DNA of 64,000 nucleotides from Gaiellaceae bacterium (GCA_021323315.1 JAJTCQ010000001.1:37936-101935), one strand, 5' to 3'; numbered from the stretch's first letter, positions 1 to 64,000 are shown. The notes: generated from the sequence alone by a model not told the origin. Translations and numbers: made by a program.

Positions 1-46
1 ACGCCGTCGATCGCCTGCTCGGCGAGTCCGAGCACCTCGGAGAGTC

Positions 47-580
47 TTGAGGATCGTCGCCGGCTCGCGGCGAGGCCACCGGATCGCGGCACCGAAAGGC
101 GCAGTCACCCGTCCCACCAGCGACCGGGTGCGTGAGGCGCTGTTCTCGATCGTCGGGCAGGTCGATGGTGCGGCGGTCCTCGATCTGTTCGCAGGCTCCG
201 GCGCGCTGGGCCTCGAGGCGCTGTCGAGGGGCGCGGCCAGCTGCGTCTTCGTCGAGCGCGACCGCGAGGCGGCGCGCGTGATCCAGGCGAACCTCGAGAA
301 GCTTCGGCTTACGGGTGCGACCGTCGTGGCACGCGAGGTGGCGTCCGCGCTCCGCGACGACCGCTCGCGGGGACGTCGCTACGACCTCGTTGTCGCGGAT
401 CCACCGTACGAGGACTGGGAGACCCACGCCAAGACGCTCGGTGAGCTGTTGCCCGATGTGCTTGCCGACGACGCGCTCGTCGTCGTCGAGACCGCGGATC
501 GCGTCCAGCCGGAGCTCCCGCTCGATCTCGTCACCACACGCCGGTACGGTTCCGCGCGGGTTACGGTCTTCTCGCGATGA
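47..580 (+). CDS. rsmD: 16S rRNA (guanine966-N2)-methyltransferase RsmD
   Basis: MRIVAGSRRGHRIAAPKG start, LDLFAGSGALGLEALSRGA and DPPY motifs; followed by coaD. Confidence 0.93.
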   Translation: MRIVAGSRRGHRIAAPKGAVTRPTSDRVREALFSIVGQVDGAAVLDLFAGSGALGLEALSRGAASCVFVERDREAARVIQANLEKLRLTGATVVAREVASALRDDRSRGRRYDLVVADPPYEDWETHAKTLGELLPDVLADDALVVVETADRVQPELPLDLVTTRRYGSARVTVFSR

Positions 581-1092
581 TCACCGCAATCTGCCCAGGC
601 AGCTACGACCCGGTCACGAACGGCCACGTCGACGTGATCAAGCGCGCCGCGGCGATCTTCGACCGCATCGTGATCGGCGTCGTCCGCGACCCGACGCACA
701 AGCAGACGCTGTTCAGTGTCGAGGAACGCGTGGCGTTCCTCGAGGACGCGCTCGGTTCCTGCGAGAACGTCGTCGTGGACGTCTTCTCCGAGCTGGTCGT
801 CGACTTCGCGCGCAAGCACGACGCGACGACGATGGTGAAGGGCCTGCGTGTCATCTCGGACTTCGAGTGGGAGTTCCAGATGAATCACCTGAACCGGCAG
901 CTCGCTCCCGAGATCGAGACGCTGTACGTCATGTCCAGCCCCCTGTACAGCTTCGTCTCGTCGAGCGGCGTCAAGGAAATCGCCTCCTTCGGCGGGAAGG
1001 TCGACGAGCTCGTCCCGGCCGCCGTCGCGCGACGTTTCACGGAGATCTATCCGGACGGGCGCCCAGGCGCTCCCGTCTCACCCTCCGAGTAG
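577..1092 (+). CDS. coaD: Phosphopantetheine adenylyltransferase
   Basis: CPGSYDPVTNGHVDVIKRA, MVKGLRVISDFEWEFQMNHLN, SSGVKEIASFGG; overlaps rsmD stop. Confidence 0.96.
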   Translation: MITAICPGSYDPVTNGHVDVIKRAAAIFDRIVIGVVRDPTHKQTLFSVEERVAFLEDALGSCENVVVDVFSELVVDFARKHDATTMVKGLRVISDFEWEFQMNHLNRQLAPEIETLYVMSSPLYSFVSSSGVKEIASFGGKVDELVPAAVARRFTEIYPDGRPGAPVSPSE

Positions 1093-1103
1093 ACTGGCCG
1101 CCC

Positions 1104-1628
1104 ATGGACGTACTCGTGCTCATCGACAGGCTCGACGACCTCGTGCACAACGCGAAGGCCGTGCCGCTGACCGATCAGGTCCGCCTCGATCGCGAGGAGA
1201 TCTACGAGATCCTCGACCAGATGCGGGCGACGATTCCCGAGGAGATCAAGCAGGCCCGCTGGATCGTCAAGGAGCGTCAGGAGATGCTCGCCGAGGCGAA
1301 ACGGGAGTGCGACCGGATCATCCAGGACGCCCGCGAGCAGGCCATGCGCGAGGCCTCGCAGACCGAGATCGTCAAGCTCGCCGAGAAGCAGGCCGATGAC
1401 ATCGTCGACGACGCCAAGCGGCGGGCGCGCGAGACGCGCCTCGAGATGGAGGACTGGGCCGATTCGATCCTCTCGACGCTCGAGCTGAACCTCGACAAGT
1501 TCCTCACCGCGGTGAAACGGGGCCGCGAACGACTGCACGAGCGCTCGCAGGAGACGGTCGTCGCCGGCGTCGGGCCAGAGCCACTCGAGCCGGTCGAGCC
1601 CGCTCCGGAGTTCGATCGCTTCAGCTGA
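1104..1628 (+). CDS. Conserved coiled-coil protein, DivIVA/ATP-synthase-b-like
   Basis: Long Glu/Arg-rich helix after MDVLVLIDRLDDLVHNAKAVPLTDQVRLDREEIYEILDQMR; ATG at 1104, TAGACT box 8 nt upstream. Confidence 0.75.
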   Translation: MDVLVLIDRLDDLVHNAKAVPLTDQVRLDREEIYEILDQMRATIPEEIKQARWIVKERQEMLAEAKRECDRIIQDAREQAMREASQTEIVKLAEKQADDIVDDAKRRARETRLEMEDWADSILSTLELNLDKFLTAVKRGRERLHERSQETVVAGVGPEPLEPVEPAPEFDRFS

Positions 1629-1717
1629 GGTTTCCCCGCAGAGCGGGTATCAGCCGGCGCGGACACCGGCCCGGGAAAGGAAGCCGGCCGCCTGCTCCGA
1701 CTGAATCGGGTGACGTG

Positions 1718-2656
1718 CTACGCGGCCGCAGGCTCTGCGGCGAGCTCGCGGCACACGGCGAGCGCGGACTCGGTGAACGCTTCGGCTGCCGCGCTGCGAT
1801 GGCGGTCCGAGTGCCAGACGAGTCCGATCACCCGTGGCGGGATCCTCCCGTGGAGGTCGATCACCGCGACGCTCGCGTCGTCCTCGTCGACGGTCAGCTT
1901 CGGGGAGACGGCCAGGCCGACGCCCGCGCCGACGAGACCCTGCACCGTGCCGTTGTTGTCCGAGCGAAAGACGATGTTCGGCGAACGGCCGGTCGAGCTG
2001 AGCTGCGACTCGACGTGGTCCATCGCGCTGCAGTGGTTGAAGCCGATGATCGGGTGCAGGACGATCTCCTTCAGCGTCGGCGCGCGCTCGAGTGCCGCGA
2101 GCGGGGAGTCCGACGGAACCACGAGCACGTAGGGATCGTGGAGGAGCTCGACGGTCTCATACGGCCCAGCGGCAACCGGGAGCGTCCAGAACGTGACGTC
2201 GAGATCGCCGCGCTCGATCATCTCGAGGAGCTCGCTCTCGTCCTGCGACTCGCGGAGCACCATCTCGACCTGCGGATGGCTCTCGGAAAAACGGCGCAGG
2301 AGCCGCGGGATGATCTTCGCGCCGACGCTCTGGAACGTCCCGACACGGAGGCGTCCGGCGTCACCTGCCTCGAGCGCGCTCATGTCGGCCTTCGCCGCGA
2401 GCAGCCGCGCCTGGATCGCGTCTGCGTGCCGGAGGAGGATGCTGCCCGCTTCCGTCAGCGAGATAGGCCTTGGGCCGCCCGGCCGCTCGATCAGGCGGAG
2501 CCCGACGATGCGCTCGAGCGTCGCGATCTGCTGCGAGATCGCCGACTGCGTGTAGCCGAGCTTCTCGGCCGCCCTCCCGAAGGAGCCCTCGTCGGCGATT
2601 GCCTTGAGCGCGACCAGATGCCGAAGATCGAGCCCCAGCCAGCGATCAGCTTCCAT
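1718..2656 (-). CDS. LysR-family transcriptional regulator
   Basis: N-terminal HTH LRHLVALKAIADEGSFGRAAEKLGYTQSAISQQIATLE plus substrate-binding domain. Confidence 0.92.
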   Translation of the reverse strand: MEADRWLGLDLRHLVALKAIADEGSFGRAAEKLGYTQSAISQQIATLERIVGLRLIERPGGPRPISLTEAGSILLRHADAIQARLLAAKADMSALEAGDAGRLRVGTFQSVGAKIIPRLLRRFSESHPQVEMVLRESQDESELLEMIERGDLDVTFWTLPVAAGPYETVELLHDPYVLVVPSDSPLAALERAPTLKEIVLHPIIGFNHCSAMDHVESQLSSTGRSPNIVFRSDNNGTVQGLVGAGVGLAVSPKLTVDEDDASVAVIDLHGRIPPRVIGLVWHSDRHRSAAAEAFTESALAVCRELAAEPAAA

Positions 2657-2723
2657 GATCGCAAAGTAGCAGCTGAGCAGGCGGGCTAATAGTCATAGAG
2701 AGACCCTGCGGTACCCTCAGACG

Positions 2724-3245
2724 GTGACGACGACCGTTGATCTGAGAACGCTCCGTCTCCGCCCGGGCGAGGTGCGGAGGGAGACGCTCGACGTCGAGCT
2801 CGAGCCGTTCGTGCTGGGCGGGCAGCGCTACGAAGCGATGCCCGGAACGATCCCCGTCGAGCTGCAGCTGTCGCAGGCCTCCGGCGCGACGGTCTTCGAC
2901 GTGCAGCTCGACGTCCATTTGAACGGTCCCTGCATGCGCTGCCTCGGGTTCGCCGAGGTCGAGCGCCACGTCCGTGCGCGCGAATTCCACGACTTCGACG
3001 CGCCGGCCTCCGACGAGCTCCACTCCGACTACGTCGTCGACGACCACCTGCAATTGAGTGCGTGGGCGCGGGATGCGGTTGCTCTCGAGCTTCCCGAGCA
3101 GATCCTCTGCCGTGAGGACTGCGCCGGGCTCTGCCCGGTCTGCGGGAAGGATTTGAACGAGGAGCCCCACGAGCACCTCGAGCGCGACCCGGACCCTCGT
3201 TGGGCGGCGCTGCAAGGTCTGCTGCAGGACGAGGACGTCCGCTAG
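2724..3245 (+). CDS. YceD/DUF177 family protein
   Basis: CMRCLGFAEVERHVRAREF, CREDCAGLCPVCGKDLNEEPHEH; GTG start. Confidence 0.88.
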   Translation: MTTTVDLRTLRLRPGEVRRETLDVELEPFVLGGQRYEAMPGTIPVELQLSQASGATVFDVQLDVHLNGPCMRCLGFAEVERHVRAREFHDFDAPASDELHSDYVVDDHLQLSAWARDAVALELPEQILCREDCAGLCPVCGKDLNEEPHEHLERDPDPRWAALQGLLQDEDVR

Positions 3246-3282
3246 CGCGACGCCCTCGTCGCAAGAGCCCTGATCCTGTCAA

Positions 3283-3318
3283 CGATCCGGGTATCCGCTG
3301 CCGCGGACACCCGGATCG
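3283..3318. terminator. Bidirectional hairpin between convergent genes
   Basis: CGATCCGGGT-ATCCGC-tgcc-GCGGAC-ACCCGGATCG inverted repeat between yceD (+) and secreted protein (-). Confidence 0.7.
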
Positions 3319-3369
3319 CAGATCCCTGAAGCCGGCCGACTTCCGGCCGGGCGCGGTGGAGCTCGACCT

Positions 3370-4488
3370 CTAGCTCGCCAAGCGCACCTGCACGAGGCGG
3401 TAGCCGGCGATGCCGCCCAGGCCGGGATCCCCTGAGCGATACACCTTCACGAAGAACTGGACGTTGTAGCCCCGCCGCGGCTTCGGGAAGTTCCCGTTCG
3501 GCGCGAGCTGGTACGTGACCCAGCCGTCGGTCGTGGTGACCTGCCGGTCGCCGCCGGTCGTGACGCGCGGCGTCGACCGCACGAAGACGAGCGCGTCCCG
3601 GATCACGAACCCGCGCGTGTCCTTCGCGCGCACGCGCACCGTGAGCACCCGCGTACGGCCCGTTACCGGGTTCGGCGAGAACTGCACCTGCGAGACGATC
3701 AGCCGGTGGTTCGACGGCACGCTCACCGCCGGGATCGAGTACTCGCCGCTCGGCAACTTGATCGCCCCGGCAGGTAGGGGCTCCGTCACGACGGCGGACT
3801 CCGTCGAGATCATCGTCACGCTGCCAAGCGAGTTCCGCGCCGTCACGTTGAACCGCAGCTTCCGGCCGACGTCGCTCTGGCCGACCCGGTAGTTCCGGGA
3901 CGTCCCGCCGGCAATCGACGCACACTCGCCGCCGGCCGAGTTGCAGCGCAGCCAGCGGTAGGCGAACGAGATCGGCGACGCACCCGTCCAGGTCCCCGGT
4001 TCGGCCGTGACGACCTGGCCCACGAGCGTCGATCCTCGCGGCCACGGGACGGCGGTGTTCACGGGCGGCCCGGCGACCGGGGCCGTCGGATTCGAAGCGG
4101 CGACGCGCGATCCGTCCGCGTTGGTCGCGGTGACGCGCACCCGCATCCGGAAGCCGACGTCGCTCCGTCCGAGCCGGTGGTCGCGGCGCGTCGCGCCGGA
4201 GACGATGGTGCAGTCGCCTCCGTCGGACCGACCGCCGTCCGCTCCGCAGCGCAGCCACTGGTAGGCGTATGAGATCGGTCGGGTACCGGTCCACGAACCG
4301 GGCGACGCAGTCAACGTGCGGCCTTGCTCGGCGCGGCCGCTGATCGTCGGCTCGGCGGTGTTCGACGGTGGTGCGGTCGGCGCCGCAACGCCCTCGCCCG
4401 ACGGGACCACGAGCGCGCAGATCGCGACGAGCGCGAGCAGGACGACTCCCCCGATGATCCAGCGATCCGATCGTGTTCTCAGAGACAT
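3370..4488 (-). CDS. Secreted/surface protein with two tandem Ig-like repeats
   Basis: N-terminal hydrophobic segment WIIGGVVLLALVAICALVV; repeats with G.W.G..PIS.AY.WLRC.....G..C..I.G.....YRVGQSDVG. Confidence 0.75.
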   Translation of the reverse strand: MSLRTRSDRWIIGGVVLLALVAICALVVPSGEGVAAPTAPPSNTAEPTISGRAEQGRTLTASPGSWTGTRPISYAYQWLRCGADGGRSDGGDCTIVSGATRRDHRLGRSDVGFRMRVRVTATNADGSRVAASNPTAPVAGPPVNTAVPWPRGSTLVGQVVTAEPGTWTGASPISFAYRWLRCNSAGGECASIAGGTSRNYRVGQSDVGRKLRFNVTARNSLGSVTMISTESAVVTEPLPAGAIKLPSGEYSIPAVSVPSNHRLIVSQVQFSPNPVTGRTRVLTVRVRAKDTRGFVIRDALVFVRSTPRVTTGGDRQVTTTDGWVTYQLAPNGNFPKPRRGYNVQFFVKVYRSGDPGLGGIAGYRLVQVRLAS

Positions 4489-4701
4489 GACCCCTCCTTG
4501 GTCGTCAGGGTTATGACGCGCCGGAGGGGTCGCCGCCGCGAACTCTTGCGGATCTCTTACAGCGCCTTACATGGCGCTTACCGGGTCGTCTACGATGCCC
4601 GGGCGGCCCTGCAGGGCGCCACCATGACGGACTGACGACTCCATTCCCGATCTCGCGTGCGCCGCCCGGCGTGCGCTCGTCCACGGTCTCGGAGGTCGTC
4701 C

Positions 4702-6285
4702 ATGCGAGTGCAACTCGCGGGCGTCGGCAAGCACCACGGCGCCCAGGCCATTCTCGATCAGGTCACGCTCACCATCGGGGAGGGGGCGCGCGTTGGCCTG
4801 GTCGGGCCGAACGGCGTGGGCAAGACCACGCTGCTGCGGATCGTCGTCGGTCACGAGCTGCCGGACACGGGGACGGTCGTGCGCGCGCCCGAGCGGGCGG
4901 CCATCGGCTACCTGGCGCAGGAGCGCGTGTCGGAGCGCGGTGTCTCGATTCTCGCCTGGCTCTCCCGTCAGGCCGGGATCGACCACGCGGAGAGGGAGCT
5001 CGAGGAGTCTGCGCACGCTCTCGCGGACGGGCATGCGGCGGGCGACCGCTACGCGGCCGCACTCGACCGCCTCGTGGCGCTCGGGGCCAGGAGCTTCACG
5101 GCGCGCGCACGCACGACCTGCGCCGAGCTCGGCCTCGGATTCGATCTCGACCGCGCCCTCGTGGGTCTGTCCGGCGGCGAGGCGTCGCGCGTGGCGCTCG
5201 CGGCGATCCTGCTCTCACGCTTCGACCTGCTGCTCCTCGACGAGCCGACGAACGACCTGGACTTCGACGGGCTGGACCGGCTCGAGCGCTTCCTCGGCTC
5301 GTATCGCGGCGCGCTGGTGGTCGTGTCGCACGACCGCGAGTTCCTGGATCGCACGGTCGACCGCATCGCGTCGATCGAGGCAGACACGCATCGCGTACGT
5401 GAGTGGACCGGAGGCTTCAGCGAGTACGAGGCCGCGCGCGACACGGAGCGCGCGGCGGCCCTGGCCGACTACGAGCAGGGGCAGCTGCGACGCAAGGAGC
5501 TCACACGGCTCCTGAGCACGCGGCGCACCGAGGCACGTGGCAAGGGCGCGTCCCTCGGGGACAAGACCGGGGGCCAGGATCGGCGCGCCACCCACGCGCT
5601 GCAGACGAAGGTGCGCCAGGCCGAGCGGCTCCTCGAGCGCAACGAGTTGCCGCCGAAGCCGTTCGAGCCGTGGGAGCTCGAACTGACGCTTCCGTCTGAG
5701 CGCCCCTCCGACGTGGTGTTGCAGCTCGCGGACGCGGTCGCCGAGCGGGGCACGTTTCGTTTCGGTCCCGTCGATCTCGATCTCGCCCCGCGCGAGCGGT
5801 TGTCGATCGTCGGGCCGAACGGCGCCGGGAAGTCGACGCTGCTCCGGCTCGTCCTCGACGGCGCGGGCCTCGTCGGCGGACGCCGCGTGGTGGGCAGACG
5901 GACCGTGATCGGCGCGATCGGCCAGGAGCGCGACGCGTACTCCGGCGGGGCTCCGCTCGTCGACGAGCTGATGACGCGATCCGGTCTCGCGCGGGTGGAG
6001 GCTCGCACACTGCTCGCCAAGTTCGGGCTCCGCGCAGAGCACATCGGTCGTGCGTGCGCGTCGCTGTCGCCCGGAGAGCGGACGCGAGCGCACCTCGCGG
6101 AGCTCCAGGCCCGCGGCGTGAACCTGCTCGTCCTCGACGAGCCGACGAACCACCTCGATCTCGAGGCCGTCGAGCAGCTCGAAAGTGCGCTCGTGGACTA
6201 CGAAGGGACCCTCGTGGTGGTCTCGCACGACCGCCGTTTTCTGGAGCGGATCGCGCCGACCAAAGAGCTCCCGCTGCCGCTATAG
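4702..6285 (+). CDS. ABC-F family ATPase
   Basis: Two ABC domains: GPNGVGKTTLL/LSGGEASR/LLLLDEPTNDLD and GPNGAGKSTLL/LSPGERTR/LLVLDEPTNHLD; no TM segments. Confidence 0.93.
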   Translation: MRVQLAGVGKHHGAQAILDQVTLTIGEGARVGLVGPNGVGKTTLLRIVVGHELPDTGTVVRAPERAAIGYLAQERVSERGVSILAWLSRQAGIDHAERELEESAHALADGHAAGDRYAAALDRLVALGARSFTARARTTCAELGLGFDLDRALVGLSGGEASRVALAAILLSRFDLLLLDEPTNDLDFDGLDRLERFLGSYRGALVVVSHDREFLDRTVDRIASIEADTHRVREWTGGFSEYEAARDTERAAALADYEQGQLRRKELTRLLSTRRTEARGKGASLGDKTGGQDRRATHALQTKVRQAERLLERNELPPKPFEPWELELTLPSERPSDVVLQLADAVAERGTFRFGPVDLDLAPRERLSIVGPNGAGKSTLLRLVLDGAGLVGGRRVVGRRTVIGAIGQERDAYSGGAPLVDELMTRSGLARVEARTLLAKFGLRAEHIGRACASLSPGERTRAHLAELQARGVNLLVLDEPTNHLDLEAVEQLESALVDYEGTLVVVSHDRRFLERIAPTKELPLPL

Positions 6286-6298
6286 TGCCCAGCCGCTC

Positions 6299-6487
6299 AT
6301 GGCCGTTCCGAAGCGAAAGACATCGAGGTCGCGCCGCGACAAGCGTCGCGCCCAGCACGGGATCTCCGCGCCGCACCTCCAGGTCTGCCCGACGTGCAAG
6401 CAGCCGAAGCGGACGCACCGCGTCTGCCCGACCTGCAAGACGTACAGGGGCCGGGACGTCGAGCCGCTCCGCCTCGACGCGCCGTAG
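6299..6487 (+). CDS. rpmF: 50S ribosomal protein L32 (zinc-ribbon form)
   Basis: MAVPKRKTSRSRRDKRRAQH; CPTC...CPTC; upstream of plsX. Confidence 0.95.
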   Translation: MAVPKRKTSRSRRDKRRAQHGISAPHLQVCPTCKQPKRTHRVCPTCKTYRGRDVEPLRLDAP

Positions 6488-6498
6488 ATACTCCGCGG

Positions 6499-7506
6499 AT
6501 GATCCGCGTCGCAGTCGACGCTTTGGGCGGAGATCGCGCGCCCGACGAGATCGTCGCCGGCGCGGTCGACGCTGCCTCCGCCGAGATCCAGCCCCTCCTC
6601 GTCGGGCCGCCGAGCCTCGATGGGCACGGCCTGCCGCTTATCGCGGCCCCAGAGACGATCGACATGGACGAGCACGCCGTGTACGCCGTCCGCGCCAAGC
6701 CGGACTCCTCGCTGGTGCGGGCTGCTCGCGCGGTCGCGGACCGGGATGCGGACGCAGTCGTCTCGGCAGGGAACACCGGCGCGATGCTCGCCGCGTCGCT
6801 TCTCCACATCCGCCGGCTGCCGGGCGTCTACCGCCCCGCCATCGCGATCGTGATCCCGACGAAGGTCGGCCGTAGTGTGCTCATCGACGCGGGGGCGAAC
6901 GCCGACGGGCGTCCCGAGCACCTCGTCCAGTTCGCACACATGGGCGCGGTGTTCGCGGAGGAGATCCTGGAGATCAGCGATCCCGAGGTGCGGCTCCTCT
7001 CCATCGGCGAAGAGCCCGAGAAGGGCAACCAGCTCACGCTCGAGGCACACGAGCTCCTGCGCGGGGCCGACCACCTCCGGTTCGGCGGGAACACCGAAGG
7101 ACGGACACTGCTCGAGGGCGACGCGGACGTGATCGTCACGGACGGCTTCACCGGCAACGTGGCGCTCAAGACGATCGAGGGAACGGTCAAGAGCCTGCTC
7201 GACGCACTCCGCTCCGAGCTCGAGTCGTCCACACGTGGGAAGCTTGGTGGCGCGCTCATCCGACCCGCCGCACGAGGGATCCGTTCACGCCTGGATCCGG
7301 AGACGTACGGGGGCGGCTACCTCCTCGGGCTCAACGGGCTCGTCGTCATCGCACACGGCTCCAGCTCACGCGTCGCCATCGCGAACGCGATCCGCCACGC
7401 CGCCCGTGGAGTGGAGCACGACGTCGTGGGCCGCCTGCAGCACCGACTTACGACCTATGCGGCAGCTGCTCGCGTTTCAGCCGGTGACGGAAACACCGCG
7501 TTGTAG
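6499..7506 (+). CDS. plsX: Phosphate acyltransferase PlsX
   Basis: IRVAVDALGGDRAPDEIVAGAV, SAGNTGAMLAASL, TDGFTGNVALKTIEG. Confidence 0.95.
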   Translation: MIRVAVDALGGDRAPDEIVAGAVDAASAEIQPLLVGPPSLDGHGLPLIAAPETIDMDEHAVYAVRAKPDSSLVRAARAVADRDADAVVSAGNTGAMLAASLLHIRRLPGVYRPAIAIVIPTKVGRSVLIDAGANADGRPEHLVQFAHMGAVFAEEILEISDPEVRLLSIGEEPEKGNQLTLEAHELLRGADHLRFGGNTEGRTLLEGDADVIVTDGFTGNVALKTIEGTVKSLLDALRSELESSTRGKLGGALIRPAARGIRSRLDPETYGGGYLLGLNGLVVIAHGSSSRVAIANAIRHAARGVEHDVVGRLQHRLTTYAAAARVSAGDGNTAL

Positions 7507-7656
7507 GCCGTAGGCCGACTCTGCCGGCCTGGAGGTTCGTCGCCTGCTTGCGGTGCCGCTGTGGCGACGCAGGGGCGCGAACCTAGGTTTCCGCCACGAC
7601 TCTGTTAGCATCGGCGCGCTCCACGACCCCGACGGTAGAGAGGTGAGATTTCAGGA

Positions 7657-7905
7657 ATGGCGACTTCGCGTGAGGAGATCCTCGAGCAGGTCAAGGGCGC
7701 GCTGAGCGAGAAGCTCGGCATCGACGAGACCGAGATCACTGAAGAGGCGTCCTTCGAGGAGGATCTGGGGGCCGACTCGCTCGATCTCGTCGAGGTCGTC
7801 ATGGACCTCGAGGACCAGTTCGGGCTCAAGATCCCTGACGAGGACGCTCGAGAGCTCACGACCGTCGGCAAGGCGATCGACTACGTCATCGCGCACCAGG
7901 GCTGA
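7657..7905 (+). CDS. acpP: Acyl carrier protein
   Basis: EEDLGADSLDLVEVVMDLEDQFGLKIPDEDA (DSL phosphopantetheine site). Confidence 0.97.
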   Translation: MATSREEILEQVKGALSEKLGIDETEITEEASFEEDLGADSLDLVEVVMDLEDQFGLKIPDEDARELTTVGKAIDYVIAHQG

Positions 7906-7996
7906 CCTCGACCCGACCGGGTCGGACGCCGGCGAAGGCGGGTCGGCCCAGCTCGGTCGCCTGATCTCGAGGCTTCCTCCGGTTCGTCTCGAGCAG

Positions 7997-8623
7997 GTGT
8001 TCACCCACACCTCGTGGGTCGAGGACCGTTCGGACTCGTACGAACGGCTGGAGTTTCTGGGTGACAGCGTGCTCGAGCTCGCCATTGCGCGCGCCGTCTT
8101 CGACCGCTTTCCCGGCGCCTCCGAAGGCCGGCTTGCCAAGGTGCGCGCGCACGTCGTGTCCCGGCAGAGCTGCGCTGCGGTCGCGAAGGAGCTCGGCCTC
8201 GGCGACCGGCTGCTGGAGTTCGCGCGCGAGGCGCCTCGCGACGAGCTCCAGCGCATCTCTCGCAGCCGCAACGTCCTCGCGGCGGTGCTCGAGGCCGCGA
8301 TCGCCGCCGTCTACCTCGAGCACGGGTTCGAGGCGATCGAGCCGGCAATCGTGGACGCGTTCTCCGAGCGCATCGAGTACGCGCGCTCGAGTCACGTCGA
8401 CTACAAGACGGAGCTGCAGGAGGCGTTGGCGCGAACGGGCCGGCAGGTGCACTACACGGTGCTCGAGGTCGAGGGGCCGCCCCACGACCGTCGCTTCGTC
8501 TGCGCCGCCCATGTCGCCGGCGAACAGCTCGGCATCGGCCGGGGCTCGACCAAGAAGGCGGCCGAGCAGGAGGCCGCACGCCAGGCACTCGACGCCCTCG
8601 GGGTCGTGCCGGAACGCATCTGA
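7997..8623 (+). CDS. rnc: Ribonuclease III (start uncertain)
   Basis: ERLEFLGDSVLELAIARAVFDRFP, dsRBD at C-terminus; between acpP and smc. Confidence 0.93.
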   Translation: MFTHTSWVEDRSDSYERLEFLGDSVLELAIARAVFDRFPGASEGRLAKVRAHVVSRQSCAAVAKELGLGDRLLEFAREAPRDELQRISRSRNVLAAVLEAAIAAVYLEHGFEAIEPAIVDAFSERIEYARSSHVDYKTELQEALARTGRQVHYTVLEVEGPPHDRRFVCAAHVAGEQLGIGRGSTKKAAEQEAARQALDALGVVPERI

Positions 8624-8656
8624 GTCGTCCGAGACGACCGCGAGAATCCTCTCCCG

Positions 8657-11308
8657 GTGCACCTGCGCTCGCTCCGCATCCGCGGCTTCAAGTCGTTCCC
8701 GGACTCGCTCGAGATCAGTCTCGAGCCGGGGGTCGCCGTCATCGTCGGGCCGAACGGCTCGGGGAAGTCGAACATCGCCGATGCGATCGTCTGGGCGGCC
8801 GGCTCCCTGACACCGTCCGAGCTTCGCGCGGAGAAGCCGGACGACGTCCTGTTCGCGGGCGGTGGGGATCGCCGGGCCGCGGAGCACTGCGAGGTGGAGC
8901 TCGTCTTCGACAACGAGGATGGCGCCTGGCCCGACCTCGAGTTCTCGGAGGTGTCGATCGCGCGGCGGCTCGTCCGTGGCGCGGAAGGCCAGTACCTCGT
9001 GAACCGCGCCGCCGTGCGGCGAACCGATCTCGTGGAGATCCTCGCCGATGTGGGGCTCGGCGCGGCGATGCACTCGATCGTCGGGCAGGGGAAGGTCGAG
9101 CAGGTGCTCGCATCCAAGGCCGAGGACCGGCGCGCGTTCGTGGAGGAGGCGGCCGGGCTCGGCAAGTTCAAGCGCCGGAGACATCGTGCCGAGCTCAAGC
9201 TCGCTCGCGTTGCCGTTCAGGTCGAGCGCGCGCGCGACGTCGAGGACGAGGTGCGCAAGCGGCTGCGCCCGCTGGCGTTGCAGGCCACGGCCGCCGAGCG
9301 CGCGGAGAAGCTCGGCTCGGAGATCGCAGGGTTGCGCGCACGCATTGCGCAGCTCGATCTCGCCGAATTCGGCGCGCGCCGCTCCGAGGCTGAGGAGAGC
9401 CGTGACACGGCTGCGTTCGCGAAGAGGGGCGCCCAGGGAAGACTGGAGGGCTTGCTGGTCGATCGCGCGCGCGCCGAGGACGAATTGTCGGACGCGGCGG
9501 GCCGGCGAGAGTCTGCGGTTGCGGCGCGGTATCGGCTCCAGGGCGGCTGCGAGCGTCTCGAGTTGCGGGCGGAGTCGGCAGCCGCGCTGCTCGAGCGCTT
9601 CCGCAGCGAGACGCCTGCAGCGGACGACGAGCCCGGAGCTCAGAGCGATCTCGCCCGTCTCGAGCTGGAGGCGGGTCGGGCGGCGGACGCGGCGCGGAGC
9701 GCCGAGCGCGAGCGCATCGCCGTCTCCGAGCGTGCGGAGCTCGTGGCCGAGCGTTTCCGCGCGCTCGAGCAGGCGCTGGCCGAGCAGGAGGGCCTGCCGC
9801 CGGCAGCTCGTGCCCTCGCGGAGGAGGGCGCTCGCCTCGCTCTGGCCGAACTCGACGTCCCGTCGGGCGACGAGCGCGCGGTCGCGGCCGCGCTGCGGTC
9901 GCGGGCGTCGGCCGTGCTCGCGGACGACCCGACCGTCGGGCTGGCCCTGCTGCAACGCGCTCGCGCGGCAGGCCTCGGAAGCCTCACGGTGCTCGCGGGG
10001 CGCCCGCCGCAAGAGCTCGTGGCGGAGTTCCCCGTCGTGCCGCTCGACGAGCTGCTCGACGTCTCCACACCGTCGGTGACGGCCGAGGGCTTCGGCTACG
10101 ACCCGGCGCGCGGCGAGCTGTGGTTCGTGGGCGAGACCGCAGAGGCCGTCCTGCTCGAGCTCCAGAGCCGGCGGAGCGCACTCGCCGCCGAGGCGTCGGC
10201 ACTCGCCGAGGACGTCGCTGCGGCGACGAGTGCCGCCGAGGCCGCAGCCGGCCGGGCCACAGCGGCCGAGACCGCGCTCGGTCGCGCGCCGAGGATGCGC
10301 GCGACGGCGATCGACGCCCGGACGCTCGGCCGCCTCGTGGATCTCGCGACGGCACTCCGGCAGGGAGTGGAGGATGCCCGACGCGCGGGGAGCCGCTTCG
10401 AAGCACCGCTGCGCGCCAGGGTCGACGCGGGCGCCACCCGCGCGCGCGATCTCGGCGACGAGCTCCGACGCCTCGGGGCGGCAGAGGTGGCCCTGCGGCG
10501 TGAGCTGGAGGAGGCGAGCGCAGCGGTCACGGCCAGGGATGTCGAGATCGCGCGGATCGACGCCGACGTGGCGGACGCGAGGCGGCGGCTCGATTCGGCG
10601 GGAAAGGTCGAGGCCGCGGACGGAGACGACCGCGCCGAGCTCGTCGCCCGCGTCGAGCGACTCGAGAACCGCCGCGTCACGCTCGGCCAGGTCAATCCGC
10701 TCGCACGCGAGGAGTACGAGGCCGAGAAGGAGCGGCTCGACGACCTGAAGATGCAGCGTGCCGATCTCGAGCAGAGCCTCGAGGAGCTCGAGAAGCTCCG
10801 CGCCGAGCTGACGGCGACCGTCGAGCGCCGCTTCGCGGAGACCTTCGCCGCGGTGGCCGAGCACTTCGAGGAGGTCGCGGCCACGCTCTTCCCCGGCGGT
10901 GAGGGCAGGCTCCGGCTGGTCGAGTCGGAGGAGGAAGGCATCGAGCCGGGGATCGAGGTCGAGCTGCGTCCCGCCGGCAAACGGATCACCCGCCTCTCCC
11001 TGCTGTCGGGCGGCGAGAAGGCGCTCGGCGCGATCGCGTTCCTCTTCGCGCTCTTCCTTGCGAGGCCCTGTGCGTTCTATCTCCTCGACGAGGTCGAAGC
11101 GGCGCTCGACGACACGAACATCGCGCGCTTCGTCGAACTCCTGCGTCGCTACTCCGATCGCGCGCAGTTCGTCGTCGTGACGCATCAGAAGAGGACGATG
11201 GAGGCCGCCGATATCCTCTACGGCGTGACGATGGGGCCTGACGGCGTCTCGCAGGTCGTTTCCCGGCGGCTTCCGCACCACCAGCAACCCCTCGCTGCTG
11301 CGGTGTGA
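8657..11308 (+). CDS. smc: Chromosome segregation protein SMC (short form, 883 aa)
   Basis: GPNGSGKSNIADAI Walker A, LSGGEKALGAIAFLFALF signature, FYLLDEVEAALDDTN Walker B, central hinge-like region. Confidence 0.92.
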   Translation: MHLRSLRIRGFKSFPDSLEISLEPGVAVIVGPNGSGKSNIADAIVWAAGSLTPSELRAEKPDDVLFAGGGDRRAAEHCEVELVFDNEDGAWPDLEFSEVSIARRLVRGAEGQYLVNRAAVRRTDLVEILADVGLGAAMHSIVGQGKVEQVLASKAEDRRAFVEEAAGLGKFKRRRHRAELKLARVAVQVERARDVEDEVRKRLRPLALQATAAERAEKLGSEIAGLRARIAQLDLAEFGARRSEAEESRDTAAFAKRGAQGRLEGLLVDRARAEDELSDAAGRRESAVAARYRLQGGCERLELRAESAAALLERFRSETPAADDEPGAQSDLARLELEAGRAADAARSAERERIAVSERAELVAERFRALEQALAEQEGLPPAARALAEEGARLALAELDVPSGDERAVAAALRSRASAVLADDPTVGLALLQRARAAGLGSLTVLAGRPPQELVAEFPVVPLDELLDVSTPSVTAEGFGYDPARGELWFVGETAEAVLLELQSRRSALAAEASALAEDVAAATSAAEAAAGRATAAETALGRAPRMRATAIDARTLGRLVDLATALRQGVEDARRAGSRFEAPLRARVDAGATRARDLGDELRRLGAAEVALRRELEEASAAVTARDVEIARIDADVADARRRLDSAGKVEAADGDDRAELVARVERLENRRVTLGQVNPLAREEYEAEKERLDDLKMQRADLEQSLEELEKLRAELTATVERRFAETFAAVAEHFEEVAATLFPGGEGRLRLVESEEEGIEPGIEVELRPAGKRITRLSLLSGGEKALGAIAFLFALFLARPCAFYLLDEVEAALDDTNIARFVELLRRYSDRAQFVVVTHQKRTMEAADILYGVTMGPDGVSQVVSRRLPHHQQPLAAAV

Positions 11309-11420
11309 GCGACGTTCGCCTGCGGCGAACGTTCACGGCGGAAACCATGTTTCGCCCGTGTGCCCCCTTCTTCCGGGTCTGGGGAACCTCCTGCTTCCGC
11401 ACACTCCTCCACGCTCACGA
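11309..11420 (+). other. Structured intergenic element, copy A
   Basis: Hairpins ACGTTCGCC-tgc-GGCGAACGT, GGCGgAAAC-cat-GTTTCGCC, GTGTGC(11358-11363)/GCACAC(11399-11404) enclosing GGAA/TTCC; resembles 54978-55087. Confidence 0.5.
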
Positions 11421-11438
11421 GGTAACCGAGGTTGCATC

Positions 11439-12386
11439 GTGAGCTACACCTGGTCGGAGCTCCTCGGCGACGATGTCGCGCCCGAGGACGAGTCCGAGCG
11501 CACCGGGTTCTTCGCGCGGATGCGGGAGTCCCTCGCGAAGAGTCGGACGGCGCTCACCGCCGAGCTCGCGTCCGCCGGCTTCGACTCGTCGGACGACGAG
11601 GCGTGGGAGCGGCTCGAGGAGGCGTTGATCCGAAGCGACGTCGGCGTCCCCGCGACAGCCGAGCTCGTGCGAAGACTCGAGGCCAGGGGCCTCACCGGTG
11701 GCCTCGAGGACGCGCTCGCCGCCGAGGTCGAGGAGCTCTTCGGCGACCCGCCGACCCTGGCCGTCGCTGCGAGGCCGAGCGTGATTCTCGTCGTGGGCGT
11801 CAACGGCACCGGGAAGACGACGACGATCGGGAAGCTGGCGCGCAAGCTCCACGAGCACGGGCGGTCGGTGCTCGTCGGCGCGGCGGACACCTTTCGCGCG
11901 GCCGCCGAGGAGCAGCTCGAGATCTGGGCAGAGCGGGCCGGCGCGGACTTCGTCGGCGCGCCACGCGGCGCGGATCCCGCGGCCGTCGCCTTCGACGCCG
12001 TCGAGGCGGCGCGGGCTCGAGGACGTGACGTGGCCATCATCGACACCGCCGGCAGGCTCCATACCCAGACGAACCTCATGGCCGAGCTCGAGAAGGTGCG
12101 GCGCGTGATCGAGGGCCGCGTCGAGGGCGCGCCGCACGAGACGCTGCTCGTCGTCGACGCGACCACGGGTCAGAACGGCCTCCAGCAGGCGAAGCTCTTC
12201 GGTGCGACGGCAAGCGTTACCGGGGTCGCGCTGACGAAGCTCGACGGCAGCGCCCGCGGAGGCGTCGCAATCGCAATCGCGGTCGAGCTGGGTCTTCCCG
12301 TGAAGCTCGTCGGTGTCGGCGAGGGCGTCGAGGATCTCCGCCCGTTCGACGCCGGCGACTACGCACGCGCCCTGATCTCCCCCTGA
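11439..12386 (+). CDS. ftsY: Signal recognition particle receptor FtsY
   Basis: VVGVNGTGKTTTIGKLA, DTFRAAAEEQL, DTAGRLHTQTNLMAEL, TKLDGSARGG. Confidence 0.96.
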   Translation: MSYTWSELLGDDVAPEDESERTGFFARMRESLAKSRTALTAELASAGFDSSDDEAWERLEEALIRSDVGVPATAELVRRLEARGLTGGLEDALAAEVEELFGDPPTLAVAARPSVILVVGVNGTGKTTTIGKLARKLHEHGRSVLVGAADTFRAAAEEQLEIWAERAGADFVGAPRGADPAAVAFDAVEAARARGRDVAIIDTAGRLHTQTNLMAELEKVRRVIEGRVEGAPHETLLVVDATTGQNGLQQAKLFGATASVTGVALTKLDGSARGGVAIAIAVELGLPVKLVGVGEGVEDLRPFDAGDYARALISP

Positions 12387-12495
12387 GTAGGGGTGCGAAT
12401 CACTGGATCGAGGGCTTTAGGTCGTTGCGTGGGTCCTCGGGCCCGCGTACGCTGTGGCACGACCCCTGAGGCGACGCAGGCAAGGAGGACTGGGA

Positions 12496-12840
12496 ATGGC
12501 TGTCGCGATGACCATGCACTGGCCAGGCTTGACCTCGGACCAGTACGACGCCGTCATGGCCAAGCTCGGCCTCGACGCGAACCCGCCTGCTGGCTCGGTG
12601 CTGCATGCGGCGACGGAGACGGATCACGGGATCGACGTGTTCGAACTGTGGCAGACCGAGCAGGCGTTCAACAGCTTCCTCGAGCAGAGGATGCTGCCGG
12701 TCGTGAGCGAACTCGGCATCACGGGCGAGCCCTCCATCACGATCGTTCCGCTGCACAACCTGTACGCCGCCGATCCCGACATGATCGACCGGATCGGCGC
12801 TGTCTCGCTTCCGGCTGCGGTCGCGAGCTGGGCTAGCTAA
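12496..12840 (+). CDS. Conserved hypothetical protein, possibly ferredoxin-like alpha/beta-barrel
   Basis: MAVAMTMHWPGLTSDQYDAVMAKLGLD...; SD-like aaggagg upstream. Confidence 0.6.
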   Translation: MAVAMTMHWPGLTSDQYDAVMAKLGLDANPPAGSVLHAATETDHGIDVFELWQTEQAFNSFLEQRMLPVVSELGITGEPSITIVPLHNLYAADPDMIDRIGAVSLPAAVASWAS

Positions 12841-12848
12841 TGGTGCGT

Positions 12849-12874
12849 GGAGGCGCGTCCCCGGACGCGCCTCC
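12849..12874 (+). terminator. Strong hairpin terminator
   Basis: Perfect 11-bp stem GGAGGCGCGTC-cccg-GACGCGCCTCC. Confidence 0.65.
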
Positions 12875-12892
12875 GCCTTCTAGGATCGGGGC

Positions 12893-13093
12893 GTGACCGA
12901 GCGCCGCGAAACGACCATCGGATTCGGCCCAGTCGGGCTCGCCGGATGGGGGCTCCTCGTGCTCGGTGTGCTGCTTCGGCGGCGCTTCGTGGCGCTCCTG
13001 GGCCTCGGCGCTGTGGTCGCAGACGTCACCGTCGCCGAGCTCGGCGGCTTCAAAGCGGTGAACGAGAGTCGCAGCGACGCCTCAGTCGCCTGA
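12893..13093 (+). CDS. Small membrane protein
   Basis: Two hydrophobic stretches; TAGGAT box 6 nt upstream of the GTG start. Confidence 0.5.
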   Translation: MTERRETTIGFGPVGLAGWGLLVLGVLLRRRFVALLGLGAVVADVTVAELGGFKAVNESRSDASVA

Positions 13094-13110
13094 GCCGTCG
13101 CTGCGCAGCC

Positions 13111-13350
13111 CTAGCTACGTGGCGTCGCACCGATCGAGAACGTCTTGACGTTCTGGTTCTCGATCTCCACTTGCATGAAGGTGATGTCGAACCACTTCGG
13201 TCCGGTCCCTTCTTCCCCGCCGGTTACGAATCTCGACTCGTTGACGATCTGCTCGGCGAGGCCCTTCAGCGCCTCGTCCACCGTTGCGGGTCGTCCCGTG
13301 GATTCGCCCACGTAGACTGTCTTCTCGCCGCCTGGTCTTGGCTCTCCCAT
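13111..13350 (-). CDS. Dodecin-like small protein (copy 1)
   Basis: VDEALKGLAEQIVNE...KWFDITFMQVEIENQNVKTFSIGATP fits the dodecin pattern (helix, then WFEVxxxRGxIxxGxVxxYxVxLKVG). Confidence 0.6.
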   Translation of the reverse strand: MGEPRPGGEKTVYVGESTGRPATVDEALKGLAEQIVNESRFVTGGEEGTGPKWFDITFMQVEIENQNVKTFSIGATPRS

Positions 13351-13384
13351 CGTCCCAGCCTCCAGTCTTGGTGACGCGGGGATC

Positions 13385-16069
13385 CTACGGCTTCGCCTCG
13401 ATCAACACAATGTCGCGAAGGGCACGCCCTTCCCGCTCGAGCTCGTCGAACGCAATGCGACCGAGCCGCGCCTCGAGCACAGGCGTGAACCGCTCGAGGA
13501 CAGGGAGCTCGAACTCATCGGGTTCATCCGTGCCGCGAGCAGCCGTCGCGGCGCCCACCAGGCGCGCCGCCGTCTCCGGCGATCCGCTTTCGGCAGCTGC
13601 GCCGGCGAGAACGACAAGGCAGCGGGCACGTGAACGATCGTCCTCGAGATCGGTGTACAACGTCAGGCTCTCGCGCGCTCTGCTCGCGGCGGCCTCGGCC
13701 GCGCCCTCCAGGAGGTCGAGCTCGGCGAGCATGAGTTGCGCAGCCGCAACGTAGGGCACCTCGCCGAGCTCCCGAGCTTGAGAGAGGGAATCCGCGAATG
13801 CCTCGCGAGCGCGGCGGAAGTCGTGCGCGTGGAACGCGGCGACGCCGAGGTTGTAGATCGCGTCCGCTACGAGGAGCGGGTCGCCGAACCGGATACGGAG
13901 CTGCACTGCTTGCTCGTACTGCGCGAGCGCGAGGTGGTGCTCGCCGCGAGCTGAGTAGACATCCCCGAGCACGGTGGCGGCGGCCGATCGAGCTCGATCG
14001 TCGTCCAGGCGGCTCGCGGCAGCAACGGCGTCGTGTGCGTACTGCTGTGCGACGTCGATGTCGCCTTGCATCCGCGAGAAGAAGCTGAGATACGACAGAG
14101 CGAGGATCTCGTCGCGAGTCTGACCTTCTGCCCGATACACCTCGCGCGCCTCGTCGAACATGCTTCGCGCGGCGCCCCAGTCGCTCTGGGCAGCGGCCTG
14201 GAGGGCCGCCGTTCGAAGGGCCGCGGCCCGCACGTCGGCAGGCGCTCCGTCTGCGAGTGACAGCCCGAGAGACAGCCACCGGCGGGCGTCGCTGACATGC
14301 GCGTGTGCGCGCCAGAACCGCTCGAGTGCCGAGATCGCGCGTAGAGCGTCCTCGGCCCGACCCGAGGCGAGGAGCCAGTCGAGGGCCGCCCCCAAGTTGT
14401 CGAACTCAACCTCGAGCCTGTCGAGCCACGCCGCCTGCTCCATGCCGGCGAGCTCGCGCTCTGCTTCGAGGGCGAGTGCGAGGAACTGCTCGGCATGGCG
14501 CTGCCGCAGCTCGTCGAGTCGCCCCTCGGACGCTTCGTGCTCGAGGGCGTACTCGCGGACAGTTCTCAGCATCGAGAGCCGGAGCTCACCGTCCGCCGAC
14601 TCGGCTCGAATCAGGCTCCACCCGACGAGCGCTTCGAGATCGCGCAGGAACTCGGGGCCCGTGTCTGCGATCTTGCGCGCATCGTCGAGCGAACCGCTGT
14701 CCGCGAAGACGGCCAGCGTCCCGGCCAGTGCGCGCTGGCTCGGGCTCAGCCGCTGGTAGCTCCAGTCGATTGCGGCGCGCAGCGTCCGCTGTCGCTCGGG
14801 CAGGTCGACCGGGCCCTCCATCTCGAGTGCGAGCCCCTCGCCGAGTGCGCGCAGGATCTCGGTCGGCGGCAGGAGCGCGAGGCGGGCTGCGACGAGCTCG
14901 ATCGCGAGCGGCAGGCCGTCGAGCTTCCGGCAGATCTCGTGGACGGACGCGAGAGCGCTCTCTTGCAGCAGGACGCCGCGTGCTGCGGCCAGCTCGATGA
15001 AGAGCGTCGTGGCGTCCTCGATCGACAGCGGCTCGAGCGGCAGAACGCGCTCTGCCGAGAGCCGAAGCGGCGTGCGGCTCGTGGCCAGGATCTGGAGGTC
15101 GGGCAGGCGATGGAGCAGCTCGGCGACGACGGGTGCGACGGTGGGCAGGTGCTCGAGGTTGTCGAGGTAAAGCAGCGCGCCGGAGCCGTCCATGCTGTCG
15201 GCAACCGATTCGAGGACGGTCCGGCCGCCCGACTCGCGCGCGCCGATCGCGCGTGCGATCGCGCTTGGAACGAGCTCGGCATCCAAGACGGGGGCGAGCC
15301 CGACGAGGTGCACTGGCCGATCGAGCGCTGCCCGCGCAGCCACTTCGAGTGCAAGCCGGCTCTTCCCGGCTCCACCTGGGCCGGTGATCGTTGCGAGGCG
15401 CACCTCCGGCGACTCGAGGAGAGCCTCCACGCGAGCAAGGGCGTCCGCGCGCCCGACGAGGCGATGGTGCAAAGCCGGCAGGCTCGTCGCCGTCAGGGTT
15501 TTGAGTGGCGGGAACTCCTCGCGAAGCCCAGGCACGAGGATTTGGAACGCCTGCACAGCAGCCGGAACGTCCTTCAGCCGGTGATGTCCGAGGGGCCGAA
15601 ACGCCGCGCCGGGAAGGGGCTCGGCGCCTGCCATGTCCTTCGTTGCTCGCGTCACGACGATCTGCTCGCCGTGCGCCGAGGCGCACACTCGGGCAGCGAC
15701 GACGACGTCCATCCCGACGTAACCCTCCGGGCCGAGCTCCGGCTCCCCGGTGTGGATGCCGATGCGCAGGCGGTGCGCCTCCTCGTCGGGCCAAGGCTCC
15801 TCCGCGAGCGAGCGCTGGATCGAGGTGGCGGCCGCCACGGCGTCGCTGGCTCGCGAGAACGCGAGGAATACACCGTCGCCGGCCCAGTCGACCTCGACGC
15901 CGCCGTTGTCGGCTGCGGCCATGCGCACGAGCTCGCGCATCCGTGCCCGCGCTGGGCCGAACCGCTTGCCCAGGAGGTGCAGGAGCCGCGTCGACCCCTC
16001 GACGTCGGCGAAGAGGAGCGTCACCGTGCCGGCCGGAAGCCGGCTTGGGGCGTCGTCCGACCCGTTCAC
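13385..16069 (-). CDS. Class III nucleotide cyclase-STAND ATPase-TPR protein (copy 1)
   Basis: TVTLLFADVEGSTRLLHLLG and WAGDGVFLAF cyclase motifs; GPGGAGKSRLALEVA Walker A; GLPLAIELVAARL STAND motif; TPR-like C-terminus. Confidence 0.88.
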   Translation of the reverse strand: MNGSDDAPSRLPAGTVTLLFADVEGSTRLLHLLGKRFGPARARMRELVRMAAADNGGVEVDWAGDGVFLAFSRASDAVAAATSIQRSLAEEPWPDEEAHRLRIGIHTGEPELGPEGYVGMDVVVAARVCASAHGEQIVVTRATKDMAGAEPLPGAAFRPLGHHRLKDVPAAVQAFQILVPGLREEFPPLKTLTATSLPALHHRLVGRADALARVEALLESPEVRLATITGPGGAGKSRLALEVAARAALDRPVHLVGLAPVLDAELVPSAIARAIGARESGGRTVLESVADSMDGSGALLYLDNLEHLPTVAPVVAELLHRLPDLQILATSRTPLRLSAERVLPLEPLSIEDATTLFIELAAARGVLLQESALASVHEICRKLDGLPLAIELVAARLALLPPTEILRALGEGLALEMEGPVDLPERQRTLRAAIDWSYQRLSPSQRALAGTLAVFADSGSLDDARKIADTGPEFLRDLEALVGWSLIRAESADGELRLSMLRTVREYALEHEASEGRLDELRQRHAEQFLALALEAERELAGMEQAAWLDRLEVEFDNLGAALDWLLASGRAEDALRAISALERFWRAHAHVSDARRWLSLGLSLADGAPADVRAAALRTAALQAAAQSDWGAARSMFDEAREVYRAEGQTRDEILALSYLSFFSRMQGDIDVAQQYAHDAVAAASRLDDDRARSAAATVLGDVYSARGEHHLALAQYEQAVQLRIRFGDPLLVADAIYNLGVAAFHAHDFRRAREAFADSLSQARELGEVPYVAAAQLMLAELDLLEGAAEAAASRARESLTLYTDLEDDRSRARCLVVLAGAAAESGSPETAARLVGAATAARGTDEPDEFELPVLERFTPVLEARLGRIAFDELEREGRALRDIVLIEAKP

Positions 16070-16114
16070 GCAAGAAGTCTAGGAGTCGAGGGCGTCGGCG
16101 TACACTGTCCGGCC

Positions 16115-16180
16115 GCGTTCGACACGCTCTCCGACAAGCCGCAGGCGACGCTCGGCGGTCTCGGCGGGAACGGCGAGTAG
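16115..16180 (+). pseudogene. Truncated 5' remnant of ffh from tandem duplication
   Basis: FDTLSDKPQATLGGLGGNGE* versus ffh FDTLSDKLQATLGGLGRSGR; start codon GTG changed to GCG; same upstream gcgtacactgtccggcc. Confidence 0.85.
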
Positions 16181-16274
16181 GGCTAGTCGGTCTTGCGCGG
16201 AAGCGCGTCTAGCACGTGCGTCCGATTCACTCGAGGCGATGAAGGAAGCGCCTGATGCGAAGGAGCCTTCCGGC

Positions 16275-16520
16275 TCAACCGCCCGGCGTGATGATGACCT
16301 TGTATGCGGTTGGACCCGGGTTGCCGACCCGTACCTGGATCCGACTCACCTCGAAGTACGTGTTACGCAGATCCGGCGCGTCGTAGTACGCCCGATACGC
16401 CGCGTCGGCGATGGCTCTCGCGAGCCCCGTGTCGATCGACACCTGTTCGGCCGAATCTATTTCGACCTCGCCCTCGAAGGCGTGGATCCGGTGCCCCCGA
16501 CCGTCGTCCGCTTCGGACAT
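16275..16520 (-). CDS. Dodecin-like small protein (copy 2)
   Basis: IDTGLARAIADAAYRAYYDAPDLRNTYFEVSRIQVRVGNPGPTAYKVIITPG; same position relative to cyclase copy 2 as copy 1. Confidence 0.55.
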   Translation of the reverse strand: MSEADDGRGHRIHAFEGEVEIDSAEQVSIDTGLARAIADAAYRAYYDAPDLRNTYFEVSRIQVRVGNPGPTAYKVIITPGG

Positions 16521-16548
16521 AGCTACTCCTTTCGTTGGACCGACGAGC

Positions 16549-19251
16549 CTACTTCGTTACCCGCTCGCCAACAAGCACGCCGGCCGTGGTCTCGGTACCG
16601 GTCGAGCGTCCCTCAGACCTCAGTTCCAAATAGCGTCGCTCCCCGAGCGCATCGATCACCACCGAGAGGAAGCGCTCCTCGATCGCGGGTTCCGCGTACT
16701 CGAGCGGACTATCGCCACGAAGTCTGTCCGCCGCGCCCCAGAGGCGCGCGGCGTCCACGGGCCTGCCTGTCGCCGCCGCATATCCGCCTAGGGCGCAGAG
16801 ACATTCCGCCATGCTGCGGTCGTCGGCCAGCGCGGTGTAGATCGAGAGGCTCTCGTCCAGGCGCGGATGTGCAGGCGCAACATCGCCTCGAAGCAGGTCG
16901 ATCGCCCCCAACATACAGAGCGCGGCGGCCCTGTACAGCGCGTCTCCGAGCTCGCCAGCGAGCTCGAGGGTCGCCATCAGCGCTTCAGTACTGCGGACGT
17001 AGTCGCCGGCGGCGAAGGTGGACACACCGACGTGGTAGATCGAATCCATCACGAGAGTCGCGTCGCCAAGCGATCGACGAAGAGCAAGTGCCTCGTCGGA
17101 GAACGCGACCGCTTGTTCGAAGTCGCCGCGGATCCGCGAGACGTCGGCGAGAATCGCGAGCACGCCCGATGTCGCTCGCGGTTCGTCGAGCTCGCGAGCG
17201 ATGATCAGCGCTTCGCTGCTCAGGCTTGAGGCAAGGTCCTTGTCACCTCGCCGAAGAGCAATGAACGCAAGCTCGGATAGCGCAAAAGCGATGTCTCGTC
17301 TGCGGCCCTGCGCACGGAAGAGGACGAGCGCATCCTGCAGCACGGGAACGGCCGCCTGCCAGTCACTCTGGGCAGCCGCCTGGCGCGCTGATGCCCAGAG
17401 CGCGTCCGCTCGCACGTCTGGCGCAAGGTTCGTCCCAAGCTCGAGGCCGATCGTCAGCCAACGTCGCGCCTCGCCAACGTGTGCGTGTGCGCGCCAGAAG
17501 CGTTCGAGCGCCGAGATTGCACGAAGAACGTCCTCGGCCCGCGCGGAAGCGAGCAGCCAGTCGAGCGCGGCTCTCAGGTTGTCGAACTCCCGCTCGAGGC
17601 GCTCCAGCCACTGAGCCTGCTCCGTGCCGGCAAGGTGGCCCTCGGCCTCGAGGGCGAGTGCGAGGAAACGCTCGGCGTGGCCGCGCTGCAGCTCCTCGAG
17701 ATGTCCTTCCGCCTCAGCGTTGCCCAGCGCGTGCTCCCGAACGGTCTCGAGCATCGACAACCGGACCTCCCCGTCGGTCGAGTCGCTGCGAATGAGGCTC
17801 CAGCCGACGAGCGCCTCGAGATCCGACAGGAATGCTGGGCCAGCCTCCGCCACCGCGCGCGCATCGTCGAGGGTGGCGCTGTCGGCGAACACCGCGAGCG
17901 CGCCGTGCAGGTCGCGCTGGCCCGGGCTCAGGCGCTGGTAGCTCCAGTCGATGGCCGCTCGGAGCGTCCGCTGGCGCTCGGGAAGATCGACCGGGCCCTC
18001 CATTTCGAGCGCGAGGCCCTCGCCCAGCGCGCGCAGGATCTCGGACGGAGGGAGCACCGCGAGCCGGGCCGCGACCAGCTCGATCGCGAGCGGGAGCCCG
18101 TCCAGTCGCCGGCAGATCTCGTGGACGGACGCAAGCGCGTCGTCCTGCAGGAGGACACCGCGGGCTGCCGCAAGCTCGACGAAGAGCGTCGTCGCGTCGT
18201 CGAGGGCGAGCGGCTCCAGAGGCAGCACACGCTCGGTCGACAGGCGAAGCGGCGTGCGGCTCGTGGCGAGGACCTGGAGGTCGGGCACGCGATCGAGCAG
18301 CTCCGTGACCTGGGCTGCGACGGTCGGGAGGTGCTCGAGGTTGTCGAGGTAGAGCAGCGCGCCGGCCCCGCCCAGGTTGTCGGCGATCGACTCGATCACA
18401 CTACGGCTGCCGGACTCTCGCGCTCCGATCGCGCGGGCGATCGCGCCGGGCACCAGCTCGGGATCCAGGATGGGGGCGAGGCCGACGAGATATACGGCTC
18501 GATCGAGTGCCGCCCGCGCGGCCACCTCGAGCGCGAGCCTGCTCTTGCCGGCTCCTCCCGGGCCCGTGATCGTCGCGAGGCGCACCTCCGGCGATTCGAG
18601 GAGAGCCTCCACGCGAGCGAGGGCGTCCGCGCGCCCGACGAGGCGATGATGCAAGGCCGGCAGGCTCGTCGCCGTCAGGGTCTTGAGGGGCGGGAAATCC
18701 ACGCGAAGCCCAGGCCCGAGGAGCTGGAACGCCTGCACAGCGGCCGGGACGTCCTTCAACCGGTGGCGGCCGAGGGGGCGAAACGCGGCACCGGGAAGGG
18801 GCTCGGCGCCGGCCATGTCCCTGGTCGTGCGGGTGACGACGATCTGCTCGCCGTGCGCCGAGGCGCACACCCGGGCAGCGATGACGACGTCCATCCCGGT
18901 GTAGCCGTCCGGAGCGAGGTCGGGCTCGCCGGTGTGGATCCCGATGCGCAGGCGGTGCGCCTCGTCGTCGGGCCACGGCTCCTCCGCCAGCGCCCGCTGG
19001 ATCTGCGCGGCCGCTGCAACGGCGTTTGTCGCTCTCGAGAACGCGAGGAACACGCCGTCGCCGGCCCAGTCCACCTCGGCACCGTCGTGGTCGGCGGCTG
19101 CCTTGCGGACGTGCTCCCGCATGCGGGCACGAGCAGGCGCGAAACGCTTCCCGAGGAGATGCAGCAGCCGCGTCGACCCTTCGACGTCTGCGAAGAAGAG
19201 CGTCACCGTGCCCGAGGGAAGTGGGCGTCGTGCGTCGTCCGACCCGGTCAC
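16549..19251 (-). CDS. Class III nucleotide cyclase-STAND ATPase-TPR protein (copy 2)
   Basis: Near-identical to copy 1 through the cyclase and ATPase domains, diverged in the TPR region. Confidence 0.88.
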   Translation of the reverse strand: MTGSDDARRPLPSGTVTLFFADVEGSTRLLHLLGKRFAPARARMREHVRKAAADHDGAEVDWAGDGVFLAFSRATNAVAAAAQIQRALAEEPWPDDEAHRLRIGIHTGEPDLAPDGYTGMDVVIAARVCASAHGEQIVVTRTTRDMAGAEPLPGAAFRPLGRHRLKDVPAAVQAFQLLGPGLRVDFPPLKTLTATSLPALHHRLVGRADALARVEALLESPEVRLATITGPGGAGKSRLALEVAARAALDRAVYLVGLAPILDPELVPGAIARAIGARESGSRSVIESIADNLGGAGALLYLDNLEHLPTVAAQVTELLDRVPDLQVLATSRTPLRLSTERVLPLEPLALDDATTLFVELAAARGVLLQDDALASVHEICRRLDGLPLAIELVAARLAVLPPSEILRALGEGLALEMEGPVDLPERQRTLRAAIDWSYQRLSPGQRDLHGALAVFADSATLDDARAVAEAGPAFLSDLEALVGWSLIRSDSTDGEVRLSMLETVREHALGNAEAEGHLEELQRGHAERFLALALEAEGHLAGTEQAQWLERLEREFDNLRAALDWLLASARAEDVLRAISALERFWRAHAHVGEARRWLTIGLELGTNLAPDVRADALWASARQAAAQSDWQAAVPVLQDALVLFRAQGRRRDIAFALSELAFIALRRGDKDLASSLSSEALIIARELDEPRATSGVLAILADVSRIRGDFEQAVAFSDEALALRRSLGDATLVMDSIYHVGVSTFAAGDYVRSTEALMATLELAGELGDALYRAAALCMLGAIDLLRGDVAPAHPRLDESLSIYTALADDRSMAECLCALGGYAAATGRPVDAARLWGAADRLRGDSPLEYAEPAIEERFLSVVIDALGERRYLELRSEGRSTGTETTAGVLVGERVTK

Positions 19252-19296
19252 GCGAGAAGTCTAGGAGTCGAAACGCTCGGCGTACACTGTCCGGCC

Positions 19297-20619
19297 GTGT
19301 TCGACACGCTCTCCGACAAGCTGCAGGCCACGCTCGGCGGCCTCGGTCGCAGCGGCCGCCTGGACGAGGAGGCCGTCTCCAGCGCGATGCGCGAGATCCG
19401 CGTCGCGCTCCTGGAGGCCGACGTCAACCTGGAGGTCGCACGGGACTTCACGGCCACGGTGAAGGAGCGCGCGCTCGGCCAGGATGTCCTCAAGAGCCTG
19501 ACCCCCGGCCAGCAGGTCGTGAAGATCGTGCACGAGGAGCTGACCGCGCTCATGGGCTCGGGCGACTCGCGGCTCGCATTCGGCAGGCCGCCCACCGTGA
19601 TCCTCCTCGCCGGACTGCAGGGCTCCGGCAAGACGACAGCGGCCGCGAAGCTCGCGCTGCTCCTGCGCAAGGACGGAAAGCGCCCGGGTCTCGTCGCGTG
19701 CGACCTGCAGCGTCCTGCCGCAGTCGACCAGCTCGAGCAGCTCGGCAAGCAGATCCAGATTCCCGTCTACGCGCTCGATCGCGGCGATCCCGTCAAGGCC
19801 GCGCAGTTCGGGCTCGACAGCGCCCGCAAGGACGGCCTCGACGTGGTGATCCTGGACACCGCCGGCCGTCTCCATGTCGACGTGGAGCTGATGGACGAGC
19901 TCGAGCGGGTTGCCGCCGCGACGAAGCCGACCAACGTGCTCCTCGTGCTCGACGCGATGACGGGCCAGGAGGCCGTGAACGTCGCCATCGCGTTCCAGGA
20001 GCGGGTCGCGTTCGACGGCGTCGTCCTCACCAAGCTCGACGGCGACGCGCGCGGTGGGGCTGCGCTCTCCGTGCGAGCCGTCACCGGTCGCCCCGTCAAG
20101 CTCGTCTCCGTCGGGGAGAAGCTCGACCAGCTCGAGTACTTCCATCCCGACCGCATGGCGTCGCGCATCCTCGGGATGGGCGACGTCCTCACGCTCATCG
20201 AGAAGGCCGAAGCCGCGGTCGAGCTGGACGAGCAGGCGGAGATGGAGAAGCGCATCCGTGCGGGCGAGTTCACGTTCGACGACTTCCTCGCGAGCTACCG
20301 GATGATCCGCCGCATGGGGCCGCTTCAGGGAGTCCTCAAGATGATCCCCGGCATGGGCAAGCAGCTGCAGGGGCTCGACCTCGACGAGAAGCAGCTCGCC
20401 CGCGTCGAGGCGATCGTGCTCTCGATGACGCCTCAGGAGCGCCGCATGCCGCACGTCATCTCGACCCAGCGCCGGCGGCGCATCGCGGCGGGCAGCGGCA
20501 CGTCCCTCGACGAGGTGAACAAGTTGATGGCCGCCCGCAAGCAGATGGCGAAGATGATGAAGCAGATGGGGAAGGGGAAGCTGCCTGCCCTTCCCGGCGT
20601 GCAGCCTCCCCGGCGCTAG
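19297..20619 (+). CDS. ffh: Signal recognition particle protein Ffh
   Basis: GLQGSGKTTAAAKLA, DLQRPAAVDQLEQL, TKLDGDARGGAALS, M-domain GKGKLPALPG. Confidence 0.97.
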   Translation: MFDTLSDKLQATLGGLGRSGRLDEEAVSSAMREIRVALLEADVNLEVARDFTATVKERALGQDVLKSLTPGQQVVKIVHEELTALMGSGDSRLAFGRPPTVILLAGLQGSGKTTAAAKLALLLRKDGKRPGLVACDLQRPAAVDQLEQLGKQIQIPVYALDRGDPVKAAQFGLDSARKDGLDVVILDTAGRLHVDVELMDELERVAAATKPTNVLLVLDAMTGQEAVNVAIAFQERVAFDGVVLTKLDGDARGGAALSVRAVTGRPVKLVSVGEKLDQLEYFHPDRMASRILGMGDVLTLIEKAEAAVELDEQAEMEKRIRAGEFTFDDFLASYRMIRRMGPLQGVLKMIPGMGKQLQGLDLDEKQLARVEAIVLSMTPQERRMPHVISTQRRRRIAAGSGTSLDEVNKLMAARKQMAKMMKQMGKGKLPALPGVQPPRR

Positions 20620-20621
20620 AC

Positions 20622-21437
20622 CTAGGGCCAGGCGTTCACACTCGGGTTGCGATCGAGCCGCCCACCGTTGCGGCACCCGTCGGATCGGAACTGCGGCGGC
20701 AGCCTCAGGTACGAGAGCTCCCACGCATGAAGCGCGATCTCGTGCGCGAAGCTCGCCCCCCAGGCCTCGTGGACGAGCGGGCGAACGTGCTGGACCGCGT
20801 AGCACTCGGTGGCGGCCTCGGACGCCGACGGCGCCTTCAGGTGCTCGGCCTCGTGGCTCAGGACGGAGAGGGCTTCGGCGAGCTCGAAGTTCTGGTAGGT
20901 CAGGGGCGACGGGCGCTTCCGTTGCAGGTAACGACCGAGGGCGGCGCAGACGCCGGGGTCGAGGTCGATGCGCCTCCTCGACGTGTCCGCGATTCCCTTC
21001 AGCGAAGCCTCCTCGCCTCCGCGCACGATCGCGTACTGCTCGGAGAACGCCGCCCAGGCGTCGGGTCGCCAGCAGTAGACGGTCGGCTGCATGCCGACGC
21101 TCGAGTGCGCGATCGTCGCCAGGTCACGGCGTTGTCGCGGCGGGAGCAGATCGTCGTGCGCCGCCATGAGTGAACGCACGACGCCCTCTTCGGATGCCCG
21201 CCAGCCGCCTCGAGACAGCGCGGCACAGCCGCGGCGAGCCGTATCGGACAGGCGCTGGAGTCGCTCCTTCGGCGGATTCCCGACCTCGTCGTCGAACGTC
21301 GTCTCGCACGTCACTCGCGACACGGTCAGTCCGCCGTCAAGCGACGCTGCGACCCCGTCGGACCATGCCTCGTACCTGCTGAGCCACTCGGACTCCGAGG
21401 GCTGCACCCATGGGCTCCAGGCGAAGAGCCCGATCAC
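20622..21437 (-). CDS. Putative membrane-anchored protein with HExxH motif
   Basis: [30 protein letters not shown]; in-frame hydrophobic segment [21 protein letters not shown] extends upstream of the annotated start. Confidence 0.55.
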
Positions 21438-21648
21438 TCCCGCCGCGACGACGATGGTGCCGAGAATGGCGAGGAGCGGCCCTTTGAGGCTCCCTCCGCC
21501 CCAGTGGTCGTCAGACAGCGGTCCCGCCTTGCCGACGGCTCGCGCTCACACGGCTTCTGACGATGGCCAGCACCGGAAGTTGTCCGGGAGCGTTTCCTCC
21601 GCACACGTAGAATGCGGCGTCCACAACGTCGTTGCTGCAAGGAGAGAG

Positions 21649-21897
21649 ATGGCTGTAAAGATCAGGTTGACACGCGTCGGATCGAAGAAGAACCCGATCT
21701 ACCGTGTCGTCGTGGCCGATTCGCGCTCGCCGCGCGACGGTCGCTTCATCGAGATCGTCGGTCGCTACAACCCACAGACCGACCCGTCCACGATTGACCT
21801 CGACGAGGCGAAGATCAAGGACTGGATGGCGAAGGGCGCGCAGCCGACGGCTCCCGTCTCGCGGCTCATCCGAGCCGCGGGCTTCGGCGGCTCGTGA
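21649..21897 (+). CDS. rpsP: 30S ribosomal protein S16
   Basis: [42 protein letters not shown]. Confidence 0.97.
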
Positions 21898-21988
21898 GCA
21901 CACCGCAACCCGGCCTGCGAAGCCGGCGGCTCCAAAATCTTGCGCGTACGGAATCCGTGCTTGCGGACTCCGTGCTTGCCCCAGGCTA

Positions 21989-22219
21989 ATGGCTGAGCTT
22001 CTGGAATGGCTCGCGCGGGGGCTCGTGGACGAGCCCGACGCGGTGCGCGTCGAGACGGAGCAGCGCGAGGATGCGATCGTCTTCCATCTGTACGTCGCGC
22101 CCGACGACGTCGGGAAGGTGATCGGCAAGCAGGGCCGGCTCGCGCGTGCCCTCCGCAGCGTCGTCCGTGCGGGCGGCGCACGTGCGGAGGAACGGTACGT
22201 GCTCGAGATTGCCGGCTGA
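21989..22219 (+). CDS. khpA: KH-domain RNA-binding protein
   Basis: VYVAPDDVGKVIGKQGRLARALRSVV-type KH motif (here LYVAPDDVGKVIGKQGR); between rpsP and rimM. Confidence 0.9.
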   Translation: MAELLEWLARGLVDEPDAVRVETEQREDAIVFHLYVAPDDVGKVIGKQGRLARALRSVVRAGGARAEERYVLEIAG

Positions 22220-22685
22220 GCCCGGCTCCGAGCTCGTCCGCGTGGGGAGGGTCGGGAGGCCGCACGGCGTGGACGGTGCGTTCGTGGTCGAGGAGGCGAG
22301 CGAGGACCCACAGCGATTCGAGATAGGCGCCGAGCTGCTCGTCGATGGCCAGCCGGCACGTGTCACGGTCTCACGGCAGGTCGGCGGTCGTCGCCGTGCG
22401 ATCAAGCTCGACCGCCCGGTCGAGCGAGGGGCGGAGCTCGGCCTGCGACGCGAGGACCTCGCCCCGCTCCCGGACGACGCGTTCTACGTCTCGGACCTGA
22501 TCGGCCTCCAGGTGCTCGACGAGCGCGGCGAAGTCGTGGGAGTCGTGCGCGAGGTGCATCCTGGCCCCGCCAACGACGCGCTCGAGCTCGACACGGGAGT
22601 GCTCCTCCCGCTCGTGGAGGACTGCGTCCGCGAGGTGGACGTCGACGCCGGCCGCGTCCTTCTCAATCCCGGCTTCACCGACTGA
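22209..22685 (+). CDS. rimM: Ribosome maturation factor RimM (TTG start proposed)
   Basis: VRVGRVGRPHGVDGAFVVE, FYVSDLIGLQVLDERGEVVGVV, VDAGRVLLNP. Confidence 0.92.
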   Translation: MPAEPGSELVRVGRVGRPHGVDGAFVVEEASEDPQRFEIGAELLVDGQPARVTVSRQVGGRRRAIKLDRPVERGAELGLRREDLAPLPDDAFYVSDLIGLQVLDERGEVVGVVREVHPGPANDALELDTGVLLPLVEDCVREVDVDAGRVLLNPGFTD

Positions 22686-22703
22686 CGGCTACGGTTTCGC
22701 GTC

Positions 22704-23354
22704 GTGCGCCTCGACGTTTTCACGCTCGTTCCGGCCGCGTTCGACTGGGCTCGCGAGCGGCGTCCGCTCGCTGCCGTGCTCGGCGGCGAGCTCGAGCTCC
22801 GCATCTTCAACTATCGAGACTCGACCCCCCTGACGGCCGGGCAGGTGGACGACGACCCGTACGGGGGCGGCCCGGGGATGGTGCTGCGTGTCGACGTGGT
22901 CGCGGCTGCGCTCGAAGCCGTGTACGGCGGCGTGCCGGAGCATCGGGTGATCGCGCTCTCGCCGCAGGGACGCCAGCTCGACCAGGAGCTCGTCGAGGAG
23001 CTCAGCCTCGAGTCGGCGCTCACCGTCCTGTCCGCGCGCTTCGAGGGCTTCGACCAGCGCATACTCGACCATCTGTGCACCGACGTCGTCTCGATCGGTC
23101 CGTACGTCCTGTCCGGTGGGGAGATTCCGGCGCTCGCACTCGTCGACGCCGTCGCGCGCAGGCTTCCGGGAGCGCTCAGTGAAGGCTCAGGCGAGGTGGA
23201 GAGCTTCTCGGCAGCGCTGGACGGGGGTCTCGAGTATCCGCACTACACGCGTCCTGCCGAGTTCCGCGGCTGGACGGTGCCGGAGATCCTCCTCTCCGGC
23301 GACCATGCGCGGATCGACGCGTGGAGACGCGAGAACGTCAAGGCCCTCTCGTGA
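22704..23354 (+). CDS. trmD: tRNA (guanine37-N1)-methyltransferase
   Basis: DVFTLVPAAF, DDDPYGGGPGMVLR, SIGPYVLSGGEIPALALVDAVARRLPG. Confidence 0.96.
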   Translation: MRLDVFTLVPAAFDWARERRPLAAVLGGELELRIFNYRDSTPLTAGQVDDDPYGGGPGMVLRVDVVAAALEAVYGGVPEHRVIALSPQGRQLDQELVEELSLESALTVLSARFEGFDQRILDHLCTDVVSIGPYVLSGGEIPALALVDAVARRLPGALSEGSGEVESFSAALDGGLEYPHYTRPAEFRGWTVPEILLSGDHARIDAWRRENVKALS

Positions 23355-24121
23355 GCGACACCGAAGAGCGGGAGATCCCGCGCGACGCACCCGACGAGTG
23401 GACGATGCCGCGCGCGTACCGCTCGCCACCGCCTCCCGCTCCGCCGTTCTCGTGGCCCGTACCACCGCCTTCGTCTGCGGACGACGGCTCGGGCCAGCAC
23501 CACGAGTTCCACCACCCGCTGGACCGGGTCACCGGCCGGTTGCCGCGCAGGCTCCGGATCACCGTCGACTGGATCGTGACCATCGTCGGCGCCGTCGCGA
23601 TCGTCCTGGCGATCAAGGCATGGGTCGTCAACCCGTACCGCATTCCCTCGTCGTCCATGGAGTCGACGCTGCACTGCGCCCGCCCGGCTCCCGGATGCGA
23701 ATCGCGGTTCTCGGACCGGGTGCTCGCGAACCGCTTCATCTATCACGTCCGCGACCCGCAGCGCGGCGACATCGTCGTCTTCGAGACGCCGCCTGCAGCC
23801 AAGGCCAAGTGCGGCGCGGGCGGGACGTTCGTCAAGCGCATCATCGGGCTGCCGGGAGAGCGGGTCGGGATTCGGCTGCGCCGTGGCGCGGCGTTCGTGT
23901 ACGTCGACGGGAAGCGCCTGGACGAGCCGTACATCGAGAACGACCGGCGAGACATCGGTCCCGAAGAGACGTTCAGGGTCCCCCAGGACCACTACTTCGT
24001 GATGGGGGACAACCGCTCGCAGTCGTGTGACTCCCGGGTGTGGGGCTCGGTGCCCGAGGGGAACCTCATCGGGCCCGTCTTCATGACCTACTGGCCGCCC
24101 CTGCGAATCAGCTTCCGCTGA
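23351..24121 (+). CDS. lepB: Signal peptidase I
   Basis: NPYRIPSSSMESTL catalytic Ser, GGTFVKRIIGLPGERV catalytic Lys, FVMGDNRSQSCDSRVWG. Confidence 0.95.
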   Translation: MSDTEEREIPRDAPDEWTMPRAYRSPPPPAPPFSWPVPPPSSADDGSGQHHEFHHPLDRVTGRLPRRLRITVDWIVTIVGAVAIVLAIKAWVVNPYRIPSSSMESTLHCARPAPGCESRFSDRVLANRFIYHVRDPQRGDIVVFETPPAAKAKCGAGGTFVKRIIGLPGERVGIRLRRGAAFVYVDGKRLDEPYIENDRRDIGPEETFRVPQDHYFVMGDNRSQSCDSRVWGSVPEGNLIGPVFMTYWPPLRISFR

Positions 24122-24241
24122 GTCGTCCGCATCGGCGATTCACTCGCGCGAACCTCCGATCGCGAAGAGTGGCTCCGCAGCCGAAGCTTGATGCGAACGG
24201 TTCCGCTACCATCATTGGCCTTCCGGGCCGGTTCCTTTGCG

Positions 24242-24592
24242 ATGAACACGATTATCGAGAGCCTCGAGCAGCGCAACATGCGCACGGACTTGCCGCAGTT
24301 CAAGGCAGGGGACACGCTGCGCGTCCACTTCAAGGTCATCGAGGGCAACCGGCAGCGGATCCAGGTCTTCGAGGGCATCTGCCTCAAGCGCCAGGGCTCC
24401 GGCTTCCGCGAGACCTTCACGGTGCGGAAGCAGTCCTTCGGCGTCGGCGTCGAGCGGACGTTTCCCCTTCACTCGCCGAAGATCGAGAAGCTCGAGGTCG
24501 TCGCGATCGGTGACGTTCGGCGCGCCAAGCTCTACTACTTGCGCAAGAGAGTGGGGAAGAAGGCGCGCGTCCGCGAGCTCCGGCAGAGCTAG
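24242..24592 (+). CDS. rplS: 50S ribosomal protein L19
   Basis: [44 protein letters not shown]. Confidence 0.97.
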
Positions 24593-24609
24593 CTCGTACA
24601 CTCCGCCGC

Positions 24610-25254
24610 GTGGCTCGATCCAGCGGCCAGCGCCTCCTCGGCTTCGATCGCAAGCTCGGCGTCCGCTTCGTTGCGGGTGCGGACGAGGCCGGGCGGGGAT
24701 CGCTCGCCGGGCCGCTCGTCGTCGCCGGGGTCCTCCTCGACTACGAGACGTTGCACGGCTCGCGCGTGCGCCCGCTGTCGACGCTGAACGACTCGAAGCA
24801 GGTCTCGGTCGCGGAACGCGAGGAGCTGTTCGGTGCGGTCGGAGCCTGCGCGTCGGCCATCAGTGTCCGGGTCGTGCCCGTCGGGGCGATCGACCGGAAC
24901 GGCCTGCACCGCTCGAACCTCGCGGGCCTCCGTGCGGTCCTCTCCGACCTGCACCCGCCCGCGGACGCATGTCTCGTCGACGGCTTCCGGCTCGGCCCGA
25001 GCGCGCCTCCGCACCGTGCCGTCGTCGACGGCGACGCCCGGAGCGCTGCGATCGCAGCAGCCTCGATCGTCGCGAAGGTCGTCCGCGACCGGGTGATGCG
25101 CCGCCTCGACGCCCTGTACCCGAACTACGGGTTCGTCTCGCACGTCGGGTACATCACCCCCGCCCACAACGAGGCCGTGCGCTCGTTCGGCCCGTCCGAG
25201 CTCCATCGCCGCTCCTTCCAGGCTCGCTGCTACGCCGCTATCGAAGCGGCGTGA
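24610..25254 (+). CDS. rnhB: Ribonuclease HII
   Basis: VAGADEAGRGSLAGPLVVAGVLL, AAASIVAKVVRDRVM, YGFVSHVGYITPAH. Confidence 0.95.
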   Translation: MARSSGQRLLGFDRKLGVRFVAGADEAGRGSLAGPLVVAGVLLDYETLHGSRVRPLSTLNDSKQVSVAEREELFGAVGACASAISVRVVPVGAIDRNGLHRSNLAGLRAVLSDLHPPADACLVDGFRLGPSAPPHRAVVDGDARSAAIAAASIVAKVVRDRVMRRLDALYPNYGFVSHVGYITPAHNEAVRSFGPSELHRRSFQARCYAAIEAA

Positions 25255-25571
25255 ACCGCGGCGAGCGGCGCGCCCTCTTCCACTACAGGCTTCGCGGCTA
25301 CCGCCTTGTCGAGGCGAACGCCCGTGTGGGGCGGTACGAACTCGACCTGATACTGCGCCGCGGCGGGCGGCTGCTGGTCGTCGAGGTGAAGGAGAAGGAC
25401 GGCGTGGCGTACGGCGATCCGCTCGAGATGATCGACGAGGAGAAGGTGCGGCGCGTCCACGCCGCGGCGGCGGGCTGGCTCGCGGGCCACCCCGACCTTG
25501 CGCGTCTGGAGCTCGGGTTCGAGGCCGCCGGAGTGCGCGGGAGGAGAGTGGAGCGCGTGCCACTCATGTAG
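25251..25571 (+). CDS. UPF0102 (YraN) family protein
   Basis: GYRLVEANARVGRYELDLILRRGGRLLVVEVKEK; overlaps rnhB stop. Confidence 0.9.
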   Translation: MNRGERRALFHYRLRGYRLVEANARVGRYELDLILRRGGRLLVVEVKEKDGVAYGDPLEMIDEEKVRRVHAAAAGWLAGHPDLARLELGFEAAGVRGRRVERVPLM

Positions 25572-25602
25572 GACCGCGAGCCCGGGGGGCGAAGGAGCGT
25601 GC

Positions 25603-26718
25603 ATGGCGACGCAGGCCGCGCTCTACGAGGACCTCGCCGCCGACCTACATCTCTCGTGGTCGGAGGCCGAACTCCCCGAGCGCGAGCGGACGAAGCACGT
25701 GCACCGCCTCCATCCGTACCTCGGGAAGTTCGTCCCGCAGCTCGTGGAGGCGCTCCTGGAGCGATATGTTCGCCCGGGCGGACGCGTCCTCGATCCCTTC
25801 GCCGGATCGGGGACCACGCTCGTGCAGTGCCTCGAGTCCGGCTACGACGCGGTCGGCGTCGACGTCGCCGCGTTCAACTGCCTGTTGATGCGCGTGAAGA
25901 CCACCGAGTACGAACTCGACCGCCTCGAGACCGATCTCCGTCGCGCTCTGGCCCATGGAGGACGATCGCGGGCGCGGGCGACGGCGTACGTACGGGAGTG
26001 GTTCGCTCCCGACGCGGCCGCCGAGCTCTTGCACTTCCGCTCGATCGTCGACGACTACGAGCACGCCGACGTGCTCCGCGTCGTGCTGGCGCGCGCTGCA
26101 CGCTCGGCGCGCTTGACGACCCACTTCGACCTCGACTTCCCGCGCGAGCCACAGCGCGAGCCGTACTGGTGCCACAAGCATCGGCGCACCTGCACCCCCG
26201 TGCGGGAGGCCGGCAAGTTTCTCTCCCGCTACCTGCTCGACACACTTGCGCGACTCGAGGCGTTCCAGGAGGTGCGCAGGCCCGGATGCACGGCGCGGGT
26301 CGTCCACAGCGACTCGACCAGCGTCGATCTCGAGGGACGGTTCGACGCGATCGTGACCTCGCCGCCTTACCCGGGGCTCATCGACTACCACGAGCAGCAT
26401 CGGTATGCCTACGAGATCCTCGGGCTGGACGACCGTCGCGAGCGAGAGCTCGGCGCCGCCGCGGCCGGCACCAGCCGGCGTGTGATCGAGCGCTACGTCG
26501 ACGGCGTCTCCACGGTGCTCGCGCGCAGCTCGGCGCAGCTGCCCGACGGCGCGCCCGTGCTCGTGGTCGTGAACGATCGCCGAGACCTGTATCCCGACAT
26601 CCTGCGCAGGAGCGGCCTAAGGCTCGCGGACCGGCTCGAGCGCCACGTCAACCGCCGGACGGGCCGGCGCGCGGGCGAGTACTTCGAATCGGTTCTGGTC
26701 TGTGTACGGGAAACGTAA
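25603..26718 (+). CDS. DNA methyltransferase (N4-cytosine/N6-adenine type), solitary
   Basis: VLDPFAGSGTTLVQCLESGYDAVGVDV and FDAIVTSPPYPGLIDY motifs; no adjacent restriction gene. Confidence 0.85.
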   Translation: MATQAALYEDLAADLHLSWSEAELPERERTKHVHRLHPYLGKFVPQLVEALLERYVRPGGRVLDPFAGSGTTLVQCLESGYDAVGVDVAAFNCLLMRVKTTEYELDRLETDLRRALAHGGRSRARATAYVREWFAPDAAAELLHFRSIVDDYEHADVLRVVLARAARSARLTTHFDLDFPREPQREPYWCHKHRRTCTPVREAGKFLSRYLLDTLARLEAFQEVRRPGCTARVVHSDSTSVDLEGRFDAIVTSPPYPGLIDYHEQHRYAYEILGLDDRRERELGAAAAGTSRRVIERYVDGVSTVLARSSAQLPDGAPVLVVVNDRRDLYPDILRRSGLRLADRLERHVNRRTGRRAGEYFESVLVCVRET

Positions 26719-26796
26719 GAGGTCCTTGGGGCATGACAGGAATCGACCGTCGACGGGGGTAGCCTGGCTCGACGTCATGAGAAAGGGGTCTACGAG

Positions 26797-27396
26797 ATGA
26801 GCAAGCTCTTCAGCCGGCCATCGCCGGCGATGATCGTTGCCTGTCTGGCGCTGCTCGTCGCGCTCGGCGGCACGAGCGTGGCAGCAGTCACCCAACTCGC
26901 GCGAAACAGCGTGGGCACGCCACAGCTCCGAACCGGAGCCGTGACGAATCCGAAGCTCCGCAACAACGCCGTCAACTCGGCCAAGGTCGCGCCGCGGTCG
27001 CTCCTCCGTTCCGACTTCGCGGCCGGCCAGCTCCCAGCGGGTCCTGTCGGGCCACAGGGCCCGGCCGGACCCGCTGGTGCAGCCGGACCCGCAGGCGCCG
27101 CGGGCGTCATCGGTGCCATCACCGTCCGTACCGCCTCGGCTCCCGTCGCGGGAGGCGCCGCGGAGAACGGTGCGTACAACTCGGCGCGCGTCACGGCGTC
27201 GTGCCAGGGCAACGAGCGCGCCATCTCCGGCGGAACGTCTTGGAGCGACGATACGGCTGGTCGCGAGCTAATGACTGGTGAGCTCGAGCCACAGCTCAAC
27301 GCACAGAACCAGGTCGTCGGATTCCTGGGCGTCGGCCTGAACGACAGCGGAAACGACAGCACCTTCACGGTGCACGCCCTCTGCTACACGCCGTAG
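26797..27396 (+). CDS. Collagen-like short-repeat surface protein
   Basis: N-terminal hydrophobic segment; GPVGPQGPAGPAGAAGPAGAAG repeat. Confidence 0.7.
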   Translation: MSKLFSRPSPAMIVACLALLVALGGTSVAAVTQLARNSVGTPQLRTGAVTNPKLRNNAVNSAKVAPRSLLRSDFAAGQLPAGPVGPQGPAGPAGAAGPAGAAGVIGAITVRTASAPVAGGAAENGAYNSARVTASCQGNERAISGGTSWSDDTAGRELMTGELEPQLNAQNQVVGFLGVGLNDSGNDSTFTVHALCYTP

Positions 27397-27415
27397 CAGA
27401 CTTGTAGCTGTCTTT

Positions 27416-27452
27416 CCGGGAAGACGGTCACCACGTGTGACCGTCTTCCCGG
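27416..27452 (+). terminator. Intrinsic hairpin terminator
   Basis: Perfect 16-bp stem CCGGGAAGACGGTCAC-cacgt-GTGACCGTCTTCCCGG. Confidence 0.8.
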
Positions 27453-27464
27453 CATCCTCGCGCA

Positions 27465-28931
27465 GTGCTCGCGCGCGCAGTGACTCAGGCTCTCGTCGGG
27501 CTCGAGCCTCGTCGCGTCGAGGTCGAGGCGCACCTCCAGCCGGGCATCCCCGGCTTCGCGATCGTCGGGCTCGCCGACCGTGCCTGCCAGGAGGCGAAGC
27601 ACCGCGTCCGCAGTGGCGTCGTCTCCGCCGCCCTCGAGTGGCCGGTCAACCGGCGCATCACCGTCAACCTCGCGCCGGCCGCGCTGCGCAAGGAGGGGTC
27701 GGGGTTCGACTTGCCGATCTCGCTCGCCGTGCTCGGGGCGACGAGGCAGATCCCGCCCGAGCGCCTGGCCCAGCACGCCGCCGTCGGCGAGCTCGCCCTG
27801 GACGGGCGCATCCGCCCGGTTTCCGGCACGCTCGCCGTCGCCGAAGGTGCGCTCCGTGCAGGGCTGACGCGTCTCGTCTGTGCGGCGGAGTCGGCGCCCG
27901 AGGCCGCGTTGGCAGGGATCGACCCGGTGCCGGTGACGCATCTCCACGAAGTCGTCGAGTATCTGCGCGGCCGGATCGACGCGCCGTCGTTCGAGCCGAT
28001 CGACGCGAGCGCGATCGAGGACGCACTCGCACCGGACCTCGCCGACCTGCGCGGGCAAGAACGTGCGCGGCGAGCGCTCGAGATCGCCGCTGCGGGCGCG
28101 CACAACCTCCTGCTCATGGGGCCGCCGGGCACCGGCAAGACGATGCTCGCGCGGCGCCTGCCGGGGATCCTGCCACCGCTGACCCGGCCGGAGGCCCTCG
28201 AGGTGACGCGCGTCCATTCGGTCGCCGGCGTCATCCCGGCCGGACGCGTGCTCGTCACCCTGCCCCCGTTTCGCGCACCGCATCACGGCGCGTCGGCGCC
28301 TGCGATCGTCGGCGGAGGACCAAGCCCGCGACCGGGAGAGATCTCGCTTGCACATCGGGGAGTCCTCTTCATGGACGAGCTGCCCGAGTTCCCGCGCTCG
28401 GTGCTCGAGTCGCTCAGGCAACCGCTCGAGGACGGCTACGTCCAGGTCGCGCGCGTCGGAGGCCACGCTCTCTTTCCTGCGCGATTCCAGCTCGTGGGGA
28501 CGATGAACATGTGCCCGTGCGGCGGGCGGGGAGATCCAGCTCTGGAATGCTCCTGCTCGTCGCAACGACTCTCCGCGTATCGCGAGAAGCTCTCGCGGGC
28601 ACTGCTGGATCGATTCGACCTCGCCGTGGCGATGCCACGGCCACGCGCCGTGGAGCTCGCCGCGCCGCGGGCGGAGGCGTCGTCAGCGGTGCGCGAACGG
28701 GTTCGCGATGCTCGCTCGCGGCTTCGGGCATCGCCGCCCCGCCGAACGGACGCAGCGTCGGACCTTCTCTCGAGCGCAGTCGACCGCCTTCCACTGTCCG
28801 GGCGCGGCCGCGCGCGGGTCGCGCGCGTCTCGCGCACGATCGCCGCGCTCGCGGACACGGGAGCGGTCGAGCCCGCGCACGTCGCCGAGGCTCTCTCGTA
28901 TCGGATGCCCGGGGAGCTGTCCGCGCCGTGA
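27465..28931 (+). CDS. comM: ComM/YifB family Mg-chelatase-like AAA ATPase
   Basis: FAIVGLADRACQEAKHRVRSG, MGPPGTGKTMLARRLPGILPP, FRAPHHGASAPAIVGGG. Confidence 0.93.
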   Translation: MLARAVTQALVGLEPRRVEVEAHLQPGIPGFAIVGLADRACQEAKHRVRSGVVSAALEWPVNRRITVNLAPAALRKEGSGFDLPISLAVLGATRQIPPERLAQHAAVGELALDGRIRPVSGTLAVAEGALRAGLTRLVCAAESAPEAALAGIDPVPVTHLHEVVEYLRGRIDAPSFEPIDASAIEDALAPDLADLRGQERARRALEIAAAGAHNLLLMGPPGTGKTMLARRLPGILPPLTRPEALEVTRVHSVAGVIPAGRVLVTLPPFRAPHHGASAPAIVGGGPSPRPGEISLAHRGVLFMDELPEFPRSVLESLRQPLEDGYVQVARVGGHALFPARFQLVGTMNMCPCGGRGDPALECSCSSQRLSAYREKLSRALLDRFDLAVAMPRPRAVELAAPRAEASSAVRERVRDARSRLRASPPRRTDAASDLLSSAVDRLPLSGRGRARVARVSRTIAALADTGAVEPAHVAEALSYRMPGELSAP

Positions 28932-29782
28932 CCGAGGTCCAGTGTCTCCATCGTCGCGATCCGACCTTCCCGCGCCTGCTCGCGGCGATCCACGATCCTC
29001 CAGCCACGCTCTTCCTTCGCGGATCGGCCGCGCCCAGGCTGCTCGATCAGCCCGCGGTAGCCGTCGTCGGCGCGCGTTCATGCTCCTCGTACGGTCGGTC
29101 AGTGGCGCGGTCGCTCGCGCGGGATGTCGCCAGTGCCGGGCTCGTGGTAGTCAGCGGGATGGCACGCGGCATAGACGGCGACGCGCATCGGGGAGCGCTC
29201 GAGGGCGGTGGGCCGACCGTCGCCGTGCTCGGGTGCGGAGTCGATCGCGACTATCCGGCGGCGCACGCCGAGCTCGCGCGCCGGATCGTCGAGGCCGGCC
29301 TCGTCGTGTCCGAGTACGAGCCGGGCATCGAGCCGGCGCCGTGGCGCTTCCCGGCCCGGAACAGGATCATCGCCGGGCTGTGCCGCGCGACGCTCGTCGT
29401 CGAGGCGCGCGAGCGAAGCGGAGCGCTGATCACCGCAGACTTCGCGCTCGAGGAGGGCCGCGAGGTGCTGGCAGTGCCGGGTGAGATCACGAGCTCCTTG
29501 TCTGCGGGAACCAATGCGCTTCTCCGGCTCGGCGCCACGCCCGTGACGTGCGTGGAGGACGTGCTCGAGGCCTACGGAATCGAGCGAGCCGCGCAATCGG
29601 CGGCGTCGCTAGGGCCGACTGCCGAGACGATTCTCGCGCGGATCGGTGACAGCTCCCTGACCGGAGACGAGGTGGTTCGAGCATCCGGTGTCGAGGCCGG
29701 TGCGGGAGCCGCCGCCCTCGTCGAGCTGGAGCTCGCCGGTCGGGTCACCCTCGAGGACGGCGTCTATCGAGTAGCCATCTAG
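28928..29782 (+). CDS. dprA: DNA processing protein DprA
   Basis: VAVVGARSCSSYGRSVARSLA, VSGMARGIDGDAHRGAL, FPARNRIIAGL, EARERSGALITADFALEEGREVLAVPG. Confidence 0.95.
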   Translation: MTEVQCLHRRDPTFPRLLAAIHDPPATLFLRGSAAPRLLDQPAVAVVGARSCSSYGRSVARSLARDVASAGLVVVSGMARGIDGDAHRGALEGGGPTVAVLGCGVDRDYPAAHAELARRIVEAGLVVSEYEPGIEPAPWRFPARNRIIAGLCRATLVVEARERSGALITADFALEEGREVLAVPGEITSSLSAGTNALLRLGATPVTCVEDVLEAYGIERAAQSAASLGPTAETILARIGDSSLTGDEVVRASGVEAGAGAAALVELELAGRVTLEDGVYRVAI

Positions 29783-29794
29783 GATCGGCTTGCG

Positions 29795-30928
29795 ATGTCG
29801 ACCGTGTCGCTCTGGCTCGACGAGCCGACCGAGCCGCTCCCGCGCGTCGCGTTCGACGGCAGCGCAGACGTTGCCGTCGTAGGCGGTGGGATCACGGGCT
29901 GCGCGTGCGCGCTTGCGCTCGCCGAGGCGGGCAAGCGCGTCCGGTTGTTCGAGGCTCGCGAGATCGCCGGTGGCGCGAGCGGACGCAACGGCGGCTTCGC
30001 GCTCCGGGGCGGCGCAGCCGCGTACCCCGTGCTCGTCGAGTCGATCGGCGCGGAGGCGACCGCCTCGATCTGGCGCTGGACGGAGAGGGAACTCGCCGCG
30101 CTCGCCGCGCTCGCGGGCGACGCGTTCCGCCATACCGGAAGCTTGCGGCTTGCGGCCGACGACGAGGAGCGCGACGAGCTGCGTGAGGAGTACGACGCCC
30201 TGGTGGACGCGGGGTTCGCTGCGGAGTGGCGCGAGGACCTGTCGCATCCGCTCGCCGGCCGGTACCCGGCGGCGCTCTTCCATCCGCCCGACGGCGTCCT
30301 GCAGCCGGCTCGGCTCGTGCGCCGGATCGCCCGGAGAGCAGCCGAGGCCGGTGTCGAGATCCACGAGCACACGCGCATCTCTTCCCTGGAGGACGCACGC
30401 GCCGAGGTCGTCGTGATCGCGACCGACGGCTACCCGAGCGGTCTCCTCGGAGAGCTCGAGGGCCTCGTCGTCCCGACGCGCGGTCAGGTCATCGCGACCG
30501 AGCCCATCGAGGAGATGCTCTTCGAGCTTCCGCACTACGGCCGGCACGGCTTCGACTACTGGCATCAGCGGCCGGACGGCCGGATCGTCGCCGGCGGCTT
30601 CAGGGACGTGTCGATCGACACCGAGTTCACGGCGGAGGAGCTCACGACGCCCGTCGTCCAAGACGCGCTCGATCGGTTCGTCGAGGAGCACGTCGGCCGG
30701 CCTGTGCGCGTCGACTATCGGTGGGCGGGGATCTTCGGGATGGTGTTCGACTTCCTGCCGGTCGTCGGGCATGCGGCGGGAGACGACAGGCTCTGGATGG
30801 CGGGAGGCTATTCGGGCCACGGGAACGTCCTGGGCTTCGCGTCCGGGCGTCTGGTCGCTCGCGCGATCCTCGGCGACCGCAACCCGCTGCTCGACCACTT
30901 CGAGCCGTCGCGGCTCGTCACGTACTGA
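29795..30928 (+). CDS. FAD-dependent oxidoreductase (DAO family)
   Basis: DVAVVGGGITGCACALALAEAGKRVRLFEAREIAGGASGRNGGFA; C-terminal WMAGGYSGHGNVLGFASG. Confidence 0.88.
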   Translation: MSTVSLWLDEPTEPLPRVAFDGSADVAVVGGGITGCACALALAEAGKRVRLFEAREIAGGASGRNGGFALRGGAAAYPVLVESIGAEATASIWRWTERELAALAALAGDAFRHTGSLRLAADDEERDELREEYDALVDAGFAAEWREDLSHPLAGRYPAALFHPPDGVLQPARLVRRIARRAAEAGVEIHEHTRISSLEDARAEVVVIATDGYPSGLLGELEGLVVPTRGQVIATEPIEEMLFELPHYGRHGFDYWHQRPDGRIVAGGFRDVSIDTEFTAEELTTPVVQDALDRFVEEHVGRPVRVDYRWAGIFGMVFDFLPVVGHAAGDDRLWMAGGYSGHGNVLGFASGRLVARAILGDRNPLLDHFEPSRLVTY

Positions 30929-32189
30929 GCCGACTGCGCGTCGACCTCGATCCCGGTGCGACGTCTCGTCTCCAGGGGGTCGCAAGAACGGCGAGGCCAC
31001 TGAGTGCGGTGAGCGCGGCGACGACCACGATCGCCGGCCCGGCGCCAGCGGCGTCGGCGACGAAACCGGCGAGAAGCGCGCCGGCGACGAAGCCCATGTC
31101 GCGCCAGAACCGATACACGCCGACGACCGAAGCGCGGTCGCGAGGCTCGACGACGTCGGAGACCGCGGCGATCAGGGTCGGATACACGAATGCCGTGCCG
31201 ACCCCGAGCAGGATCGCCGCGAGGAGTGCGGGAACGAAGGCGCCTCCGCCCGCGACGAGCAGCGCAAGTCCTGCTGCCTGAACGAGCATCCCGAGGGTGA
31301 TGAGCGGCTTTCTCCCCACGATGTCCGAAAGCCACCCCGTCCAGACCTGGAGCAGTCCCCACGTCGCCGGATAGACGGCCGCGACGATGCCGATGCGGGG
31401 GACGCTGGCGCCATTCGCTGCCAGGTAAAGGGGGGCGAGCCCCCACGCGAGCGCGTCGTTCAGGTTGTTGACGAGCCCGGCCTGGGAACAGGCACGTAGT
31501 ACAGGGTTGCGCACCGTCGCGTCGGCGAAGGCAGTGCGGAGCCGCACGGGAGCACGCTCGCCGTGTTTCGCCTGCTCGTACGAGACATGAGCTCCTGTGT
31601 CGCGGACGAAGACGGTCGCGACGACGACGCCTGCCGCTGAGACGAGCAGAGCGGCTACCCACACCACCGTGCGAGGCGCGAAGCTCGCCGCGAGCGCCGC
31701 CGACGCGAACGCCGCCACGGCCACGCCGAGATAGCCGGCGGATTCGTTGAGCCCCAGCGCGAGACCTCGCCGTGCGGGCCCGACGAGATCGATCTTCATC
31801 AGCACGGTCATCGACCAGGCGAGCCCCTGGTTCACGCCGAGCAGGATGTTCGCCGCCACGATCAGCCACCAGCTCGGTGCGACCGCGATGAGCGGCGCGA
31901 CGGGCAGAGCGAAGAGCCAGCCGATCACGAGGAGCCGCTTGCGACCGACGCGGTCCGCGAGTGCGCCGGCCCCCAGGTTGGCAAGGGCTTTCGCGACACC
32001 GAACGCAACGACGAAGGCGAGAATCGCGGAGGTCGACGAGAGGCCGAAGTCCTGTTCGCCGATGAGAGGCAAGACGCTGCGCTCGAGGCCGACCATCGCC
32101 CCGACGAGCGCGTTCAGGCCGACGAGGAGGCTGAACTGCGCGGCGTTCGCCCGCAACCCGAGCTGGATCTGGCTCACGTCGGGGAACAC
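30918..32189 (-). CDS. MFS transporter
   Basis: About 12 hydrophobic segments; GALADRVGRKRLLVIGWL motif. Confidence 0.85.
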   Translation of the reverse strand: MFPDVSQIQLGLRANAAQFSLLVGLNALVGAMVGLERSVLPLIGEQDFGLSSTSAILAFVVAFGVAKALANLGAGALADRVGRKRLLVIGWLFALPVAPLIAVAPSWWLIVAANILLGVNQGLAWSMTVLMKIDLVGPARRGLALGLNESAGYLGVAVAAFASAALAASFAPRTVVWVAALLVSAAGVVVATVFVRDTGAHVSYEQAKHGERAPVRLRTAFADATVRNPVLRACSQAGLVNNLNDALAWGLAPLYLAANGASVPRIGIVAAVYPATWGLLQVWTGWLSDIVGRKPLITLGMLVQAAGLALLVAGGGAFVPALLAAILLGVGTAFVYPTLIAAVSDVVEPRDRASVVGVYRFWRDMGFVAGALLAGFVADAAGAGPAIVVVAALTALSGLAVLATPWRRDVAPGSRSTRSRLST

Positions 32190-32225
32190 CTGGGCGTCAA
32201 GTCGAAGCCTGCAGTGTTCCCCGTC

Positions 32226-33161
32226 CTAGATGTCGATCGCCTGCAAGTCGAGCTCTTCGCGCTTCGCGTAGGCAGCCTTCGCGATCGCCAGGTCCTGTAT
32301 TGCCAGGCCGGTCGAGTCGAAGAGCGTGACGTCGCGGGCGCTCCGGCGGGCGTCGGCCTCGCCGACGAGTACCGCGCCGAGCTCCGTGACGTCCCCGCGG
32401 GTCACGGCACCGGTTGAGACGGCTGCCGCGAGCTCGCCGCCGTGGCTCGCCTGCTCCCAGTCGTCGCAGAAGAGATGGGAGCGGCGGAGCTCCTCGATCG
32501 CTACCTCGGCCTTCCCCGGCCCGTCCGCGCCCATGAGCGACACGTGCTGGCCTGGCTCCAGCGAGCCCTCCGCGTACAGCACCTCCGCGCCGGGAGTGAC
32601 GGTGATCACCACCTCGCAGGCGAGCGCCTCGGTGGCACTGGACGCGACCCGGGCTCCGAGCTGCTCCGCGACGAGTGTACGACGACCCTCCTGCACGTCC
32701 CACACGAGCGGCGTGACCCCGTGCGCGACGAGCATTCGCACCGTCTCGGCGCCGTTGACTCCTGCTCCGATCACCGCATGCGACGATGCCTCGGCGCGGC
32801 AGAGCGTGTCCGCGGCCAGCACGCCGGCTGCGGCCGTCCGGAGCGCGGTTACGGCGGCCGCGTCGAGCACGGCGAGCAGCCGGCCGTCCTCGGCATCCGA
32901 CAGCAGGACGAGGCCCGTGACCGTCGGCAGCCCGCGCGCGGGGTTCCCGGGAAACGAGGTGACCCACTTGAGCAGCGCATGCCCGTCGCCGATCGCCGGC
33001 ATCGCGCGGAAGTCCCCGGCCGGGTAGTTCGAGACGTAGATCTTGGACGGCATCGACCAGGTTGCGCGGGCGTGCGCCTCGAATGCACCGCGCACGGCGC
33101 CGTAGGCCTCGTGTGGAGAGACCGCGCGCTCGACGTCGGCGGCCCGGAAGACCGGGATCAC
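32226..33161 (-). CDS. Ornithine cyclodeaminase/mu-crystallin family protein
   Basis: AMPAIGDGHALLKWVTSFPGNPARGLPTVTG, LLAVLDAAAVTALRTAAAGVLAA, HAVIGAGVNGAETVRML. Confidence 0.9.
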   Translation of the reverse strand: MIPVFRAADVERAVSPHEAYGAVRGAFEAHARATWSMPSKIYVSNYPAGDFRAMPAIGDGHALLKWVTSFPGNPARGLPTVTGLVLLSDAEDGRLLAVLDAAAVTALRTAAAGVLAADTLCRAEASSHAVIGAGVNGAETVRMLVAHGVTPLVWDVQEGRRTLVAEQLGARVASSATEALACEVVITVTPGAEVLYAEGSLEPGQHVSLMGADGPGKAEVAIEELRRSHLFCDDWEQASHGGELAAAVSTGAVTRGDVTELGAVLVGEADARRSARDVTLFDSTGLAIQDLAIAKAAYAKREELDLQAIDI

Positions 33162-34546
33162 GACGACTTCACAGCGGAGATCAGCTTGAGCACCGACTCC
33201 TTCGCGTCTCCGAAGAGCATGGTGGTCTTGCCATCGAGGTAGAGCTCGTTGTCGATGCCTGCGAAGCCGGGATTCATCGAGCGCTTCATGACGATGATGC
33301 TGGCCGCCTTGTCGACGTCGAGGATCGGCATGCCATAGATCGGGCTGGCCGGATCGCTGCGCGCTGCCGGGTTGGTGACGTCGTTGGCACCGATAACGAG
33401 CGCCACGTCGGTCTGCGGGAACTCCGGATTGATCTCGTCCATCTCGAAGAGCTGCGTGTACGGGACGTTCGCCTCTGCCAGGAGCACGTTCATGTGCCCG
33501 GGCATCCGCCCCGCGACCGGGTGGATCGCGTACTTCACGTCCACGCCACGCTCCTCGAGCAGGTCGGCGAGTTGCCGCACGTCGTGCTGTGCCTGGGCGA
33601 CAGCCATCCCGTATCCGGGTACGACGACGACCTTCCGCGCGAAGGAGAGCTGCACGGCGACGTCGTCCGCGCCCGTCGCGCGCACGGTGCGGCCGTCGTC
33701 CGCGCGCGCCTGGCCGGCACCGGCCTGCACCTGACCGAACGCGCCGAAGAGCACGTTCGCGATCGAGCGGTTCATTGCCTTCGCCATGAGAAGTGTGAGC
33801 AGCGTTCCCGACGCGCCCACGAGCATTCCCGCGACGATGAGCACCGTCGAGTCGAGGACGAAGCCGGTCGCAGACGCGGCGAGCCCGGTGAACGCGTTCA
33901 GGAGCGAGATGACCACCGGCATGTCCGCTCCGCCGATCGGGAGCACGAACATGACGCCGAAGACGAGCGCGAGCAGGATGAGTGCCACGATCGCCCACTG
34001 CTCCTCGAGTCCGGCGACGATGGCGATCGCGAGCGCTGCTGCGCCGCCGAGGATCAGCACGTTCACGACGTTCTGGCCGGGGAAGACGATCGGCCGACCG
34101 CTGACCAGCTCCTGCAGCTTGGCGAACGCAACGAGGGAGCCCGCGAACGAGATCGACCCGATCAGCGCGGACAGCGCGACGGAGAGAGCCTCGTCCCAGA
34201 CGAGCACGCCGTCGAGCTCGTGGAACTCCGCGAGCGCGATGAGGGCGGCCGCGCCGCCGCCGACCCCGTTGAACAGGGCCACCATCTGCGGCATCGCGGT
34301 CATCTTCACGCGCCGCGCGCCGATCACGCCGACGACGCTCCCGATCGCCGCGGCGACGACGATCAAGACCCAGTTCGAGATTCCCTCGAGGAGCAGCGTC
34401 GTCGCGATGGCCACGAGCATCCCGACTCCTCCGAGCCAGTTGCCGCGCCGCGCGTGCTTCGGAGACGAAAGAAAGCGAAGCGCGAGGATGAAGCAGACGA
34501 TCGCGACGAGATAGAGAAGGGAGAGAACGTCGGGATCCGAGATCAC
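33158..34546 (-). CDS. pntB: NAD(P) transhydrogenase subunit beta
   Basis: VVPGYGMAVAQAQHDVRQLADLLEERGVDVKYAIHPVAGRMPGHMNVLLAEA; many TM segments. Confidence 0.95.
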   Translation of the reverse strand: MISDPDVLSLLYLVAIVCFILALRFLSSPKHARRGNWLGGVGMLVAIATTLLLEGISNWVLIVVAAAIGSVVGVIGARRVKMTAMPQMVALFNGVGGGAAALIALAEFHELDGVLVWDEALSVALSALIGSISFAGSLVAFAKLQELVSGRPIVFPGQNVVNVLILGGAAALAIAIVAGLEEQWAIVALILLALVFGVMFVLPIGGADMPVVISLLNAFTGLAASATGFVLDSTVLIVAGMLVGASGTLLTLLMAKAMNRSIANVLFGAFGQVQAGAGQARADDGRTVRATGADDVAVQLSFARKVVVVPGYGMAVAQAQHDVRQLADLLEERGVDVKYAIHPVAGRMPGHMNVLLAEANVPYTQLFEMDEINPEFPQTDVALVIGANDVTNPAARSDPASPIYGMPILDVDKAASIIVMKRSMNPGFAGIDNELYLDGKTTMLFGDAKESVLKLISAVKSS

Positions 34547-34709
34547 GCCGCGCTCTCCTCACCCGCAGGGGCTCTCCCCTTGCGGAGCCCGGCTCCGCCG
34601 CTGCCTGCCGCTCGCGGCGCGCGGCCTGCCGGGCCCGTGCACCCGTGCCGCGCCCTCCGGCCGCGGACCGCGAGCGACGACCGAGGAGGACGCGAACGTG
34701 CACGCAGGC

Positions 34710-35021
34710 TCAGTCCGGGTTGTCCTTCTTGGGCTCCGGGCGCCGCTTGAACATCTCGAGCATCCGGTCCGTGACGAACCAGCCGCCGACGACGTTGGCG
34801 GTTGCGAGCATCATTGCGACGAAGCCGACGGCCTTCGTGAAGGTGTCATCCGCGAAGCCGAGGATCAGGATCGCGCCGACGATCACGATGCCATGGATGA
34901 AGTTCGTCCCCGACATGAGCGGGGTGTGCAGCATCGTCGGGACCTTCGAGACCACCTCGAAGCCGAGGAACGCGGCCAACACGAGAATCGTCAGCTCGAG
35001 GACGAACGTGAGCTGGCTCAC
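34710..35021 (-). CDS. NAD(P) transhydrogenase alpha subunit, membrane domain
   Basis: FLGFEVVSKVPTMLHTPLMSGTNFIHGIVIVGA. Confidence 0.93.
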   Translation of the reverse strand: MSQLTFVLELTILVLAAFLGFEVVSKVPTMLHTPLMSGTNFIHGIVIVGAILILGFADDTFTKAVGFVAMMLATANVVGGWFVTDRMLEMFKRRPEPKKDNPD

Positions 35022-36106
35022 GTTGCTGGCTCCGGGCGCGTCACGCAAGCACCGCTCGTGATCTCGTCGTCCCAATCGAGCGCCAGCTCGCCGTGGGGTG
35101 CGAGATGCGCGAGGAGCGCGCCGACGTTGCGGGAGTAGAGCTGGCTCGCATGGAACGCCATCGTGGACGGCAGGTTGGTCGTCCCGATCACGACGACACC
35201 GGCGTGCTCGACGTCCTCACCGGGCACGGTGACCTCGCAGTTCCCGCCCGTCTCGGCTGCGAGGTCGACGATGACCGAGCCGGCGCGCATGTTCTCGACC
35301 GCACTTCGCGGGATCAGCTTCGGTGCCGGCCTTCCCGGAACGGCGGCCGTCGTCACGACAACGTCGAAGTCGGGAATCCTCTCCTCGAGCGCTCTCTGCT
35401 GCTGCGCTTGCTGCTCGGGCGTCAGCTCGGTCGCGTAGCCGCCTGCGGTCTCCTCGGCGCGGACGCCGAGATCGAGGAATGCGGCGCCGAGACTCTCGAC
35501 CTGCTCCTGGACGGTCGGGCGCACGTCGAATGCCGAAACGACGGCGCCGAGCCGACGCGCGGTTGCGATCGCCTGCAGCCCGGCCACTCCGGCGCCGATG
35601 ACGAGCGCACGCACGGGTGCGATCGTCCCGGCTGCGGTCATGAGCATGGGGAAGAGGCGCGGCACGCGGTCGGCGGCGAGGACGACGGCCTTGTACCCCG
35701 CGACGGTGGCCTGCGACGAGAGCGCGTCCATCGACTGCGCGCGGGTGATGCGCGGGATCGACTCCATGGCGAACGCGACCGCACCGTGCTCGCGCAGGCG
35801 CGCGATCCCGGCCCGATCCGTGAGCGGCTCGAGGAACCCGACGACGACGGTCCCTTCCGAGAGAGAGGCGACGAGCTCGGGGGACGGCGAGCGCACGCAC
35901 GCCAGACAGTCCGCGCGCGCGGCGATCGAACCGTCGACGAGCTCTGCCCCCGCGTCGACGTAGGCCTCGTCGCCGAAGCCTGCGGCTGCTCCCGCTCCAC
36001 GTTCGACCTGCACCTGGAATCCGTCACCGAGCTTCGAGACGGTCTCGGGAACGAGCGCGACCCGGCGCTCGCCGGGAGCCGTCTCCTTCGGAACAGCGAC
36101 GCGCAT
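35018..36106 (-). CDS. pntA: NAD(P) transhydrogenase alpha subunit, NAD-binding domain
   Basis: MRVAVPKETAPGERRVALVPETV, VIGAGVAGLQAIATARRLGAVVSAFDVRP. Confidence 0.94.
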   Translation of the reverse strand: MRVAVPKETAPGERRVALVPETVSKLGDGFQVQVERGAGAAAGFGDEAYVDAGAELVDGSIAARADCLACVRSPSPELVASLSEGTVVVGFLEPLTDRAGIARLREHGAVAFAMESIPRITRAQSMDALSSQATVAGYKAVVLAADRVPRLFPMLMTAAGTIAPVRALVIGAGVAGLQAIATARRLGAVVSAFDVRPTVQEQVESLGAAFLDLGVRAEETAGGYATELTPEQQAQQQRALEERIPDFDVVVTTAAVPGRPAPKLIPRSAVENMRAGSVIVDLAAETGGNCEVTVPGEDVEHAGVVVIGTTNLPSTMAFHASQLYSRNVGALLAHLAPHGELALDWDDEITSGACVTRPEPAT

Positions 36107-36154
36107 GCGGGGGCGAACTCTACGGCGAGGCCGTTGAAGTCGTGCCCGGAACCG

Positions 36155-37222
36155 TCAAAGAGAGGCCCACACGTCGAGCTTGGTGCGGGTGCGGCGAATG
36201 ACCTCGTCCGTGAAGTCGGTCGTGCTCGAGTGGCCGCCGAGATCCGCAGTCCTGGTGCCGTCTGCGACGGCCTCGAGGGCGGCCTCCCGGATTGCGCGGC
36301 CTGCGGTCTGCGTCCGCTCGTCCTCGGCGTGCGAGAGGAGGGCAGCTCCGGCGAGGATCATGGCCATCGGATTCGCGACGTCCTTCCCCTCGAGCGCAGG
36401 CGCCGTGCCGTGCGCCGCCTCGGCCATCAGCGCGCTCGGCACGTAGTCGTCGCCGAACGCGACGAGCAGCGATTCGGAGCCTGCGATGGAGCCGAACAGC
36501 GGTAGGACGAGATCCGAGAGGATGTCGCCGTCGCGGTTGAGCGCCGGAATGACCATCGGTGCGCCACTCGACGAAATGAGGAGCGCGAAGGTCGCGTCGA
36601 TGAGCTGCGGCTCGTACGGCACGTCTGCGTGTCGCGCGGCGGCCTCGTCCATCTCCTCCTTGAGCATCCCCTCGTAGATCGGGCTCACCGTGTACTTGGG
36701 CCCCCCGAAGACCTTCGCGCCCATGCGCTCGGCCTGCCGGAACGAGAACTCCGCCACGGCATGGCAGATGCGCCGCTCGATCCGCTCCGTCCGGAGGGCG
36801 ACCTCGTCGTCGCCTTCGCCCTCGCGCCACTCCTTGGCGCCGTACGCGTCACCGACGGCCATGCGCACGACGGATATGGGCGCATGCACGCCGCCGAGCG
36901 GCACGACGCCGGGGATGCGCCGACCGGTTCGGACGATGACCTTACCGTTGATCTCCTCGCGCAAGATGCGGTTGGGAGAGCCCACGTCGCCCGCCCCCTC
37001 GGGGGTGACCGTCGCTGCCTTCAGGCCGAAGCCGTGCTCGCGGATCGCCGCCGCAGCCTCGTACACGACGGCGTTCGTCGTCGCACGACGACCCTCGAGG
37101 GAGAGGTCGAAGCGGAGGAACTCGAGCTCGACGCCGATGACGTCAGGCGCGAGCGTCCGCAGGGCTTCGTCGAGGAGCTCCTGTCCGGTCTGGTCGCCTT
37201 CGAGGATTGCGACGGTTTGCAC
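36155..37222 (-). CDS. Isocitrate/isopropylmalate dehydrogenase family protein
   Basis: LEGDQTGQELLDEAL, AAHGTAPALEGKDVANPMAMILAGAALL. Confidence 0.85.
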   Translation of the reverse strand: MQTVAILEGDQTGQELLDEALRTLAPDVIGVELEFLRFDLSLEGRRATTNAVVYEAAAAIREHGFGLKAATVTPEGAGDVGSPNRILREEINGKVIVRTGRRIPGVVPLGGVHAPISVVRMAVGDAYGAKEWREGEGDDEVALRTERIERRICHAVAEFSFRQAERMGAKVFGGPKYTVSPIYEGMLKEEMDEAAARHADVPYEPQLIDATFALLISSSGAPMVIPALNRDGDILSDLVLPLFGSIAGSESLLVAFGDDYVPSALMAEAAHGTAPALEGKDVANPMAMILAGAALLSHAEDERTQTAGRAIREAALEAVADGTRTADLGGHSSTTDFTDEVIRRTRTKLDVWASL

Positions 37223-37340
37223 GACGGCATCCTACTGGTGGATCGGCGGCGATAATGACCGACGATTCTTTCGACTTGCGTTTTTGCCATGACTTTTCTA
37301 CGCTTGCTCGACATCGAAACCTGAGATCAAGGAGAAATTG

Positions 37341-37535
37341 ATGGCGCGAAAGACGATCCTCGTATGCGACAACTGCAGCAAGGAAGTTCCCGAGAGCCGG
37401 GGCGCGGTCATGCGTCTCAATTACCAGGATGCTCGCCGCGGCTCGAAGCAGGCCGACCTGTGCGACGATTGCGCGGCCGGCATGCCCGGCCAGCAGGTGG
37501 CACGGCGCGGCCGCAGGCCGAAGTCGATGGCGTAG
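37341..37535 (+). CDS. Small Cys4 protein with basic RRGRRP tail
   Basis: CDNC...CDDC and C-terminal ARRGRRPKSMA; ATG preceded by aaggag and an AT-rich upstream region. Confidence 0.65.
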   Translation: MARKTILVCDNCSKEVPESRGAVMRLNYQDARRGSKQADLCDDCAAGMPGQQVARRGRRPKSMA

Positions 37536-37582
37536 GCCGGGCGGTCGCCGAGCCGCCGCAGTTTCGACGCTCTTTGCACTGA

Positions 37583-37619
37583 CCGGCTTCCCGGCGCACG
37601 AAGTTGCGCCCGAAGCCGG
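37583..37619 (+). terminator. Hairpin downstream of small Cys4 gene
   Basis: CCGGCTTC-cc-GGCGC-acgaagtt-GCGCC-c-GAAGCCGG. Confidence 0.6.
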
Positions 37620-37634
37620 GACTACGATGGACGG

Positions 37635-40556
37635 ATGGCTCTGTCGCTCGTCGTTGGGCCGGCTCACGTCGGCAAGGTCGCGCTGCTCCTGGAGCGCTAT
37701 CTGGACGTGCTCGAGCGCGAGCCGTGGCTCGTGGTCCCGAACCGCGTCGACGTCGACCGCATCGAGCGTGACCTCGTCCAGCGACGGCCGGCGCTGCTCG
37801 CCGGCACCGTCGGGACCTTCGACGACATCTTCCGTCAGCTGGCGGGCATCGACCCGTACGGAGGCGGCGTGGCATCCGAGATCCAGCGCGCGTTCGTGGT
37901 CCGCCGCGCAATCGCAGGGGTCGAGCTCGAGAGCCTCGGCGCGTCCGCGGCGACCTCCGGCTTCGCGGACGCGCTGCTGCAGACGATCGCGGAGCTCGAG
38001 TCGGCGCTGGTCGAGCCCCACGCGCTCGATCGCGAGCTGTTCGAGCTCGTCGTCTCGTACCGGAACGAGCTCGCCGCGCTGGGCCTGCGGGATCGCGACG
38101 GCATGCGTCGGTCCGCCGTCGAGCGGCTCCGGAGCGATCTCGACGCGTGGTCGGGCGCGCCGGTCTTTGCCTACGGCTTCGAGGATCTCACCGGCGCAGA
38201 GTGGGCGCTGCTCGAGGCGCTCTCGGCGAGAACGGATGTCACCGTCTCGATCCCGTACGAGCCCGGGCGAGCCGCGTTCGAGACACTCGAGCGGACGGTC
38301 GAGGATCTCGCGCGTCTCGCAAGCGGGAGGATCGAGGAGCTCCCGCGCCCGGCTGTGCCCGTGCGCCCTCTCCCCGCAGCGCTGGCTCACGTGGAGCGCT
38401 GGCTGTTCTCCGACGAACCGGCAGCTGCTCCGCCGCTCGACGGTGCGATCCGCTTCCTCGAGGGTGCCGGGGTACGGGGAACCGTGGAGCTCCTCGCTAG
38501 CGAGGTCGCGGCACTGGTGAGAGGCGGGCTCGCGCCGGAGCGCGTCGCGATCGTCTGTGATTCGCCCGACCGCTGGCGCGCTCCGCTGGGCGCTGCGCTG
38601 TCGCAGCTTCGGGTGCCGTTTGCCATCGAGCACGGTCGCCGTCTCGGAGACACGGCAATCGGCCGGGCGCAGCTCTCGCTGCTCCGCTACGCGTGGCTCG
38701 GCGGCACGCGGGGAGACCTGTTCGCGTTCCTGCGCTCGCCGTTCTCCGGGCTCGAGCGTCGATCCGTCGACTTCGTCGAAGGGCGCCTCCGTGGCCGCGC
38801 AATCGCGAACCCGGATCGGGTCGACGAGGAGAGCGAGCGCCTGCGTGGTGCGCACATCCCCGCGCTCGTGGCCTTGCGTGCGGCCGACGATCCCGTCGCG
38901 GCGGTGCGCGAGCTCGTGGAGTCGATGGTGCGAAACGCCTGGGGCGTCGACTCGCCACCCGTCGGCGACGACGCCCGTGCCGATGCTCGCGCCGAGCGCA
39001 TGGTCGTGCGCACGCTCGACGAGTTGCAGGCCCTCGCCGAGCGCGGCATCGCGGTCGGCGAGGAGGATGTCGTCGCGGCGCTCGACCGAACGTGGGTCGC
39101 GCCCGAAAGCCCTTCCACCGGTCGCGTCATCGTCCTCGATCACGAGCACGTGCGCACACGTGCGTTCGACGTTGTCTTCGTGCTCGGGCTCGAGGAAGGT
39201 GCGTTCCCGCGTCGGGCCAGGCCGTCGCCGCTGATCGACGACGAGGCACGCCGCGAGCTCGGGACCCGGCTCGAGCGTCCCGACGCGGTGGCGCGTGACC
39301 GCTATCTCTTCTACACGACCTGCACGCGAGCAGCTCGGCGACTCGTCCTCGCACGCGAGGCGGCCGGGGACGAGGGTTCGCCGCGCGAGCCAAGCCCCTT
39401 CTGGGAGGACCTCAGGTCGCTCTTCGACGACGCCGAAGTCCAACGGGCGACGCGACGGCGCTCCCTTTCGGCCCTGACCTGGCCGCTCGAGTCTGCGCCG
39501 AGCGAACGCGAGCGGCTTCGTGCCGTCGTGCGACTCGCTGCGGAGGACGTGGAGGGGGCGTACGCGCTGGCGGCCGCCAACGACTGGTCGCGCCGGCTCG
39601 ACCGCGCGCGAGCGGCCTTCGACCGCTCGACAACGCTGCGGAACGCCGTCGTGCTCGAGCCGTTCGCCGCCAAGACGGTCTTTTCTGCAACAGAGCTCGA
39701 GCGCTTCGCGGACTGCTCGTCGGCGTGGCTCTTCGAGCGCGTGATCGATCCGAAACGGATCGACGCCGAGCCCGATCCGCTCCTTCGGGGCCAGGTCCTG
39801 CATACGACGCTGCACCGCTTCTACGCAGCGCTTCCGCGCGAGCTCGACTCCGAGCGCGTCACGCCGGAGAACCTCGACGCGGCGACGGCGCTCGTGCACC
39901 GCTATCTGGATACGGCGCTCGAGTCCGGGGTCAGGCTCGACCTCACCGACCTGCAGGCGGCCGAGCTCCGCCACACGCTGCGCGCCGATCTCGAAGGCTT
40001 CCTTCGCGACGAGGCGGCGTCGGACGTGGGATTCGTGCCACGCCGGCTGGAGGTCGCCTTCGGTTCGGAGCGCGCCGCGCCGGAGCTGCAACGGGGCCTC
40101 CCGCTCACAGACGACGTGTATCTCTCCGGCAAGATCGACCGGATCGACATCGACCCGTTCAGCGCCCGCGGGATCGTCCAGGACTACAAGTCGGGGAAGG
40201 GTGCGCACTCTGCGCGCGAGATCGATCGTGAGCTGCGCCTCCAGATCCCGCTCTACATCCTCGCATTGCGCGATCTCGTCGGAGTCGAGCCGCTCGGTGG
40301 CGTCTACCGGGCGCTTGCGGGACGCCGGCTCACGCGCGGGATGCTGCGGGATAGCGCTCGCGACGACCTGCCGGGCTTCGCGAGGGACGACTACCTCGAC
40401 GAAGAGACATTCTGGGCGCAGGTCGAGGCGGCTCGTGAGCGCGCGGCGGACAACGCCGGGCGGATCCGCACGGGCGACGTCCGGCACGACCCGAAAGGCG
40501 ACGGGTGTCCGGTGTGGTGTGACCTCTGGCCGATGTGCCGGGTGCAGCGAGCGTGA
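37635..40556 (+). CDS. AddB-like ATP-dependent nuclease subunit (PD-(D/E)XK)
   Basis: Inactive-helicase-like N-terminus; GKIDRIDIDPFSARGIVQDYKSGKG nuclease motif; GCPVWCDLWPMC cysteine cluster; followed by UvrD-like helicase. Confidence 0.82.
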   Translation: MALSLVVGPAHVGKVALLLERYLDVLEREPWLVVPNRVDVDRIERDLVQRRPALLAGTVGTFDDIFRQLAGIDPYGGGVASEIQRAFVVRRAIAGVELESLGASAATSGFADALLQTIAELESALVEPHALDRELFELVVSYRNELAALGLRDRDGMRRSAVERLRSDLDAWSGAPVFAYGFEDLTGAEWALLEALSARTDVTVSIPYEPGRAAFETLERTVEDLARLASGRIEELPRPAVPVRPLPAALAHVERWLFSDEPAAAPPLDGAIRFLEGAGVRGTVELLASEVAALVRGGLAPERVAIVCDSPDRWRAPLGAALSQLRVPFAIEHGRRLGDTAIGRAQLSLLRYAWLGGTRGDLFAFLRSPFSGLERRSVDFVEGRLRGRAIANPDRVDEESERLRGAHIPALVALRAADDPVAAVRELVESMVRNAWGVDSPPVGDDARADARAERMVVRTLDELQALAERGIAVGEEDVVAALDRTWVAPESPSTGRVIVLDHEHVRTRAFDVVFVLGLEEGAFPRRARPSPLIDDEARRELGTRLERPDAVARDRYLFYTTCTRAARRLVLAREAAGDEGSPREPSPFWEDLRSLFDDAEVQRATRRRSLSALTWPLESAPSERERLRAVVRLAAEDVEGAYALAAANDWSRRLDRARAAFDRSTTLRNAVVLEPFAAKTVFSATELERFADCSSAWLFERVIDPKRIDAEPDPLLRGQVLHTTLHRFYAALPRELDSERVTPENLDAATALVHRYLDTALESGVRLDLTDLQAAELRHTLRADLEGFLRDEAASDVGFVPRRLEVAFGSERAAPELQRGLPLTDDVYLSGKIDRIDIDPFSARGIVQDYKSGKGAHSAREIDRELRLQIPLYILALRDLVGVEPLGGVYRALAGRRLTRGMLRDSARDDLPGFARDDYLDEETFWAQVEAARERAADNAGRIRTGDVRHDPKGDGCPVWCDLWPMCRVQRA

Positions 40557-43500
40557 CGATCGTCGAGGTCGAGTCACTCCTCAACGACGACCAGCTCGGT
40601 GCGGTCCAGGCGGAGGGGTCCGTGTTCGTCTCGGCAGGCGCTGGAACCGGCAAGACGTCGGTCCTCGTCGAGCGGTACGTGCGTGCGGTCTGCGATCGCG
40701 GTGTCGACGTGGACTCGATCCTGGTCATCACCTACACCCGGAAGGCGGCGGGGGAGCTCCGCACGCGCATCCGAGCCGCGCTGCGCGAGCGCGGCCGGCC
40801 CGACCTGGCCCGTGAGCTCGATGGGGCGTGGATCTCCACGATTCACGGCTTCTGCAACCGGCTCCTGCGAGCGCACCCGTTCGCGGCGGGCCTCGACCCG
40901 CGCTTTCGGGAGCTCGTGGACGCGGGCGCGGTGGTGCTGCGCGGAGAGGCGTTCGAGCGTGCGCTCGAGGCCTTCTGTGCCGGCGAGGAGCCGGAGCGGC
41001 TCCGACTGCTCGCGACCTACCGCGCCGACGGCCTGCGGCGGATGCTCACGGGGGTCTACGAGACGCTCCGCTCCGCGGGTCGCGAGCTCGTGCTCGAGCT
41101 CGGCGAGCGTCCGAGCGTCGACGACGCCATCTCCCGGCTTCGGGCCGAAGCAGAGCTGCTCGCGGGGGATTCATCCGCGACGCAGACCCAGCGACGCAAT
41201 GCAGGCGAGGCGCTGCGTGTCGCGACGGCCGGGTCGCTTCCGGAAAAGCTCGTCGATCTCAGCGCGTTCGCGTCCCGGGGCGTTCGCGCTGCGGCGTTCG
41301 AGTTCGCCCGCAAGGACGCTGAGCGGGCGGCGCTCGAGGAGCTGGCCGCGCACGACCGCGACCTGCTGCAGGAGCTGCTCGAACGGTTCGCGACCGAGTA
41401 CGCCGCTGCGAAGCGCCGCGAGTCAGCCGTCGACTTCGAGGATCTCCAGCTCGCTGCGCGCAACCTGCTCCGCGACGACGCGGCGGTCCGCGACGCGACT
41501 CAGCTGCGCTTCCGCATGGTCATGGTCGACGAGTTCCAGGACACGAACCGCCTGCAGTGCGAGCTGATCGACCTCGTGGCGCACCCCGACCTCACCGAGA
41601 TTTTCACCGTGGGCGACGAGTTCCAGTCCATCTACGGCTTCCGGCATGCGGACCTCGAGGTCTTCCGTGAGCGCCGGGCACACGCGCAGAGCCTGCTCGC
41701 CCTGACCCGGAACTACCGCTCTCGCCCGCAGGTGCTCGCAGCGATCAACCACCTGTTCGGCGACGCCTTCGGGGACGAGTACCAACCCCTCGCCGCCTCG
41801 GCGGAGTTCCCCGACCCGGTGTTCGGCCATCCGGTCGAGCTGCTCGTCACCGACAAGGCGAGCTTTGCCGACGCGCCGGAGCACTGGCGCACGGGAGAGG
41901 CGCGACGGATCGCGAGCCGCGTGCGCGAGCTCGTCGACTCGGGCGAGGCCGAGCCGGGAGAGATCGTCGTGCTCTTCGCCGCAGGCACCGACGCGGAGCG
42001 CTACGAGGAGGCGCTCAGGCGTGAAGGCTTGCCGACCTTCCGCGCGACCGGCCGCGGCTACTTCGGGCAGCAGCAGGTCGTCGATCTGCTCGCCTACCTC
42101 CGGCTGCTGCACAACCGCTACGACGACGTCGCGCTGACGACCGTGCTCGCGTCGCCTTTCGTCGGCGTCTCGAACGACACGCTGGTGCTCCTGCGCCGAA
42201 ACGCACCGCGCCGGCCGCTCTTCACCGCGCTCGAGCGCTCGCTGCCCGAAGGGCTCGAGCCGGGAGACGAGCGACTGCTGCGCGCGTTCCTCCAACGCTA
42301 CGAGCGCCTCGTGCGCGCGTCCGCCCGGGTCGGGCTCGAGGCTCTGTGCGACCGGATCGCCGGCGAGCACGACTACGACCTCGCCGTGCTCGCGCGCTGG
42401 GACGGGAGCCGTCGCTTCGCGAACCTCCGCAAGCTCGGCCGGCTCGCACGCGAGTACGAGACAATTCGCGGAGCGGACATCGAGGGCTTCGTCCGCTTCG
42501 TCCGCGATCAGGACGCGCTCGGGGCAAAGGAGCTGGAAGCCGTCGCCGAGGAGGAGGGCGGTGGAGCCGTGCGCCTGCTCACGATCCATGCAGCCAAGGG
42601 CCTGGAGTTCAAGGTCGTGGTGGTCGCGGATGCAGGACGCGACGTGGGCGGCCCACGCAGCCCGGACGAAATCGTCGCGCTGTCAGATGGTCGCTTCGGC
42701 TTCCGGATGGTGCACCCGACCCGCGGCGACCGCCGGCCCGTCTTCGGCTGGGACGACGTTCGCCAGGCCGCCGGCGATCAGGAGCGTGAGGAGCGGCTGC
42801 GCCTCTACTACGTCGCGATGACGCGAGCGATCGACCGCCTGGTGGTCTCGGGCGCGATCGACCCGGAGCGGACCGCGGATCGCTCCACGCCGATCGGCTG
42901 GGTGCTCGACCGTCTCGACGCACACGAGATCGTGACCGAGGCCGGCCACACTCCCGTGGAGCTCGAGCGGGGCGACGCGCGCTTCGTGCTCACGGTCGCG
43001 CGCTACGGACCGGCGGACGACGCCGTCGAGGGGAAGGAGGTCCTCGTCGAGCCCGCAGACGACTCGGAGTCACAGCTTCGGCTCTTCGACGAGCTCCCGA
43101 CCGGACGACCACGCCTCGGGATCGAGCTGCCCGGCCTCGCGGAGATCCCGGAACCGCCCGTACATGACGTTCGGCGGCTCTCGTACAGCGCGCTCGCGCT
43201 CTTCGAGCGCTGCTCGTACCGCTTCTACGCCGAGCGCGTTCTCGGCCTCCCACGCCGGGAGCCCCTGCGAAGCGAGGGCGGCGACGGCGGTCTGGCTGCG
43301 ACGGAGATCGGCGATGCGGTGCACCGACTGCTCGAGCTCGTGCCGCTCGACGCTCCGACGGCTCCTCCGCGCGCGGATCTCGATGCTGCCGTCCGCGACT
43401 GGTATCCGGCCGTGAGAGACGACGAGCTGGACCGTGTCGCCGCCCTCGTCGACGCGTACTGCGCGTCCTCTCTGGCGCAACGGCTCGCGAGGCTTTCCGG

Positions 43501-43936
43501 CGCCCGCCCCGAGCGGCCGTTCGTGTTCGAGCACGACGGCGTGCTGATCCGCGGCCGTCTCGACGTCCTCTGGCAGGAGGGAGCTCGCGCGCTCGTCGTC
43601 GACTACAAGTCGAACGCGCTCGAGGGCCGCGATCCGGCCGAGATCGTGGACGCAGAGTACGGTCTCCAGAGGCTCGTCTACGCCCTCGTCTGCCTGCGCA
43701 GCGGCGCCACGGACGTCGAGGTCGCATATCAGTTCCTCGAATCGCCGGACGCCGTCGTCTCGACGTCGTTCACGCTCGCCGACTCCGAGCGACTCGAGTC
43801 GGAGCTCTCCGCGGCCATCGCCCGGATTCGTGCCGGCGACTTCCGGCCGACACCGAGCGAGTTCGTGTGCGCCGACTGTCCCGCACTCGACCTCGTTTGC
43901 GCCGGACCGCGGCTTCCGTTCGCGCACGCGCGCTAG
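40553..43936 (+). CDS. AddA-like UvrD/PcrA-type helicase-nuclease
   Basis: VSAGAGTGKTSVLVERYVRAV Walker A, VDEFQDTNRLQ, LTIHAAKGLEFKVVVV, RLDVLWQEGARALVVDYKSNALEG nuclease motif. Confidence 0.88.
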   Translation: MTIVEVESLLNDDQLGAVQAEGSVFVSAGAGTGKTSVLVERYVRAVCDRGVDVDSILVITYTRKAAGELRTRIRAALRERGRPDLARELDGAWISTIHGFCNRLLRAHPFAAGLDPRFRELVDAGAVVLRGEAFERALEAFCAGEEPERLRLLATYRADGLRRMLTGVYETLRSAGRELVLELGERPSVDDAISRLRAEAELLAGDSSATQTQRRNAGEALRVATAGSLPEKLVDLSAFASRGVRAAAFEFARKDAERAALEELAAHDRDLLQELLERFATEYAAAKRRESAVDFEDLQLAARNLLRDDAAVRDATQLRFRMVMVDEFQDTNRLQCELIDLVAHPDLTEIFTVGDEFQSIYGFRHADLEVFRERRAHAQSLLALTRNYRSRPQVLAAINHLFGDAFGDEYQPLAASAEFPDPVFGHPVELLVTDKASFADAPEHWRTGEARRIASRVRELVDSGEAEPGEIVVLFAAGTDAERYEEALRREGLPTFRATGRGYFGQQQVVDLLAYLRLLHNRYDDVALTTVLASPFVGVSNDTLVLLRRNAPRRPLFTALERSLPEGLEPGDERLLRAFLQRYERLVRASARVGLEALCDRIAGEHDYDLAVLARWDGSRRFANLRKLGRLAREYETIRGADIEGFVRFVRDQDALGAKELEAVAEEEGGGAVRLLTIHAAKGLEFKVVVVADAGRDVGGPRSPDEIVALSDGRFGFRMVHPTRGDRRPVFGWDDVRQAAGDQEREERLRLYYVAMTRAIDRLVVSGAIDPERTADRSTPIGWVLDRLDAHEIVTEAGHTPVELERGDARFVLTVARYGPADDAVEGKEVLVEPADDSESQLRLFDELPTGRPRLGIELPGLAEIPEPPVHDVRRLSYSALALFERCSYRFYAERVLGLPRREPLRSEGGDGGLAATEIGDAVHRLLELVPLDAPTAPPRADLDAAVRDWYPAVRDDELDRVAALVDAYCASSLAQRLARLSGARPERPFVFEHDGVLIRGRLDVLWQEGARALVVDYKSNALEGRDPAEIVDAEYGLQRLVYALVCLRSGATDVEVAYQFLESPDAVVSTSFTLADSERLESELSAAIARIRAGDFRPTPSEFVCADCPALDLVCAGPRLPFAHAR

Positions 43937-43945
43937 CCTCGCGGC

Positions 43946-44659
43946 GTGCGCGTCGCGGCGATCAGCGACATCCACGGGAACCTGCCTGCGCTCGAGGCCG
44001 TGCTCGCGGACATCGAGCGCGAGGAGGTCGACCAGATCGTCGTCGCGGGCGACAGCGTCAGCGGCCCGTGGCCTGCGGAGGTATTCGACCTTCTCGACGC
44101 TGCCGGCGCGCGGTTCGTGCACGGGAATGCCGATCGCACCGAAGAGGTCGAACGGTTCAGCGCGGAGCAGGCGTCCTGGAACGTCGAGCGCCTCGGCTCG
44201 AACAGAATCGCCGAGGTGGTCGCGTGGCCGCTGACCCTCGAACTCGAGGTGGACGGGCTGGGCAGCGTCCTCGTGTGCCACTCGACGCCGGTCGCGGACA
44301 CGCCGGTCTACACGCGGATCACGCCGGACGAAGAGCTCGTCGCGCTACTCGGGCCGATCGACGAGGACGTTCTTGTCTGCGGGCACACGCACATGCAGTA
44401 CGACCGAATGCTCTCGAGCGGCCTTCGCGTGGTGAATCCCGGAAGTGTGGGCATGCCGTACGAGGGGACGCGGGGCGCATACTGGGCGCTGCTCGGGCCT
44501 CGCGTCGAGTTCCGGCGGAGCGAGTACGACGTGGAGGCGTGCATCGGTGCGATCGAGGCGATCGGCGCGCCGGTCGACGAGCGGGCGGTCGCGTATCTCC
44601 TCAACCCGCCCGGCTCGGACGAGACCACGGCCTACTTCGAGTCGCTGCGTGCCGCGTAG
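43946..44659 (+). CDS. Metallophosphoesterase, YfcE-like
   Basis: VAAISDIHGNLPALEAVL, VCGHTHMQYDR, VVNPGSVGMP. Confidence 0.92.
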   Translation: MRVAAISDIHGNLPALEAVLADIEREEVDQIVVAGDSVSGPWPAEVFDLLDAAGARFVHGNADRTEEVERFSAEQASWNVERLGSNRIAEVVAWPLTLELEVDGLGSVLVCHSTPVADTPVYTRITPDEELVALLGPIDEDVLVCGHTHMQYDRMLSSGLRVVNPGSVGMPYEGTRGAYWALLGPRVEFRRSEYDVEACIGAIEAIGAPVDERAVAYLLNPPGSDETTAYFESLRAA

Positions 44660-45323
44660 CTACGTCCGCGAGGCGCGCCGTCGCGGGCTCGGTCGCAGGC
44701 GCGAGCGAATCGTGCCGATCATCGACAGGCTCGCGACCGAACACGACGACGCCGAGATCGCGCTCCGCTTCCGTAGCGACCTCGAACTGCTCGTGTCCGT
44801 GATGCTCTCCGCACAGACGACCGACGTGAACGTCAACAAGGTCACACCGGTGCTCTTCGAGAAGTACCGTCGGCCCGAGGACTACCTCGCCGTGCCCCTC
44901 GAGGAGCTCCAGCGGGACATCTACGCCACGGGGTTTTTCCGCCAGAAGGCGAAGGCGATCCGCGGCACGATGCAGACGCTCGTCGCGGAGTTCGACGGTA
45001 AAGTGCCGCGGCGGCTCGAGGAGCTCGTCCGGCTTCCGGGCGTCGCGCGCAAGACGGCGAACGTGGTGTCCTCGGAGCTCGGGCACTCGCAGGGCATCGT
45101 GGTCGACACGCACGTCAGGCGTCTCTCGCAACGGCTCGGCCTGACGCGTCAGGAGGACCCGGTGAAGATCGAGCGCGACCTCCAGAAGGTCGTGCCGCGA
45201 CCCGACTGGGCTCGCTTCCCGCATCTCCTCATCTGGCACGGCCGCCGCGTGTGCAACGCGCGCCGGCCGCTCTGTGAGGAGTGTGTCGTCGAGGACCTGT
45301 GCCCCTCGAGCCGGCTTCGCTAG
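44649..45323 (+). CDS. nth: Endonuclease III
   Basis: LLVSVMLSAQTTDVNVNKVTPVLF, LVRLPGVARKTANVV, VVDTHVRRLSQRLGL, [4Fe-4S] CNARRPLCEECVVEDLC. Confidence 0.95.
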   Translation: MPRSYVREARRRGLGRRRERIVPIIDRLATEHDDAEIALRFRSDLELLVSVMLSAQTTDVNVNKVTPVLFEKYRRPEDYLAVPLEELQRDIYATGFFRQKAKAIRGTMQTLVAEFDGKVPRRLEELVRLPGVARKTANVVSSELGHSQGIVVDTHVRRLSQRLGLTRQEDPVKIERDLQKVVPRPDWARFPHLLIWHGRRVCNARRPLCEECVVEDLCPSSRLR

Positions 45324-46219
45324 ATCCACCGGCGCCAGCGGTAGGCCACGAGCTGAACGACTGTCGTCACCACGATCAGGCTCGTCGAGAAGGCGAGGCT
45401 CCAGTGCCAGTCGTCGAACGCGCCCTCGAAGTTCTGTCCGTAGTAGCCGACGATGAGAGTGGGAACGAGGACGAGTGATGCGATCACCGTGAGCGTCTTC
45501 ACGATCTCGTTCTGGCTCTCGGCGACCTTCGCCTGATGGTGGTCGCGCGCGCTCGCAAGAAGGTCGCGGGCGACGTCGAGCTCGTCGCCGGCCCGCACGA
45601 GCGTCTCGTACGTGTCCACGAAGAGCTGCTCGACGTCGGTGGGGAACAGACGATCGTCCGAGACGTCCAAGCGGTGATCCACGATTCGGCGGATGGCGGC
45701 GCGAGTCGCGGAGACGTTCCGTCGCGCATGCAGGAGGTCTTGCCTGAGGCCCGATACCCGACCGCGGACGCGCTCCGGTGACCAGTCCTCCATGTGCTCC
45801 TCGAGCTCGTCGATCTCCTCGTCGACCGCTCCGACCGCGCTCAGGAACGACTCGGCGACGTCGTCGATCAGCCGGTGCAGGAGCGCTCCGGCCGATTCGC
45901 CTGGAGACGACGCCTCGACTGGCGCCGAGATCCATGCGGTCGAGCCCGTCGGCGTCTTGCGGACCGTGACGACGAGGTCGGGTGACGCGACCACGTCGAT
46001 CTCGCGGTACGTGATCCGGTCCTGCTCCTGCTCCGGGACCGCCTCGAGGAAGATCCCGAAGACGTACCCGCCGTGGCTCTCGAGCAACGGGCGCACCCGT
46101 ACCCCATCGCTCGCGGGTGCAAGGAGCACCTCCACGACATCGGGGTCGACACCTGGCGGGAGCGCTCGCAGCAGCTCGTCTTTGGCGGGATCGACGAGGT
46201 CGAGCCAGCGTGCGGCCAT
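45320..46219 (-). CDS. CorA-family divalent cation transporter (GQN variant)
   Basis: Two C-terminal TM helices with VGYYGQNFEGAFDD in place of YGMN. Confidence 0.85.
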   Translation of the reverse strand: MAARWLDLVDPAKDELLRALPPGVDPDVVEVLLAPASDGVRVRPLLESHGGYVFGIFLEAVPEQEQDRITYREIDVVASPDLVVTVRKTPTGSTAWISAPVEASSPGESAGALLHRLIDDVAESFLSAVGAVDEEIDELEEHMEDWSPERVRGRVSGLRQDLLHARRNVSATRAAIRRIVDHRLDVSDDRLFPTDVEQLFVDTYETLVRAGDELDVARDLLASARDHHQAKVAESQNEIVKTLTVIASLVLVPTLIVGYYGQNFEGAFDDWHWSLAFSTSLIVVTTVVQLVAYRWRRWI

Positions 46220-46255
46220 AGCGCGCGAGGGTACTGCGAGGTGCGGTCGGACGAG

Positions 46256-47218
46256 CTACGCGGTCGCGACGGCGACTTCCGGCTGGTGGCGCTGCTCCTC
46301 GAGCCAGCGCTGCGCGTCGAGCGCCGCCATCGTCCCCGACCCGGCCGCGGTGACCGCCTGGCGATACGTGTGGTCCTGAACGTCGCCGGCTGCGAAGACG
46401 CCCGCGATGTTCGTCCGCGTCGACCGCGGATCGGTCACGAGGTAGCCCTGATCGTCATGGTCGAGCCAGTCGAGGAAGAGCGCCGTGTTCGGATCGTGAC
46501 CCACGGCGACGAAGAGGCCGTCGGCCTCGATGTCGCGTGTCTCGCCGGTCTCCGTGTCGCGGAGCCTGAGACCCGTCACGTGCCCGTTGCGCTCGCCGAG
46601 CACCTCGTCGACGACGGCATTCAGCACGAACTCGATCTTCTCGTTCTCGCGAGCGCGGTCGACCATGATCGGCGACGCGCGGAACTCGTCGCGCCGGTGG
46701 ATGATCACGACCTTGCTCGCGAAGCGTGTCAGGAACGTCGCTTCCTCCATTGCCGAGTCACCGCCGCCGACGACCGCGACGACCTTGTCGCGGAAGAAGG
46801 CGCCGTCGCACGTGGCGCAGTAGGAGACGCCCCGCCCCTGGAGCGTCTGCTCGGACGGGAGGCCGAGCTGTCGGGCGGTCGCACCGGTCGCCACGATGAC
46901 CGAGTCTGCACGATGCTCGGTGTCGCCGATGAACACGCGGAAGGGGCGCTCGGAGAAGTCGACTCGAGTCACGTCGTCGGTGATGAACTCCGCGCCGAAG
47001 CGCTCCGCCTGGCGGCGGAAGTCGGCCATCATCGTCGGACCGATGACGCCATCGGCGTAGCCAGGGTAGTTCTCGACGTCGCTCGTGATCATCAGCTGCC
47101 CGCCCCAGTTGAAGCCTTCGATGACGAGCGGACTCAGGTTTGCACGGGCGGTGTAGAGCGCTGCGGTGTATCCCGCAGGGCCCCCACCGATGATGATCAC
47201 GTCACGAACGTCGTTCAA
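46256..47218 (-). CDS. trxB: Thioredoxin reductase
   Basis: IIIGGGPAGYTAALYTARANL, SYCATCDGAFFRDKVVAVVGGGDSAMEEA, GVFAAGDVQD. Confidence 0.95.
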   Translation of the reverse strand: MNDVRDVIIIGGGPAGYTAALYTARANLSPLVIEGFNWGGQLMITSDVENYPGYADGVIGPTMMADFRRQAERFGAEFITDDVTRVDFSERPFRVFIGDTEHRADSVIVATGATARQLGLPSEQTLQGRGVSYCATCDGAFFRDKVVAVVGGGDSAMEEATFLTRFASKVVIIHRRDEFRASPIMVDRARENEKIEFVLNAVVDEVLGERNGHVTGLRLRDTETGETRDIEADGLFVAVGHDPNTALFLDWLDHDDQGYLVTDPRSTRTNIAGVFAAGDVQDHTYRQAVTAAGSGTMAALDAQRWLEEQRHQPEVAVATA

Positions 47219-47309
47219 CGAGCCTCCTCAGCCAGAGCGTAACGCCACCGCGCGTGGCGCCACACACCAGAACGCATCGACGCTGATCGATGTTCCCCGT
47301 GTCCCCAGC

Positions 47310-48542
47310 TCACGCAGCGTCGTTGCCCGCGCCCACTGCCTCGAGCCTCTGCTGCTGCCCGGGCTCGACCAACTCGGCAGCGGTCAGCGGACGCGCTTGG
47401 CGCTCGATCGGCTGCAACTCGGGCGGCTCGACGCCGGTGATCCCGTGCTGCTCGAAGCGCCGCGCCTGGGGAAGCACCTGCCGCTCGAGTGAGCCGACCG
47501 TCTTGTTGTAGGAGTCGACCGCGCCTTCGAGCGAGCGTCCGAGCTTCGAGAAGTGCGTGCCCATCGTCGAGAGGCGCTTGTAGAGCTCGCGGCCGAGAGC
47601 CGAGATGTCGCGCGCGCTCTCCGTGAGCGTCTCCTGCTGCCAGGTCATCGAGACCGTGCGCAGGAGGATCATCAGCGTGCTCGGGGAGGCGAGAATCACG
47701 TTCGAGCTCCACGCGTACTCCTGGAGCGACGAGTCGTGCTCATGGGCGACGCGGAGGTACGACTCGTCCGGCAGGAACATCACGACGAAGTCCGGCGACG
47801 GATCGAACTGCCTCCAGTACCCTTTTGCGGACAGCTTCCCGATGTGCTCGCGAACCTGGCGTGCGTGATTCGCGAAGTGGCGCCCACGCTGTGCCTCGTC
47901 GGAGGTCTCGAACGCGTCGAGATACGCGGCGAGCGGCGCTTTCGCGTCGACGACGACGTGCTTCCCGCCCGGGATCCGCACGACCAGGTCGGGGCGGAGG
48001 GCGCCGTCGTCGGTCGACACGGTTGCCTGCGTGACGTAATCGCAGTGCTCGACCATGCCCGCGTACTCGACGACGTTGCGCAGCTGTGCCTCGCCCCAGC
48101 GCCCGCGGACGTGCGGCGTTCGGAGCGCGTTGGTGAGGCTGCCGGTCCGCTCCGAGAGCGTCGTCACCTGTGTCTGCAGCGCGCCGTACGACTCCTGCCG
48201 GACGCGCTCCACGTTCCGCAGCTGCTGGTCCATCCGCTCGAGCGAGTCCTTGAGCGGCCGCACGTGACCCGTGAGGTGCGTCTCCGCGAGCTCGAGGAAG
48301 CGCGCGCTGTTCGCGTCGAGCGCCTGGACCGAGACCGTCTTCACCACACTGGCGAGCCACTCCTCGCGCGAATTGCGCTCCGTCGCGAGCTCGGCCGCCT
48401 TCGCGGCAAGCTCGCGCTCGAGGACACTCACTTCCTGCGTGCGCCGGCGACGTTCCACGAGCGCCGGGCGCACGGCGACGAGGACGGCGAACGCCCCGAC
48501 CGAGAGACCGATGAGCAATGCGACGATGACCATGGAGCCCAT
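47310..48542 (-). CDS. rmuC: DNA recombination protein RmuC family
   Basis: N-terminal TM, coiled coil, RGRWGEAQLRNVVEYAGM, DAKAPLAAYLDA, FVVMFLPDESYL. Confidence 0.92.
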   Translation of the reverse strand: MGSMVIVALLIGLSVGAFAVLVAVRPALVERRRRTQEVSVLERELAAKAAELATERNSREEWLASVVKTVSVQALDANSARFLELAETHLTGHVRPLKDSLERMDQQLRNVERVRQESYGALQTQVTTLSERTGSLTNALRTPHVRGRWGEAQLRNVVEYAGMVEHCDYVTQATVSTDDGALRPDLVVRIPGGKHVVVDAKAPLAAYLDAFETSDEAQRGRHFANHARQVREHIGKLSAKGYWRQFDPSPDFVVMFLPDESYLRVAHEHDSSLQEYAWSSNVILASPSTLMILLRTVSMTWQQETLTESARDISALGRELYKRLSTMGTHFSKLGRSLEGAVDSYNKTVGSLERQVLPQARRFEQHGITGVEPPELQPIERQARPLTAAELVEPGQQQRLEAVGAGNDAA

Positions 48543-48621
48543 GCACGGTAGTCCGGTCGGCGGACGGCACCCCTTACGCAACCGGGGCTGAACGGGACCC
48601 GCTGGTACCCTCGCCCGCGGC

Positions 48622-49287
48622 ATGGCCGAGAAACCGAGGGTCAAGGCGCCGAAGCAGCGCCAGACGACGTCGAGCGACGCCTCGTCGCGGCGGCGGACGC
48701 TGACGATCGGCGCCGCGATCGCGGGCGTGGTCGCGGGGTTCGCGGTCGTCGCTCTGCTTCTCGGCCTCGTCGGTGGGACCGACACGGGCGAGGCCGCGCT
48801 CCCCGCGAAGTTCGAGGAGGCCGGCTGCACGTTCCGGAAGGTCCCGGCGCTCGAGGGCGCCCACTCGATCGCGCAGCCCGGCGGGACGTCGGACAAGTGG
48901 AACACCAATCCGCCCACGAACGGCCCGCACTACGGCATCGCGGCCGTCTTCGGGATCTACGAGGACGAGCTCCAGCTCGCGCGCGTCGTCCACAACCTCG
49001 AGCACGGCGGCATCTTCATCCTCTACGGCGACGACGTCGCCGATGCGACCGTCGCTGAGCTCGAGGCGTTCTACGACGACCACAAGACCGGGACGATCAT
49101 GGCTCCGCTCGACCGACTCGGCGACGAGTTCGCGCTCGGGGCGTGGGTCGTCGACGGTGAGACGGACAACGGTTTCCTCGCGAAGTGCACGCAGTTCGAC
49201 GAGGACGCCGTCTCGGCGTTCTTCCGCGCCCTGCAGTTCCGCGGCCCGGAGCGCTTCGATCCGTCCGACCTCCAGCCCGGCCACTGA
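48622..49287 (+). CDS. DUF3105 family membrane-anchored protein
   Basis: Single TM; NTNPPTNGPHYGIAAVFGIY...VVHNLEHGGIFILYG. Confidence 0.85.
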   Translation: MAEKPRVKAPKQRQTTSSDASSRRRTLTIGAAIAGVVAGFAVVALLLGLVGGTDTGEAALPAKFEEAGCTFRKVPALEGAHSIAQPGGTSDKWNTNPPTNGPHYGIAAVFGIYEDELQLARVVHNLEHGGIFILYGDDVADATVAELEAFYDDHKTGTIMAPLDRLGDEFALGAWVVDGETDNGFLAKCTQFDEDAVSAFFRALQFRGPERFDPSDLQPGH

Positions 49288-49383
49288 CCGCCCGTTCGAC
49301 CACGCCCGCGGAGGCCACGTTCGCCAGCCTGCCCGGTCTGTGTCAGCTTTGATGTGTCGAGAAGCCACGGAGGGGAGCGTCCG

Positions 49384-50076
49384 ATGAACACGCCGCCGAT
49401 CGTCTCGCCGCAGGAGTGGCAGGCCGCCCGCGAGAAGCTGTTGGTGAAGGAGAAGGAGCTGACCCGCGCACGCGACGCGCTTGCCGCCGAGCGACGGCGC
49501 ATGCCGTGGATGTCGGTCGAGAAGAACTACCGGTTCGAGGGGCCGACGGGCTCGGCGAGCCTCGGCGACGTGTTCGAGGGCCGTCGGCAGCTGATCGTCT
49601 ACCGCTTCTTCTACGGTCCGGACGTGACGACCACGGCGAACGGCGAGTACCCGGAGCGAGCATGTGTGGGCTGCTCCATGGTCGCCGACCAGGTCGCACA
49701 CCCCGCGCACCTGAACGCCCGCGACACCACCCTCGCCTTCGTCTCGCGTGCACCCCAGGCCGACATCCAGGGCCTGAAGGAGCGCATGGGATGGGAAGCC
49801 ATTCCCTGGTACACCCTCACCGACGACTTCGACGCCGACTTCGGCGTCGACGAGTGGCACGGCACCAACGCCTTCGTGCGGGACGGTGACCGCATCTCTC
49901 GCACCTACTTCGTCGACAGTCGCGGCGACGAGGCGATGGGGAGCACGTGGAGCTACCTCGACATCACGGCGCTCGGGCGCCAGGAAGAGTGGGAGGACTC
50001 GCCTGCGGGCTATCCGCAGACACCGCCCTACCAGTGGTGGAACTACCACGACGCGTACGCAGAACCGACCAAGTAA
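49384..50076 (+). CDS. DUF899 thioredoxin-like family protein
   Basis: EWQAAREKLLVKEKELTRARDALAAERRRMPWM..., CVGCSMVADQVAH, PQTPPYQWWNYHDAY. Confidence 0.9.
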   Translation: MNTPPIVSPQEWQAAREKLLVKEKELTRARDALAAERRRMPWMSVEKNYRFEGPTGSASLGDVFEGRRQLIVYRFFYGPDVTTTANGEYPERACVGCSMVADQVAHPAHLNARDTTLAFVSRAPQADIQGLKERMGWEAIPWYTLTDDFDADFGVDEWHGTNAFVRDGDRISRTYFVDSRGDEAMGSTWSYLDITALGRQEEWEDSPAGYPQTPPYQWWNYHDAYAEPTK

Positions 50077-50101
50077 TGCGCGCGCAACCGTAGTCCGCGA
50101 A

Positions 50102-50121
50102 CCACCGCGGCGACGCGGTGG
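50102..50121 (+). terminator. Hairpin downstream of DUF899 gene
   Basis: CCACCGC-ggcgac-GCGGTGG. Confidence 0.5.
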
Positions 50122-50184
50122 CAGCAGGGAAAGCTGAGCCGTGCGACCTCCAGCCAGGCCACCTTTCGGGCGTACACTCGTCAC

Positions 50185-50271
50185 GCCGGGGTGGCGGAAC
50201 GGGTGAGACGCGCCCGCCTTAAAAGCGGGTGTCCCCTCGGGGGCGTGCGGGTTCGAGTCCCGCCCCCGGCA
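50185..50271 (+). tRNA. tRNA-Leu (anticodon UAA)
   Basis: GCCGGGG/CCCCGGC acceptor + A, anticodon arm CCCGC-CTTAAAA-GCGGG, long variable arm, GGTTCGAGTCC T-arm. Confidence 0.96.
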
Positions 50272-50414
50272 TCCGCATCACGTCGGGAGTGAGTCCTGAC
50301 GACGACCGCGGCCGCGACGCAGTCGCGCTTCAGGGAGTGTCGCGGTCGGGAATCCGCGCGAGCGGCTTCCCGACCTGCGGAAAGGGCGTCATCGCCGGAT
50401 ACACTCCGCCGGCC

Positions 50415-51701
50415 GTGGCGAGCCTGCCCGAGGAGCTTGCCCATGCCCAGCTCGAGTGGGATACGCCTCTCTACCGGATGGCCGTGGCCCAGTTCGACGA
50501 GGCCGTCCCGGTCGCCGGCATCCCGGAGGAGGTCGCCGAGCGTCTGCGTTATCCCGAGCGGTCGACCATCGTCTCGATCCCTGTCCGGATGGACGACGGG
50601 CGCCGCGTGGTGTTCCCCGGCTACCGCGTACAGCACTCGAGCATCACGGGCCCGACGAAGGGCGGGATCCGCTACGACCCCGAGGTGACGCTCGGCGAGT
50701 GCGCGGCGCTCGCGATGTGGATGACCTGGAAGTGCGCCCTGTTGCGCCTGCCCTACGGCGGCGCGAAAGGGGGCGTCCGGTGCGACCCCAGGAGCCTCTC
50801 GCGCAACGAGCTCGAGAGACTGACCCGCCGCTTCACGTCGGAGCTCCTGCCGATCATCGGTCCCAAGGAGGACATCCCCGCTCCGGACATGGCGACGAAC
50901 GAACAGACGATGGCCTGGATGATGGACACGTACTCGATGCAGAGCGGCTACGCCGTCCCGGAGATCGTCACCGGGAAGCCGATCTCGATCGGCGGGTCCG
51001 TGTTCCGGCACGAGGCCACGGGTGCGGGCGTGGTCATGGTCGTCGCGAGCGCGTGCGACCGGCTCGGGTGGACGCTCGCCGATCAGCGCTGCGTCGTTCA
51101 GGGGTTCGGAAACGTCGGTGGCATCGCAGCCTCCGAGCTGCGCGCGCTGGGCGCGCCGGTCATCGCCGTCTCGGACGTGTCCGGAGGACTGCACGCCGCC
51201 GGCGGCCTCGACGTCGTGGCACTACACGAGTACGTCGGCGAGCACGGTTCGCTCGAAGGGTGCGACCTCGGCGCGCGGATCTCCAACGACGAGCTGCTCG
51301 AGCTGGAGTGCGACATCCTCGTCCTCGCCGCGCGGGAGGATCAGGTCACGGAGGACAATGCCGCACGCGTTCGCGCGCGCATGATCGCCGAGGGCGCGAA
51401 CGGACCCACGTCGCTCGAAGCGGACGAGATCCTCTGGGAGCGAGGGATCCCGGTGCTCCCCGACGTCCTGACGAACGCCGGCGGCGTCACGGTCTCGTAC
51501 TTCGAGTGGGTGCAGGATCTCGGCCGGCTCTTCTGGACGCGCGACGAGATCCGGGCGAAGCTCGCCGAGAAGCTCTCGACCGCGTTCGATCGCGTCTGGG
51601 ATCTCTCGGACGGCCACAACGTGAAGCTTCGGACGGGTGCGCTCGTGGCCGGCATCCGCCAGGTCTCGGACGCGCTGCAGGCGCGTGGGATCTTCCCGTG
51701 A
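50415..51701 (+). CDS. gdhA: Glu/Leu/Phe/Val (glutamate) dehydrogenase
   Basis: GPTKGGIRYDPEVTLGECAALAMWMTWKCALLRLPYGGAKGGV; VVQGFGNVGGIAASEL. Confidence 0.94.
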   Translation: MASLPEELAHAQLEWDTPLYRMAVAQFDEAVPVAGIPEEVAERLRYPERSTIVSIPVRMDDGRRVVFPGYRVQHSSITGPTKGGIRYDPEVTLGECAALAMWMTWKCALLRLPYGGAKGGVRCDPRSLSRNELERLTRRFTSELLPIIGPKEDIPAPDMATNEQTMAWMMDTYSMQSGYAVPEIVTGKPISIGGSVFRHEATGAGVVMVVASACDRLGWTLADQRCVVQGFGNVGGIAASELRALGAPVIAVSDVSGGLHAAGGLDVVALHEYVGEHGSLEGCDLGARISNDELLELECDILVLAAREDQVTEDNAARVRARMIAEGANGPTSLEADEILWERGIPVLPDVLTNAGGVTVSYFEWVQDLGRLFWTRDEIRAKLAEKLSTAFDRVWDLSDGHNVKLRTGALVAGIRQVSDALQARGIFP

Positions 51702-52105
51702 GCACTGTCCGCGAGGCGATGGTCACGAACCCGGGCCAGCTCCCCGCGACCGCTTCTGCGCAGGCGGCAGGAGAGCTCTTCCAGCGGCCGGAGGTTCGCG
51801 CCGTGTACGTGACCGAGAACCAACGGCTCGTCGGGGTCGTCACGCGGAAGACGCTCGTGCGCGAGGTGATCGCGCCAGGTCTCGACCCGACGGCCACCGA
51901 GCTTCGGTTCATTGCCGAGGCGCCGCACTTCACGATCGGCCCCGACGTCCCGCTCGAGGAGGCCTTCCGCTTTCTCGAAGCGGAGGACGCCGAGCGAGTC
52001 CCGGTCGTGGACGACCACCACCGCCTCGTCGGCGTCCTCTCGCGCAGCGTCCTCCAGCGGCGGCTCGCCGAGGACGAGGACGAGCCGCTGCCTCCCGCGG
52101 CCTAG
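51698..52105 (+). CDS. CBS-domain pair protein
   Basis: MSTVREAMVTNPGQLPATASAQAAGELF and VPVVDDHHRLVGVLSRSVL; overlaps gdhA stop. Confidence 0.88.
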   Translation: MSTVREAMVTNPGQLPATASAQAAGELFQRPEVRAVYVTENQRLVGVVTRKTLVREVIAPGLDPTATELRFIAEAPHFTIGPDVPLEEAFRFLEAEDAERVPVVDDHHRLVGVLSRSVLQRRLAEDEDEPLPPAA

Positions 52106-53046
52106 CAGCACGTATACGCGCCTGGAGGCGCCGCGCCCTCCTCGGGCTCGGGCAAGTCGTCCGCCGCGAACGCGGCACCGTGGAGGACGTCCCGCTCGGA
52201 CACCTCGATCTCGTCGAGGCCATACGCCGTCATGACCTCCCGCAGGACGAGGACGCCGGCCACGATGACCGGCGCGCGACCGGGCTCGATTCCCGGAACG
52301 CGGACTCGCTCGTCGATGGTCATCGCCGCGAGGCGTCCGAGCTGCTCCTCGACCGACGCAAGCGGGATGCGATGACCGTGCGTCCGCTCGGGGTCGTATT
52401 CGGAGTCGCCGAGATCGAGCGTCGCAAGTGTCGTGACCGTACCGGCGACGCCGATCGCCGCGGCCACCTCCAGCTCGGGGAGCAGCGAGCGCACGTAGGC
52501 CCCTGCGGCTGCGAGCTCGGGGCGCGACGGAGGATCCGAGCCGAGATACCGCTCCGTGATTCGTACGCAGCCGACGTCCAGGCTCGTCGAGAACCCGACG
52601 TCGCCGCTCTTCGCCAGTACGAGCTCGGTCGAGCCGCCTCCGATGTCGAGGACCAGGACGCCGTTCAGGGGAGGCCGGCCGGTCGTGACGCCGCGGATCA
52701 TCATGGCCGCCTCCTCCTCGCCCGACAGGAGCCGCGTCGTGAACCCGTAGCTCCACTCGATCTCCCCCAGAAACGCCTCGCCGTTGTCCGCGTCGCGCAC
52801 GGAGCTCGTCGCGATGCAGAGCGTGCGCTCTGCGCCCAGCGACTCGAGCTCCCGCCGGTACTCCGCCAGGCAGTTCCGGACGCGGGCGATCGGGACGGGG
52901 AGGAGTCGACGGCGCCTGTCGACGCCCTCACCGAGGCGGGTAATCGTGAGCCGGCGCGAGACCTCCGCGAGCTCGTCGTCCTCGACGTCCGCGACGAGGA
53001 GCCGGGTCGAGTTCGTCCCGAGGTCGACCGCTGCGACGCGGCTCAT
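52102..53046 (-). CDS. Ppx/GppA phosphatase family (exopolyphosphatase)
   Basis: MSRVAAVDLGTNSTRLLVADV, VLVLDIGGGSTELVL. Confidence 0.93.
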   Translation of the reverse strand: MSRVAAVDLGTNSTRLLVADVEDDELAEVSRRLTITRLGEGVDRRRRLLPVPIARVRNCLAEYRRELESLGAERTLCIATSSVRDADNGEAFLGEIEWSYGFTTRLLSGEEEAAMMIRGVTTGRPPLNGVLVLDIGGGSTELVLAKSGDVGFSTSLDVGCVRITERYLGSDPPSRPELAAAGAYVRSLLPELEVAAAIGVAGTVTTLATLDLGDSEYDPERTHGHRIPLASVEEQLGRLAAMTIDERVRVPGIEPGRAPVIVAGVLVLREVMTAYGLDEIEVSERDVLHGAAFAADDLPEPEEGAAPPGAYTCC

Positions 53047-53357
53047 CGAACTGGGAGGAAGACCCTCAACCAGCGAGTCCGTCGCTGCGCGTCGGCGAGC
53101 GTGCCCAGAAGCACGTCGAGCTGCGCGCGCGACGCGCGGAGGCGGGCGGTTGCCGCCTGCAGGTCCTGGCTCGCTCGATCAGACTCCGCGAGTAGCTGCT
53201 CGGTTCGCGCCGAGCGCTCCTCGAACAGCGTGAGCTCGTCTCCGAACTTTCCGCCCGTCCGCTTCCCCTGCCGCCACAGTGCGATCGCGCGGACGACGGC
53301 GACGAAGAGGCCGACGAGCGACAGCACGAGCCCGACGAGGAACGCAATGAGGATCAC
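53043..53357 (-). CDS. Small membrane-anchored coiled-coil protein
   Basis: N-terminal TM ILIAFLVGLVLSLVGLFVAVVRAIALW; stop overlaps ppx start. Confidence 0.6.
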   Translation of the reverse strand: MILIAFLVGLVLSLVGLFVAVVRAIALWRQGKRTGGKFGDELTLFEERSARTEQLLAESDRASQDLQAATARLRASRAQLDVLLGTLADAQRRTRWLRVFLPVR

Positions 53358-53366
53358 GAGGCCAGT

Positions 53367-53505
53367 CTAGAGGCGCGCGTCTTGGCCGTCCCCGTGGCGC
53401 CCGCGATCAGTCCATGCCGGTTCATGGTCGCGAGCGGCAGCCGAACTCCCGCATCCGGAGCGCGCCCTCGAACATCGCGGTCCCGAGCTCGACTGCGCCG
53501 CCCTT
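53367..53505 (-). pseudogene. Decayed N-terminal fragment of HerA-like/DUF853-type ATPase
   Basis: GVRLPLATMNRHGLIAGATGTAKTR in one frame, preceded by AVELGTAMFEGA in another; truncated after Walker A. Confidence 0.6.
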
Positions 53506-53643
53506 CGTTCGTACGGGTGGGCGACGGCCGTGCCGAATGTCGCCGGGTCCAAAGCGGTCCGCGCCATGGCGGCGATCCCAGCAACGGCTGTTGTGGATCC
53601 AATCGTGGAGGTTTCGGGATCCGATTTGGCGGAGAACAAGCCA

Positions 53644-53698
53644 TTGACGCTGTCTATCGGCGTCTCTAGGATCCGATTTAGTTCAAATTGCACACAAT
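53644..53698 (+). promoter_or_regulatory. aceA promoter with inverted repeat operator
   Basis: TTGACG (53644-53649), 17-nt spacer, TAGGAT (53667-53672); ATTGCACACAAT at 53687-53698. Confidence 0.55.
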
Positions 53699-53716
53699 CT
53701 GTGGGGAGGTGTCGAG

Positions 53717-54979
53717 ATGGGCGTAGGCGAGGTGAATGGCCGTTGGGTCGGGGTGGAACGGCCGTACGGAAAGGACGAGGTGGAGCGCATCCGGGGCCGC
53801 TTCCGGATCGAACACACGGTCGCGCGCCTCGGCGCGGAGCGCCTCTGGAAACTCATGCACGAGGAGGAGTACGTCGCCGCGCTCGGCGCCATGACGGGCG
53901 CGCAGGCCGTGCAGATGGTCAAGGCGGGGCTGAAGGCCATCTATGTGTCGGGTTGGCAAGTGGCGGCCGATGCGAACCTCTCCGGGCAGACCTACCCTGA
54001 CCAGAGCCTGTACCCGGCAAACAGCGCACCCGCGCTCGTCAGGCGCATCTCGAGCGCGCTTCTCCGCGCCGACCAGGTCGACTCGGCCGAAGGGAAGAAC
54101 GGCACCTACTGGCTCGCGCCGATCGTGGCCGATGCGGAGGCCGGCTTCGGAGGCCCGCTGAACGCGTTCGAGCTCATGAAGTCGTTCATCGAGGCCGGCG
54201 CGGCCGGGGTCCACTTCGAGGATCAGCTCTCGTCGGAGAAGAAGTGCGGTCACCTCGGCGGGAAAGTGCTGGTGCCGACCTCGCAGTTCGTCCGCACCCT
54301 CGTCTCCGCGCGGCTCGCCGCGGACGTTCTCGACGTGCCGACCGTGCTCGTCGCGCGCACCGATGCGTTGTCTGCGACCTTGCTGACGAGCGACGTCGAC
54401 GAGCGCGACCGCGAGTTCGTCACGGGCGACAGGACTTCGGAGGGCTTCTTCCGCATCGCGCCGGGCATCGAGGCGCCAATCGCGCGTGCGCTCGCGTATG
54501 CCCCGTACGCCGACGTGCTCTGGTGCGAGACGTCGACTCCGGATCTCCACGAGGCCGCGCAGTTCGCGGAGGCAGTGCACGCACGGTTTCCGGGCAAGCT
54601 CCTCGCCTACAACTGCTCACCGTCCTTCAACTGGCGCAAGCATCTCGACGACACCACGATCGCGTCGTTCCAGCGCGAGCTGGCAGGGATGGGATACAAG
54701 TTCCAGTTCGTGACGCTCGCCGGCTTCCACGCGGTCTGCAACTCGATGTTCGACCTCGCGCGGGGCTATGGCGCCGAGGGGATGAGCGCCTACGTGCGGC
54801 TGCAGGAGGCGGAGTTCGCGAACGAGGAGCACGGCTACACGGCGACGCGCCACCAGCGCGAGGTCGGTGCCGGCTACTTCGACGTGGTGCTCGAGGCCGT
54901 CTCGGGCGGCGACAGTTCGACGCTCGCGCTCAAGGGCTCGACCGAGGAGACACAGTTCGAGGCGGCGCCGGTCGGGTGA
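53717..54979 (+). CDS. aceA: Isocitrate lyase
   Basis: [15 protein letters not shown] catalytic motif, [23 protein letters not shown]. Confidence 0.97.
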
Positions 54980-55087
54980 CCGCTCTTCTCCGACGCGCGG
55001 TCGCCGGGGAAACCAGGCTTCCCCCGCGTGCTCCCTTCGTCCTGAGAGCGCGGGGACCCCGGGTCCCCACGCCCCTCCCCGCTCACG
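54978..55087 (+). other. Structured intergenic element, copy B
   Basis: Hairpins GACCGC/GCGGTC, GGGGAA-accaggc-TTCCCC, GCGTG/CACGC enclosing GGGGACC-ccg-GGTCCCC; resembles 11309-11420. Confidence 0.5.
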
Positions 55088-55103
55088 GCCTGGAGACCGG
55101 CCC

Positions 55104-56657
55104 GTGAGCGTGGCCGCGCCGACCTCGGTGCTCGCGCCCGACGAGGCGGGCGTCATCACGCCCCACGCGCTCGACCTCGTCGTCGCGCTCCACCGCGAGT
55201 TCAGGGACCGGCGGGAGGATCTGCTGCTGGCACGTGCCGAGCGTCAGAAGCGGATCGATGCCGGCGAACTGCCGGACTTCCTCGAAGCGACGCGGTCGAT
55301 CCGCGAGGGCGACTGGCGCGTCGCGCCGGTTCCGGCCGACCTTCAGGATCGTCGAGTCGAGATCACGGGACCTGCCGGCGATCGGAAGATGGTCATCAAC
55401 GCGTTCAACTCCGGCGCGCGCATCTACATGGCCGACTTCGAGGACGCGAACTCCCCGACCTGGGCGAACGTCGTCGGCGGCCAGCAGAACCTCACCGCCG
55501 CGATCGAGCGGACGATCTCGCTCGAGCAGGGCGAGAAGAGCTACTCGCTGAACGACGAGGTCGCGGTGCTCCTCGTGCGGCCGCGCGGGTGGCACCTGCA
55601 GGAGCGGCACGTCCTCGTCGACGGCGAGCACGTCTCGGGCGGGCTCTTCGACTTCGGCGTCTACCTCGCGCGGAACGCCGAGCGGCTGCTCGAGCGCGGT
55701 TCGGGTCCGTACTTCTATCTCCCGAAGCTCGAGAGCCACCTCGAGGCGCGGCTCTGGAACGACGTCTTCTGCGTCGCACAGGATCGCCTGGGGATCCCAC
55801 GCGGGACGATCAAGGCCACCGTCCTCATCGAGACGATCCTCGCGGCCTTCGAGATGGAGGAGATCCTGTACGAGCTCCGCGAGCACTCCGCCGGGCTCAA
55901 CGCGGGTCGCTGGGACTACATCTTCTCGGTCATCAAGAAGTTCCGCGAGCGGCCCGAGTTCGTGCTGCCCGACCGGGCGCAGGTGACGATGACGGTGCCG
56001 TTCATGCGCGCGTACACCGAGCTGCTCGTCAAGACGTGCCATCGACGCGGGGCGCATGCGATAGGCGGCATGGCCGCGTTCATCCCGAGCAGGCGCGATC
56101 AGCAGGTCAACGAGGTCGCGCTCGCCCGCGTGCGGGAGGACAAGCACCGCGAGGCCGGTGACGGGTTCGACGGATCGTGGGTGGCCCATCCGGACCTCGT
56201 TCCGGTCGCGACGGCCGAGTTCGACGAGGTGCTCGGCGAGCGGCCGAACCAGCTGGATCGGCAGCGCGAGGACGTGGCGACAGGGGCGGCGGATCTCCTC
56301 GATGTCGCCGCGACGCCAGGCGAGATCACCGAGGCCGGGGTCAGGGCGAACGTCTCCGTCGGCATCCGCTACGTCGCCGCGTGGCTGCAGGGCGTCGGTG
56401 CGGCCGCAATCGACGACCTCATGGAGGACGCGGCAACCGCGGAGATATCACGCTCGCAGATCTGGCAGTGGCTGCGCCACGGGCGCGTCGAGCGCGCCGC
56501 TGTCGAGCGGATCATCGGCGAGGTCATGGCCGAGCTCCCGGACGAGCCGGTGTACCGCGAGGCGCGGGAGGTCTTCGAGAAGGTGGCTCTGGAGGAGGTA
56601 TTCGTCGACTTCCTGACGCTGACCGCGTACGCCCAGCTCCTGCGGGACGGCGCCTGA
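55104..56657 (+). CDS. aceB: Malate synthase A
   Basis: [63 protein letters not shown]. Confidence 0.97.
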
Positions 56658-57373
56658 TGTCCGACGGCACGAAGGCCGACGACATCGCCCTCGCCCTCGA
56701 GGAGGCGATCGTCTCGGGCGAGATCCCCCCTGGCAGCACGCTTCGCCAGGAGCACCTCTCCGAGCAGTTCCAGGTGAGCCGGACCCCGGTCCGGGAAGCG
56801 CTCCGCCGGCTCGCCGCGCTCGGGCTCGTGAGCTTCGAGCCGAATCGTGGTGTACGCGTGCGGATGCTGTCGCGCGACGAGATCCGCGAGGCCTTCATGG
56901 TGCGCGCCGAGCTCGAGAGCCTTGCAACCGGGATTGCGACGCCGAAGATGACCGACGAAGACCTCGCCGAGCTCGAGCGGGCCGAGCGCCGCTTCCACCG
57001 AGCCACCGAGGCGCTCGTGCTGATGAGCCACGAAGGCCGGCAGGACCTCGAGGTCGCCCGCGACTGGCTCCATCTGAATCACTCGTTCCACGACGTGATC
57101 TATCGTGCCGCCCAGGTTCCGCTGATCGAGCGGATGGCGAAGGCGGCACGAAGGACGTTTCTCGTGAAGCCGGTCTGGGCGACGGGCGGAGACCTCGACG
57201 AGCTCTACGAGAAGAACGACCGCCAGCACCGTGCGATCCGCCAGGCGATCGCCGCGCGCAGCCCGGAGGGCGCGCGCGTCCTTGCACGTGAGCACGTCCT
57301 CTCGTCGGGCCGCCTGCTCGAGGCGATCCTCGACAAGGTGTCGGCGCAGTCGCGCGAAACTGTCGCGCGTTAG
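56657..57373 (+). CDS. GntR/FCD-family transcriptional regulator
   Basis: ALEEAIVSGEIPPGSTLRQEHLSEQFQVSRTPVREALRRLAALGLV; helical FCD-type C-terminus. Confidence 0.93.
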   Translation: MSDGTKADDIALALEEAIVSGEIPPGSTLRQEHLSEQFQVSRTPVREALRRLAALGLVSFEPNRGVRVRMLSRDEIREAFMVRAELESLATGIATPKMTDEDLAELERAERRFHRATEALVLMSHEGRQDLEVARDWLHLNHSFHDVIYRAAQVPLIERMAKAARRTFLVKPVWATGGDLDELYEKNDRQHRAIRQAIAARSPEGARVLAREHVLSSGRLLEAILDKVSAQSRETVAR

Positions 57374-57381
57374 CGGGGTAG

Positions 57382-58461
57382 TTACCGCGCCAGCGTGACC
57401 TTCGAGAGGCCACGCGGCGTGTCCGGGTCGAGGCCGCGGGCGCGGGCGAGCGCGCCGGCGAACAGCTGACCCGGGAGGATCGAGAGCAGCGGGGCGAGGA
57501 GCGGCGATGCCGGGGGGCTCGGGAGCACGTAGTCGGCACCCGGAATCGCGTCGGCGGCGTTCCCGCTCGCCACGACCGTCGCGCCGGCTTCGCGTGCCCG
57601 TTCCACGGCCTCGACGACGGCGGGCAACGTCGCATCGTCGGACGCGATCGCCCACACGGGAAAGAGTGAGTCGATTGCCGCGATCGGCCCGTGTGCGAGA
57701 TCAGTGGCGGTGAGCGGCTCCGCCGCGATGCGGCAGGTCTCGAGCAGCTTCAGCGCGATCTCGCGCGCCGTTGCGAACTCGGCTCCACGGCCGACGACGA
57801 ACATGCGCCCGGCATATGCGAACGGAAGCGCAACGTTGGCGATCCGCGACTCGAGCGAGAGGATGAGCTGCGGCATCGCGGCGGCGACCGCGCGCACCTC
57901 GTCCCCGAAGACAGCGCCGTCGGCGGTCGTGTGGGCGGCGAGCAGGCCGAGCGCAGCGAGCTGGTTCGTGTACGTCTTCGTCGCGGCGACCGCCAGCTCG
58001 GGTCCAGCTCGCAGCTCGAGCACGGCGTCGGCGACGTCTGCGAGCTCCGACGAGGGGTCGTTCGTGATCGCGACGACGTACGCGCCGCGGCTCTTGGCGC
58101 GGCGCGCGTACTCGACCACGTCCGGCGTCCGTCCGGACTGCGACAGGGCGAGCGCGGTGCATCCGGACATGTCGAGCTGGGCGCCGTAGTACACGGTCAG
58201 CGAGATGGAGTCCCGGAGCGCGGTCCACCCGGGCAGGAGCCCGAAGGCGTAGACGCCGTACGAGGCGGCGTTGTCGGACGAGCCGTGGCCGACCATGCGG
58301 ATCGTCGCCGCGCCTCGCGCCCGCATTTCGGCTCCGACGCGGGCGAACTCGCTCTCCCGTTCGAGCAGGCGCAGCAGCGCGTGGGGCTGCTCGCGGATCT
58401 CTTCGCGGAACCTCGCCCCGGGCTCGGGAGCGATAGCGGCGACCGGCTCAGCCGACGACAC
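57382..58461 (-). CDS. SIS-domain sugar isomerase/deaminase (GlmS/AgaS-like)
   Basis: MVGHGSSDNAASYGVYAF, ALALSQSGRTPDVVEYARRA, LAHGPIAAIDS. Confidence 0.88.
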   Translation of the reverse strand: MSSAEPVAAIAPEPGARFREEIREQPHALLRLLERESEFARVGAEMRARGAATIRMVGHGSSDNAASYGVYAFGLLPGWTALRDSISLTVYYGAQLDMSGCTALALSQSGRTPDVVEYARRAKSRGAYVVAITNDPSSELADVADAVLELRAGPELAVAATKTYTNQLAALGLLAAHTTADGAVFGDEVRAVAAAMPQLILSLESRIANVALPFAYAGRMFVVGRGAEFATAREIALKLLETCRIAAEPLTATDLAHGPIAAIDSLFPVWAIASDDATLPAVVEAVERAREAGATVVASGNAADAIPGADYVLPSPPASPLLAPLLSILPGQLFAGALARARGLDPDTPRGLSKVTLAR

Positions 58462-59539
58462 GAGCACGTCCCTCGACGAGCACACGCTCGACCTCGAGCT
58501 CGTCGTTCAGCACGACCACGTCGGCGGGGAGGCCGATCCCGATTCGTCCGGCGCTCGGAAGTCGCAGCACGCGGGCCGGAACCTCCGTGGCGGCGCCGAC
58601 GGCATCCTCGAGCGGCACGCCCAGCGCGTGCAGGTTGCGCACCGCCTCGATCATCGTGAGCGTGCTTCCGGCGAGCGCGCCGTCCGCGCCGCGTGCCACG
58701 CCGTCCCGGATCTCGACGTCGAGGTCTCCGAGCCGATAGTCGCCGTCGGCAACGCCTGCGCCCGCGACCGCATCAGTGACGAGTGCCATCCGCGCCGGGG
58801 CGGCCTGCCACACCATGGCTGCCGTGACCGGCGCGATGTGAACCCAGTCGAGGATGACTTGGATGACGACGTCGGGTCGTGCCAGCGCGGCTCCGACGAT
58901 GCCGGGGTCGCGGTGATGGAACGGGCGCATCGCGTTGAAGAGGTGCGTGACGCTCCGCACGCCGAGATCGAACGCGTGGTTCGTCTGCTCGGCGCTCGCG
59001 TCCGAATGCCCGGCCGACACCGCGACCTCGCGCCGGAGCAGACGCTCGATCACCGCACCTGCACCCGGGAGCTCCGGCGCCAGAGTGACCAGCCGAACGG
59101 GACCCGCGTCGAGGAGGCGCTCGAGCAGCTCGAGATCCGGGTTCCGCCGCGCAGCGGCGGGATGGATCCCGAGGCGCAGGGCCGACAGGAAGGGCCCTTC
59201 GAGGTGCGCGCCCAGGACGCGGGCTCCGTCCGACTCGGCAGGGACCTCGCGGAGGGCTGCGAGGAGCTGCTCTTCGGGGGAGGTGATGAACGTCGGCAGG
59301 AAGGCCGTGACGCCGGTCTCGAGGATGGCGTCGGCCGCGAAGCGATACCCGTCGGCGTCGGCCGTGAGGAAGTCGACGCCCGCAAAGCCGTTGACCTGGA
59401 GGTCGACGAAGCCCGGCACCGCGATGCCGCGACCGTGGGGTGACGAGAGTCCCAAGCCGGCGACTCGGCCACCGACAACCTCGACGTCGCCGGGGACGAG
59501 CTGCCCGTCCACGACGGCGGCTTCGACGCCGAGCTTCAT
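58448..59539 (-). CDS. nagA: N-acetylglucosamine-6-phosphate deacetylase
   Basis: VPGFVDLQVNGFAGVDF, LGAHLEGPFLS, SAGHSDASAEQT, VTHLFNAMRPFHHRDPGIVGAAL. Confidence 0.94.
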   Translation of the reverse strand: MKLGVEAAVVDGQLVPGDVEVVGGRVAGLGLSSPHGRGIAVPGFVDLQVNGFAGVDFLTADADGYRFAADAILETGVTAFLPTFITSPEEQLLAALREVPAESDGARVLGAHLEGPFLSALRLGIHPAAARRNPDLELLERLLDAGPVRLVTLAPELPGAGAVIERLLRREVAVSAGHSDASAEQTNHAFDLGVRSVTHLFNAMRPFHHRDPGIVGAALARPDVVIQVILDWVHIAPVTAAMVWQAAPARMALVTDAVAGAGVADGDYRLGDLDVEIRDGVARGADGALAGSTLTMIEAVRNLHALGVPLEDAVGAATEVPARVLRLPSAGRIGIGLPADVVVLNDELEVERVLVEGRARVVG

Positions 59540-60435
59540 TCGGCCAGCTCCAGCGCCCCGGCGATGCTCCGGTCCGAGCGGTCGAGACGGTGGCGCGCCG
59601 TGGGGGCGTCGACCCCCGCGAGGAGGGAGACGATCGCGACGCGGGCGTCGCCGCCGGCGGCCTGCAGCGCGTCGTCGACCTCCTGCCCGGACGCGCCGCT
59701 CGCCGTCGCGACGATGCGCCGGACGCGCCCTGAGAGCTTCTCGTTGGCAGGGGCGACGTCGACCATGAGGTTGCCGTAGGTCTTTCCGAGCCGGATCATC
59801 GAAACGGTCGAGATCGTGTTGAGGACGAGCTTCTGCGCCGTTCCCGCCTTGAGCCGCGTCGACCCCGCAAGGAACTCCGGGCCGACGACGACCGCGACCT
59901 CGTGCTCGACGAGCCGACCGAGCCTGGAGTGGGGAGCGGCGACGACGCAGGCGGTGAACGCACCGGCGGCGCGCGCGGACTCGAGTGCGCCGAGCGCATA
60001 CGGCGTCGTGCCGCTCGCGCTGACGCCGATCACGGCGTCCGCGGGGCCGACCTCGAGCGCCAGAACGTCACGGGCGCCACTCTCGCCGTCGTCCTCGGCC
60101 TCCGCCTGGGCCATCGGCGGGTCCGCTGCTTCGCCGGCGACCAGTGCGACCACGACTCCCGGCGGAACGGAGAAGGTGGTCTCGCACTCGGACGCGTCGA
60201 GCGCGGCGATCATGCCGGACGATCCAGCGCCGACATAGACGAGGCGTCCGCCGGCGCGAAGCCGCTCCGCGACGGCATCGATCACCGCTGCGATGTCCGG
60301 AGCCACCCGTCCGACGGCTGCGGGAACCGCCGAGTCGGCCTCGTTCATGAGCTCGACGAGCTCCAACGTCTCGCGCGTCTCGTACCCCGCGTCCGGGTCG
60401 CCGCCCGCTTCCGTCACGAGTCCGTTGTCGATCAT
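59536..60435 (-). CDS. murQ: N-acetylmuramic acid 6-phosphate etherase
   Basis: YVGAGSSGMIAALDASECETTFSVPP, VIGVSASGTTPYALGALE, GTAQKLVLNTIST. Confidence 0.95.
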   Translation of the reverse strand: MIDNGLVTEAGGDPDAGYETRETLELVELMNEADSAVPAAVGRVAPDIAAVIDAVAERLRAGGRLVYVGAGSSGMIAALDASECETTFSVPPGVVVALVAGEAADPPMAQAEAEDDGESGARDVLALEVGPADAVIGVSASGTTPYALGALESARAAGAFTACVVAAPHSRLGRLVEHEVAVVVGPEFLAGSTRLKAGTAQKLVLNTISTVSMIRLGKTYGNLMVDVAPANEKLSGRVRRIVATASGASGQEVDDALQAAGGDARVAIVSLLAGVDAPTARHRLDRSDRSIAGALELAE

Positions 60436-60463
60436 CGCGGGAGTCTACGCTGACAACTGGCGG

Positions 60464-60475
60464 TGGTCAATACCA
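60464..60475. promoter_or_regulatory. TGGT-N4-ACCA operator (DasR/NagR dre-like)
   Basis: TGGTCAATACCA in the divergent murQ/ABC ATPase intergenic region. Confidence 0.6.
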
Positions 60476-60490
60476 CTTGCGTGGAAATGT

Positions 60491-60502
60491 GGTATCCATA
60501 CC
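60491..60502. promoter_or_regulatory. Inverted repeat related to dre-like box
   Basis: GGTAT-CC-ATACC, 8 bp upstream of ATG 60511. Confidence 0.45.
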
Positions 60503-60510
60503 CCGACGCA

Positions 60511-61704
<1,194 letters not shown>

Positions 61705-61707
61705 GCC

Positions 61708-61719
61708 TGGTATTGACCT
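61708..61719. promoter_or_regulatory. dre-like half-conserved box on the gntR promoter
   Basis: TGGTATTGACCT overlaps -35 TTGACC (61713-61718); -10 TACGAT (61735-61740). Confidence 0.4.
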
Positions 61720-61747
61720 CTCTGGCAAGCGGGTTACGATGGCCGGC

Positions 61748-62500
61748 ATGACGAAGCAGGCGACGACGCGCGACCTCGTGCTCGATCTCATCGAGCAGCT
61801 CACGGTTGGCGACGCGATTCCGTCCGAGCGGCAGCTGAGCTCCGACTTCGGGGTTTCCCGCCTAACGGTTCGTGCGGCCCTCGACGAGCTCGTACGGGAA
61901 GGCTATCTCGTGCGGCGTCACGGGGCGGGCACGTTCGTCAGCGAACCGAAGATCGCGCAGGAGCTGACGATGACCTCGTTCACGGACGACATGCGCGCCC
62001 GGGGCCTGAAGCCCGCGAGCAGGACGCTCGATCTCCGCGTCACGCCGGCCGGAGCACGGCTCGGCCGCTTGCTCCACGTTTCGCCGTCGGAGCCCGTAGT
62101 CGTCGCGGTTCGGCTCCGCCTCGCCGACGGCGAGAGCATGGCGATCGAAACGGTGCACATTCGCGCGTCGCAGGTGCCTGGCCTCACTGCGGCGGACCTC
62201 GAGGAGATGTCCTTCTACGAGCTCCTGCGCGAGCGATACGGCATCGTCGTCGTCGGCGGCGAGCAGACGATAGAGCCGACCGTGACCGACGAGGACGAGT
62301 CGAATGCGCTCGGAGTCCCTCTCCACTCGCCGGCCTTCCGCTTCGAGCGAACCACGCATTCACACGCGGGAGAGATCGTCGAGTTCGTCGAGTCGATCTA
62401 CCGAGGCGACAGGTACCGGCTCGTCACGGCGCTCTCGATCCCGCAGCAACGGCGTCGGGGCAACGCGAGACCAGCAGTCGCCGCGGCGAAGCGTGGTTAG
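61748..62500 (+). CDS. GntR/UTRA-family regulator (DasR/NagR-like)
   Basis: AIPSERQLSSDFGVSRLTVRAALDELVREGYLVRRHGAGTFV, UTRA domain with RFERTTHSHAGEIVEFVESIYRGDRYR. Confidence 0.92.
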   Translation: MTKQATTRDLVLDLIEQLTVGDAIPSERQLSSDFGVSRLTVRAALDELVREGYLVRRHGAGTFVSEPKIAQELTMTSFTDDMRARGLKPASRTLDLRVTPAGARLGRLLHVSPSEPVVVAVRLRLADGESMAIETVHIRASQVPGLTAADLEEMSFYELLRERYGIVVVGGEQTIEPTVTDEDESNALGVPLHSPAFRFERTTHSHAGEIVEFVESIYRGDRYRLVTALSIPQQRRRGNARPAVAAAKRG

Positions 62501-62505
62501 TACCA
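62494..62505. promoter_or_regulatory. TGGT-N4-ACCA operator
   Basis: TGGTTAGTACCA overlapping the gntR stop codon. Confidence 0.5.
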
Positions 62506-62627
62506 ACCCTGGCCCCCGTACTCCAATCGCTTATACCGACATGAGCAGGGCAATCGGGGCGGTAGTCACTGCTGATGGGGGCTTGACAGACGACCGAAGA
62601 TGTGGAAGCCTCCCGGCCGTGGCAGAT

Positions 62628-62639
62628 TGGTATAAACCA
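62628..62639. promoter_or_regulatory. TGGT-N4-ACCA operator upstream of the solute-binding protein
   Basis: TGGTATAAACCA, flanked by direct repeats CCGGCCGTGG. Confidence 0.6.
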
Positions 62640-62710
62640 CTTGGGACTCCGGCCGTGGACTGCCACGTCTTGACGGCACGGCCAGGTCGAGTCCCGAGTT
62701 GCCGCGGAGG

Positions 62711-63946
62711 ATGCGAATGAACGTACGTGTTTTTGCCGCAGCAGTGCTCGTTGCGGCGCTCGCCGTCGCGGCGGTGGGAGCCACCGGAGCCTCGGGTGGC
62801 AAGGCCGCCGACACGCTGACGGTTTGGTTGCAGGTGGACGCACAGTCCGGCTGGCCCGAGGTGGTCGCCGCGGCGAACGCCCAGTTCAAGGCCCAGAACC
62901 CGGGCTGGGACGTCGACGTCCAGTACCAGACATGGGGCACTCACCTCGCCAAGTTCGACGCGACGCTGGCTGGCAACAGCGCGCCGGACGTCATCGAGAT
63001 GGGGAACACCGAGATGACGAAGTACATGGCCGCAGGCGCGTTCCAGGATCTGACGGCGAACTCGTTCCCGAACAAGAGCACGTGGCTCACGGGGCTTGCG
63101 AAATCGGGACAGTACGGTGGCAAGATCTACGGCGTTCCCTACTACGCGGGATCGCGGGTGATCACCTACCGGACCGACCTGTTCAAGGCGGTCAACGCGA
63201 AGATCCCGTCGAGCGTTGCAGAGTTCACCGCGCTCGCCAGGAAGCTCGGCGCGAAGAACAAGGCGAAGTCCTTCTCGCCGGTCTACATCGCCGGCACGGA
63301 CTGGTACTTCGCGATGAGCTTCGTCTACGACCACGGCGGCACGATCGCCGTGACGAACAAGGGCAAGTGGATCGGCACGCTCGACCGCCCGAAGGCGGTC
63401 GCCGGCCTGGCTGCGTTCAAGCGGTTCTTCGACGCCGCCTCGCGTGCCAGCAAGACAACGGACGAGGTGCGTCCCAACCCCTACGACGTGTACGCACAGG
63501 GCAATGCCGCATCGATTCAGGGCCCTGCCTGGTTCAGCTGCTGCGTCGGCGACTTCAAGAATCGCACAGCGCAGTTCGTCATGCCGAGCCGCACGAAGGG
63601 GCAGCCGATTCCGGGCTTCCTCGGCGGTTCGGATCTCGCCGTCCCCATCGGGGCGAACAAGGCGCAGGCCGCGTCCTGGATCTCGGCCTTCACGGACAAC
63701 GCCTCGATGTCGGCGCTTCGCGCCAAGGGCAACATCCCGAACACCACGAGCCTCCTGGGCAACAGCGTCAATGAGCGCGCTGCGAAGAGGAGCTGGTTCG
63801 TGCCGACGGCGAAGCACTGGGTCAACGTCGAGAACGGGAACGTCCTTCGAACGATGCTGTCGCGGATCCTGACGAACAAGATGTCGGTCAAGGAGGCCGC
63901 AGAGGTGGCGAGCGACAACATCACGTTCACGCTCAACCAGCGCTAG
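62711..63946 (+). CDS. Extracellular sugar-binding protein (family 1 solute-binding)
   Basis: Signal peptide; TLTVWLQVDAQSGWPEVVAAANAQFKAQNPGWDVDVQYQ; APDVIEMGNTEMTKYMAAGAFQDLT. Confidence 0.92.
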   Translation: MRMNVRVFAAAVLVAALAVAAVGATGASGGKAADTLTVWLQVDAQSGWPEVVAAANAQFKAQNPGWDVDVQYQTWGTHLAKFDATLAGNSAPDVIEMGNTEMTKYMAAGAFQDLTANSFPNKSTWLTGLAKSGQYGGKIYGVPYYAGSRVITYRTDLFKAVNAKIPSSVAEFTALARKLGAKNKAKSFSPVYIAGTDWYFAMSFVYDHGGTIAVTNKGKWIGTLDRPKAVAGLAAFKRFFDAASRASKTTDEVRPNPYDVYAQGNAASIQGPAWFSCCVGDFKNRTAQFVMPSRTKGQPIPGFLGGSDLAVPIGANKAQAASWISAFTDNASMSALRAKGNIPNTTSLLGNSVNERAAKRSWFVPTAKHWVNVENGNVLRTMLSRILTNKMSVKEAAEVASDNITFTLNQR

Positions 63947-64000
63947 AACGTACGCATGACGGTCGCCGCCGAGACACCAGTCCACCGGTCTCGGCGGCGA

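Follow-up and report, generated by a model that had tools for sequence, protein, structure and literature searches.

A diverged dodecin-like protein family encoded directly behind cyclase-like STAND ATPase genes between ftsY and ffh in one Thermoleophilia family

In a 64,000-nucleotide stretch of DNA from a 53%-complete MAG of a Gaiellaceae bacterium (the window), two large genes encoding cyclase-like/STAND ATPase/TPR proteins, referred to here as switch genes, are each followed directly by a small gene whose product belongs to a diverged, dodecin-like family. The conservation of this dodecin-derived partner behind the switch gene in related genomes suggests that dodecin-type proteins have been recruited into signalling.

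The original prediction, made from the sequence of the window, described two consecutive minus-strand copies of a module consisting of a gene for an ~900-aa protein and a gene for an ~80-aa protein. All four open reading frames were confirmed, and the two copies lie in tandem between ftsY and ffh (Table 1). The end point given for the region, 19365, had to be withdrawn since it overruns into ffh, which starts at about 19273. The distance from the stop codon of the large gene to the start of the small gene is 34 nt in module 1 and 28 nt in module 2, and both small genes are preceded by purine-rich Shine-Dalgarno-like stretches.

Table 1. Features of the ftsY-ffh interval and its flanks, in window coordinates
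Feature	Coordinates	Strand	Evidence
ftsY, conserved locus flank	11358..12386	+	query; found adjoining the locus in relatives
Small gene 1, dodecin-like (SHS2-fold) protein, 79 aa	13111..13350	-	ORF and SD; profile and fold matches to dodecins
Cyclase-like/STAND ATPase/TPR protein, copy 1, 894 aa	13385..16069	-	Pfam Guanylate_cyc, NB-ARC/AAA_22, TPR_12
Copy 1 TPR sensor region, approx. aa 501-841; differs from copy 2 from ~aa 600	13547..14569	-
Copy 1 STAND (NB-ARC-type) ATPase region, approx. aa 195-500	14570..15487	-	Pfam
Copy 1 cyclase-like domain, approx. aa 1-180, degenerate catalytic motifs	15530..16069	-
ffh 5'-end remnant from tandem duplication	16095..16164	+	16042-16164 91% identical to 19224-19346
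Small gene 2, dodecin-like (SHS2-fold) protein, 81 aa	16275..16520	-	ORF and SD; AF2, Foldseek
Cyclase-like/STAND ATPase/TPR protein, copy 2, 900 aa	16549..19251	-	Pfam
Copy 2 TPR sensor region, approx. aa 501-845	16717..17751	-
Copy 2 STAND ATPase region, approx. aa 195-500	17752..18669	-	Pfam
Copy 2 cyclase-like domain, approx. aa 13-180, degenerate catalytic motifs	18712..19215	-
ffh, conserved locus flank	19273..20619	+

The architecture expected for the large proteins was borne out by matches to Guanylate_cyc, NB-ARC/AAA and TPR models and by the presence of GPGGAGKS in both copies, and the two proteins have the layout of STAND proteins, with a P-loop NOD (NB-ARC/AAA_22) followed by TPR_12. 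The assignment of a class III cyclase domain needs qualifying, as key catalytic residues are missing. EVDWAGDG and GMDVVxAAR are found where the K and N motifs are expected, and an alignment with Ma1120 showed that the metal Asp and the Arg are kept while the Lys and the Asn are each replaced by Asp. As judged from its sequence, the domain looks catalytically degenerate in the window genus; the cyclase motifs are intact in most proteins of the other switch type (CyAAA-type) in sister genera. The window large protein shares 47-64% identity with its same-genus relatives and gave a weak NCBIfam match to AfsR, and in two relatives (G063 and G259) an N-terminal SARP/BTAD DNA-binding domain is added to the switch. 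A PADLOC search gave no strong match to the signature protein of a known anti-phage defence system; the matches obtained, to TPR and to the cyclase part of PycC, were weak, with E values of 2e-3 to 5e-6.

Searched singly, the window small proteins gave nothing useful in Pfam, NCBIfam, PHROGs, PADLOC, the PDB or plasmids. The relationship to dodecins is visible with a profile of the family (A2), built from 24 small-protein relatives with zero dodecins among them. Against the whole PDB this profile ranked dodecins at the top (E 9.6e-6), nearly all of the first 12 matches being dodecins, and hhalign of A2 with the bacterial family's own dodecins gave a score of 38.7 (probability 94%), compared with a maximum of 14.5 over 100 column shuffles and 9.3 for the reversed control. 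Taken one by one, 7 of the 24 members matched Pfam Dodecin (PF07311) weakly, none of them significantly (best E 0.017), and any other family was matched by one. A six-member small-protein HMM run on 103 genomes of the family recovered the small family, followed in four genomes by bona fide dodecins at E 0.02-0.09, amid other weak matches. Outside the family, in 399 genomes of the class, no A2 match was better than E 1e-4, and the four matches inspected there are dodecins. The AF2 models of small proteins 1 and 2 are beta-alpha-beta-beta (pLDDT 79 and 86), and dodecins occupy Foldseek ranks 1-23 and 1-21, respectively, with a probability of 1.0, E values of ~1e-2 and TM-scores of ~0.45-0.66. 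The proposal that the ~80-aa proteins are dodecin-like is thus upheld by the family profile at E 1e-5, by the shuffling control and by structural models in which both are strand-helix-strand-strand with dodecins as their best matches, and we consider it highly probable that they are dodecin-like and share descent with dodecins. Given that the TM-scores are modest and the flavin-site residues mostly lost, the proteins are termed dodecin-like rather than dodecins. The two window proteins share just 18% identity, so that their common origin is seen only via their relatives. Some family members are 55-60 aa long, with scarcely space for the first strand, and a dodecamer is therefore doubtful. Trypco1 (PF19493), considered as a similar family, was rejected, as 0 of 41 relatives and none of the A2 members (Pfam) matched it, and matches L002, L007 and L008 were discarded as located in unrelated genes.

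The neighbourhood survey that had been proposed for the small gene showed its linkage to be conserved in related genomes. Among 51 complete ftsY-ffh intervals from one Thermoleophilia family, 21 with a switch gene and 30 without, the small gene is present in 17/21 of the former versus 0/30 of the latter, in counts that are phylogenetically non-independent and an association that may trace to one event. Wherever it is visible, the pair lies between ftsY and ffh and is opposite in strand. Throughout genus g1 the small gene is directly behind the switch gene in every relative where the position is visible; a small ORF stands right behind the large gene in G063, G033, G051, G075 and G279 and, in strongly diverged form, in G291, and G299 has two tandem small genes at a contig edge. 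In G009, a one-contig genome of the same genus, the slot contains neither the large nor the small gene. When the 399 class genomes were searched with A2 at E<1e-7, 28 matches were obtained in 26 genomes, all of one family, and in the 25 genomes with an informative contig each match follows closely behind a cyclase-ATPase-TPR gene; G165, G273, G306 and G309 are linked too, though absent from profile building. In other genera the slot is occupied by a different cyclase-AAA_16-TPR protein, followed immediately by a small ORF of ~55-90 aa. The two switch types score at most 60 bits against each other, compared with more than 400 bits (from about 400 up) between the window protein and some paralogues elsewhere; they are non-orthologous, yet their small partners form one family. 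No recognisable small partner accompanies the more distant cyclase-STAND paralogues at other places in these genomes, and a scan of ~90 loci with such genes for the small family returned only the G033 locus (L222). Three switch loci have other genes, namely a nitroreductase-family gene with a leader-like ORF, or nothing recognised where the small gene would sit; two sister loci show the former arrangement. As every instance occupies the same chromosomal position within a single family, the association may have arisen only once. Neither outcome named beforehand as refuting, a predicted structure unlike dodecins or a lack of the linkage in related genomes, was obtained. The earlier view of the pair as one signalling unit is strengthened as to linkage (17/21 versus 0/30) and unsupported as to cofactor supply (see below), which leaves the ligand and effector roles; on this evidence, switch and small gene are likely to be functionally coupled.

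Bona fide dodecins (PF07311) also occur in this slot, in 21 of the 51 complete intervals. Eleven intervals have such a dodecin and no switch gene, and in seven the true dodecin, the switch and the small gene are found together, the dodecin often being the next gene. The idea that the small gene is a positional replacement of the ffh-side dodecin is wrong, as both stand side by side in these seven loci. It is plausible that the small family arose by duplication of such a dodecin, although proof would take more than the 50 residues that can be aligned.

The repeated flank in the window (Table 1) includes the first ffh codons, and the unit was therefore duplicated in tandem along with the start of ffh. 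The large proteins of copies 1 and 2 are 71% identical overall, with 84-85% in the cyclase and ATPase parts versus 54% in the TPR part; in 50-aa blocks, identity is 74-100% as far as residue 500, drops to 64-86% between there and residue 600, and is 35-58% thereafter. Despite the 91%-identical 5' flank, the two small genes cannot be aligned as DNA. Small protein 2 is closer to its G063 counterpart (53%) than to small protein 1, and the TPR part from G063 is also the nearest (63%); in their N-terminal parts the window copies are nearer to each other than to G063. Read from sequence comparison, this pattern hints that sensor and small gene were exchanged as one cassette, or that the N-terminal part was converted. 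Over 8 modules the correlation of TPR similarity with small-protein similarity was not significant (Spearman 0.19, p 0.41), and for this reason the cassette reading stays a hint.

STAND proteins with TPR sensors are ADP-bound monomers at rest that are opened by an inducer, and MalT, a TPR-sensor STAND, is kept inactive by partner proteins, e.g., MalY (PMC6468293, PMC10427625). The reading we favour, at about an even chance, is that the small protein serves the adjacent switch as a dedicated ligand or lock and is not its target; such a role would suit a small protein that is encoded alongside its switch, evolves fast and keeps in step with it. Presumably co-expressed with its switch, the small protein, alone or as a putative oligomer, would dock on the TPR sensor, and control would run from small protein to switch, with the abundance, oligomeric state or bound metabolite of the former setting whether the ATPase leaves its resting form. 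This form would be an ADP-bound monomer, the leaving of which would lead to ATPase assembly, and the output would pass through the N-terminal domain, which is cyclase-like (degenerate in the window genus) and in two relatives is joined by the SARP/BTAD domain. In a bolder version, possible but doubtful, assembly of the TPR-sensor STAND ATPase would be nucleated or locked by a diverged dodecin oligomer, either a multivalent platform or a key loaded with a metabolite, and sensor and key would be swapped between loci as a cassette.

The small protein could instead be the output, with the switch activating the gene behind it and the dodecin-like product acting on metabolism through cofactor binding or as a scaffold. 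A precedent is AfsR, a SARP-NOD-TPR regulator with the small-gene target afsS (PMC10936776), and the weak AfsR match of the window protein and the SARP/BTAD N-termini of G063 and G259 point the same way. However, the gaps of ~10-60 nt suggest one transcript and not a separate target promoter, the majority of switch genes here are without a DNA-binding domain, and in the window copies the small protein and the TPR part of the cognate switch diverge together, so that we regard a role as output as unlikely. It might also be argued that the proximity is just inherited, switch genes having been inserted alongside an ancestral dodecin beside ffh; true dodecins without a switch (11/51 intervals) and the confinement of every instance to one slot would agree with this. 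Such hitch-hiking is made quite improbable by the absence of the small gene from all 30 switch-free intervals, by its coexistence with a true dodecin in 7 intervals, by the lack of both switch and small gene in G009, and by its retention beside two unrelated switch types.

Supply of a cofactor by the small protein, one of the roles originally put forward, would mean that a small oligomer keeps a store of flavin, which it passes on or presents to the switch. The dodecin family relationship speaks for it, as does the residue at the flavin-stacking Trp position in some members, which is W in small protein 1, G051 and one G299 copy and Y in small protein 2 and G063. But W is found in only 3 of the 24 members, the flavin-site Gln position is Q in 0/24, and the adjoining true dodecins are also without the Trp, having G at this position and ITGADV where flavin dodecins have the Trp motif. 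Because most of the dodecin flavin-binding residues are missing, flavin supply is unsupported, and we judge it very unlikely. The calcium dodecin is likewise without the Trp, and the missing Trp and Gln are thus compatible with the dodecin family. The small protein might, lastly, be unrelated to dodecins and represent a peptide precursor or else a different domain, of SHS2 or Trypco type, that resembles them, as the TM-scores to dodecin of ~0.5-0.65, the Foldseek E of ~1e-2 and the leader-like ORF with a nitroreductase-family gene in the same place at two sister loci could be taken to indicate; the profile-to-dodecin E of 1e-5 with its shuffling control, the lack of a Trypco1 match in 41 relatives and the lack of any other recurrent Pfam family leave this with hardly any credence.

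In the open-access literature we found no paper that connects dodecins with regulators of the STAND, cyclase or TPR kind. Both halves of the pair are of known kinds; their pairing as a fixed unit and the diverged family of dodecins are, as far as tested, new. The small family is unnamed, adjoins PF07311 and is missed by current models. Dodecins are tiny cofactor-storing shells, and if the dedicated ligand or lock reading is true, proteins hitherto viewed as cofactor stores would gain a signalling role. To our knowledge, only a minority of bacterial STAND proteins have a known natural ligand. Here each switch is paired with a small, easily expressed candidate partner, which makes the ligand, lock and target ideas testable with two proteins.

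With the known dodecins (PF07311; T. thermophilus 2cz8/2ux9, M. tuberculosis Rv1498A and the calcium dodecin Rv0379) the small family shares the predicted strand-helix-strand-strand order, a similar length and a profile similarity that spans the helix, strand 2 and strand 3. Unlike dodecins, it has a variable or nearly missing strand 1, an NP motif between strands 2 and 3, a shorter strand 3 ending in an often Pro-Gly-rich tail, an unconserved flavin-site Trp/Gln, and a gene tied to a switch gene. The switch resembles MalT, a STAND ATPase with a TPR sensor that is controlled by the separate partner proteins MalY, MalK and Aes; the partners of MalT, however, are unrelated enzymes or transporter parts, and MalT lacks a cyclase domain, its output being of the LuxR type. 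The AfsR-afsS pair of Streptomyces likewise combines a large NOD/TPR regulator with a small gene, and a SARP output is present in two relatives here, but most switches here have a cyclase-like domain and no SARP, and we know of no relation of AfsS to dodecins. Actinobacterial cyclase-NB-ARC-TPR proteins have an equal domain order and many paralogues in the same genomes; in contrast to those paralogues elsewhere, the window-type switch has a recognisable small partner.

The tandem duplication has left a scar between the two modules of the window, namely a leftover piece of ffh from its 5′ end. Large gene 2 and ffh itself are divergent, with only ~20 nt between their starts (window 19251-19273), and, therefore, one of these starts may be mis-set, or else the promoters may overlap the genes. 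Many of the family's genomes have a bona fide dodecin gene adjoining ffh, also divergently and often within ~100 nt. On the ftsY side, two short ORFs separate ftsY from the module, and both are also kept in relatives of the same genus (loci L125 and L004); the second appears to encode a small, hydrophobic protein.

Features in the window and in loci (L) from relatives' genomes (G), each locus with its own coordinates
Feature	Location	Strand	Context
Short ORFs	window 12454-12840, 12893-13093	plus	between ftsY and module
ffh 5′ remnant	window 16042-16164		between the two modules
Bona fide dodecin next to ffh (examples)	L152 1798-2043; L145 6636-7199		
Tandem small-gene duplicates	L217 175-1698; L125 42-652		G273; G299, respectively
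SARP/BTAD-bearing switches	L039 8763-12230; L127 728-4474		
Nitroreductase-family gene and RiPP leader-resembling ORF	L138 2113-3692; L155 1928-3392		sister genomes G257, G227

In two genomes a tandem duplication involves the small gene alone and not its switch (the cyclase-ATPase-TPR gene), and an N-terminal SARP/BTAD DNA-binding part was gained by two switch members, one of each non-orthologous type. In two sister genomes the position behind the cyclase-ATPase-TPR gene is occupied by an ORF resembling a RiPP leader together with a nitroreductase-family gene, which we read as SagB-like. In NCBIfam, the large protein of the window was matched weakly by RiPP-associated TPR and kinase/cyclase proteins.
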